Shown here: positions 1 through 32,469 of the stretch, in pieces
Layout: each line of letters begins with the position of its first letter
How positions within the stretch are numbered: position 1 is the stretch's first letter
Virus record (IMG/VR): IMGVR_UViG_3300031772_000172
Coordinates: 1-32,469 of that record
Length of the DNA stretch: 32,469 nucleotides
DNA from: a virus
Direction: 5' to 3' (one strand)
Translations under genes and position numbers: made by a program
Notes under the pieces: model-generated
Databases searched by the model: none
What the model was told of the DNA's origin: nothing
What the model saw: only the letters and a program-made list of their open reading frames with translations

Positions 1-220
1 TGACTTCCCGTCTACCTTCACTTGGCGGACAAAAGACAACCAAGACGTTTCAATAAATGCGGCAGGTATTATTAGTATGGGAACCGCGCTATTTACTTTT
101 CTTTCAGGGAATTATCTGAATTCATTTACCCACAAAACCGCAATTGACAATCTAACAACTATACAGGATCTTATTAACTATGACATTACAACAGGATGGC
201 AAGGCATATATCCTTGGTAA
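1..220 (+). CDS. C-terminal end of a tail-associated protein with DUF4376-like domain (5' truncated by window)
   Basis: An open frame runs in from the window edge (codons in phase from base 2) and ends at TAA 218-220, giving 72 residues. The stretch FTWRTKDNQDVSINAAG, then a hydrophobic helix, then AIDNLTTIQDLINYDITTGW matches my memory of the DUF4376 pattern: a tryptophan strand, a helix, an AID...T segment and a D-I-T-x-G-W end. That domain is found at the C-terminus of phage tail fibre and fibre-assembly proteins. The stop codon directly abuts the stop of the reverse-strand gene at 221, so the two transcription units converge with no spacer. Function beyond tail association cannot be stated because the N-terminus lies outside the window. 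Confidence 0.65.
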   Translation, partial: DFPSTFTWRTKDNQDVSINAAGIISMGTALFTFLSGNYLNSFTHKTAIDNLTTIQDLINYDITTGWQGIYPW

Positions 221-736
221 TTATTGTTGTATAATAGATGGTGGAGCTTCACCTTTTGAATAAATTTTTGATACATTAAATTGATAAAATTGAAAACTAT
301 CAGTCCAATCGGCGTCTGATCCTGTATTCTTTCCTAGACGGAACTGTCCAATTTCCGCTAACAGTCCTTTATCTCGTTCTTTAATTGCTTTATCTAATTT
401 GTTAGATAATCCTTCAGAAAAGGGAATTCTATATAGTCTAGTTTTAGAACCTTCTGATTGTAACCAAAGTTCAATAAATTGAACTTTATTAGTTTCCACG
501 ACAACAAAACCCAATAATACGAATTTTTCTGGTATGTCTGTCGTAGGATAACCATATCCAAGTGAAGAATCGAAAATTTTAAAAGCAAAAAAAGCGCCTA
601 ATATTAATATTGGAATACCCAAAAATTTGATGTAATAGTTTAATTTTGTTTTAATCAACAAAAAGGCTTGAAAAACGGCAAACATAGTAATCAATAATGC
701 TAATGGAAGTAAGAATATAAGTTGTTCTTTAAACAT
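221..736 (-). CDS. Two-helix membrane protein, third gene of the ExbB/ExbD-like cassette
   Basis: This gene encodes 171 residues from ATG 736-734. A TTG six bases upstream is in frame, but the ATG has a well-placed GGAGAG (745-750) and sits two bases after the TGA of the upstream gene. Two hydrophobic helices are visible, about residues 5-28 and 35-55, followed by a soluble domain of about 115 residues rich in charged positions and ending in a Pro/Ile/Gln tail. I do not recognise the family. It is the last gene of a tightly coupled three-gene reverse-strand unit with an ExbB/TolQ-like and an ExbD/TolR-like protein, so an accessory role in that membrane complex is the best inference. There is no lipobox or cleavable signal peptide; the first helix looks like an anchor. 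Confidence 0.8.
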   Translation of the reverse strand: MFKEQLIFLLPLALLITMFAVFQAFLLIKTKLNYYIKFLGIPILILGAFFAFKIFDSSLGYGYPTTDIPEKFVLLGFVVVETNKVQFIELWLQSEGSKTRLYRIPFSEGLSNKLDKAIKERDKGLLAEIGQFRLGKNTGSDADWTDSFQFYQFNVSKIYSKGEAPPSIIQQ

Positions 737-738
737 TA

Positions 739-1425
739 TCAATGCTCTCCACTGTCCGGTGGTAATGGATATTTTTTGTTAGTAACAAACTGAATTTGAT
801 TGTGGTTAATATTTGTAATTTCTAAATCATCTGTAATAGTAAATGAAAAAGCAGTCTTTTCATCTCCAACAGTTTTTATTACAACATCTGTTACAACTAC
901 TTCTTGGTAAACTGGGTTAATGCGAGACAACGTTATTCTTGCATTATATGGGGGTTCTACTACTTTCACACCTTCTTGATCAAAATTTGTTCCAGTAGCT
1001 ATTGAATAAAAATGTACATTAACGGTGTATGTACCAGGAACTAAAGCTCGTAAAGTAATAACTTCTTTATTAAGACGAATGAATTCCCTTTTTCCATTAG
1101 GTAGATATATTAAATCACCAATGATACCTCGGTCATCACGTTCAAGATGCGAGTATGCAACGTCTTTCGTAGAAAAACTTACTACTTTATCCCCAGGCAA
1201 TTTAAACCATAAATCAATATCGTCATTTGCATAATCTGGCCAAGTCATTATAATTAAGACTTCAGCCTTTGATTCAACTTGATTTTTACTTTTTTCATTT
1301 ATTTGCAAAAAAGCCATAATAAACATTATGACGAATGCTATAATGATATTCATCAAAATATCTATGAAAGAAATATTAGTAGAATATTTTGAACTACTAC
1401 CAGTTATCTGCGTTTTCTTGATCAT
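739..1425 (-). CDS. ExbD/TolR/MotB-like single-pass membrane protein
   Basis: This 228-residue protein has a short polar N-terminus, one transmembrane helix (about residues 20-42) and a large exported domain (about 50-228). The helix opens with NISFIDILMNIIIAFVIMF, placing an aspartate (D22) where ExbD, TolR and MotB carry the ion-binding Asp in a V-x-P-x-I-D-type motif. In those families this residue couples proton or sodium flow through the partner channel to force generation. The exported part is predicted beta-rich and shows no OmpA-like peptidoglycan-binding motif, so it is not a standard MotB or ZorB. The start lies inside the end of the upstream ExbB-like gene (29-nt overlap), and its stop is two bases from the next ATG, so the three are probably co-translated. 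The family call rests on topology, the Asp and the neighbour. Confidence 0.65.
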   Translation of the reverse strand: MIKKTQITGSSSKYSTNISFIDILMNIIIAFVIMFIMAFLQINEKSKNQVESKAEVLIIMTWPDYANDDIDLWFKLPGDKVVSFSTKDVAYSHLERDDRGIIGDLIYLPNGKREFIRLNKEVITLRALVPGTYTVNVHFYSIATGTNFDQEGVKVVEPPYNARITLSRINPVYQEVVVTDVVIKTVGDEKTAFSFTITDDLEITNINHNQIQFVTNKKYPLPPDSGEH

Positions 1426-1888
1426 TTAAAAAATACTCAAGGCTAACAAGTTGTGTCCTAGTTAAAACCATAGTTAACAATCCGACTAAAGTTGCTAAAC
1501 ACGAAGTTGCCATACCGCTTGCCATTTGGGCTATAATTTCTGTTTGAGCGGCAGTAAAACCAGAAAAGGCTGGTCTTAGAGTTAAAATAAAACCAATAAC
1601 AGTTCCAATCATACCAAAAGCCATCATAGCCTCTGAAGCAAACCAAAACCCAGGCAAGCATATTGTTGCTTTATGAATATCAAGATCTATTTGTTTTTTT
1701 CTAGAAACACGCCAAGTATGAAATCCAATATAAAGTGTAATCAGAAAATATAGCACCAGAGTTATAAAACTCATTTTTGAAAGATCATATTCCCACAGTT
1801 TGATAAACAACCCAAGATTATAGACATATGCACTACTTACAATAGTTACGCAGAATAGCAACCACCACTTTAAAAACACATATTTCAT
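1397..1888 (-). CDS. MotA/TolQ/ExbB-like proton channel subunit
   Basis: This gene encodes 163 residues with four predicted helices: about 7-27, 39-60, 84-104 and 124-146. The last two carry the family signature: GMIGTVIGF (92-100) resembles the G-L-x-G-T-V-x-G segment, and SGMATSCLATLVGLL (124-138) resembles the G-x-a-x-A-L-x-T-x-x-G-L segment of MotA/TolQ/ExbB channels. These proteins form pentameric ion channels around a dimer of an ExbD/TolR/MotB partner, which is encoded immediately downstream. It is short for the family (ExbB and TolQ are usually 230-245 residues) and lacks the large cytoplasmic loop and the long cytoplasmic tail of ZorA. The start ATG at 1888-1886 has a strong GGAGG Shine-Dalgarno at about 1895-1899. 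It is the first gene of the reverse-strand unit and is divergent from the tail fibre gene at 1971. Confidence 0.75.
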   Translation of the reverse strand: MKYVFLKWWLLFCVTIVSSAYVYNLGLFIKLWEYDLSKMSFITLVLYFLITLYIGFHTWRVSRKKQIDLDIHKATICLPGFWFASEAMMAFGMIGTVIGFILTLRPAFSGFTAAQTEIIAQMASGMATSCLATLVGLLTMVLTRTQLVSLEYFLNDQENADNW

Positions 1889-1922
1889 GGGCTTTCCTCC
1901 ACAACAATTTGGTACAACAGTT

Positions 1923-1931
1923 AATAAATAC
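1923..1931 (+). promoter_or_regulatory. Candidate T4-type late promoter
   Basis: AATAAATAC differs at one base from the T4 late promoter element TATAAATA over its first eight bases. It lies 40 bases upstream of the tail fibre ATG at 1971, inside the 82-base divergent gap. The same ATAAATAC core occurs in the gaps at 9229 and 23472. T4 late promoters need only this -10-like element with gp55 and gp33; those factors are not in the window. Confidence 0.5.
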
Positions 1932-1970
1932 GTTATACTAGACTTATATATTAAATTTTAAGGAAATTTC

Positions 1971-4835
1971 ATGCAGATACCATTTAGACAAGGCATTGTT
2001 CAATGTTCGCAAGATACATTAGGTCAACCTACATTTTTACAAAAAATTGGAAATGATATCTTCATAAGTACTACTGGTGGTCCATTACTCGCCACTTTTT
2101 CACAAAGTACATCTGAATATTTGTTAAGAGAACGAGATAATGCCCAATTCGTAGCATGGATTGGTCCGTTTTTAACAACGTTGAATTATTGGTTGTATTG
2201 GGATTTAAATGTAATAAACGGGGTTAAAACCTATGGTGCTACTATTCATCAGCCTATTTCTGGTTCAATTACCCCAAGTAATCCACCGCTTGACCAGCAT
2301 TTCTTTTCCACTATTGATCACAAGATGTATGTTTGGAACGGTACTTCTTGGGTTAATAAAATTCGAGTGTTTGCCGGGTTACTTCCAAACACTCAAATCA
2401 CCAACCAATATGCTTTAATTGGTGGCAACTCAGTAAACAAAAAATTCTATGTTGCTGGAAATATAACAGCAACACTCACGATTGGAGATGTTGTTACAGT
2501 TATAGATGGTGGTCTTAACAATGGTTCTTATAACATTACGGCATATATCTATAATAGCACTCTTGACCAAACAGAAATAACTGTTCAACAAAATATTCCT
2601 TTTGCAACAATTGTTGGATATTTGTTACATACTCCATTGATAGTGATACCATCTGCACTAATTGCATATTCGCCAGGATCACAAGTTAATGATAATACTA
2701 CAATTTTATCTGGTTTTATTTTTTACGATCAAAATGGTAACGCGGTTAAATTAAACAATGGTTTATTTTTTACAACAGAAAGTCCATTTATCGTGTCCAG
2801 TGGGCAAACGCAACCACTAAAATTAGAAGAAACATTTATATTTGGTAACGTTAGCCAAAATATGGCTGCATATCAGGTTATATCTGTTGATTCCACTAAC
2901 GGAACTATTTTTAATCCTGCGGTTTATGAAGACACTGGCGAAAAAGTATTAGGTATTATTCTTAATGATGCATTAGCAGGACAACAAGCTATAGCAGCTA
3001 TTCAAGGGACGGTTGACAACCCAAATTGGACTTGGCCCGGACCAAACATAACCCTTTGGGTTGATACCGGGGGTACGTTGGTAGATGTAGATCCAAACGT
3101 AACCAATCCGTCTCGTCCAAAAGCTCCTCCGGTAGCTCGTACAGTAACTTCAACCAAAACTATTTTCAATCAAGGATTAGGTGGATTAGGTTTGCCAGGA
3201 CCACAAGGTCCACAAGGTAGCAATCCAGACGCATCTACAACTATTAAAGGAATTACCAAGTTAACACTAGCCCCAGCGGTACCAACCAATCCGTTAGCAG
3301 TAGGTGATAACGATCCAAGAATGACTGATCCTAGAGTACCACTATCACATGTACATCCTGCGACAGAAGTTGACTTAACAGCTATCCCAGGCACAATTCT
3401 TGCAATTCCAGTTGATTCACAGACCGCATTTTCATTGGTAGCAAACGATTTAAAAAATAAAGTTAGTAAAAGTGGTGACATCATGACCGGTGTTCTGGAT
3501 ATGAGCAACCACAAAATTCAAGGTGTTTCTAATCCAACAATAAGCACAGATGCAGTAAATTTAGGAACTCTTACCAATACACTAGCTGGTTATCTACCGT
3601 TAGTTGGTGGCACGATGCTTGGATACATCAATCTTGGAGCATTCGCAACACCAATTTCCGCCACGCAAGCAGCATCAAAAGGGTATGTAGATGGTAAAGT
3701 ATCAAAAGCTGGCGATACTATGACTGGTTTATTAGTTTTGAGTGCTGATCCAGTAGCTGCGTTGGGGGCTGCGACAAAACAATACGTTGATAATACTGCT
3801 GTTTCAATAGCTGGCGACACTATGACCGGCTTCTTAATTTTAAATGCTGATCCTGTTGCTAATCTAGGAGCAGCAACAAAACAATACGTGGATACTGCTG
3901 TACTGAGTGGATCTATTCAAGTTCCACCAATTATCGATCCAAATTTGATTGATATAAGATCAACACAACCAATCATAAGCACGGGGATCGTTGGCGATTC
4001 AGTAACGTATATAAAATATGGTGGAATACAAGGAGAAACTTGGGTACAAACAGGAACATCGATTGTTGTCGATGATGGAGATATAGCTACATTTACAATT
4101 ACAGACACAACTCCATACGAAGGAAATTGGTCAATTATAGAACAAGGACCATTAGCAATAGGATCACGTTTCCTTGTTGCGGCAGAAAGTGGCACCGTTG
4201 GCGCTACTTTATCGGGAATGGGATTTGTTAACGATGATTTGGTTCAATATAACGGTGGAATTGTTACAACTGCTGCAAACTGGTCAACTCCAAGCGGCAG
4301 TCCTCCCGCAAATGGAACTACAACTTTTGTAACTGATCCTGAATCAGTCCATTATGGCAACACATATTTTTATTCTACAGCAGGAGCAGAATGGGTCCGT
4401 ATTGGTGGGCCTGAAGTTCTCGCATTAAATGATTTAACTGATGTCACAATTACCACTCCAGCTTATAATGATGTCTTATATTATGATGGTACTAAATGGG
4501 TTAATGAACCACATCGCCCAAGAATTGTATCTGTTCCTTATGCAGCAATGGTAACTATTGATTGGTCAGTAGCTGACATAATAAGAATAACCCTCACTGG
4601 AAACATTCAAATTACTAATTCGGGTGCTTATGATGGTCAACGATGTATGCTTGAATTGACCCAAGATGGAACAGGAGGACGTTCAGTAGTGTTTACGTCT
4701 GAAGTAAGATTTGGTTCAGATATTATAGCATATGCACCAAGTTCTACTCCAACCGCTATGGATAGACTTGGATTTGTGTTTAACCTATCAGCAAACAAAT
4801 ATGACGTGGTGGCTTTAGTAACAGGATTCGTTTAA
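1971..4835 (+). CDS. Modular long tail fibre / receptor-binding protein
   Basis: This is a 954-residue virion protein with fibre architecture. Around 159-215 there is a beta domain of the type repeated in the fibres downstream (F-x-V-x-G ... G-x-Y-x-I ... T-x-I-x-V). A short collagen-like run, GLPGPQGPQG, lies near 406-416. Residues about 497-643 hold several fibre repeats of the form GDTMTG...L...P...LGAATKQYVD, which typically build trimeric shafts. A linker with YYDGTKWVNEP leads to a C-terminal domain (about 853-954) that includes TIDWSVADIIRITLTG and GTGGRSVVF, a terminal domain I recall from many phage tail proteins. The start is ATG 1971 with AAGGAA just upstream and a late-type promoter at 1923. 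It is followed after one base by four tail-associated paralogues. Receptor binding is inferred from architecture; the receptor is unknown. Confidence 0.85.
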   Translation: MQIPFRQGIVQCSQDTLGQPTFLQKIGNDIFISTTGGPLLATFSQSTSEYLLRERDNAQFVAWIGPFLTTLNYWLYWDLNVINGVKTYGATIHQPISGSITPSNPPLDQHFFSTIDHKMYVWNGTSWVNKIRVFAGLLPNTQITNQYALIGGNSVNKKFYVAGNITATLTIGDVVTVIDGGLNNGSYNITAYIYNSTLDQTEITVQQNIPFATIVGYLLHTPLIVIPSALIAYSPGSQVNDNTTILSGFIFYDQNGNAVKLNNGLFFTTESPFIVSSGQTQPLKLEETFIFGNVSQNMAAYQVISVDSTNGTIFNPAVYEDTGEKVLGIILNDALAGQQAIAAIQGTVDNPNWTWPGPNITLWVDTGGTLVDVDPNVTNPSRPKAPPVARTVTSTKTIFNQGLGGLGLPGPQGPQGSNPDASTTIKGITKLTLAPAVPTNPLAVGDNDPRMTDPRVPLSHVHPATEVDLTAIPGTILAIPVDSQTAFSLVANDLKNKVSKSGDIMTGVLDMSNHKIQGVSNPTISTDAVNLGTLTNTLAGYLPLVGGTMLGYINLGAFATPISATQAASKGYVDGKVSKAGDTMTGLLVLSADPVAALGAATKQYVDNTAVSIAGDTMTGFLILNADPVANLGAATKQYVDTAVLSGSIQVPPIIDPNLIDIRSTQPIISTGIVGDSVTYIKYGGIQGETWVQTGTSIVVDDGDIATFTITDTTPYEGNWSIIEQGPLAIGSRFLVAAESGTVGATLSGMGFVNDDLVQYNGGIVTTAANWSTPSGSPPANGTTTFVTDPESVHYGNTYFYSTAGAEWVRIGGPEVLALNDLTDVTITTPAYNDVLYYDGTKWVNEPHRPRIVSVPYAAMVTIDWSVADIIRITLTGNIQITNSGAYDGQRCMLELTQDGTGGRSVVFTSEVRFGSDIIAYAPSSTPTAMDRLGFVFNLSANKYDVVALVTGFV

Positions 4836-4836
4836 T

Positions 4837-5814
4837 ATGACTGTTACAGTATATCGTTCAACTGATATTAGTGCGCCAGTATTAAATGGTTCCGCTGGCT
4901 CTCTAGTCACAGTTTTAGATGCTTGTTTAGTTTTAGGATATGGCTCACAACTTCCTGCTGGATGGTCGGTTGCAGCTACCGCAACTAACAAACGAATTTA
5001 TAAACAAGGAATCGGTAGCAATCAACGCTTTTTGAAAGTCGATGATTCTGGTGCTGATGCTACAGCGGGACAAAATGCAAGAGTTTCTGGATGTTTAAGA
5101 TTTACAGATATCAATACATTAGTTGAAGAATTTCCTGGGAATCCATTAGGAGCCAGCGGAAATTCTTATTTGTTTTGGATAAAAAGTAATGCAACACCTG
5201 GAACTGCTCGTCCATGGATTATTATAGCTACATCAAGTTTTTTCTGGATTTATATTCAAACTATCGATGGGGGAGGAGTTACCATTCAAAATCAATTTTT
5301 TGGTGATTTTACACCAACAATGGCAAATGACAAATATAATACAATTATAACTGGCCAATTCTTCACTAGCACTCCAGACTCTGTTAATTTAACCTTAAGC
5401 ACTTCATATATTGTTTCATCACCAGTTGCGTTTTGTTTGAGAAATCTATTACAAATGCCAGGAACTGCATCTAATGGATTAATTTCCGAGTCATATTTTT
5501 TAAGTGGCACTAACTATGGTAACGGAGGGTTGGTTTACCCGAACACTCCAGATGATAAATTATATGTAACCAACATTAATGTTATCGAATCTCCAAAATA
5601 TGCAAGATCGACATCATCAACTAATCATGGATATATTAGAGGAATTCTGCCAGGAATGGTAGTGCCTTGCCATAATGGAAATTCATTTTTAAGTGCAGGA
5701 CAAACAATTACAGGAATAAACAATTTACCTGGGAAGACATTCGAAGCTAGACCAGTTGGGCAAGGTGCTTTAGCAAAGAAATGGATTTTATTCGAAACAT
5801 CAAATACGTGGTAA
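4837..5814 (+). CDS. Tail-associated paralogue family, copy 1
   Basis: The 325-residue product starts with MTVTVYRSTDISAPVLNGSAG and a LDACLVLGYGSQLPAGW segment, has a W-I-x-x-A-T-S-x-F-F-W-I-Y-I centre, a FFGDF motif, an R-G-x-L-P-G-M motif near the end, and closes with LFETSNTW. The same order of motifs occurs in the three genes that follow. I recognise this as a widespread phage protein family encoded next to tail fibre genes, usually annotated hypothetical. Its biochemical role is unknown; a virion-surface or adhesin-accessory role is inferred from location. The ATG follows the tail fibre stop after one base, so translation is probably coupled. Confidence 0.8.
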   Translation: MTVTVYRSTDISAPVLNGSAGSLVTVLDACLVLGYGSQLPAGWSVAATATNKRIYKQGIGSNQRFLKVDDSGADATAGQNARVSGCLRFTDINTLVEEFPGNPLGASGNSYLFWIKSNATPGTARPWIIIATSSFFWIYIQTIDGGGVTIQNQFFGDFTPTMANDKYNTIITGQFFTSTPDSVNLTLSTSYIVSSPVAFCLRNLLQMPGTASNGLISESYFLSGTNYGNGGLVYPNTPDDKLYVTNINVIESPKYARSTSSTNHGYIRGILPGMVVPCHNGNSFLSAGQTITGINNLPGKTFEARPVGQGALAKKWILFETSNTW

Positions 5815-5817
5815 CTT

Positions 5818-7092
5818 ATGACAACTACAGTTTATAGATCAACAGATGGCGGCGCACCAAAATTATCTAGCCAACCCGGAAGCTTAATTGAAGTTCTTGA
5901 TTATTGCTTGTTAAGTTCAGGTTGGACAAGACCGTATTTTAAGGCTGACGGTAGTGTGCCTTACGGATTCGTAGGAGCAGTATATCGTCAAGGTGCTGGT
6001 AATATGTATTACCTAAAAGTCGATGATGAATTTAATTCATTATCTCCCCCAGGAAGTGGTAATTTTTCAGTTGGAAATGCCGCTATAGTAACTGCTTATA
6101 AATCAATGTCAAGTTATACAAGTGGAACTGAGCCATTTCCATTCGTAAAAAGTTATGTTCCTGCTACTAATAACACAAGCTCACCGGGCGTCGTTGGGAA
6201 TTTGACTCCAATTTATTTTAGAAAAGCATCGGCGGGTGTTTCAGGCTCATTTTCTCAACCGGGCTCATTTACTGCATCATATGGTGCATTTAGCACGACT
6301 TTAACAAGTACAACTAGAATCCAAGGAGTGTTGATGGAAGGAACAACTTTAACATGTCCTTCGTGTGCGCCAACAGGCACTGTTCTTTCTTTTATCGATC
6401 CATTTAATGTAACAGTTTCATTACCAACAGCAGCACCCCAATCTGGAGTCACAGTTTCATATACGCAACTAGTGGGATTTGTTCCTTGGACGGTTATAGC
6501 AACAAACAAAGGTTTTTATATGTATGTCCAGTGGGGTTCTGTAAACAGTACTCAATTATATTATTTTGGAGATTTCGTTTCAACAAAAGATGACGAAACT
6601 AATAATTGTATTTTAATAGGAACAACAAGTACCTCCGCTTTTGTTGTATCAGTTTCTTCAGAATTCCTAAATATAACCGCATCAACAAATGTGGTTGATA
6701 CGTCGTCAAGTATTCCAGCGGCATCTTTCTTTGATTACAATCCTATTGCTCCAGCGCGAGGGAAGGACACAGGCGCGGATCAGATTAACGTTATCAGTGC
6801 TGGAAATACCGCAAACTTTGGAATATCTTACCCCGATCCAAGTACATCAAATTTATTTTTAAGCCCAATTCTATTATTAGAAAGATATGATCCGGGTGTC
6901 GGGGATGGATCAAGATATTCCACGGTAAGGGGAACTTTACCTGGATCATGGTCCACAGAAGCTTCAGCTTTAAATTATTTCTTGCACGCAGACACATTTA
7001 CTGGCGTGGGTGATTTAGCGGGTAAGTCTTTTGAATTTTTTAAATTAAATAATATTGCTTTGGTAGCAATCGAAACTTCGAGCACTTGGTAA
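5818..7092 (+). CDS. Tail-associated paralogue family, copy 2, with domain insertion
   Basis: This 424-residue member has the family start (MTTTVYRSTDGGAPKLSSQPG), a YLKVDDEF motif, the YYFGDF motif, RGTLPGSW near the C-terminus and an AIETSSTW end. It is about 90-100 residues longer than its neighbours. The extra length is mostly one block at about residues 141-221, between FRKASAG and PWTVIATNKGFY. In copy 1 the corresponding elements (FWIKSNATPG and RPWIIIATSSFF) are nearly adjacent. The inserted block is rich in Ser, Thr and Val and contains TCPSCAP, the only CxxC in the array. It reads like an acquired beta domain. The gene begins three bases after copy 1 ends. Confidence 0.8.
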   Translation: MTTTVYRSTDGGAPKLSSQPGSLIEVLDYCLLSSGWTRPYFKADGSVPYGFVGAVYRQGAGNMYYLKVDDEFNSLSPPGSGNFSVGNAAIVTAYKSMSSYTSGTEPFPFVKSYVPATNNTSSPGVVGNLTPIYFRKASAGVSGSFSQPGSFTASYGAFSTTLTSTTRIQGVLMEGTTLTCPSCAPTGTVLSFIDPFNVTVSLPTAAPQSGVTVSYTQLVGFVPWTVIATNKGFYMYVQWGSVNSTQLYYFGDFVSTKDDETNNCILIGTTSTSAFVVSVSSEFLNITASTNVVDTSSSIPAASFFDYNPIAPARGKDTGADQINVISAGNTANFGISYPDPSTSNLFLSPILLLERYDPGVGDGSRYSTVRGTLPGSWSTEASALNYFLHADTFTGVGDLAGKSFEFFKLNNIALVAIETSSTW

Positions 7093-7097
7093 CTAAT

Positions 7098-8090
7098 ATG
7101 ACAATACAACTCTATAGCTCAACCGACACAGGCGCACCAGTTCTTAACGGAACTGCATCTGCTCTAATTGGCGTGTTAGATGCATGTCTGGTGAATGGTT
7201 ATGGATCAAGAACTTCGCTTGGTTGGACCAAGGCGTTTTCTGGTGCCGATCTGGCGGCTTATCTAATGTCGGCAGGAAGTGGAGTATATCTTAGAGTCGA
7301 TGATTCCGCAACAACAACCACCAAATTACGTGGTTTTACTACAATGTCAGATGTCAATACTGGCACAAATCCGTTTCCTACTGTCGCGCAGTCCGCGAAT
7401 GGTGGCATTGCAAATAAAACCGATGGCGCAACTGCGGCAACTGCAAGAAAATGGATAGTAGTTGGGACAAGCACATATTTTTATTTTTGGAACCAATTAA
7501 CATTAAAAGAAACTGCTAGTCAAGCAAATACAGCTTGGTTCTTTGGTGATGTTGCATCTTATGGCGGCGTTGGTAATACAATGTTAATTGCAAATGCAGT
7601 ATCCATATCAACAGGAGGTTCAAATGTTCCTAGCTGCACTTCGGTTAGTAACAGTGCAACATCACCTGGACATTGGATAAACCAACCATACGCAGGTGGA
7701 ACTTCGGTGGAAGTCAGTAAACATTTTGCTTATCAAGTGGGAACAGACGGAACAAGTGGTGGAGCTAATCCATTTCTTGGCCCAACCACACCAAATAGAA
7801 TAACTGGTGGTCTTACATTTTGTCCATTCTGGATTGTACAAGCTACACCTACTAGAATATTGAGAGGTACTTTGCCTGGATCATTAGCAGCAATGAACTT
7901 TGCACCACTTTCTCAAGGGACTAAATTTCAGTTTGATAATTCAGTTGGTCTACCTCAAGCAGGGAAAAAATACATATATTTGGATACAAGAAGTGGATTT
8001 GGTGTAGAACAAGGCTTAGCGGCTGAATATAACATAGACGGCATATTAAATGCACAACAAAGTAGTTATTTTTTAATGTTTGGATTCTAA
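7098..8090 (+). CDS. Tail-associated paralogue family, copy 3, divergent C-terminus
   Basis: This gene encodes 330 residues from ATG 7098. An in-frame TTG at 7086 overlaps the preceding gene, but the family start M-T-I-Q-L-Y-S-S-T-D begins at 7098, five bases after the upstream stop. It contains VLDACLVNGYGS, YLRVDDS, ARKWIVVGTSTYFYFW, WFFGDV and LRGTLPGSL in family order. Unlike the other copies it does not end in E-T/V-S-N/S-T-W. Instead it has YIYLDTRSGFGVEQGLAAEYNI followed by an extra tail that closes with FLMFGF. The tail could mean that this copy contacts a different partner. Function is unknown, as for the other copies. Confidence 0.8.
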   Translation: MTIQLYSSTDTGAPVLNGTASALIGVLDACLVNGYGSRTSLGWTKAFSGADLAAYLMSAGSGVYLRVDDSATTTTKLRGFTTMSDVNTGTNPFPTVAQSANGGIANKTDGATAATARKWIVVGTSTYFYFWNQLTLKETASQANTAWFFGDVASYGGVGNTMLIANAVSISTGGSNVPSCTSVSNSATSPGHWINQPYAGGTSVEVSKHFAYQVGTDGTSGGANPFLGPTTPNRITGGLTFCPFWIVQATPTRILRGTLPGSLAAMNFAPLSQGTKFQFDNSVGLPQAGKKYIYLDTRSGFGVEQGLAAEYNIDGILNAQQSSYFLMFGF

Positions 8091-8099
8091 GGAAAAATC

Positions 8100-8258
8100 A
8101 TGGCAGCACTCGGCGCGATAGCACAATTAAAACCACCCGGTAATTTCTATTATAATTTGAAGCTACCTCTTCCTTCATCTTATTGGTCTTACCAATCTTT
8201 TCCAACGGTTACACTAGTTATAAGTACAACAACCTACAACAAGGCCCTGCCAATATGA
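8100..8258 (+). CDS. Small 52-residue protein between paralogues 3 and 4
   Basis: A short frame starts at ATG 8100 with a good AAGGA ribosome site (8089-8093) and ends at TGA 8256-8258. It encodes 52 residues beginning MAALGAIAQLKPPGNFYYN, proline- and tyrosine-rich with a hydrophobic, Thr-rich second half. Its stop overlaps the next start as ATGA (8255-8258), a classic translational-coupling junction. It explains why the fourth paralogue has no recognisable family sequence before residue 25 when read from an upstream ATG. I do not recognise the protein. Its position inside the tail array suggests a small virion or assembly component. Confidence 0.6.
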   Translation: MAALGAIAQLKPPGNFYYNLKLPLPSSYWSYQSFPTVTLVISTTTYNKALPI

Positions 8259-9214
8259 GCGTAGATGTTTATACATTCCAAGATCCTGGTGCCCCTCAGT
8301 TAACGGGCACCGCTGGAAGTTTGATTACTGTCCTGGACGCAACTCTAGTTGTTTCCGGCTGGACAAAATCTTTCTCTGCTGCGAATAAAGCTGTTTATCG
8401 TCCACCATCAGGTAATCAATTTTATTTAAGAGTTGATGATACTGGATTAGATGCGCCCGTAGGTGGATCTGCTCGTGTGACAGCATATGAAAATATGACT
8501 ACAGTGGATGCCGGCACCGGTCCATTTCCATCAGCCGCGCAAGGTGCATCAAGTGCAGGTCATGTTTTGTGGCATAAAAACATGACAGCGGCTGGCGCTG
8601 GTGGCGCTTGGAGAATTATAGTCACGCCAACATTTGTCTGGTTTTGGGTTAGAGCGCAGACAAGTTCAACTACTGGAACTGGATTTGTTTTATGTTGTTT
8701 CGGTGACGTACCATCGAAGAAGTCTGGAGACGCATTTAATACAATTGTATTAGGTAATATAGCCGCGACGTTTGCTGGTAATTATATAAACACAGGAATC
8801 GAGGCAGTGATTTCAACTGTGACTCCCGCAGCAGCAGGTGGAATGTTCATTGCGCGCCAGCAAGATCAAACAGGAACGTCACAAGCAATAAGATTTGTGC
8901 CTTTTGAAAGTGATAAAATGGCAGTTACTTCGGTAGGCAAATTAAGCAACGCAACAGTATTCACCGCCCCACATATTCCAGATGGAAAACTTTTCTTTTC
9001 AACGTTGGAAATTGCCGAAAAACCAGCAGCCAGTTCTTACTGGAGAGCTACATTGCCAGGGTTGTATTCATTAGTTGGAATGGGCAATGCATTTTTCACA
9101 GATGACGCTGAATTTACAATCGGTGGAAAGACATTACTTGCTGCTAGAGTCTCAACAACTTCTGCAACATGGGTAGATGGCTGGGTGTTATTTGAAGTCT
9201 CTAATACGTGGTAA
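8255..9214 (+). CDS. Tail-associated paralogue family, copy 4
   Basis: This gene encodes 319 residues from ATG 8255. The open frame extends back to 8183, but the upstream 24 codons overlap the small gene at 8100 in another frame and do not look like the family. The family start M-S-V-D-V-Y-T-F-Q-D-P-G-A-P-Q-L-T-G begins exactly at 8255, so that start is chosen. It has AGSLITVLDATLVVSGW, FYLRVDDTG, WRIIVTPTFVWFW, CCFGDV and WRATLPGLYS motifs and ends LFEVSNTW. It is the last gene before the replication block, and its stop is followed by the 177-base gp32 leader region. Confidence 0.8.
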   Translation: MSVDVYTFQDPGAPQLTGTAGSLITVLDATLVVSGWTKSFSAANKAVYRPPSGNQFYLRVDDTGLDAPVGGSARVTAYENMTTVDAGTGPFPSAAQGASSAGHVLWHKNMTAAGAGGAWRIIVTPTFVWFWVRAQTSSTTGTGFVLCCFGDVPSKKSGDAFNTIVLGNIAATFAGNYINTGIEAVISTVTPAAAGGMFIARQQDQTGTSQAIRFVPFESDKMAVTSVGKLSNATVFTAPHIPDGKLFFSTLEIAEKPAASSYWRATLPGLYSLVGMGNAFFTDDAEFTIGGKTLLAARVSTTSATWVDGWVLFEVSNTW

Positions 9215-9228
9215 AACTGTGCAAACAA

Positions 9229-9237
9229 CATAAATAC
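9229..9237 (+). promoter_or_regulatory. Candidate T4-type late promoter upstream of gp32
   Basis: CATAAATAC matches the T4 late element TATAAATA at seven of eight positions and shares the ATAAATAC core with the sites at 1923 and 23472. It lies in the 177-base gap before the gp32-like gene, 155 bases from its start codon. A late transcript would therefore carry the whole structured leader. Confidence 0.45.
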
Positions 9238-9246
9238 TGTATCCAC

Positions 9247-9273
9247 TTGACAAGCATATAGCTGTAATATACG
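9247..9273 (+). promoter_or_regulatory. Possible sigma-70-like promoter upstream of gp32
   Basis: A perfect TTGACA (9247-9252) is followed after 15 bases by TATACG (9268-9273), a 4/6 match to the -10 box; spacing is short. An overlapping TGTAATAT could act instead. The -35 is convincing, the -10 is not. In T4, gene 32 is served by promoters of more than one class, so coexistence with the late-type element is plausible. Confidence 0.3.
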
Positions 9274-9290
9274 CTAGTTAAAGTATGGAT

Positions 9291-9340
9291 GGTTGAGGTG
9301 AAGGACTCCAACCGTAAATACAAATGACGTAAAGTCAACC
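9291..9340 (+). promoter_or_regulatory. Possible structured translational operator in the gp32 leader
   Basis: GGTTG (9291-9295) can pair with CAACC (9309-9313). TGAC (9325-9328) pairs with GTCA (9334-9337) around a five-base loop. GGTTGA (9291-9296) is also the exact complement of TCAACC (9335-9340), offering an alternative or pseudoknot pairing. T4 gp32 represses its own translation by nucleating on a pseudoknot in its mRNA leader. The pairing seen here is short and unproven. Confidence 0.3.
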
Positions 9341-9391
9341 TTATATAATTAAGTGAATTACAATTACAACAAGAAAAAGGAGAAAATTACC

Positions 9392-10336
9392 ATGGCTAAT
9401 ATTGATATGGACAAACTTCGATCTGCATTCAAGCCGATCAAAAATTCAGCAGGACAAAACAACTACTACCCATTCTATAAAATGAACATCGGCGATTCTG
9501 CCGAAATTCGTTTCCTCCCAGATAGAAACGACGAAAATCCACGAGGATTCCTCATTGAGAAAAAAATGCATACTTTGGTTATCAATGGTGAAAAAAAAGG
9601 AATGGTTTGCCCTAAAACATGGGGTAAATATGAACCATGTCCAATTTGTAAGCTTTCATCCGCTTACTATGAAAAAGACGATAAAGTAACTGGAAAAATT
9701 TATTACCGAAAACTTCAATATATTGGTAACGTTTTGGTTTTCAAAGACCCACTACCAGCAGATAGAGATACAGGTCAAACCCACGAAGGTAAAACTCGTT
9801 ACGTTGGGCTTGGTAATCAAATCTATGATGTCTTGAACATTACGTTCGAAAATAGGTTTCTTAAAGTACCACCATTTTTGTATAAAGGTGGAACAAACTT
9901 CTTTATTTTGAAGACTGAAAAAGTTCTTCCTGATGGGAAAAAGGTTGGTGCATATAATATGAGTCGTTTCGCCCCAGGCCCATCAGATTTAGACGACGAA
10001 ACAATTGCTCATGTTGAAAGCAGTCTAATTGATTTGTCAACTCTACTTCCACAAAGACCAGATTACGACAAGCTCGAAGCAATGCTTGAAGCTTCTCTAA
10101 AAGGTGAATCACTTCCAACAGAACTACATTCAGACGTAGATCATGACACTGGAGATGATGAAACACCAACTCAGTTAGTTTCTTCAGCAAAACAAGCGGC
10201 ACAGGTTTCTACCACAGAAACACACTCCGCTAAGGAAACCGCTGGAAATTCTAGTGGCGATCCAGAAGCTGAAAAGATTCTAGCTAGTTTAGCTGCACGT
10301 CGTCGTCAACAACAAGCCGCAAAAACTGCTGCTTAA
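9392..10336 (+). CDS. 32: gp32-like single-stranded DNA-binding protein
   Basis: This gene encodes 314 residues from ATG 9392, which has AAGGAGA about ten bases upstream; an in-frame ATG at 9353 lacks a ribosome site. Cooperative ssDNA-binding protein of the T4 replisome. H60, C73, C83 and C86 form an H-X12-C-X9-C-X2-C zinc site with the same spacing as T4 gp32 (H64, C77, C87, C90). The N-terminus has a basic stretch and SAFKPIKNSAG, followed by an OB-fold core including EIRFLPDRNDENP. The C-terminal ~90 residues are acidic then Ala/Gln/Arg-rich (LAARRRQQQAAK), a region which in T4 contacts other replication proteins. Length is close to T4 gp32 (301). It heads the DNA metabolism block and ends at a strong hairpin, so it is likely a monocistronic, highly expressed unit. 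Confidence 0.93.
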   Translation: MANIDMDKLRSAFKPIKNSAGQNNYYPFYKMNIGDSAEIRFLPDRNDENPRGFLIEKKMHTLVINGEKKGMVCPKTWGKYEPCPICKLSSAYYEKDDKVTGKIYYRKLQYIGNVLVFKDPLPADRDTGQTHEGKTRYVGLGNQIYDVLNITFENRFLKVPPFLYKGGTNFFILKTEKVLPDGKKVGAYNMSRFAPGPSDLDDETIAHVESSLIDLSTLLPQRPDYDKLEAMLEASLKGESLPTELHSDVDHDTGDDETPTQLVSSAKQAAQVSTTETHSAKETAGNSSGDPEAEKILASLAARRRQQQAAKTAA

Positions 10337-10342
10337 TCAAAA

Positions 10343-10366
10343 TGAGGGCACCGTTAGGTGCCCTCA
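10343..10366 (+). terminator. Strong hairpin downstream of gp32
   Basis: TGAGGGCACC (10343-10352) and GGTGCCCTCA (10357-10366) form a perfect 10-bp stem with a GTTA loop, starting six bases after the gp32 stop. The following bases (CTCATCCTTACTC) are pyrimidine-rich but not a clear U-tract. It could be a terminator or a 3'-end stabiliser that separates gp32 from uvsX. Confidence 0.7.
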
Positions 10367-10390
10367 CTCATCCTTACTCTATGGTGATTT

Positions 10391-11521
10391 ATGAAATTCT
10401 TAAAAGAGTTTGAAAAAGCTATTGCAGGGGAAGAAGGTATCTACTCATCACCTGAACCTCCTCGTTATTGGTTTTCTACAGGTAATTATGCATTAAATAA
10501 AATTATTTCAGGAAGTTTTTATAAAGGGTTGCCTCAAGGCAGAGCCATTGGTTTCGTTGGTAGCTCTGGTACTGGTAAAAGTTATATGATTGGTAATATG
10601 GTAAAAGAAGCACAAAAAGAAGGCGCGTTCTGTCTTGTAATAGATTCAGAACACGCTCTTGATAATGATTATATGTCTAACGTAGGTGCTGATCCATTTG
10701 ATAAAGACAGTTATTCATATAAAGAAGTACGAACCTATGGTAATGTAATTAAAATTGTATCAACCTTTCTTGACGGGTACGCAAAAGAATACAGTAGTTC
10801 TGACGTAAGTGCGCGAAAAGTATTCATTGCTTTGGATAGTTTAGACATGCTTTCGACCGATTCTGAAATTAAAGATTTTGAGAAAGGCGATCTTAGTAGT
10901 GATCAAGGTCTACGTGCAAAGACAGGTAAAGGAATGCTTCGACAATTCATTCAAGCAATTAAACAATACAATGTTACATTAGCAGTTACTGGACAAGTTT
11001 ATCAAGCAAAACAGGCTGATATTCTGATGGGAGCAGCAGAAAGTGGTGTTATTATAACGCCGGCAATTCAATATGCTTTGTCTCAAATCGTTCTTTTTAA
11101 GAAATTGAAATTAAAGCAAGGCGAAGGGGTTGATTCGGAAGTGATTGGTATTAAAATGATTGCAACTGCACCTAAGACTAGATTCACTCGACCATTTCAA
11201 AAAGTTGAGATTGAAGTTCCATATGAATCAGGCATAGATCCATATTCTGGCCTGAGTAAAGCATTAGTTGCATTGGGGGTTCTTAATAAAAAAGGTGGCT
11301 GGTATAATATTCCTGACACTGACATTAAATTCCAAGAATCTAAATTCTCTCAATATGCGGATGAATTGGTAAAAACGGCTGAAGACGTTACCCAGAAAAA
11401 ATATCTTAATGTACCAACTGATGAAACCGAACTTGTTGATCCAACACAATTTGAATCAACAAAAGAGTTGAAAGAGAAACGATTACAGGCTACAATAGAA
11501 ACTTCTGACCCACAGGAGTAA
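10391..11521 (+). CDS. uvsX: UvsX, RecA-like recombinase
   Basis: The product has 376 residues (T4 UvsX has 391). It polymerises on ssDNA and performs strand exchange for recombination-dependent replication and repair. The Walker A motif is GSSGTGKS (57-64) and Walker B lies in KVFIALDSLDML (143-154). A VIDSEHALD segment near 83-91 corresponds to the RecA/UvsX region with the catalytic glutamate. ALSQIVLFKKLKLKQGEG and KTRFTRPFQKVEIEVPY resemble UvsX C-terminal core strands. The acidic and charged C-terminus is typical. It starts 25 bases after the gp32 hairpin and is followed two bases later by the phosphoribosyltransferase gene. UvsY-like and UvsW genes are found downstream, which completes the T4-type recombination set. 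Confidence 0.92.
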   Translation: MKFLKEFEKAIAGEEGIYSSPEPPRYWFSTGNYALNKIISGSFYKGLPQGRAIGFVGSSGTGKSYMIGNMVKEAQKEGAFCLVIDSEHALDNDYMSNVGADPFDKDSYSYKEVRTYGNVIKIVSTFLDGYAKEYSSSDVSARKVFIALDSLDMLSTDSEIKDFEKGDLSSDQGLRAKTGKGMLRQFIQAIKQYNVTLAVTGQVYQAKQADILMGAAESGVIITPAIQYALSQIVLFKKLKLKQGEGVDSEVIGIKMIATAPKTRFTRPFQKVEIEVPYESGIDPYSGLSKALVALGVLNKKGGWYNIPDTDIKFQESKFSQYADELVKTAEDVTQKKYLNVPTDETELVDPTQFESTKELKEKRLQATIETSDPQE

Positions 11522-11523
11522 TT

Positions 11524-11910
11524 ATGCGTGATTCACTATTTGTTAGGAAAGATTTTTTAATGCATAGTGGAGGTACTGCTCATTATAAGATTGAAGCAGA
11601 CGCTCTCACCTGTGAAGATATTGAAACTCTAGCCTGGATTATTTCCCAAAAAGGAAAATTCCGTGCAGTACACGGAATTTCTAGTGGGGGCGATAGGCTG
11701 GCGAAAGCATTAGAAAAATATAAATCTATTGAAGGTGTTAGATTAATCATAGATGATGTAATTACTACAGGTAAATCAATGGAAGAAACCAAGCAAAGAT
11801 TAGGTTGGCGCGATGCAATAGGTATTGTAATTTTTGCAAGAAATCGACCTCCAAGTTGGGTTCATGCAATGTTTGAAATGACGTTTTTTAACTCAGAGGA
11901 TGTTTTTTAA
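11524..11910 (+). CDS. Phosphoribosyltransferase-like protein
   Basis: The 128-residue product contains VRLIIDDVITTGKSMEE (72-88), the PRPP-binding signature of type I phosphoribosyltransferases: hydrophobic strand, D-D, then T-T-G. AVHGISSGGDRLAKAL (49-64) corresponds to the preceding loop and helix. The general arrangement is closest to orotate phosphoribosyltransferases, but it is short for that enzyme (about 200 residues), lacking most of the N-terminal hood. It may act in nucleotide salvage or in modification of a nucleotide; the base substrate cannot be read from sequence. It is coupled to uvsX (CAGGAG ribosome site overlapping the uvsX stop) and is followed after one base by the nucleotidyltransferase gene. 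Confidence 0.75.
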   Translation: MRDSLFVRKDFLMHSGGTAHYKIEADALTCEDIETLAWIISQKGKFRAVHGISSGGDRLAKALEKYKSIEGVRLIIDDVITTGKSMEETKQRLGWRDAIGIVIFARNRPPSWVHAMFEMTFFNSEDVF

Positions 11911-11911
11911 T

Positions 11912-12949
11912 ATGGACAGTCAGCAACTAGCGAAAGATGGGCTCATCTGTGAAGTTATTTCTGGCTCACATGCATATGGAACTAATCTTCCCACGAGTGA
12001 TTTTGACACTCGTGGTATCTTTGTTGCTCCTGAAATTTGTATTAGAACTCCATTTTTCAAGATCGAAGAAATTAAAGATCAACAAAAAGAAGATACTTCA
12101 CTGTACGAATTAACTAATTACATGCGATTGCTAGTCGATCAAAATCCAAATATATTGGAATTGATTTGGTCACATCCTTCTGACATTATTTTTTCCACTC
12201 CAATATACGAGCGATTACGCTCTGATAGATATAATCTTTTATCCTCTAAACTAGCATATACTTTCACTGGGTATGCTCTTAGTCAGATTAAGCGGATTAA
12301 GGGGCATAATAAGTGGATTAATAACGTAGCTCCTGTTGAACTCCCTCAACAAAAAGATTTTCTATCTGTGATATTTAATATGACAGATATAAACGAATGG
12401 AACAAAAAAGTTCCTTTAGTAGATTTTCTTGCACGTGATTTGGGTAATAATATATACGCGCTTTATCAATCTACAGGTAAACATTGGTTTGATACTCATG
12501 GAAATCCAATAGTACAACCAAAAGAGTTTTGGGATACCTCCATTTCTACCCCTGAATTGATCGTAAAAATCAATATAGATCAGTTTAACGCTGCAAAAGA
12601 AAACTGGAAAAATTATTGGACCTGGAAAAAAAATCGTAATATCAAACGTTCAGAGTTGGAAGAAAAATTTGGATATGATACTAAACATGCTATGCACCTT
12701 GTAAGATTGCTCCGTATTGGATATGAAGCTTTGACTGAGCACGAAGTAATGGTAAAACGTCCAGACGCACAAGAATTACTTGCTATTAGACGTGGTGAAT
12801 GGACCTATGACAAAATCGTTGAATACGCAGAAGGAATGCAGGAAAAAGTTATGTCTGCGTATGAAACAACTTCTCTTCCACGATCTGTCGATATTAACTA
12901 CGCCGCTGACCTTCTAATAGAATTACAAGATATGGCTTGGAAAAAATAG
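11912..12949 (+). CDS. Predicted nucleotidyltransferase (COG3541/YcgL type)
   Basis: This gene encodes 345 residues from ATG 11912. A nearer ATG at 11900 is in frame, but the AGAGGA ribosome site (11895-11900) only fits the 11912 start. The N-terminus carries SGSHAYGTNLPTSDFDTRG (17-35), the polymerase-beta-type nucleotidyltransferase motif G-S-H-A-Y-G-T...S-D-x-D-x-R-G with likely metal ligands D30 and D32. Further on, HAMHLVRLLRIGYEAL is the conserved helix seen in this family. Family members occur in bacteria and large phages; the nucleotide acceptor is unknown, with RNA or tRNA repair a frequent suggestion. Placement beside a phosphoribosyltransferase may be functional or simply reflect a nucleotide-metabolism cluster. 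Confidence 0.85.
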   Translation: MDSQQLAKDGLICEVISGSHAYGTNLPTSDFDTRGIFVAPEICIRTPFFKIEEIKDQQKEDTSLYELTNYMRLLVDQNPNILELIWSHPSDIIFSTPIYERLRSDRYNLLSSKLAYTFTGYALSQIKRIKGHNKWINNVAPVELPQQKDFLSVIFNMTDINEWNKKVPLVDFLARDLGNNIYALYQSTGKHWFDTHGNPIVQPKEFWDTSISTPELIVKINIDQFNAAKENWKNYWTWKKNRNIKRSELEEKFGYDTKHAMHLVRLLRIGYEALTEHEVMVKRPDAQELLAIRRGEWTYDKIVEYAEGMQEKVMSAYETTSLPRSVDINYAADLLIELQDMAWKK

Positions 12950-12960
12950 GATTTTTTGTT

Positions 12961-13031
12961 AATGTTTATGGATTATTTAAAACTCCAAAATATCAAAAAG
13001 AACAGCTAAATAATAGTTCAACATAAACATT
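12961..13031 (+). repeat. 10-bp inverted repeat spanning an intergenic gap
   Basis: AATGTTTATG (12961-12970) is the exact reverse complement of CATAAACATT (13022-13031). The arms are 51 bases apart and bracket most of the 98-base gap before the gene at 13048, whose GTGGAGG ribosome site begins four bases past the second arm. A late-promoter-like GCTAAATA (13005-13012) lies within the loop. It could form an mRNA stem or a paired protein site. Confidence 0.4.
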
Positions 13032-13047
13032 ACGTGGAGGTAAAAAA

Positions 13048-13539
13048 ATGAAAGATATTCGCGAAATGTTAGTACAAAGAGATAAGTTTCACTTAGATGC
13101 AACAAATTCAATTGCATTAGAAATACAATTCGTATTTAATGCAATATTGCAATTTATGGAAGAAGAAGTGGACAATGTTGAGTGGCATGCAATGGAACAT
13201 AGTTCTGATGAAGACGCTATTATGTTTTCTGCTCGCGTTAAACAAAGAAATGGTTTTACCTTGTTTAGTGTAGGTGTTCCTTTGACAATCATACTACAAG
13301 GTTCCGCAGAAGTTATTGTAGCATTTCTTGAAAAAACGAGCAGAGAAGATCGCGCTCAAAAAGAAGCTGCTGAAGCAGATGCACGAAATAATTTAACCAG
13401 TCGAGTTAGACAAGCAATAGAAGGAGATGAAAACGCGATTACTATGGTACCCATAACGAAAAACAATGAAGATATTCCAGAATTAACTGGAGCGGATGTT
13501 TTAAGAGAAGTATATTCTAAAAAAAGGACATTACATTAA
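13048..13539 (+). CDS. Conserved-looking phage protein of unknown function
   Basis: The 163-residue product starts with a strong GTGGAGG site. The N-terminal half is a helix pair with an acidic centre (FMEEEVDNVEWHAMEHSSDEDAIMF). A beta segment follows (FSARVKQRNGFTLFSVGVPLTIILQG), then a long charged helix (about 105-135) and a mixed C-terminus. There are no membrane helices, cysteines or recognisable catalytic motifs. It lies directly upstream of the UvsY-like gene (one base between stop and ATG) inside the recombination block. A role as a small DNA-metabolism accessory is possible, but the sequence alone does not identify it. Confidence 0.75.
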   Translation: MKDIREMLVQRDKFHLDATNSIALEIQFVFNAILQFMEEEVDNVEWHAMEHSSDEDAIMFSARVKQRNGFTLFSVGVPLTIILQGSAEVIVAFLEKTSREDRAQKEAAEADARNNLTSRVRQAIEGDENAITMVPITKNNEDIPELTGADVLREVYSKKRTLH

Positions 13540-13540
13540 A

Positions 13541-14002
13541 ATGAGTCAAGCTTTAGACGCAATAAAAGAAAATTTTAATAACATTATAACAGTGGTAGAA
13601 GAATACGAAGATTACCTAAAACCATTCAAAGCTGATTTGAGTATAAAAAATAAAGCAATAGACAAAGCAAATATTGAACAAGCTTCATTGCTATATCTTT
13701 ATAACGAACGCTGTGTTGAACTAAGATCTATACTTAAGTATCTTGAGGATATTATTGGTAGCGTTCGCGGTAAACTTTGGGTTAAATTAACTGAAGACAA
13801 TAGAAAATTACTTCAACAAAAAGATAAAGAGCATTATATAAATGCTGATCCTGAGTACTTATCAATCAAAGAACTTTATGGTATAGTTGAAGAACTATAC
13901 GGAAAATATGATGCCGGCGTGGATGCATTTCGTGGGCGCGGCTACGTATTAAACAATTTAACTCGGTTAATAATAGAACAAGCAAAAGACAATACATTGT
14001 AA
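13541..14002 (+). CDS. uvsY: Probable UvsY-like recombination mediator
   Basis: The 153-residue, almost entirely helical protein is close in size to T4 UvsY (137), which loads UvsX onto gp32-coated ssDNA. Residues about 40-70 (KANIEQASLLYLYNERCVEL) form an alpha-helical segment with a Y-x-x-x segment like UvsY's N-terminal helices. The C-terminus, with YDAGVDAFRGRGYVLNNLTRL, resembles the UvsY segment in which a G-A-L-D-A-I-K-S-R-G-F-A-I-K pattern precedes the last helix. The gene is five bases upstream of uvsW; in T4 uvsY and uvsW are also neighbours. The similarity is weak and partly contextual, so the symbol is tentative. Confidence 0.65.
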   Translation: MSQALDAIKENFNNIITVVEEYEDYLKPFKADLSIKNKAIDKANIEQASLLYLYNERCVELRSILKYLEDIIGSVRGKLWVKLTEDNRKLLQQKDKEHYINADPEYLSIKELYGIVEELYGKYDAGVDAFRGRGYVLNNLTRLIIEQAKDNTL

Positions 14003-14007
14003 CAATA

Positions 14008-15489
14008 ATGAATATAATAGCACCAACATTTGCCAAGAAAGCAAAAATTATTATCTTGGATGAAGTCAATTGTATAATTTCTGGACTACAACCAGATACA
14101 GTAGAGTATTTCTACAAAGAATATGCAATTAAAACAGAGTACTATTTTCACACCGCCGCATATCAACTTGGTAAGTGGGATGGGAAAGTTCATTTTTTCT
14201 CTGACATCGCTAAAACATATGTCTTTCTACTTCCAGAAATAATTCCGAAAATTGAAGGATTCGGTTATAAAATGGAATTGGATGATCGTAGAACTGGTAA
14301 AATCGTAGACGTAGATTTAATTGACGAAAATTACTTCTCTCATGTTATAAACAAAAAAACCGGAGAACCGTGGAAATTAAGATCGTTTCAAGTCGAATCA
14401 ATTAATGCTGTTCTAAAAGATGGACAAGGTATCATAATAGCTGGAACTGGCGGGGGCAAAACCTTAATTGACGCGTGCCTTTGTGAAGTATATGCAAGAA
14501 AAGGACTACGTACTATAACTATAGTTCCTAGTGGTTCGTTGGTAATAAAAACTAAAAAAGATTTTGCAGACTTAGAGTTGGATGTTGGTGAATATTCAGG
14601 TGATTATAAAGATTTAAATCATAAACACATAATTTCAACGTGGCAAGCGTTACAAAATGCAATGCACGTAGTGAAAGATTTTGATGTACTGATTGTTGAC
14701 GAATGTCATGGGGCACGAGCCGAAGTTATGAAGAAGATTTTAACTGAACATGGAAATAATATAGTTTACAGGTTTGGTCTTACTGCCACCCTTCCAACTG
14801 GTAAAGCAGATCGTTTTTCTGTTAAAGTTTGTTTAGGAGAACCAAAATATGAAGTTCCAGCATATGTGTTGATTGACCAAGGCTGGTTAGCTAAACTTAA
14901 TATCAGCATAATGCAACTAGATGATGAGCCCCACGTATTACCATTAGTAGATAAAGGATTCAAAATCGATTATGACTTAGAGAAAGATTACATATCGAAA
15001 ATAAAACCGCGATTAGAATGGATCGCAGAATTTCTTCGAGAGAAATCAATTAATAAAAAAGGAAATGTTTTGTGTTTGGTTGGAAACATACCCATCGGCA
15101 AAAAATTAACTAAACTTTTACCAGAAGCAATATTCATTTACGGAAAAGATAATACTAAATTAAGAGAAGAAGTATATGATCTGTTTGAGAACAATGATAA
15201 TCTTTTAATTATAGCTACAGTTCAGATTGCTGGAGTAGGTATAGACATTGATAGAATTTTTAATTTGGTCTATATAGATGGTGGTAAATCGTTTATACGA
15301 ACCATTCAATCAATTGGGAGAGGATTGCGTAAAGGAAGAGATAAAGATCATGTTGATGTCGTTGACATCTGTGGAAATTTGAGGTATTCTAGAGAACACT
15401 TACAAAAAAGAATTAAATATTATAAAAAAGCAAAATACCCATACAAAAAATATAGCGTAGAATATAGAGAACAAAATGCTAATCTTTGA
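14008..15489 (+). CDS. uvsW: UvsW, superfamily 2 DNA/RNA helicase
   Basis: The 493-residue product is close to T4 UvsW (about 503). UvsW unwinds branched DNA and R-loops and drives the switch from origin-dependent to recombination-dependent replication. The N-terminal ~120 residues include YQLGKWDGKVHFF, matching the UvsW DNA-binding domain. Motif I is AGTGGGKT (145-152), motif II is VDECHGA (DECH at 231-234), motif III is TAT (259-261), and motif VI is QSIGRGLRKG (434-443). ATVQIAGVGIDI (403-414) precedes motif VI and corresponds to motif V. No strong ribosome site is visible upstream, so coupling to the UvsY-like gene is likely. Its 3' end overlaps the next gene by 14 bases. Confidence 0.92.
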   Translation: MNIIAPTFAKKAKIIILDEVNCIISGLQPDTVEYFYKEYAIKTEYYFHTAAYQLGKWDGKVHFFSDIAKTYVFLLPEIIPKIEGFGYKMELDDRRTGKIVDVDLIDENYFSHVINKKTGEPWKLRSFQVESINAVLKDGQGIIIAGTGGGKTLIDACLCEVYARKGLRTITIVPSGSLVIKTKKDFADLELDVGEYSGDYKDLNHKHIISTWQALQNAMHVVKDFDVLIVDECHGARAEVMKKILTEHGNNIVYRFGLTATLPTGKADRFSVKVCLGEPKYEVPAYVLIDQGWLAKLNISIMQLDDEPHVLPLVDKGFKIDYDLEKDYISKIKPRLEWIAEFLREKSINKKGNVLCLVGNIPIGKKLTKLLPEAIFIYGKDNTKLREEVYDLFENNDNLLIIATVQIAGVGIDIDRIFNLVYIDGGKSFIRTIQSIGRGLRKGRDKDHVDVVDICGNLRYSREHLQKRIKYYKKAKYPYKKYSVEYREQNANL

Positions 15490-15961
15490 CGACCATTCAA
15501 ATCCTATTCTTGTAGATTCTATCTATACTCCACTTATTACACAACATATGTGGATTCTAGATTTAAATATGATGGATTTTACATTAGCGCCTATTACAAT
15601 TTTGGAAGAAATTACTGCTCCATCGATGATGATATCTATATACGGTTTCCAATTTATGCTACCGGCAACTTGGTATATGCTTGTTTATGACATAGAAACC
15701 ATGCAATTAGATACAGTTTGTGTCGAAGATTTACCAGGACGAGAATTTAATGCTTTAGTTTCTGGTCCAAAAATTCAAAAAGCATTACCTGGAAATGTGC
15801 TTGTAGTTAACTATAATAACCGATTTAAAAATATTGGACCGTTATTAAATAAGCACCAAATGCTTTGTCATCCTATATCTGCGGATCATTGGGTGAACGT
15901 ATCACCTACGGATACATTTAATAAATTCTTAAAAGATAAAATTGTTGGAGATATTTTATAA
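15476..15961 (+). CDS. Unknown phage protein overlapping uvsW
   Basis: The 161-residue product begins MLIFDDHSNPILVDSIYTPL and overlaps the uvsW end by 14 bases. It is rich in hydrophobic beta strands (MWILDLNMMDFTLAPITIL, FMLPATWYMLVYDIETMQL) and has a conserved-looking end, LLNKHQMLCHPISADHWV, where a Cys and three His could form a metal site. No membrane helix is clear. I do not recognise a named family, though this pattern of strands looks like one conserved across T4-like environmental phages. Overlap with uvsW suggests it is made with the recombination proteins. No function is assigned. It is followed by a 71-base gap holding only a weak late-promoter-like ACTAAATA (15998-16005). Confidence 0.8.
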   Translation: MLIFDDHSNPILVDSIYTPLITQHMWILDLNMMDFTLAPITILEEITAPSMMISIYGFQFMLPATWYMLVYDIETMQLDTVCVEDLPGREFNALVSGPKIQKALPGNVLVVNYNNRFKNIGPLLNKHQMLCHPISADHWVNVSPTDTFNKFLKDKIVGDIL

Positions 15962-16032
15962 AATATATTATTGGTATGAACACCCGAATTTCAACATACT
16001 AAATATGACATAATGTAATAAGGATATGTAAT

Positions 16033-16521
16033 ATGACAGAAGTAATAAGTAACCAGAAAAAATTAACAATTCCAGAATTTAAAGCATGGTTAGATGGATT
16101 ATCCGACATTCAACCAGAAGATTGGGCTCCAGATCTTAATCAATGGAAAAAAATTAAATTAAAAATTCAATCGTTAGAAGATTTCGAAACTCAACTCGAA
16201 CGTCAAATTATTGTAACAATAGAGAATGCATTAAATAAAGTTACAATGCCGGTTCACCCACTACCCGCATGGCAATCAAACCATGTACATACATCCCCTG
16301 TGCTTAGACAATATGTAAATGAACCAGAAGTATCACATCAACCACCGCCATACCTCGTACCACCAATCGGTGTATCATCATTAGCGGAGACTCAGGTCAT
16401 AACACCAAACATGCCTGCAACGATTAGTAATTTAGATCCAAGAAACGCAATTCCAATTGAATCGGTAAAAACTCCCCATATTGATACAGCGACAGGACCG
16501 TATAAATCGAGTTTTCTTTAA
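16033..16521 (+). CDS. Unknown protein with proline-rich tail
   Basis: The 162-residue product has an N-terminal module (about 10-70) with KLTIPEFKAWLDGL, then PEDWAPDLNQWKKIKLKI. This short helical motif, a W-L-x-G-F/L segment then a Q-W-K-x-I-x-x-K-I helix, is one I have seen in many phage hypothetical proteins near DNA-metabolism genes. Residues about 80-162 are disordered-looking, rich in Pro, His, Val and Thr (HQPPPYLVPPIG). AAGGAT upstream supports the ATG at 16033. The stop overlaps the next start as TAATG, implying coupled translation with the DnaE-like stub. Function unknown; a linker or scaffold role is only a guess. Confidence 0.75.
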   Translation: MTEVISNQKKLTIPEFKAWLDGLSDIQPEDWAPDLNQWKKIKLKIQSLEDFETQLERQIIVTIENALNKVTMPVHPLPAWQSNHVHTSPVLRQYVNEPEVSHQPPPYLVPPIGVSSLAETQVITPNMPATISNLDPRNAIPIESVKTPHIDTATGPYKSSFL

Positions 16522-17072
16522 TGCTTACCAAATTAAATGGACGGAACCTTTGGTACGATGGTACCGAAACTGTAGAGCCAAAATATATAGAAAAAAGGCT
16601 TGAAAACGGGATATCTATTAAGGATGTTTTTGTAGAAGAAATGACTCCAGATATAGAAACTTTTAATAAATTAGTACCTATCGCCAATCGTATTAAAGTG
16701 AAAAAGCCCGTTAATATTTCATATGATTTTAACTGGAATATTCCAGAAAAGTATAAGACATTAGATATTGTTGAGTATGTTATTAATAAATTTAATATTT
16801 TAGCCACCGAAGAAAAACTATCTAAGGTAGAACGTGAAATTAGACTTTTAAGATTAGCTAACGAATTAGAGCTTTATTTTGAATATAATTTATTGAACGT
16901 GTTAAGTGTAATGATCTACGTTATAGATACTTTTAAGGAAAATAACATTGTATGGGGTGTTGGTAGAGGTAGTAGCGTTTCTTCATACGTTCTTTACGTG
17001 CTAGAAGTGCATGATATAGATAGCGTTAAATGGGAACTTGATATTACTGACTTTTTAAAACCAAATAAATAA
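16521..17072 (+). CDS. DnaE-like (DNA polymerase III alpha) fragment without catalytic core
   Basis: In this 183-residue protein, IVWGVGRGSSVSSYVLYVL (143-161), followed by HDIDSVKWELDITDFLKPNK, lines up with the bacterial PolIII alpha segment G-V-G-P/x-G-R-G-S-x-x-x-S-L-V-x-Y-x-L...D-L-D-P-L-x-F-x-L-x-F-E-R-F-L-N-P. In DnaE that segment is followed at once by the M-P-D-F-D-x-D-F catalytic aspartates. Here the protein stops right after the N-P-like end, so both catalytic Asp residues are absent. The upstream part (PEKYKTLDIVEYVIN) also resembles the DnaE segment leading into the palm. It cannot be a polymerase on its own. It may bind nucleotide or DNA, or be a conserved domesticated piece. 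The ATG overlaps the previous stop by one base. Confidence 0.7.
   Translation: MLTKLNGRNLWYDGTETVEPKYIEKRLENGISIKDVFVEEMTPDIETFNKLVPIANRIKVKKPVNISYDFNWNIPEKYKTLDIVEYVINKFNILATEEKLSKVEREIRLLRLANELELYFEYNLLNVLSVMIYVIDTFKENNIVWGVGRGSSVSSYVLYVLEVHDIDSVKWELDITDFLKPNK
17064..17071 (+). promoter_or_regulatory. Weak candidate late promoter before the co-chaperonin pair
   Basis: AATAAATA overlaps the stop codon of the DnaE-like gene and lies 25 bases before the ATG at 17096. It is identical over eight bases to the elements at 1923 and 23472 but lacks the following C, and such strings occur by chance in AT-rich DNA. Late expression of a capsid-folding co-chaperonin would make sense. Confidence 0.3.
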
Positions 17073-17095
17073 AGATACAACCAAAGGAGAATTAA

Positions 17096-17359
17096 ATGAA
17101 TGTAGTAAGATCAGCAAGAGGTGAAATAGTTGATTTTGGATTACTTCGAATCAAAAATGAACAAGAACAAGCGGCTTTAACTCCAGTAGGTAAACCTTCT
17201 AAAGTTTTAGTACGTAATGAGAATTTTATAGCTGATAAACAAGCCGCTGCGCGTATCGTTGCAGAAAGCAAAGAAGTTTTAACTGCTGCTATGAAAAACG
17301 AGGATGTACCGGCAGAACCAGTAAGAAAAATTTTAAAAAAAGATAAATCAAATGCTTAA
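17096..17359 (+). CDS. Small conserved phage protein of unknown function
   Basis: The 87-residue product starts MNVVRSARGEIVDFGLLRIK, an N-terminus I recall from small proteins of T4-like marine and freshwater phages, where V-R-S-A-R-G-E-x-V-D-F-D-L-L-x-I-K is conserved. The rest is charged and helical with a Lys-rich end (KILKKDKSNA). AAAGGAG upstream gives a strong start. The gene overlaps the GroES-like gene by eight bases, so the two are probably expressed together. No function is known to me. Confidence 0.75.
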   Translation: MNVVRSARGEIVDFGLLRIKNEQEQAALTPVGKPSKVLVRNENFIADKQAAARIVAESKEVLTAAMKNEDVPAEPVRKILKKDKSNA

Positions 17360-17657
17360 ACCAGTCGGAAAAAGTATACTTTTTGTATTCCTTGACGATG
17401 TGTCTGGTGGATGGTTTTACGAAAAAACATCTGGTGGACTAATTGTACCAAAAAATGTAGACTCCAATATCACACAATGTCGTTGGGGTAAAGTTGTTGC
17501 TGTTGGTGCTGATGTTGATGAACTCATCAAACCTAAAATGAATGTTTTAATCGAAGCCATGAAATGGACTACTGGCGTTGATTATGATGGAATCAAAATT
17601 TGGCGTACAAATTATGATTCAATTGTGGGTATTGAAGAAGAATCAACGACTGCATAA
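17352..17657 (+). CDS. GroES/gp31-like co-chaperonin
   Basis: The 101-residue protein has the GroES fold signature: a KPVGKSILF first strand, a mobile-loop-like TSGGLIVPKN (26-35), then GKVVAVGADVDELIKPKMNVLI (46-67), and a closing ...YDSIVGIEE strand. GroES-type proteins cap GroEL. Phage versions such as T4 gp31 replace host GroES and enlarge the folding chamber so that the major capsid protein folds. The loop tripeptide LIV corresponds to the I-V-L that contacts GroEL. Length matches GroES (97) and T4 gp31 (111). It overlaps the small gene upstream by eight bases and has no strong ribosome site of its own. Confidence 0.85.
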   Translation: MLKPVGKSILFVFLDDVSGGWFYEKTSGGLIVPKNVDSNITQCRWGKVVAVGADVDELIKPKMNVLIEAMKWTTGVDYDGIKIWRTNYDSIVGIEEESTTA

Positions 17658-17669
17658 TTACAAAACAAA

Positions 17670-18650
17670 ATGAAGTTTATTCTACTCTTAGCGTTAGGTG
17701 CTATATTACTCGCCACAACGTCTGGGTTTTTTAGTATTTGGGGATTAGCTCATACCTTTCATGGTAAATTTTGGGCTGTTATAGCTATGGGAATAGCATT
17801 AGAATACGGTAAACTTATTGGGGTTTCGTTTCTATATAGATTTTGGAATAAAGTCACGCGGTTAGTAAAAGTAACGTTGTTTACTCCGTTTATTGTCATT
17901 ACTTTAGTTTTGATGGGTATAACAGCAACGGGACATTATGCATACTTAAGTTCTAGTTATCAAATAGATGCCCTTCCCTTCAAACAGAAAGCTCAACAAG
18001 TAGATTTGCTTTTAGCTGAAAAAGATAGAAGGATAGAAAGAAAAAATGATATAGATAAACAAATCTCTCAACTTCCTCCTAATTTCATAAAAGGAAGAGA
18101 ACGGTTGATTAGTAAATTTAAACAGGAACAAAGAGATTTAACTATACGAATTGATGAAATAGACAAAAAAATCCTAGATTTAAAAACAGAAGTATTACAA
18201 TCTGAAGCGGACGTAGGGCCAATTATATACATCGCAAAAGCATTGAATTTAGGAATAGACCAAGCAACAAACTATCTTGTTTTATTAATCATTGCGGTAT
18301 TTGATCCTTTAGCTATATTATTGACAATAGCAACTAACATTGCTATACGAGATAGAGAAAAATATAAACCGAAAAATAAAGACTTAGCGACAGAAGAAGA
18401 CTCAAATAATAAATTCGATGCTAAAAAATGGCTTCCAGAATCTATGAACATATCACCTATGCCTGCCATAAAAGAACCAGAAGCAGAACCAGAAATTGAT
18501 GAAGAACACACAAATGTTTTTAGCGGTGAAGCTCCGCCAGGAACCAACCAAATGCAGTTAGCGTTGGATGCTTTAAATAAAAAAGAAAAATTATCAATAA
18601 AACAGCTTCAAATAAAAGCAAAACTTGAGAATTATCTTTCCAAAAGATAA
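17670..18650 (+). CDS. Multi-pass membrane protein with periplasmic or cytoplasmic coiled coil
   Basis: The 326-residue product has helices at about 3-25, 33-55, 68-92 and 200-224. Between the third and fourth lies a long charged coiled coil (about 103-178). The ~100-residue C-terminus is acidic, Pro-containing and probably disordered, ending in a Lys/Leu helix. MGIALEYGKLIGVSFLYRFW (40-59) is the most distinctive segment; I associate this pattern with membrane proteins of unknown function in large T4-like aquatic phages. It lies between the co-chaperonin and the clamp-loader operon and has no recognisable holin or spanin features. It could tether phage or host components at the membrane, but that is speculative. 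Confidence 0.75.
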   Translation: MKFILLLALGAILLATTSGFFSIWGLAHTFHGKFWAVIAMGIALEYGKLIGVSFLYRFWNKVTRLVKVTLFTPFIVITLVLMGITATGHYAYLSSSYQIDALPFKQKAQQVDLLLAEKDRRIERKNDIDKQISQLPPNFIKGRERLISKFKQEQRDLTIRIDEIDKKILDLKTEVLQSEADVGPIIYIAKALNLGIDQATNYLVLLIIAVFDPLAILLTIATNIAIRDREKYKPKNKDLATEEDSNNKFDAKKWLPESMNISPMPAIKEPEAEPEIDEEHTNVFSGEAPPGTNQMQLALDALNKKEKLSIKQLQIKAKLENYLSKR

Positions 18651-18696
18651 TTACAAAATATTATTAACTTGTGTGTCTTTTCTTAATAAGTAACGA

Positions 18697-18725
18697 TTGA
18701 CTTCTGTCAAAATCCTTGGTATTAT
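18697..18725 (+). promoter_or_regulatory. Sigma-70-type (early) promoter of the gp44 operon, with overlapping dyad
   Basis: TTGACT (18697-18702), a 17-base spacer and TATTAT (18720-18725) match the bacterial -35 and -10 boxes at 5/6 each with ideal spacing, 26 bases before ATG 18752. TTGAC-TTCT-GTCAA (18697-18710) is a 5-bp dyad covering the -35 and could be an operator. An AGAGGAAG ribosome site follows. It sits in a 101-base gap. Confidence 0.65.
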
Positions 18726-18751
18726 CCTCAGACTAACTAAAAGAGGAAGAT

Positions 18752-19696
18752 ATGTCTGAATTAAAACAACCATGGGATAAAAAATATCAACCAAAAACCC
18801 TCTCGGAATACATTTTTCAAACTCCTCAAGATAGAAATATCTTCCGCAAGATTATAGATAACGCGCAATTACCAGGAAATTTATTATTAAGCGGAGTGCA
18901 AGGAACCGGTAAAACAAGTCTCGCGTTAATTCTAGTTAACGAACTTAATATCGATCCAATCGATTTCCTATTTGTTAAGGCATCACAAGAAAATTCTGTT
19001 GATGTAATGCGAGAAAAAATTAAGGATTTTATTGGTTCATATCCTATTGGAGATTATAAAGTTGTATTACTAGATGAAGCTGACCTAATTTCCTTAGCTG
19101 GTCAAGGTGTTTTGAGAAATTTATTAGACCAAAGCATTTCCACAGGAACCTCGCGTTTTATCTTGACCTGTAACTATGAATATAAAATAATTCCAGCGGT
19201 TAAATCTAGACTACAACAATATCGTTTTAAGGCGCATGATAAAAATGATGTAACTGATCTTGCAGCAAATATTTTACTACAAGAAGGCATAAAATTTGAT
19301 TTGCCTTTATTGGACAAATATGTTAATTTAGCATATCCAGATATTCGTAAACTAATCGTTTTATTGCAACAACATTCGATAACTGGCATACTCGTAGAAC
19401 CATCTGCTGAAAGAGCCGATAGTGATTATAGGCTTACAATGTTCCAATATCTAGAAGAAGGTAAATGGGTTGAATTACGTAATCATCTTTGTGAAAACGT
19501 AGCAACTGAAGAATGGGACGAAGTGTATAGATTTTTATATGAAAATCTTAATAAAGCTCCAGGATTTAAAACCTCTAACAAATGGGAAGAGGGAATTGTT
19601 ACCATCGCTGAATACTTATATAGAAATACCAGCGTAGCCGATCCAGCAATAAATTTTTCAGCTTGTATTATTAGACTACAACAAATAATTGGATAA
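18752..19696 (+). CDS. 44: Clamp loader ATPase subunit, gp44-like
   Basis: The 314-residue product is nearly the length of T4 gp44 (319). Four gp44 subunits with one gp62 open and load the gp45 sliding clamp at primer junctions. The N-terminus PWDKKYQPKTLSEYIF is the clamp-loader signature. Walker A is GVQGTGKT (48-55) and Walker B is VVLLDEAD (103-110). Sensor 1 is in RFILTCNY (135-142). KSRLQQYRF (151-159) corresponds to the S-R-C motif with its arginine finger R153, the Cys being Leu here. The C-terminal helical collar follows. It is the first gene after the sigma-70-like promoter; the gp62-like gene is four genes downstream in the same operon. Confidence 0.92.
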   Translation: MSELKQPWDKKYQPKTLSEYIFQTPQDRNIFRKIIDNAQLPGNLLLSGVQGTGKTSLALILVNELNIDPIDFLFVKASQENSVDVMREKIKDFIGSYPIGDYKVVLLDEADLISLAGQGVLRNLLDQSISTGTSRFILTCNYEYKIIPAVKSRLQQYRFKAHDKNDVTDLAANILLQEGIKFDLPLLDKYVNLAYPDIRKLIVLLQQHSITGILVEPSAERADSDYRLTMFQYLEEGKWVELRNHLCENVATEEWDEVYRFLYENLNKAPGFKTSNKWEEGIVTIAEYLYRNTSVADPAINFSACIIRLQQIIG

Positions 19697-19701
19697 AAAT
19701 A

Positions 19702-21663
19702 ATGAATAAAACAGAAACTATTGAATTAATTAAATCACGGCGTGTTAAGCTTTTATCCATTGGTGATGAGCTTAAATCTGAATTTTTTGGATTAGATAAT
19801 GTTATTGATAGAATTATCAATTCAGTTCAGACGTGGTACTTACTACCAGAAGCCTTAGTATTTCCTGTTATCATTAATCTTTGGGGTCTTACTGGTGTTG
19901 GTAAAACAGATCTTGTTCGCAAGTTAGTCAAAAAACTAACTTTTCAAGATAGATTTGTTGAAATTCAAATGGATGGATTTAGTAATGGCGGATATTTTCA
20001 AGATTCCGTTTGTGAAATTTTACAGACTTCTTCGATTGACGAAGGAAGCCCAGGTATTATTCTTTTAGATGAATTCCAGCGCTTTAGAACAATAGAAATG
20101 AATGGAAAAGGCGAATGTAAAGAATTAGAGGTTAAACGTTTCCAAGATGTTTGGATGCTGTTAAGTGACGGAAAATTTGCATCTGACTATTCTTTATACA
20201 CAAAAATTCAACGAGAACTTTTGAATGATGCTTACAATGATGATAGAAAGAAAAGTGAGGAAGATGAAGAAAGAGAAGTAGTATATGAAAAAGAATCAGA
20301 AAGAACAAAAAGAAGAGATAATAAAACACAGAATCAAACTATACATATTAAAAAATTTGGTATGAATCCATGGCAAGCTCTGGATTACAAAAAACTATTA
20401 AAATTAAAAGAACCAGTATCAGAAATTATGACTTGGGATATTCAGAAGATTAATTATCTTTGTCAGGAAGCTCTTAATAAACGTATTTCTGGTGAATTTG
20501 ATTATTCTAAATGTTTAATTTTTATTTGTGGTAATTTGGACGAAGCATTTAAAATGGCTAGTTCTGCATTAGAAGACTGTGATACAGATGCAGATATCTT
20601 TCATGAACAAACCAAAAAATTATCAGTCATAGATATTAAACGAGCGCTTCAAGAACGATTTCGCCCCGAGCAAATTGCGCGAATGGGTAATACCCATATA
20701 ATTTACCCATCTCTTTCAAGAGAAAGTTATGAAAAAATTGTTAAAACCACTTCGGATCGTTATTCAGAAAAATTATTAGAAAAGATTGGAGTACCATTTA
20801 CATACGATAATTCTACATATACAGAAATTTATAAAAATGCTGTATATCCGACTCAAGGTACAAGACCAGTTTTTTCGTCTGTTCACCAGATTCTAAGTTC
20901 TCCGATGGTTGATTTGTCTATTTGGGCGATTGAAAATAACATTCCACAGTTACATATAACTATTGATGAATCTCAAAGCGTATTAACCGGAACATATGGA
21001 GAATTTTCTAAGAGTATTCCAGTTTTATTAGATATACGCGCACAGCGCGAACGAAACACTGAAGATTTTAATACTTTAGTTGCGGTTCATGAGGCTGGTC
21101 ATTCTTTGGTATACGCAGTATTACGTGGGTGCGCTCCAAAAGAAATAAAAATAAATTTAGTATCATTCAAGGGTGGTTTTAGCACCTTCGATGATCAGGA
21201 TGTACTAGATAAAAAAACGGTGGAAAATATTATTTCAGAGGGTTTGGGTGGCGGTGTAGCTGAAGAAATTATTTTTGGAAAAGATTACAAAACTAACGGC
21301 TCTGTGAGCGACTTAACTTTAGCAACAGAGATGGCAGCGAAATACATAAAATATTGGTGTTTTGCTAATAATGTTGCTCAGATTAGATGCGAAGGAAATA
21401 CAGAATGGGCACCATCAAATTATAAAGATTATGATTATGATATTGAAGAACTAGTTAAAACCCAACGAAATATTGCCGAAAAAATTATCCGAGATTACAT
21501 TGAACTATTTAAAATAATAGTGTGTAAACTTCTAAAAAACGAAACTATCACAAAAAAAGAATTCGTAGAAATAGCAAAACCATTTATACCAAATATAAAA
21601 GAAACGATTGATGAAGTATCACCCCCATATTCAGATATATGGGACAATTTTATGTTATCATAA
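19702..21663 (+). CDS. Clp-type AAA+ ATPase fused to an FtsH-type (M41) zinc metalloprotease domain
   Basis: This 653-residue protein has two enzymatic modules. Residues about 20-430 form a Clp/HslU-clade AAA+ domain: Walker A GLTGVGKT (62-69), Walker B IILLDEFQRF (119-128), sensor-1-like FICGN (274-278), a RFRPEQIARMG segment (319-329) and sensor 2 GTRPVF (386-391). A highly charged insertion lies at about 178-215. Residues about 445-630 resemble peptidase M41: the zinc site HEAGH (463-467) with catalytic E464, GLGGGVAEEIIFG (514-526) and GSVSDLTLAT (533-542), whose D537 matches the third zinc ligand of FtsH. No membrane helix precedes the ATPase, unlike FtsH. The likely role is ATP-driven unfolding and degradation of specific proteins; substrates are unknown. 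It starts five bases after gp44. Confidence 0.85.
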   Translation: MNKTETIELIKSRRVKLLSIGDELKSEFFGLDNVIDRIINSVQTWYLLPEALVFPVIINLWGLTGVGKTDLVRKLVKKLTFQDRFVEIQMDGFSNGGYFQDSVCEILQTSSIDEGSPGIILLDEFQRFRTIEMNGKGECKELEVKRFQDVWMLLSDGKFASDYSLYTKIQRELLNDAYNDDRKKSEEDEEREVVYEKESERTKRRDNKTQNQTIHIKKFGMNPWQALDYKKLLKLKEPVSEIMTWDIQKINYLCQEALNKRISGEFDYSKCLIFICGNLDEAFKMASSALEDCDTDADIFHEQTKKLSVIDIKRALQERFRPEQIARMGNTHIIYPSLSRESYEKIVKTTSDRYSEKLLEKIGVPFTYDNSTYTEIYKNAVYPTQGTRPVFSSVHQILSSPMVDLSIWAIENNIPQLHITIDESQSVLTGTYGEFSKSIPVLLDIRAQRERNTEDFNTLVAVHEAGHSLVYAVLRGCAPKEIKINLVSFKGGFSTFDDQDVLDKKTVENIISEGLGGGVAEEIIFGKDYKTNGSVSDLTLATEMAAKYIKYWCFANNVAQIRCEGNTEWAPSNYKDYDYDIEELVKTQRNIAEKIIRDYIELFKIIVCKLLKNETITKKEFVEIAKPFIPNIKETIDEVSPPYSDIWDNFMLS

Positions 21664-21672
21664 GGAATGAAA

Positions 21673-21906
21673 ATGACTATAAAAAGAATACACGTAAATC
21701 GACATGCTATAGCCAAAAATAAAAAATATGGAACGTGTGATCCTGTAATTTCAGTTAAAACCAGCAAAGATAATAAAACAGGACACCACGTATCTGTTAT
21801 TGTGGGTAAGAAAGTTGTTTGTGAAGTCGTGTATCGACCAGAAAAACCTTTATCGTGTGGTGCTGTTTTATGGATTGAAACTAAGGAAGAAGTCGTAGTA
21901 TCATAA
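21673..21906 (+). CDS. Small basic conserved phage protein
   Basis: This gene encodes 77 residues from ATG 21673, chosen because AAGGA (21662-21666) is correctly spaced for it; an ATG at 21667 would add two residues. The segments IHVNRHAIAKNKKYGTCDPVISV and EKPLSCGAVLWIET resemble a small phage family I have seen repeatedly, with a conserved N-x-H-x-I-x-x-N-x-K/R start and a P-L-S-C-G-A end. It is predicted to be all beta, with no catalytic signature. It is the third gene of the gp44 operon. Function unknown; the basic charge fits nucleic-acid binding, which is inference. Confidence 0.75.
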   Translation: MTIKRIHVNRHAIAKNKKYGTCDPVISVKTSKDNKTGHHVSVIVGKKVVCEVVYRPEKPLSCGAVLWIETKEEVVVS

Positions 21907-21921
21907 TTGGAGACGAAATTA

Positions 21922-22299
21922 ATGGCAAGAATGCGTAAACCAGAGAACGAAACTGAAGAACAGATTAAGTCTCGTCGAATTTTAGAACAAATCGCTAATC
22001 ATGCATCACGCCCCGAAAAAACTTCCTGGCAGCGTAAACGTGCTAATATGGAAGCTTTAGTTAAACAACTACGACCATTAGAAGACAAAATTTTAGAAAT
22101 ATTTACTTCTATGCAACCAATCAAAGATGATATCGAAATTCTTAGGCAAGACATGGTTCATGATTGTATTCATCCATTTGATCTATTAGTTTACAAGGAA
22201 GGAAACGAAGGATTTTTTATAGAATGCAAATTTTGTTCAAAACTGTTACGTCCAATTGAATTTAGTAATAATGATATGGACACTACTTCAAATGGATAG
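21922..22299 (+). CDS. Helical protein with C-terminal zinc-ribbon-like motif
   Basis: This gene encodes 125 residues from ATG 21922. The open frame extends to a TTG at 21907, but GGAGA at 21909-21913 is placed for the ATG. The N-terminal ~85 residues are charged helices, probably a coiled coil. The C-terminal part has DCIHPFD, then about 18 residues later ECKFCSKLLRP, so one Cys-x-His and one C-x-x-C pair could hold a zinc ion. I have seen similar short proteins in T4-like phages but know no function. It lies six bases ahead of the gp62-like gene in the clamp-loader operon, so a small DNA-replication or transcription accessory is possible. Confidence 0.75.
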   Translation: MARMRKPENETEEQIKSRRILEQIANHASRPEKTSWQRKRANMEALVKQLRPLEDKILEIFTSMQPIKDDIEILRQDMVHDCIHPFDLLVYKEGNEGFFIECKFCSKLLRPIEFSNNDMDTTSNG

Positions 22300-22305
22300 C
22301 GGATT

Positions 22306-22782
22306 ATGCCAACAGAAAGAAAACTTGATTTGTTTAAACTTCTTGATGCCATAAACAAAAAAAAGATCACTTACTATAGAGAGTTATCTGAAGAAGAACA
22401 AAAAGAATTTGTTCCTCTAATCATAACACGCTGGTTATCAGGAACCAACGACATTGGACAACTAGTTTTCTTGAATGAAATTGTAAATCCATTTGTATTT
22501 GATCTAGCCAAACACAAGGAACTTTTATATATGTTAATGACCGTCTGTACAGACGGTAAGTTTAAAAAATATGTTTGGAAGAAAGCTAAAGGCAAAGCTA
22601 TACCTTCGATGCCAGTTTCTATTGGAGTTCTTAAACAAGTTTTTTCATATACCACAAAAGAAGCATTAGACGTTATTAGTATCTTTAATGTAAATGATAT
22701 AATAGAGCACGCAGAATTTTTGGGATATGAAAAAGACGAAATAAGTAAAATTAAAACCGAGTTCAAAAAATTAATAATATGA
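22306..22782 (+). CDS. 62: Probable gp62-like clamp loader small subunit
   Basis: This is a 158-residue, all-helical protein. FVPLIITRWLSGTNDIGQLVFLNEIVN (about 31-57) followed by HKELLYMLM and KKYVWKKAKGK parallels T4-like gp62: a helix with a Y/F-x-P-x-I-x-N/T-R-x-L-S motif, an N-x-x-N pair, then a K-R-x-x-x-W-x-K basic segment. The C-terminus EALDVISIFNVNDIIEHAEFLG resembles the Y-x-x-S-x-x-K-A-x-x-x-L-x-x-L-x-x-x-x-I end of marine-phage gp62. In T4, genes 44 and 62 are adjacent; here three genes intervene. The overall match is from memory and the protein is shorter than T4 gp62 (187). Its stop overlaps the next ATG by four bases. Confidence 0.6.
   Translation: MPTERKLDLFKLLDAINKKKITYYRELSEEEQKEFVPLIITRWLSGTNDIGQLVFLNEIVNPFVFDLAKHKELLYMLMTVCTDGKFKKYVWKKAKGKAIPSMPVSIGVLKQVFSYTTKEALDVISIFNVNDIIEHAEFLGYEKDEISKIKTEFKKLII
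22540..22557. repeat. 18-bp perfect palindrome inside the gp62-like gene
   Basis: ACCGTCTGTACAGACGGT reads identically on both strands. It encodes T-V-C-T-D-G in the gp62-like frame and is much richer in GC than its surroundings. It could be a protein-binding site or an mRNA hairpin, or be chance under coding constraint. Confidence 0.5.
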
Positions 22783-23462
22783 ATACCACTCCCAACTTTC
22801 AATGCACATACTGTGATAAGACTTTTGTGTATGAAAACGCATTCATAAAACATAAATGTGAAATGATGCAACGTTCTGATGAAATAAGAACTCCCATTGG
22901 TCAAGCTGCGTGGTTATACTATCAGAAGTGGATGAAAGTTCATAAAAAAAGTGTTACTAATATTGAACAATTTGTCAGTTCAAAACGATTTTTTCGTACC
23001 TTTATGCGCTTTGCAGAATTTGCGGAAAGGGTTAATTTAATTGATATAGACGCTTTTGTCAGAATGACCAAAGATAAAAAATATCAGCCATCCCTTTGGA
23101 CAAATGATGAAGTATATTCACAATACCTAGAATATCTAGATCACAATACTTCTCCTAAAGAATTAGCCGAAAAAACATTTACATTCATTCAACAAATTGC
23201 TAAAGTAATGGAATGTAAGGTTGAAGATACATTCGACCAGCTTCAACCTGGAGATATTATGCAATTTATTCGAGAAAGAAAATTTACCCCGTGGGTACTT
23301 CTAAGAAGCAAGAAATTTAAACAATATCTAATAAGTCTTGATGAAGATGAACGAAACCAGTTCACATACCTCATAAAACCTAAATATTGGGAATACAAAT
23401 TTTCTCAAAATCCTACAATTGTCAGTTGGATGGACACTAAAGTTCGTGAATTAAATATTTGA
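22779..23462 (+). CDS. Protein with N-terminal C2HC zinc finger, function unknown
   Basis: The 227-residue product starts with FQCTYCDKTFVYENAFIKHKC (residues 6-26), a classic C-x-x-C ... H-x-x-C finger of the C2H2 type with the last His replaced by Cys. A long, mostly helical domain follows, with RFFRTFMRFAEFAERVNLID and a repeated aromatic/basic pattern up to a VSWMDTKVRELNI end. I recall similar finger-plus-helical proteins downstream of gp62 in aquatic T4-like phages but no function. DNA or RNA binding is inferred from the finger. It overlaps the gp62-like gene through ATGA and is the last gene of the operon; a new late-type promoter follows ten bases after its stop. Confidence 0.75.
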   Translation: MNTTPNFQCTYCDKTFVYENAFIKHKCEMMQRSDEIRTPIGQAAWLYYQKWMKVHKKSVTNIEQFVSSKRFFRTFMRFAEFAERVNLIDIDAFVRMTKDKKYQPSLWTNDEVYSQYLEYLDHNTSPKELAEKTFTFIQQIAKVMECKVEDTFDQLQPGDIMQFIRERKFTPWVLLRSKKFKQYLISLDEDERNQFTYLIKPKYWEYKFSQNPTIVSWMDTKVRELNI

Positions 23463-23471
23463 CTAGGTTAG

Positions 23472-23480
23472 AATAAATAC
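23472..23480 (+). promoter_or_regulatory. Candidate T4-type late promoter of the second fibre cluster
   Basis: AATAAATAC is identical to the element at 1923 and lies 31 bases before the fibre ATG at 23512. It is flanked by the short dyad TTAGA/TCTAA, and by ACTAGGT (23462-23468) and ACCTAGT (23504-23510), a wider 7-bp inverted repeat around the whole promoter. Confidence 0.5.
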
Positions 23481-23511
23481 TCTAATCAATAGATTCGGAG
23501 TATACCTAGTT

Positions 23512-25497
23512 ATGTCATCCATTTACACTATAGAATTCACAGACCCAACGTTACCTGGAAAATCTTCTTTTTCAATTAATCCAGGAGATTTTGACGGTCC
23601 AGGTCAATTGACCGCGCTTCCTCCTCAACCTAGTAAATCACATACAAGTTTAACTCTTTTTGGTCAAGGTGCCCTTCGGTACGGACAATTAATTGGCATC
23701 GATTTTGTCCACTTGCTTGAAAATTTTGCAAGTGATGGAATAGAACCAGTAAATCCAACTGTAGGTCAACTATGGTTTGATTCTTCTCAGAATACAATAA
23801 AAGTATACAATAAAAATGAAGAATGGGTAGTATCCACAGGCGGAACTGAATTCTTTGAATTCCCGATCCAATCCTCAACCATGACTCCTGTAAACAATTT
23901 TCTGGTTAGTGGCAACTTAACTAATTTATTGACAACAAACATAGTAACAGCCCTCGGTGGTTTAGCAGGAATTGGATATTTCTCAGTTTCTGGTAATCAA
24001 AAATTAATATTTCTTCCAGGTTCAAATTTTGTTGTTTCTGGAACCCCATCAAACGACGGCACATACACAGTAAATGCTTCACCAGCACCGTCCTTCGATG
24101 GTACAAACACATTAATTATGGTTACAGTTTTAATTCCTGCAAGTCAGAGCGCAGTCGGTTTAATTATTCCACCAATTCCATTTAAAGTAGATGGAACTCC
24201 AGGCGGAGGTTTAAATGATGGGACTTATACAGTAGCTACTTTTACATATAACGGAATCTCGGATACTACAAGTATTACAACCAATGAAGTAGTTCCAGCA
24301 ACACAAACGGCTGGTGGATTTGTTCAATTTTCTCCATTACCGCTGAGTCCAGCGTTAGGGCAAATTTACTATGATTTTGTTAGTGATTCAATGTATGCAT
24401 GGGATGGATCAGACTGGATTCCTGTTTTTCTAGGAAATGGTGATCTTAATATGAATGGATTTAAGATCATTAATCTTGCCGATCCAACAACTGCGACTGG
24501 CGCAGTTAATCGTCAATTCGCTGATGGTAGATATGTTAATATAACCGGCGATACCATGACTGGCAGTTTAACAATGTCTGGTGGAGGCGTTCAGGTAATA
24601 TTGCCAAACGCTCCAACTCTAGGAACCCACGCAGCTAATAAAACGTATGTAGACACAGAAGATGGATTGAGAGTATTGAAAGCCGGCGATACCATGACTG
24701 GCAGTTTAACAATGTCTGGTGGAGGCGTTCAGGTAATATTGCCAAACGCTCCAACTCTAGGAACCCACGCAGCTAATAAAACGTATGTAGATGCTGCGGC
24801 TGCAGCCGCATTTCCAGTTGGGGGAATTATTGATTTTGGAGGAAGTGTTGCTCCAAGTGGCTGGTACTTTACTGATGGAGCATCATATCCCGTAGCGGGA
24901 GACCCAAATCTTTTTGCTGTAATTGGGTATACTTTTGGTGGTTCCGGCGCTTCATTCAGTGTTCCAAATACTAACGGAAGAACAACTATTGATACAGGTG
25001 CTCCAGTACAAACGGAAACTTTCAGTTTTACTGCTGTAGCAGCAAATATTATAACGGTAACATCTAACGATGATCGTTGGATAACAGGAATGTTAGTTTC
25101 GATAGCAGGAACTGGTATTACAGTAACAGGATCTTTTTATATTATTCGTGTAAGCACAACTGCAATAAGATTAGCATCATCATTAGCAAACGCACAAAAT
25201 GGTACCTTTATTGCATTAACACCTGGGGCTGGTTCATCTGTAATAACATATACAGGCACAACTCGAACTCTTGGAACAACTGGTGGTGAAGAAATTCATG
25301 CAATGAGTTCTAGTGAACTTTTAGCACATACTCATCCATATGTAAGAAATGGTGGAACATTTACCGCAGACGCTGACGATGATGTACCAAACACAATGTT
25401 TAGTCCTGTCACATCTACAACATCATCAACAGGCGGAAATTCTGCAATGAACATTATGCAACCGTATATTGTTACGAAAAAAATAATTAAACGCTAA
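23512..25497 (+). CDS. Short tail fibre / tail collar protein
   Basis: The 661-residue protein is modular. Residues 1-105 hold the phage fibre N-terminal module YTIEFTDP...FGQGALRYGQ...LLENFA...PTVGQLWFD, shared with the next two genes and probably the baseplate-attachment part. Two copies of the recurrent beta domain follow (about 120-290). Residues about 340-430 contain two fibre repeats (GDTMTGSLTM...THAANKTYVD) of 46-residue period. From about 434 there is a phage tail collar domain, FPVGGIIDFGGSVAPSGWYF...SFSVPNTNGRTTID. A block at about 502-580 is inserted before GGEEIHAMSSSELLAHTHPY, which normally follows the collar closely. The C-terminus MNIMQPYIVTKKIIKR is typical. A receptor-contacting fibre tip is inferred. 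Confidence 0.88.
   Translation: MSSIYTIEFTDPTLPGKSSFSINPGDFDGPGQLTALPPQPSKSHTSLTLFGQGALRYGQLIGIDFVHLLENFASDGIEPVNPTVGQLWFDSSQNTIKVYNKNEEWVVSTGGTEFFEFPIQSSTMTPVNNFLVSGNLTNLLTTNIVTALGGLAGIGYFSVSGNQKLIFLPGSNFVVSGTPSNDGTYTVNASPAPSFDGTNTLIMVTVLIPASQSAVGLIIPPIPFKVDGTPGGGLNDGTYTVATFTYNGISDTTSITTNEVVPATQTAGGFVQFSPLPLSPALGQIYYDFVSDSMYAWDGSDWIPVFLGNGDLNMNGFKIINLADPTTATGAVNRQFADGRYVNITGDTMTGSLTMSGGGVQVILPNAPTLGTHAANKTYVDTEDGLRVLKAGDTMTGSLTMSGGGVQVILPNAPTLGTHAANKTYVDAAAAAAFPVGGIIDFGGSVAPSGWYFTDGASYPVAGDPNLFAVIGYTFGGSGASFSVPNTNGRTTIDTGAPVQTETFSFTAVAANIITVTSNDDRWITGMLVSIAGTGITVTGSFYIIRVSTTAIRLASSLANAQNGTFIALTPGAGSSVITYTGTTRTLGTTGGEEIHAMSSSELLAHTHPYVRNGGTFTADADDDVPNTMFSPVTSTTSSTGGNSAMNIMQPYIVTKKIIKR
24545..24791 (+). 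repeat. Perfect 109-bp direct repeat in the collar fibre gene
   Basis: Bases 24545-24653 and 24683-24791 are identical over 109 bp, a 138-bp (46-codon) period. They encode the shaft repeat starting GDTMTGSLTM and ending NKTYVD. Identity at third codon positions points to recent duplication or gene conversion. Similar but diverged copies occur in the next gene. Confidence 0.9.
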
Positions 25498-25507
25498 GGG
25501 AAATATT

Positions 25508-27919
25508 GTGCCGTTACCAAATCCAACTTATATAATAAATTTTACGGACCCATTAAAACCAGCATTTGCTATTCCAGCGTATAGAACAAACGGTACCGAT
25601 TCTCCTATATCAAATACACTCGACCCAAATGCTACTGCTGCTAATACATCGGTTCTGCTATATGGCAAAGGTGTAGATAATTACGGAGAAAGAATTCAAG
25701 AAAACATGGTTAACATGATCGAGCATTTCGCCGGTCCAACTCCTCCTGTTAATCCAATTCAAGGTCAAGTATGGTTTGATAACAATTACAATACATTTAT
25801 TGGTTTCGATCTGTTAAATAACTGGGTAGCGGTTATTACTCCATCTCTTTATACTTTTAATATTGTTTCTATTTCACTAAATTTACCCATCGCAGGACAA
25901 ACAATTATAGTAGTTGAACATAAACAAAATGTTTCCAATGGAGATGTGATAACAGTAAAAGACGCACTATTTGGTAATGATGGATCGTATACAATAGTAT
26001 CGTCCTCTTATGCAAGCCTTTCTGACGAAACTTCGATAGTAGTTTCTTCTGTTCTTGCAGCGGCTAGTACGACAGGTAAAGTATTTTATGCTCCAACTCC
26101 AACAACTCCTGTTATTGGTCAATTTCAATACGATCCAGCAACTGATGAATTAACGGTTTTTTCTGGATCAACTGCATCTGGATCAACTAATGTAATACTT
26201 GCTAATGGCGTTTCGCCGATGACAGGTCAACTTGTTTTAAATGGTAACCCATCGTCTGCATTAGGTGCTGCTCCAAAACAATACGTTGACACTGAGATTG
26301 CATCTGCTGTATCAACAGGATTGGCAACAAAAGTTTCCAAAATTGGCGATACCATGACTGGTAGTTTGACAATGTCTGGCGCAGGTATTCAAGTAATATT
26401 GCCGAATGCTCCAACTCTAGGAACCCATGCTGCAAATAAAACATACGTAGATGCCGCTGATGCGTTGAGAGTATTGAAAGCTGGCGATACCATGACTGGT
26501 AGTTTGACAATGTCTGGCGCAGGTGTTCAAGTAATATTGCCAAATGCCCCAACTATAGGAACTCATGCTGCAAATAAAACATACGTAGATGCTGCGGCTG
26601 CTGGTGCTGGTTCTTCGGTTAGTGCATTTAATTATACTATTCCTACTTCTACAATATCATTAACACAAACTGCTGGGCCTGCATTTAACGCTACATTAAC
26701 TTTTACAGCAGCAACGAGTAGTCAAACTGAATATTATTATGGTGTATTTGGTGGGGCAGTTTCTTTACCAGTTACGGAAATTTTTAATGATTTATTTGAT
26801 GATGACGAACAAATTTATCCTCCACGAAATAACCAAGCTCCTAGCGGAGTGACTATTCTTCCAACGTTTATTGGTACAACTCCTCCAACCTCCCAATTCG
26901 TAAGACCAATAACTGCATTTGTGGCTGGTTTGGGTGGAAGTTTCACAATATTAGGTGGAGATTTCACAGGAGTGTTTATTGGACCTGCAGGTTCAAATCC
27001 AGGATTCAGTTTTCAAGTAGAAAATTTAGTAGCAAATTATACAATTAATGCTGTTATAACTGGATTGGGTGGAACTTGGACTATTTCCGGCAACCATGCT
27101 GTTGAATTTGTTGTTGGTGATCAAATCACAGTAACTGGTAACACAGGCACAGGCAACGGCACATATACTATATTTTCAGTAGCAAATGCTGGTCCTAATA
27201 CAAACATTGTTGTTACAGGCACAATTCCAGGCGGTGCTACTGCGGATGGTACATTATCTGGTACCTTGAATGTTACATATACTGTTGCTTCTTCTTCAGC
27301 AACAGGCACCACGCCGCTAGATACTACGACTATTACAATTAATGTTCTACAATCTATTCCACCAGTCTTAGTTGGATCTGGTGATGTGTATTTCATCCCA
27401 ACTCCAACAAATACTAATGAATTAGTCACAAAAGCATGGACCGATGCGCTTATCAATAGAGATGTTGTAACCGTAACAAGTTATACAATTAGTGGGTTCA
27501 TTGCAGGTGGGCCAGGAGTAGGAGCTTGGACAGTTGCTGGAGACGTTACTGATATATTTGATTTTGATAATAATGTATCCGTGGAATTTGAAGTTGGTGG
27601 AGATACTGGAGTTGGCGGAAACGGAATTTATACAGTCTTCTCGGCAACGTTTGCATTAGGAACTACAACTATTATCGTAAATGAAACCATTCCAGTTACT
27701 GTTGCAGGAGACGGAACAATCCTATTAAGAACTTTTAAAGTACCGGTTTATAAAGTGAATAACAACAGAGTATGGCCTTTTGCAAATGGATTAAAACAAT
27801 ATATAGTAGATGATTTCGTCGAAGAAACATCAATTTTTACAGACAATTCTCATGCTATTACATTTACATATACGCCACCAATCTCGGCAAAACTTGAATT
27901 CATGGTGTTTAGAGGCTAA
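25508..27919 (+). CDS. Modular tail fibre protein
   Basis: This gene encodes 803 residues from a GTG start with AAGGGAAA upstream. Residues 5-110 hold the shared N-terminal module YIINFTDP...YGKGVDNYGE...MIEHFAGPTPPVNPIQGQVWFD. The recurrent beta domain follows (about 118-190). Shaft repeats GDTMTGSLTM...NKTYVD lie at about 236-367, two of them near-identical. A long unique section (about 375-500) contains an acidic NDLFDDDEQIYP segment, and two further beta domains are at about 509-595 and 656-740. The C-terminus (about 745-803) has VYKVNNNRVWPFANGLKQY and ends in FMVFRG, resembling a terminal strand domain of fibre tips. The gene follows the collar fibre gene after ten bases and runs straight into the next fibre gene, so it belongs to one late fibre operon. 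Confidence 0.85.
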   Translation: MPLPNPTYIINFTDPLKPAFAIPAYRTNGTDSPISNTLDPNATAANTSVLLYGKGVDNYGERIQENMVNMIEHFAGPTPPVNPIQGQVWFDNNYNTFIGFDLLNNWVAVITPSLYTFNIVSISLNLPIAGQTIIVVEHKQNVSNGDVITVKDALFGNDGSYTIVSSSYASLSDETSIVVSSVLAAASTTGKVFYAPTPTTPVIGQFQYDPATDELTVFSGSTASGSTNVILANGVSPMTGQLVLNGNPSSALGAAPKQYVDTEIASAVSTGLATKVSKIGDTMTGSLTMSGAGIQVILPNAPTLGTHAANKTYVDAADALRVLKAGDTMTGSLTMSGAGVQVILPNAPTIGTHAANKTYVDAAAAGAGSSVSAFNYTIPTSTISLTQTAGPAFNATLTFTAATSSQTEYYYGVFGGAVSLPVTEIFNDLFDDDEQIYPPRNNQAPSGVTILPTFIGTTPPTSQFVRPITAFVAGLGGSFTILGGDFTGVFIGPAGSNPGFSFQVENLVANYTINAVITGLGGTWTISGNHAVEFVVGDQITVTGNTGTGNGTYTIFSVANAGPNTNIVVTGTIPGGATADGTLSGTLNVTYTVASSSATGTTPLDTTTITINVLQSIPPVLVGSGDVYFIPTPTNTNELVTKAWTDALINRDVVTVTSYTISGFIAGGPGVGAWTVAGDVTDIFDFDNNVSVEFEVGGDTGVGGNGIYTVFSATFALGTTTIIVNETIPVTVAGDGTILLRTFKVPVYKVNNNRVWPFANGLKQYIVDDFVEETSIFTDNSHAITFTYTPPISAKLEFMVFRG
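26345..26592 (+). repeat. Diverged 110-bp direct repeat in the second fibre gene
   Basis: Bases 26345-26454 and 26483-26592 are near-identical copies with the same 138-bp period as the repeat at 24545, differing at a few positions (for example AGGTATTC versus AGGTGTTC). They encode the same GDTMTGSLTM...THAANKTYVD shaft unit, so both fibre genes share this element. Confidence 0.85.
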
Positions 27920-27921
27920 AT

Positions 27922-30900
27922 ATGGCAGGTGAATACATAATTGACTTTACCGATCCAGTAAATGGAACGTTTACAATAAATGCTATAGAAACCGAAGGGC
28001 CAAATAGTGTAAACTTGGTTCCATTAGTTTCTGCTGATAATGTTGCTGAACTCTTTACTGTTTCTGCTGATTTTACATCTAGATTTCTTCCTGGTTTTGC
28101 TTTTGATGTAATTAACTCACTAGCTGGTAACAACGGTTCATACACCACAGCGTCGTCTGTATATCAAGGCGCAAGTGCAATTTTTAACATTAACGCATTT
28201 AGTTTAAAATTCACAATTGCTGGTGCAGATTACACCACAATTTTCACCTCTGGTAGAATTTTCAAAATTTCTGGTTCTATTGCACCCGTTTCCAACGATG
28301 GATATTGGATTACCGCGTCTTCCTTGTTTTTTCTTGGTAATACTGAAATTACAGTAGAAAACGTAGTTCCAACAGGATATAGATCAGGCTCTACAATAGA
28401 TGATTCAGAAGGCGTTCCAACTGGTAATATTATTACAAATCTAACAGCCATAGTTGTAGATCCTACATCGTACTCCATTCTAGGAGCGGATGTCAACTCA
28501 GATTCTTTTGTAGTTGCGTCCGACGTATCTTCAGTATTCGCTGTTGGTAGACAATTCGTTGTTGCTGGTACTCCTTCCAACAATGGAACTTATGTTACAG
28601 TTTCTTCGACATTTGAACCAACCTATTCAATTAACGCGGTTATAGTAGGTGCTGGTGGTACATGGACAGTTTCAGGAAACCACGAAGGGGAATTTGTTGT
28701 AGGTGGATCTATTACCGTTGCTGGAAACACAGGTGGAGGTAACGGTGTTTACACTATCGCATCGGTAATAAACGCTGGTGCAAATACTGATATTACAGTT
28801 ACCGGTATAATTCCTGCCTTATCTAGTGCAGACGGTACTCTTACAAATAATGGTATTACTTTAATTTATACTTCTCCTATTGTAGCAACACAAACTACTG
28901 TTGGAACATTATCTACAAACAATCCTTTATATTCAATTGGTATTCCTGATGGTCAAATTGAATATACTTTAACTGGCAACACTTCATTAACATTGCCCGG
29001 TAGAGGGGCATTAAATTATGGCGAAAATGTTGTAGAAGATTTAGTACATTCACTAGAACATTTTTCTGCTGCGGTTCCCCCTCCTGCCCCAATTCAAGGA
29101 CAGTTGTGGTATGACAATGCTACCCCCGCTCCATTTATTTTCGGAAGTACGAATTATTCAATAATCGCGGTAAACGCCGGAACTGGTGTATGGACAATTT
29201 CTGGAAACCATGCAGGTTCGTTCTTATTTAATGATAGAATTGCTGTTTATAATGATCTAGGATTAACCAGCGTAAATGGTATCGTAGGTGGAACAGTTAC
29301 ATATACAGTATTCTCCGCTGCGAACGTTGGTCCAAATACAGATATAACAATTAATTCCACAGTGTTTAATCCTATTGACGCAACAGCTATTGCCGGTACT
29401 GCCACTGGAAATGGTTTACTTTACAACATGACTAATTGGCATCAGTTGGCATTGTTAAGTGATGTACAAAATCTCGACTGGAAAGAATCAGTTCTTGTTA
29501 CAACAACTGCTCCATTAACGACACCATACACATACAATAATGGTGCTTCGGGTGTTGGAGCAACAATTACAGCAACCGTAAACGGTAATATTAATGCTGA
29601 AGCTAGTATAGAAACACCAGCTTCACCTTTGGTTGCTGGAGATCGTATTCTCATTAAAAATCAAACGTTTGAAAATGGAATTTACGTAGTTACACAAGTT
29701 GGTAGCGGTGGCTCTCCATATATTCTTACAAGATCAGTTGATGCAGATTCAGATACTAACATCACCCCAGGACTAGCAACAGTCGTTGAAGAAGGTGTTA
29801 CATATGCTGACACATCTTTTGTTCTTATTACAAACGATCCAATCGTTATTGGTACAACACCTCTTATATTCACTGTGTATCCTGCAATAGCACAGCCGCT
29901 CAATCAGATTGTATATGGTACTGGTGCGAGTATTACCAGTGAAGCAGATTTTACATGGAATCCTGCAACAGACACTATGATGGTTGGTGGTGTCGGAGAT
30001 CTTGGAACAATAACAAATGGTGATGGCGGAACAATTGAATTTGACTCTGGAATCGTTCGGTTAACTGGTGACAACGGCGACTTTATTGAAATTGGGGCCT
30101 CTATCAATATTACTGGTGTTGCAGGAGCGCTTGGATCTACAGTAACGATTACAAGTGGTAACGCGACTCTTGCTGGAACTGGTGGGAATGCAATTTTGAC
30201 TGCTGGTTCTGGTGGAGATACAGGAATTGCCGGCACGACGACGATTTCTGGTGGTGCTGGTGGTGCAACATCTGGTGATGGTGGGTTAGTAACCATTCAA
30301 GGTGGTATTCCCACAGACGGTGCTGGTGGTGCTGTTACAATCGCAGGGCGAGATGCAGCAGGCGTAGGAGATTACACTGGTGGTGCTGTTAATATTACTT
30401 CTGGCAACTCAACTGGTACAACTGATGGCAGTAATGTTAATGTTACTGCTGGTGATGCAACCGGTAGTGACGGAAATGGTGGAACCGTTGTTCTTCAAGG
30501 TGGTTTAGGATTTGACGAAGGAATAGGTGGAGGAGTTACACTTATAGCTGGTGACGGCGGTAGTGCAGGTCTCGGCAGCATTGGCGGCTCCATTAATCTA
30601 ACTGGTGGTAATGGCGGAGCAGTCGATGGTGCTGGTGGTAATATTGCCCTAACATCAGGAAATGCAGTTGGTACTTCTCTTGGTGGTTACGTTCACGTAA
30701 CTGGTGGTAATGGCGATACAACGGGTGCTGGTGGTGATATTTCTCTAACTGGTGGTGCTGGTGGAGTAGTTTCAGGTGATGGTGGTCAAATTAACCTAGT
30801 TGGTGGTGATGCAACTAATTTAGGTGCTGGTGGTGGTGTACAACTTGAGTCCGGTATTTCAACTGGATTGAACCAGAATGGTGGTAATATCACAATGAAT

Positions 30901-31404
30901 TCTGGTGCTCCAACAGGTACGGGTACTGCTGGTCGGTTCACAATGACATCAAGCGGCGGTGGATATTTCTGTGAACGTTCTGGTGATTTCTCTGTTACTG
31001 GTGACGCACAAACATGTCACTACGTTCTCCGCACACAAACTACAACTGCTGCGCTCACGGAAATGTTCCTCGATGGAACCAGTGGTACAAGACAAATGGT
31101 ATTGGCAAACGACAGTACCTGGCACTTTGAAGTGAAAATAATTGCTCGTAGAACAGATGCCAATGATGAAGGATTTGCTATTAAGATCGAAGGCGCTATT
31201 GATCGAAATGCAAGCGCGGCAACAACGGCACTAATAGGTACTACAACAGACACAACACTTGCACAAGATATAGCAGCCGCAACTTGGACTGCAATTGTTA
31301 ATGCCGACGCAGTAAATGGTGTATTGCGTATTCAAGTCACTGGAGAGGTTGGTAAAACGATTAATTGGGTAGCATTTGTAAGAACAGTAGAGGTAACTGG
31401 ATAA
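27922..31404 (+). CDS. Giant modular tail fibre with glycine-rich repeat domain
   Basis: This is the largest protein in the window (1160 residues). It begins with YIIDFTDPVNGTFTI, the shared fibre N-terminal module, but that module is split. Its second half, YTLTGNTSLTLPGRGALNYGE...SLEHFSAAVPPPAPIQGQLWYD, only appears at about 350-395, after some 300 residues of repeated beta domains. More beta domains follow. At about 515-655 is the LDWKESVLVTTTAPL...AGDRILIKNQ...GIYVV...TTPLIF domain I recall from many phage fibres. Residues about 730-1010 are glycine-rich repeats of about 16-22 residues, such as GGAGGATSGDGG. The C-terminal ~145 residues (HYVLRTQTTTAALTEMFLDG...DEGFAIKIEGAIDRN...) form a fibre-tip domain I have seen in other phages. 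Confidence 0.87.
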   Translation: MAGEYIIDFTDPVNGTFTINAIETEGPNSVNLVPLVSADNVAELFTVSADFTSRFLPGFAFDVINSLAGNNGSYTTASSVYQGASAIFNINAFSLKFTIAGADYTTIFTSGRIFKISGSIAPVSNDGYWITASSLFFLGNTEITVENVVPTGYRSGSTIDDSEGVPTGNIITNLTAIVVDPTSYSILGADVNSDSFVVASDVSSVFAVGRQFVVAGTPSNNGTYVTVSSTFEPTYSINAVIVGAGGTWTVSGNHEGEFVVGGSITVAGNTGGGNGVYTIASVINAGANTDITVTGIIPALSSADGTLTNNGITLIYTSPIVATQTTVGTLSTNNPLYSIGIPDGQIEYTLTGNTSLTLPGRGALNYGENVVEDLVHSLEHFSAAVPPPAPIQGQLWYDNATPAPFIFGSTNYSIIAVNAGTGVWTISGNHAGSFLFNDRIAVYNDLGLTSVNGIVGGTVTYTVFSAANVGPNTDITINSTVFNPIDATAIAGTATGNGLLYNMTNWHQLALLSDVQNLDWKESVLVTTTAPLTTPYTYNNGASGVGATITATVNGNINAEASIETPASPLVAGDRILIKNQTFENGIYVVTQVGSGGSPYILTRSVDADSDTNITPGLATVVEEGVTYADTSFVLITNDPIVIGTTPLIFTVYPAIAQPLNQIVYGTGASITSEADFTWNPATDTMMVGGVGDLGTITNGDGGTIEFDSGIVRLTGDNGDFIEIGASINITGVAGALGSTVTITSGNATLAGTGGNAILTAGSGGDTGIAGTTTISGGAGGATSGDGGLVTIQGGIPTDGAGGAVTIAGRDAAGVGDYTGGAVNITSGNSTGTTDGSNVNVTAGDATGSDGNGGTVVLQGGLGFDEGIGGGVTLIAGDGGSAGLGSIGGSINLTGGNGGAVDGAGGNIALTSGNAVGTSLGGYVHVTGGNGDTTGAGGDISLTGGAGGVVSGDGGQINLVGGDATNLGAGGGVQLESGISTGLNQNGGNITMNSGAPTGTGTAGRFTMTSSGGGYFCERSGDFSVTGDAQTCHYVLRTQTTTAALTEMFLDGTSGTRQMVLANDSTWHFEVKIIARRTDANDEGFAIKIEGAIDRNASAATTALIGTTTDTTLAQDIAAATWTAIVNADAVNGVLRIQVTGEVGKTINWVAFVRTVEVTG

Positions 31405-32224
31405 TGACACAAAAATTTGACATTCCTGAATCAACATCTGGAGCGACTCCACCATCAGGAAAAGTTGCATTTTATGCAAAAACTGACGGTTTTCTATATT
31501 CAAAAGATGATTTGGGTGTGGAAACACAGCTTGGAGGAACCAGCGTTGCTGAACCTGCGAATCAAATCGTATACGGTACTGGGCTTGCAGTCGATTCAGA
31601 TGCAGATTTTTCATACATTGCGACTAATGGAAGTTTTTATGTTAATACCACAACGGGTTCATCAGGAAGCGTTTCAGTAGTAACTCCTGGTGATGTTGGT
31701 GTCTTTGCAGCACGACCGTCAGGGGTCGGCACAGGAGGGGCGTTAACAATTTCGGGTGGACAAGGTGGCGTTACTAGCGGTAATGGTGGGGCTGCATGGG
31801 TAAAAAGTGGAACGGCTGGTGGAACAGGTGGGGTTGGTGGGTTACTTCTCTTAACTGCTGGTGATGCTCTTGGAAATAATGCTGGCGGTGCTGCTTCACT
31901 AATCGCTGGGGTTGGGGGTGGAACTGGAGCAGGTGGAGTAACTACTGTAACGGCTGGACAAGGAGGAACAACTGGTGCTGGTGGTGCCATAAATGTTAGT
32001 GGTGGAGATGGAGGTAGCATATCGGGTGCTGGTGGTGCCATAACAGTCCGAGGTGGTCTTCCAACAGATGGTAATGGCGGGGCTGTTAATATTACAGGAC
32101 GTGATGGAGTTGGTACTGCTAGAAATGGTGGTGTAGTAACAATAATAGGTGGTAGTGCAACCACAGCAGGCACAGGTGGCAATATCTCAGCAACTGCTGG
32201 GTCTGGTGGAGATACAGGAATTGC
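30200..32224 (+). repeat. 31-bp near-identical segments shared by the two glycine-rich genes
   Basis: Bases 30200-30230 and 32194-32224 match at 30 of 31 positions and encode the same AGSGGDTGIAG unit in two consecutive genes. An 18-base GTGCTGGTGGTGCCATAA repeat also recurs at about 31976 and 32024. The coordinates span both copies, not a continuous repeat. Confidence 0.75.
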
Positions 32225-32469
32225 TGGTGCAGTAACGATTACTGGCGGTACAAGCGGGGGAGTAAGTGGTGACGGTGGAATAGTTACTATTAGCGCTGGA
32301 GCCGCTGGTGCCGGTGTTGGTGGCGCAGTAACTGTTATTGGTGGCTCTGGGTCTAGCGGTGGCGGTGACGCTGAGTTTAAAGCTGGAGCAGGCGTGGGCA
32401 ACCTCGGTGGGTCAGCATTCCTCAGAGGTGGCGCAAGTAGCGCTGGAGGAAATAGTGGGTCAGCTAACG
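31404..32469 (+). CDS. Glycine-rich fibre protein, 5' part (runs off the window)
   Basis: The frame opens at ATG 31404, sharing one base with the preceding TAA stop, and stays open to the window end, giving 355 residues so far. The first ~75 residues (MTQKFDIPESTSGATPP, VAFYAKTDGFLYSKDD, ...NQIVYGTG) form a compact head that lacks the FTDP module. NQIVYGTG also occurs in the preceding fibre ahead of its own Gly-rich repeats. From about residue 100 the protein consists of glycine-rich repeats, including GGDGGSISGAGGAITVRGG, with periodicity near 16-22 residues, suggesting a stacked beta or polyglycine structure. It is probably an adhesin-like fibre. The C-terminus, which would hold the tip domain, is outside the window. 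Confidence 0.85.
   Translation, partial: MTQKFDIPESTSGATPPSGKVAFYAKTDGFLYSKDDLGVETQLGGTSVAEPANQIVYGTGLAVDSDADFSYIATNGSFYVNTTTGSSGSVSVVTPGDVGVFAARPSGVGTGGALTISGGQGGVTSGNGGAAWVKSGTAGGTGGVGGLLLLTAGDALGNNAGGAASLIAGVGGGTGAGGVTTVTAGQGGTTGAGGAINVSGGDGGSISGAGGAITVRGGLPTDGNGGAVNITGRDGVGTARNGGVVTIIGGSATTAGTGGNISATAGSGGDTGIAGAVTITGGTSGGVSGDGGIVTISAGAAGAGVGGAVTVIGGSGSSGGGDAEFKAGAGVGNLGGSAFLRGGASSAGGNSGSAN

Follow-up and report, generated by a model that had tools for sequence, protein, structure and literature searches.

The DNA analysed here, a stretch of 32,469 bases that we refer to as the window, has no end repeats and is a fragment. On its reverse strand lie three genes, A, B and C, that overlap or abut one another: A and B share 29 nt, and gene C has, besides its ATG, an alternative TTG start (742) six bases upstream, and begins inside or right next to the B stop. 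The features are collected in Table 1. The initial annotation had described this trio as overlapping or abutting reverse-strand genes with a strong ribosome site of their own, and had called it the only unit on its strand. We found the same genes behind a Shine-Dalgarno sequence, and since the other minus-strand ORFs of the window all overlap long plus-strand genes, A, B and C are the only plausible genes on that strand.

Table 1. Coordinates of the cassette in the window and of a gene found 3' of gene C at four related loci
Feature	Position	Strand	Basis
Gene A, compact four-helix channel subunit of the MotA/TolQ/ExbB family (163 aa; assigned from sequence)	1397..1888	(-)	Pfam, profile against PDB, TolQ alignment, conservation
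Gene B, one-helix partner with Asp and predicted periplasmic beta-sandwich (228 aa)	739..1425	(-)	ORF, AlphaFold2, conservation
Gene C, two-helix membrane protein with predicted b-b-b-a-b domain (171 aa from ATG)	221..736	(-)	ORF, AlphaFold2, HMM, alignment
Shine-Dalgarno GGAGG, 7 nt ahead of the gene A start codon	1896..1900	(-)	Sequence
Gene 3' of C, (lipo)protein with YFPL/WFPL...Y motif	L127:10857-11564, L131:8425-9117, L134:10251-10940, L146:10171-10881		Weak DUF3108-like match

In connection with the origin of the window, the sequences nearest to its helicase (493 aa, 14008-15489) come from jumbo phages, among them XacN1 (385 kb), CM1 and Atu_ph07, and the closest relative of the cassette is found on a 379-kb viral contig (L008), a jumbo-phage relative of the window. 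From these two affinities we take the window to be, in all likelihood, part of a jumbo phage. The cassette sits in the tail region of the window, and on L008 it is likewise inverted against flanking fibre-like genes. Elsewhere in the window, two adjacent paralogous plus-strand ORFs (4837-5814 and 5818-7092), both starting MT.TVYRSTD..AP, follow a fibre-like gene of 954 aa and probably encode tail-fibre or decoration proteins.

Gene A matched the Pfam family PF01618 (MotA_ExbB) with E=7.2e-6 and 26.2 bits, which passes the curated gathering cut-off of 22.9, and the same family was matched by 8/8 members of the first alignment of A (E up to 1); for both reasons we do not regard ORF A as a chance reading frame. 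When a profile of A was compared with the PDB, ZorA was the best match (7e-5), followed by MotA (1e-4) and TolQ (8e-4), with PomA and ExbB also matched, so the relationship to MotA/TolQ/ExbB proposed in the initial annotation was recovered. These matches always span the last two membrane helices, i.e. both pore helices (TM3-TM4), of the four that hydropathy places at about 8-31, 34-60, 80-109 and 118-150. The protein contains the motifs GMIGTVIGF and SGMATSCLATLVGLL, and the residues conserved in its family are D35, G92, G95, T96, G99, G125, T133 and G136. In an alignment with E. coli TolQ, the motifs GxxGTVxG and xxATxxG fall on IGLFGTVWGI and LIATAIGLF, which places T96 and T133 on TolQ Thr145 and Thr178. 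These two threonines and Asp23 of TolR are functionally important, and TolR carries a conserved Phe at position 32 (review, PMC7391070). Among the phage copies of A, T96 is kept in 82/86, and the position of T133 holds T or S in 85/86. Judged by its sequence, A belongs to the MotA/TolQ/ExbB proton channel family. The phage proteins are compact (median 154 aa) and have no large cytoplasmic loop, as had been claimed for the window protein, but this does not extend to the whole family, because in several A proteins from chromosomes TM2 and TM3 are separated by about 60-80 additional aa.

According to hydropathy, B has a single helix (14-46), and its AlphaFold2 model (pLDDT 87) consists of a helix at 16-42 followed by about 10 strands that form a beta-sandwich; AlphaFold2 models cover B and C, and their input alignments were made without rows from the reference phages. 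The spacing of D22 and F31 in the helix, an Asp and then a Phe nine residues on, equals that of D23 and F32 in TolR; D22 is present in 86/86 phage copies and F31 in 56/86. The most conserved positions of B are in the ectodomain, where D69, D71, D97 and E121 are invariant in all copies (86/86 from phages and 51/51 from chromosomes). The residues listed as invariant there also include W62 and G100, while R96 and D98 are nearly invariant, and the acidic cluster of D69, D71, D97 and E121 could bind a metal. One chromosomal clade of about 11 loci (L092, L098, L101, L132, L141-L144, L147-L149) lacks the transmembrane Asp, with FxVMLFK in place of FxDxLFN, and keeps the ectodomain site. This loss indicates that not every member of the wider family is ion-coupled, and it suggests a role of the ectodomain beyond ion coupling in that clade.

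The absence of an OmpA-like domain from the partner protein, as initially reported, agrees with the beta-sandwich model and with the Pfam search, in which B matched no family, ExbD/TolR and OmpA included. A profile search of the PDB gave no relative of B. Foldseek of the B and C models against the PDB, a comparison proposed initially, returned nothing below E=0.001. Against viral models, the B model found phage proteins that are uncharacterised, the best of them at E=2e-6 and TM 0.45. Two BFVD entries, S0A5K4 (Cellulophaga phage phi4:1) and A0A2I7QY18, were matched with prob 1.0 and TM of about 0.4-0.5, and are possibly distant relatives of the B ectodomain as modelled. The B helix gave a weak match to ZorB (E=0.015). 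We also considered DUF2135 as the identity of the ectodomain and rejected it, as a sub-threshold match (E=0.017) on one chromosomal B was all that was obtained, with none on phage B.

Gene C has two helices by hydropathy, and AlphaFold2 (pLDDT 84) places them at 2-29 and 34-58, ahead of a b-b-b-a-b domain. In the alignment of C relatives, the G that comes after TM2 (LGYGYP) is conserved, as is an R (TRLY/PRLY). Taken together, motifs, Pfam and hydropathy are consistent with the composition first proposed for the cassette, an ExbB/MotA-family four-helix protein, a one-helix partner with D22 and a two-helix protein, and the AlphaFold2 models agree for B and C.

The distribution of the cassette was followed mainly through B. 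A tblastn search of 50,697 phage records yielded 25 to 27 records, all of Rhizobium or Sinorhizobium phages, and the same 27 were recovered with two B queries from other lineages. The cultured carriers, of 59-171 kb, include 16-3, P10VF, RHph_N34, RHph_I1_18 and RHph_N3_19; in the cultured Rhizobium and Sinorhizobium phages the three genes are annotated as 'hypothetical' or by number only, and a full-text search gave nothing tying the cassette to phage 16-3. Scanning viral contigs with single sequences produced no matches for B and two close relatives only for A. A profile built from the B alignment, on the other hand, detected 108 relatives, 80 of which were retained for analysis. We then ran HMMs of A, B and C over every ORF of 92 phage loci (86 after a few duplicates were removed), and found A in 92/92, B in 92/92 (one each) and C in 89/92, the three loci without C ending at contig ends. 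The order is A>B>C on one strand, usually with overlapping genes or gaps within 20 nt, and where homing or HNH endonuclease inserts separate the genes, as in some reference phages, A, B and C are intact. Since all of these loci but two, which were found via A, were collected without A or C as query, the co-occurrence of A and C with B is largely independent evidence. The linkage of the three genes is strict.

The same trio is present in bacteria. A genome scan with a closer B alignment gave 15 bacterial loci, mostly from Devosia and otherwise from Hyphomicrobiales, Rhodospirillales, Acetobacteraceae and Burkholderiales MAGs. Among genomes sampled from the class of Devosia, B occurs in 58/385 (about 15%), and among those sampled from the phylum in 16/398. 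In all, 56 bacterial loci were compared, from Devosia, other alphaproteobacteria and some Burkholderiales; a few of them are overlapping pieces of one genome, and one (L150), judging from the genes around it, is a prophage. The order A>B>C is found at 54/56, so the three-gene synteny that the initial annotation proposed to search for extends to both phages and bacteria. Copies on Azospirillum megaplasmids come on top of the 56 loci, and in Azospirillum brasilense Sp7 the trio is on a large plasmid. In a tree of B, the phage/chromosome label requires at least 3 changes, forced by the starred branches: the 16-3-like phages group with chromosomal copies of a stand-alone type (L117-L126), a single phage (L029) is placed with AT-rich genomes, about 1 Mb long, that we read as SAR11-like from their size and composition, and the other phages are placed around the Devosia/PQQ clade. 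The A-B-C system is common to hosts and phages.

Within phage genomes the cassette is found in replication, early, middle, late, lysis and tail regions. It has a sigma factor and recombination nucleases nearby in Pootjesviridae, and tail sheath and tube genes nearby in a T4-like group. The tail-region setting noted initially thus holds for the window and L008 but not for most other carriers. We rejected the idea of an accessory cargo of the tail region, as the position differs between phage lineages and copies occur on bacterial chromosomes as well; the tail location is incidental. Owing to this variable position, expression timing gives no single role.

Envelope-facing neighbours do recur. 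A secreted trypsin-like protease gene is directly upstream of A in the 16-3-like phages and prophage L150, an SbmA/BacA-like gene is downstream of C at five loci (L036, L040, L066, L073 and L074; PDB SbmA E=7.5e-92), and a lipoprotein-like gene comes after C at another five (L127, L130, L131, L134 and L146). The L040 copy of the SbmA-like gene aligns from about SbmA residue 78, its N-terminal part being missing, and the (lipo)protein with the YFPL/WFPL motif is a possible outer-membrane partner. In L004, L090, L091 and L150 the protease gene and A-B-C look like a four-gene operon, and in L071 and L082 the gene upstream of A is SbmA-like by eye. ClpP-like, ClpS and Hsp70/Hsp20 genes adjoin the cassette in some phages. 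In L035, L023 and L030, ClpS is right after C, with Hsp70 before A in L035 and Hsp20 before A in L023, so that one group of phages has the cassette among proteostasis genes. Apart from the metabolic, kinase-like and lysis genes discussed below, the other chromosomal copies, including most of type 2, have no telling neighbours.

We think it probable that A-B-C is an inner-membrane complex of the MotA/TolQ/ExbB type, driven by the ion-motive force, and that it represents the phage version of a host system, with the envelope of the infected cell as its target. The motor nature of the complex is a supported inference from conserved sequence features, and we infer complex formation, ion flow, a force or conformational output and an envelope target. 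A would form a ring-shaped channel and B its central, Asp-bearing partner, so that ion flow would move or switch the periplasmic beta-sandwich; C would be a two-helix accessory joining A and B, much as Ton and Tol each have a third component. The phage cassette would then be a shortened form of the three-gene chromosomal system of alphaproteobacteria and some Burkholderiales. Coupling to the proton motive force (PMF) is argued from the conserved ion path (D22, T96, T133), and a different load is argued from the beta-sandwich that replaces the OmpA or TolR domain in B. Against a motor speak the restriction of the A family match to TM3-TM4, the lack in phage A of the cytoplasmic loop of known ring complexes, and the chromosomal B clade that has no transmembrane Asp. 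Most likely the phage complex works on the infected-cell envelope in maintenance, remodelling or exclusion, and we would call no single phage role better than unlikely.

One such role, which the initial annotation had raised together with the blocking of TonB/Tol-dependent rivals and which we hold to be unlikely, is superinfection exclusion or interference, in which the complex would keep the DNA of a second phage from entering or would poison the host A-B-C, Ton, Tol or Zorya complexes via mixed rings. The predicted inner-membrane location, the early- or middle-region placement in N3_19, N34, P10VF and I1_18, the presence of temperate phage 16-3 among the carriers and the existence of homologous host complexes that could be mimicked are all in line with this idea. 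However, the phages retain every subunit together with the ion-path residues, beyond the needs of a dominant-negative decoy; there is no special linkage to immunity genes, and the Zorya-like features of a long tail, an OmpA domain and effector genes are absent. An auxiliary role in uptake or salvage, with the motor energising envelope transfer of peptides, metals or other nutrients in support of host metabolism during infection, is rather unlikely in our view. It draws on the invariant acidic, metal-like site in B, on the SbmA/BacA importers and the secreted or Clp proteases that adjoin phage copies, and on chromosomal neighbours: PQQ alcohol dehydrogenases lie near the Devosia and L133 copies, and in L128 and L129 a PQQ-associated ABC transporter, a beta-propeller, a PedC-type permease and a substrate-binding protein are divergent from A, with a TonB receptor in L129. 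This last cluster presumably resembles the lanthanide-uptake (lut) clusters of methylotrophs. Yet such neighbours are missing from most type-2 chromosomal copies, the Devosia loci amount to a single lineage, the cassette includes no TonB-like protein, and Clp genes are common in phages anyway.

A reading without a motor, in which A-B-C is a regulated ion channel or an envelope-stress sensor whose B domain binds a ligand or Ca2+ while C reports, appears rather unlikely as well. The conservation of B, highest in the ectodomain site, would suit it, as would the chromosomal clade that keeps this site while lacking the transmembrane Asp, and metallophosphoesterase-like and protein-kinase-like genes (recognised from sequence) come after the operon in L132, L141 and L142. 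On the other hand, the Asp is found in all phage copies and the pore Thr/Ser in nearly all, as would be expected if ion coupling matters. Very unlikely, finally, is an accessory function in lysis, by which a proton-conducting or force-producing complex would help to open the outer membrane at the close of infection. In prophage L150 an endolysin-like gene, a holin-like gene and that of the trypsin-like protease come, in this order, before A, B and C (lysis genes identified from their sequences), lysozyme genes precede the cassette by about 4 kb in RHph_X2_25 and TM3_3_14B, and a cell-wall-hydrolase-like gene is near the cassette at 7 loci. A consistent linkage to endolysin, holin or spanin genes was nevertheless not observed: beyond L150 and, loosely, these two 16-3-like phages, the cassette mostly lies in replication or middle regions at a distance from lysis genes, and the copies on chromosomes show no link to phage lysis. 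Collapse of the potential by holin would, moreover, bring a PMF motor to a halt.

Returning to the reading as an envelope motor, a broader version, which we offer tentatively as a possibility, would make A-B-C a further PMF-powered envelope machine of alphaproteobacteria beside Ton, Tol and the stators, with a ligand- or metal-binding beta-sandwich head, taken up several times by phages to control the infected-cell envelope. Proton-driven membrane motors form a small and thoroughly studied group, and our search of the open-licence literature found no paper on phage-encoded motors of the ExbB/TolQ type. A strictly linked trio with invariant ion-path residues in phages and invariant ectodomain residues, carried by dozens of phage lineages and by a sizeable share of the sampled genomes of one class, points to a conserved, nameless function. 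Classical systems are suited to tests of A-B-C, namely Rhizobium phage 16-3 on Sinorhizobium meliloti and A. brasilense Sp7 with its own copy.

In comparison with known systems, A is a member of a known family, while the three-gene system is unnamed in Pfam, NCBIfam, PADLOC, PHROGs and the literature searched: neither B nor C reached the threshold of any family in Pfam, NCBIfam or PADLOC, and their PHROGs matches were weak and unnamed. Membership in Zorya, Ton, Tol or the stators was rejected on domain tests, in agreement with the misfit to Ton, Tol, flagellar and Zorya systems pointed out initially. The likeness to Zorya lies in the ZorA match of A and the weak ZorB match of the B helix, but A lacks the ZorA tail, there is no OmpA domain, scores are far below the NCBIfam cut-offs, and no Zorya effector genes were recognised near the cassette. 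DUF2135 beta-domain proteins resemble chromosomal B below the cut-off and phage B not at all. With the MotA/MotB and PomA/PomB stators the cassette shares a four-helix channel protein and an Asp-bearing one-helix partner, but B is without the OmpA-like peptidoglycan-binding domain, phage A is without the large loop, and there is no flagellar context. ExbB-ExbD-TonB belongs to the same superfamily and has the same kind of ion path, whereas B has no ExbD Pfam match, C is not TonB-like and no TonB partner was identified. The Tol-Pal system differs in that A is short and four-helical, the beta-sandwich of B does not match TolR in sequence, the two-helix protein C is without the long helix of TolA, and the cassette includes neither TolB nor Pal. 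The two are alike in that some chromosomal copies are trailed by a lipoprotein gene, A carries the GxxGTVxG and IATxxG motifs of TolQ together with their two functional Thr, the partner helix has the D...F spacing of TolR, and a channel subunit, a one-helix Asp partner and a third membrane protein are encoded in one operon, as in TolQ-TolR-TolA.

Follow-up and report, generated by a model that had tools for sequence, protein, structure and literature searches.

The DNA analyzed here (the window) is a stretch of 32,469 bases from an IMG/VR virus record, which carries a T4-like replication set, namely a gp32-like SSB, UvsX, UvsY, a helicase, a minimal DNA polymerase III piece and clamp loader subunits, as well as tail genes. 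From its letters alone, one open reading frame (ORF) had been read as a Clp-clade AAA+ ATPase fused to an FtsH-type M41 protease, which raises the questions of whether the two halves truly belong to these different families and what such a protein might do in a phage.

The open reading frame and its motifs

The ORF starts with ATG, is open throughout its 653 codons and encodes 653 aa. A 379-kb phage contig keeps the frame single and intact at 58% identity, as do further phages and bacteria at about 30-44%, so that a chance ORF is excluded. The motifs quoted in the sequence-only reading are all present, with GLTGVGKT at residue 62, RFRPEQIARMG from 319, GTRPVF at 386, HEAGH at 463 (the numbering of E464 was correct) and GSVSDLTLAT around D537. 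The features of the gene are as follows, with fractions giving conservation among 34 fusion proteins:

19702..21663, + strand: Clp-type AAA+/M41 fusion gene (ORF reading, Pfam, NCBIfam)
19702..21036, + strand: AAA+ module, residues 1-445, Clp/Hsp100 D2 type, without a separate N-terminal domain (PDB profile, structure match)
19885..19908, + strand: Walker A GLTGVGKT, residues 62-69 (K68 in 34/34)
19987..19998, + strand: putative pore-1 loop GGYF, residues 96-99, aligned near the ClpX GYVG loop (alignment; aromatic in the stretch in 30/34)
20059..20073, + strand: Walker B ILLDE, residues 120-124 (D123, E124 in 34/34)
20179..20493, + strand: insertion, residues about 160-264, at the position of the ClpX RKH loop/pre-sensor-1 hairpin (model, alignment; 80-131 aa in 33/34)
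20524..20535, + strand: sensor 1, N278 (34/34)
20665..20682, + strand: PEQIAR with the presumed arginine finger R327 (34/34; aligned to ClpB PEFINR)
20857..20868, + strand: sensor 2 GTRP, R388 (34/34)
21070..21573, + strand: peptidase M41 domain, residues 457-624 (Pfam 6.7e-20; PDB profile 5e-31 to FtsH; model match to 2ce7)
21088..21102, + strand: HEAGH, residues 463-467, with presumed zinc ligands H463 and H467 and base E464 (34/34)
21310..21312, + strand: D537, presumed third zinc ligand (34/34; aligned to the FtsH TTGAENDL aspartate)

Two halves from different protease families

In Pfam searches, the Peptidase_M41 domain was accompanied by a generic AAA match at residues 60-132 and a weak ClpB_D2-small match at 338-405. 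The NCBIfam models for ClpA (1.1e-10), ClpB (2.5e-10) and ClpV match the N-terminal part, FtsH models are confined to residues 453-620, and FtsH_fam scores 57.9 bits, from the M41 part alone, against an equivalog cut-off of 600 bits. Separate AAA and M41 profiles were built from alignments of 21 relatives and searched against all PDB sequences. The AAA profile retrieved Hsp101, Hsp104, ClpB, ClpE, ClpC and ClpA (best 3.2e-16), followed by Msp1 as the first match beyond the Clp/Hsp100 clade (3.4e-8), and FtsH was absent at E<=1e-3, whereas the M41 profile retrieved solely FtsH, YME1, AFG3L2 and FtsHi-type proteins (best 5.3e-31). Of the E. coli proteins, ClpB scored 55.2 bits with the AAA profile, ClpX 18.0, Lon 11.8 and FtsH 4.6, and with the M41 profile FtsH scored 103.5 bits and ClpB -2.1. 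When the halves are searched separately in this way, the N-terminal half matches Clp and does not fall within the FtsH AAA clade. Of the Clp/HslU features that had been claimed for it, the Clp assignment holds and the HslU assignment does not, the closest ATPase relatives being the second rings of ClpB and ClpA.

A full-length structure model (mean pLDDT 81, pTM 0.69) divides along the same line. Residues 1-440 match Skd3, ClpX, ClpC and ClpB (Z 21-22, about 270-307 residues, rmsd 3.2-4.3), and residues 451-638 match AFG3L2, while the M41 half alone superimposes on FtsH 2ce7 with Z 20.5 and an rmsd of 2.4 over 170 residues; in sequence alignment, the presumed zinc-site residues align with those of FtsH. 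Within the insertion, residues 188-218 have pLDDT under 50 and are modeled as partly disordered. The split profiles and the model together bear out a Clp-clade ATPase and an M41 protease in one chain. The absence of a membrane helix, also claimed from the sequence, agrees with hydropathy: no 19-residue window of the fusion protein is membrane-like (the highest mean, 1.52, falls around the strand that precedes Walker A), and no membrane-like segment was found near the N-terminus in 27 family proteins, whose best 19-residue means of 1.2-1.8 lie inside folded domains. The ORF thus encodes a Clp/Hsp100 D2-type AAA+ module followed by an FtsH-type M41 zinc protease, without a membrane segment.

These data bear directly on the idea that the protein is a divergent FtsH which has lost its membrane anchor. 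The AAA-M41 order is common to both, and FtsH ranked first in the whole-chain fold search; this ranking arises because both domains match, and the whole-chain alignment, which spans both domains, has a large rmsd (6.7 A), as expected from a domain order in common. However, the AAA half matches Clp rather than FtsH in both sequence profile and structure, and bacterial carriers of the fusion retain a separate strong M41 gene (see below), which makes descent from FtsH by anchor loss extremely improbable.

Conservation and distribution of the family

Fusion relatives were found in four IMG/VR contigs, namely the 379-kb contig (L001, 58% identity) and L003, L004 and L007 (41-43%), and at 24 bacterial genome loci with about 29-38% identity. 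The bacterial carriers, whose records include some metagenome-assembled genomes (MAGs), are mainly Bacteroidota, but also Thiothrix and Methylophaga (Pseudomonadota), Planctomycetota and Actinomycetes, and hence span four phyla. The notion of a phage-specific oddity therefore had to be abandoned, as the fusion is present in bacteria of several phyla; plasmids gave no match to it at 1e-15. Bacterial carriers are rare and patchy: as rough lower bounds, which include the center genome and for which three candidates per genome were scored in the large samples, 5/395 Bacteroidota, 2/398 Pseudomonadota and 8/101 members of the family of G011 carry the fusion. Those bacterial carriers that were checked have, apart from the fusion, a strong M41 match consistent with an ordinary FtsH (in G006, a contig-end fragment only). 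A single genome has the fusion as two frames, broken inside the AAA part (L043 and L044, G447:C1:3477482-3479462), by a frameshift or an error. Beside the Algoriphagus fusion, a second protein is encoded on the opposite strand (L029:10978-12330, - strand), with about 25% identity to the fusions across some 400 residues.

Across the 34 proteins, K68, D123, E124, N278, R327, R388, H463, E464, H467 and D537 are all identical. In the alignment with the GYVG pore loop of ClpX, the corresponding stretch lacks an aromatic residue in 4/34, and the insertion between Walker B and sensor 1 measures 80-131 residues in every protein but that of L029, where it has 14. Such conservation argues against a regulator or remodeling factor that would act without proteolysis and use its M41 part as a structural ring. 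Plants do have inactive FtsHi proteins, and related entries are among the whole-chain fold matches, yet HExxH, the third ligand and all ATPase residues are invariant in 34/34, and we consider a non-proteolytic role very unlikely.

In the tree, which is midpoint-rooted, with some forks open and three long rows, a branch with 100/100 support separates the five phage proteins from the rest. Their clade neighbors a bacterial clade of four phyla, and a second clade is Bacteroidota only, as far as the organisms are named. The position of the phage proteins beside a four-phylum bacterial clade suggests lateral transfer.

Bacterial gene neighborhoods

In one Bacteroidales clade (L019, L021, L022, L023, L030, L031, L049), the fusion lies on the same strand as genes for the RNA ligase RtcB, a PrfH-type release factor, the phosphotransferase Tpt1/KptA and TatD, with fusion-PrfH or fusion-Tpt1 gaps down to 5-12 bp, although not all four genes are present at each locus and L027 is truncated by a contig end. 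This neighborhood of RNA-repair and ribosome-rescue genes is confined to that clade; in other carriers, RtcB is encoded elsewhere or absent. RtcB was not found in phage records G018-G020 and G575 (possibly fragments), nor in the 32,469-base window. A gene for a WYL regulator adjoins the fusion or lies about 1 kb off in L018, L024, L025, L029, L054, L055 and L056. Additionally, a DUF2779 protein is encoded within about 1.3-2.4 kb after the fusion in L018, L024 and L025, and a UDG-family gene is present in L018. A common neighbor gene was sought in the clade nearest the phages, and none was found.

Colicin E3 cuts 16S rRNA. The Bacteroidales loci resemble the RtcB2-PrfH module in that RtcB and PrfH genes adjoin the fusion, and PrfH with RtcB2 guards E. 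coli against colicin E3; the report, however, covers a pair of RNA ligase and release factor, without mention of FtsH, Clp or a protease (PMC9223846). The Bacteroidales operons offer testable clues to the substrates of the fusion.

Phage context of the gene

The fusion gene starts 5 bp past the stop codon of the clamp loader large subunit gene, on the same strand. Its neighbors in the window are:

18752..19696, + strand: clamp loader large subunit, flanking gene (phrog_168, 4.5e-60)
21667..21906, + strand: orf79, small phage protein beside the fusion in the lineage-specific stretch (phrog_8676)
22306..22782, + strand: clamp loader small subunit-like protein, flanking gene (phrog_225, 5.5e-9; syntenic in XacN1 and RAS14)

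Across the replication cluster, L001 is collinear with the window, and the order SSB, UvsX, UvsY, helicase, GroES-like, orf326, clamp loader, orf130, small clamp loader, orf227 is common to the window and the related phages XacN1 and RAS14. Between the clamp loader and orf130, however, nothing in XacN1 or RAS14 matches the fusion or orf79, and in L003, L004 and L007 the fusion lies in surroundings unrelated to the replication cluster. The fusion and orf79 may thus represent either an insertion in one lineage or a loss in the lineage of XacN1 and RAS14, and the scattered positions in L003, L004 and L007 favor an accessory gene. As a dedicated partner of the fusion, orf79 was rejected, since it is present in other phages without a fusion match.

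A second lineage-specific stretch, with orf128, a nucleotidyltransferase and orf163 (11524-13539), separates UvsX from UvsY in both the window and L001; the equivalent regions of XacN1 and RAS14 gave no match to these three genes. Elsewhere in the window, four successive ORFs (4837-9214) match the tail assembly family phrog_9600 and are tandem paralogues. In L003, a nicotinamide phosphoribosyltransferase gene is found near the fusion, with two ORFs between, and a nucleotidyltransferase/NUDIX gene about 3 kb away; phages employ genes of this kind to restore NAD+.

From the clamp-loader operon, a role in remodeling host or phage replication proteins had been proposed, and a factor that remodels or degrades replisome proteins would indeed fit the 5-bp spacing and the synteny in L001. 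This role is not borne out by the comparison, as XacN1 and RAS14 keep the gene order without the fusion and L003, L004 and L007 carry it elsewhere; in the collection of phages, moreover, only the M41 half found matches, and a replication or recombination factor is accordingly unlikely. A chaperone-protease for virion assembly or the processing of structural proteins could be imagined by analogy to the ClpA- and ClpX-like chaperones of jumbo phages, for which a role in assembly has been suggested (PMC7824862). A GroES-like co-chaperonin gene (17352-17657, phrog_3188/phrog_931) also lies nearby, two genes upstream of the clamp loader, as it does in XacN1 and RAS14. Close phage relatives nevertheless do without the fusion, and its bacterial copies adjoin RNA-repair, WYL and housekeeping genes, so this role, too, appears improbable. 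Both readings are less likely than the degradation of host proteins.

Proposed mechanism and function

The fusion is probably an accessory, soluble, single-chain ATP-dependent protease, in which a Clp-D2-type hexameric unfoldase ring is predicted to be stacked on an M41 zinc protease ring. The architecture and the invariant residues are observed, and the activity is predicted. The protein would assemble as a hexamer with the M41 ring attached beneath the unfoldase ring, and the insertion of 80-131 residues would lie at the pore entrance and may select substrates. The RKH loop of ClpX helps to select substrates at pore entry, and it is by analogy that this role is carried over to the insertion. 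ATP hydrolysis, with R327 acting in trans and R388 as sensor 2, would then drag substrates past the aromatic pore loops, to be cut at a site formed by H463, H467, D537 and E464.

The phage copy would be an accessory gene, most likely for degrading particular host proteins such as defense or regulatory factors, as judged from its patchiness and position; its occurrence in phages suggests a means of breaking down host proteins in infection. The bacterial copy would be an accessory stress protease which, beside RtcB, PrfH and Tpt1, probably clears proteins tied to damaged RNA or stalled ribosomes. A wider proposal is tentative and rather doubtful: the fusions could constitute a separate class of AAA+ protease, a soluble metallo-Clp exchanged by phages and bacteria and acting in RNA/ribosome conflicts, with bacteria using it alongside RtcB, PrfH and Tpt1 to remove what damages RNA or results from such damage, and jumbo phages turning it on host defense proteins.

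Comparison with known systems

A limited search of the open-access literature (M41/FtsH with Clp fusions, jumbo phages, RtcB-PrfH) found no description of a Clp-M41 fusion. A survey of 224 jumbo phages names ClpP, ClpS, ClpA, ClpX, SprT and ArdC-like proteins and leaves M41/FtsH unmentioned (PMC7824862). M41 proteases do occur in jumbo phages, as FtsH of PA5oct and MIJ3, and that of MIJ3 was reported to be closer to bacterial FtsH (PMC6892783). By sequence, however, PA5oct FtsH has N-terminal hydrophobic segments and a canonical FtsH AAA module, unlike the fusion. Mere likeness to phage FtsH was rejected as an explanation, because the matches in the phages collection are M41-only and both PA5oct and MaAM05 encode a canonical FtsH. 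In the latter record, named Microcystis phage MaAM05 (L005, MW495066.1), glgX, ftsH, proS and lepA lie close together, and its DNA looks bacterial rather than phage. Among defense systems, PADLOC gave weak AAA matches only, such as DolB of the Dodola system (5.4e-9 over residues 11-129), whose 375-position model has only part of the AAA domain in common with the fusion and leaves the M41 half unmatched.

The energy-dependent proteases established so far comprise ClpXP/AP/CP, HslUV, Lon, FtsH and the proteasome. With FtsH and the m-AAA and i-AAA proteases (MEROPS M41), the fusion shares the M41 fold, HExxH, an Asp as third ligand and the union of ATPase and protease in one chain, but these are membrane anchored and have an FtsH-type AAA module, whereas the AAA module of the fusion is of the Clp D2 type and a membrane segment is absent. 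With the second AAA ring of ClpB, ClpA and ClpC (Hsp100 D2) and with ClpX, it shares the Walker motifs, sensor 1, the PEF/Q..R finger, sensor 2 GxRP and the D2 small domain, but Clp unfoldases have a separate serine protease, ClpP, or none, whereas the fusion carries a metalloprotease in the same frame across the aligned family, and in place of the RKH loop of ClpX it has the 80-131 aa insertion. A self-contained combination of a Clp-type motor and an FtsH-type blade would add an AAA+ protease design that needs neither a membrane nor a partner subunit.
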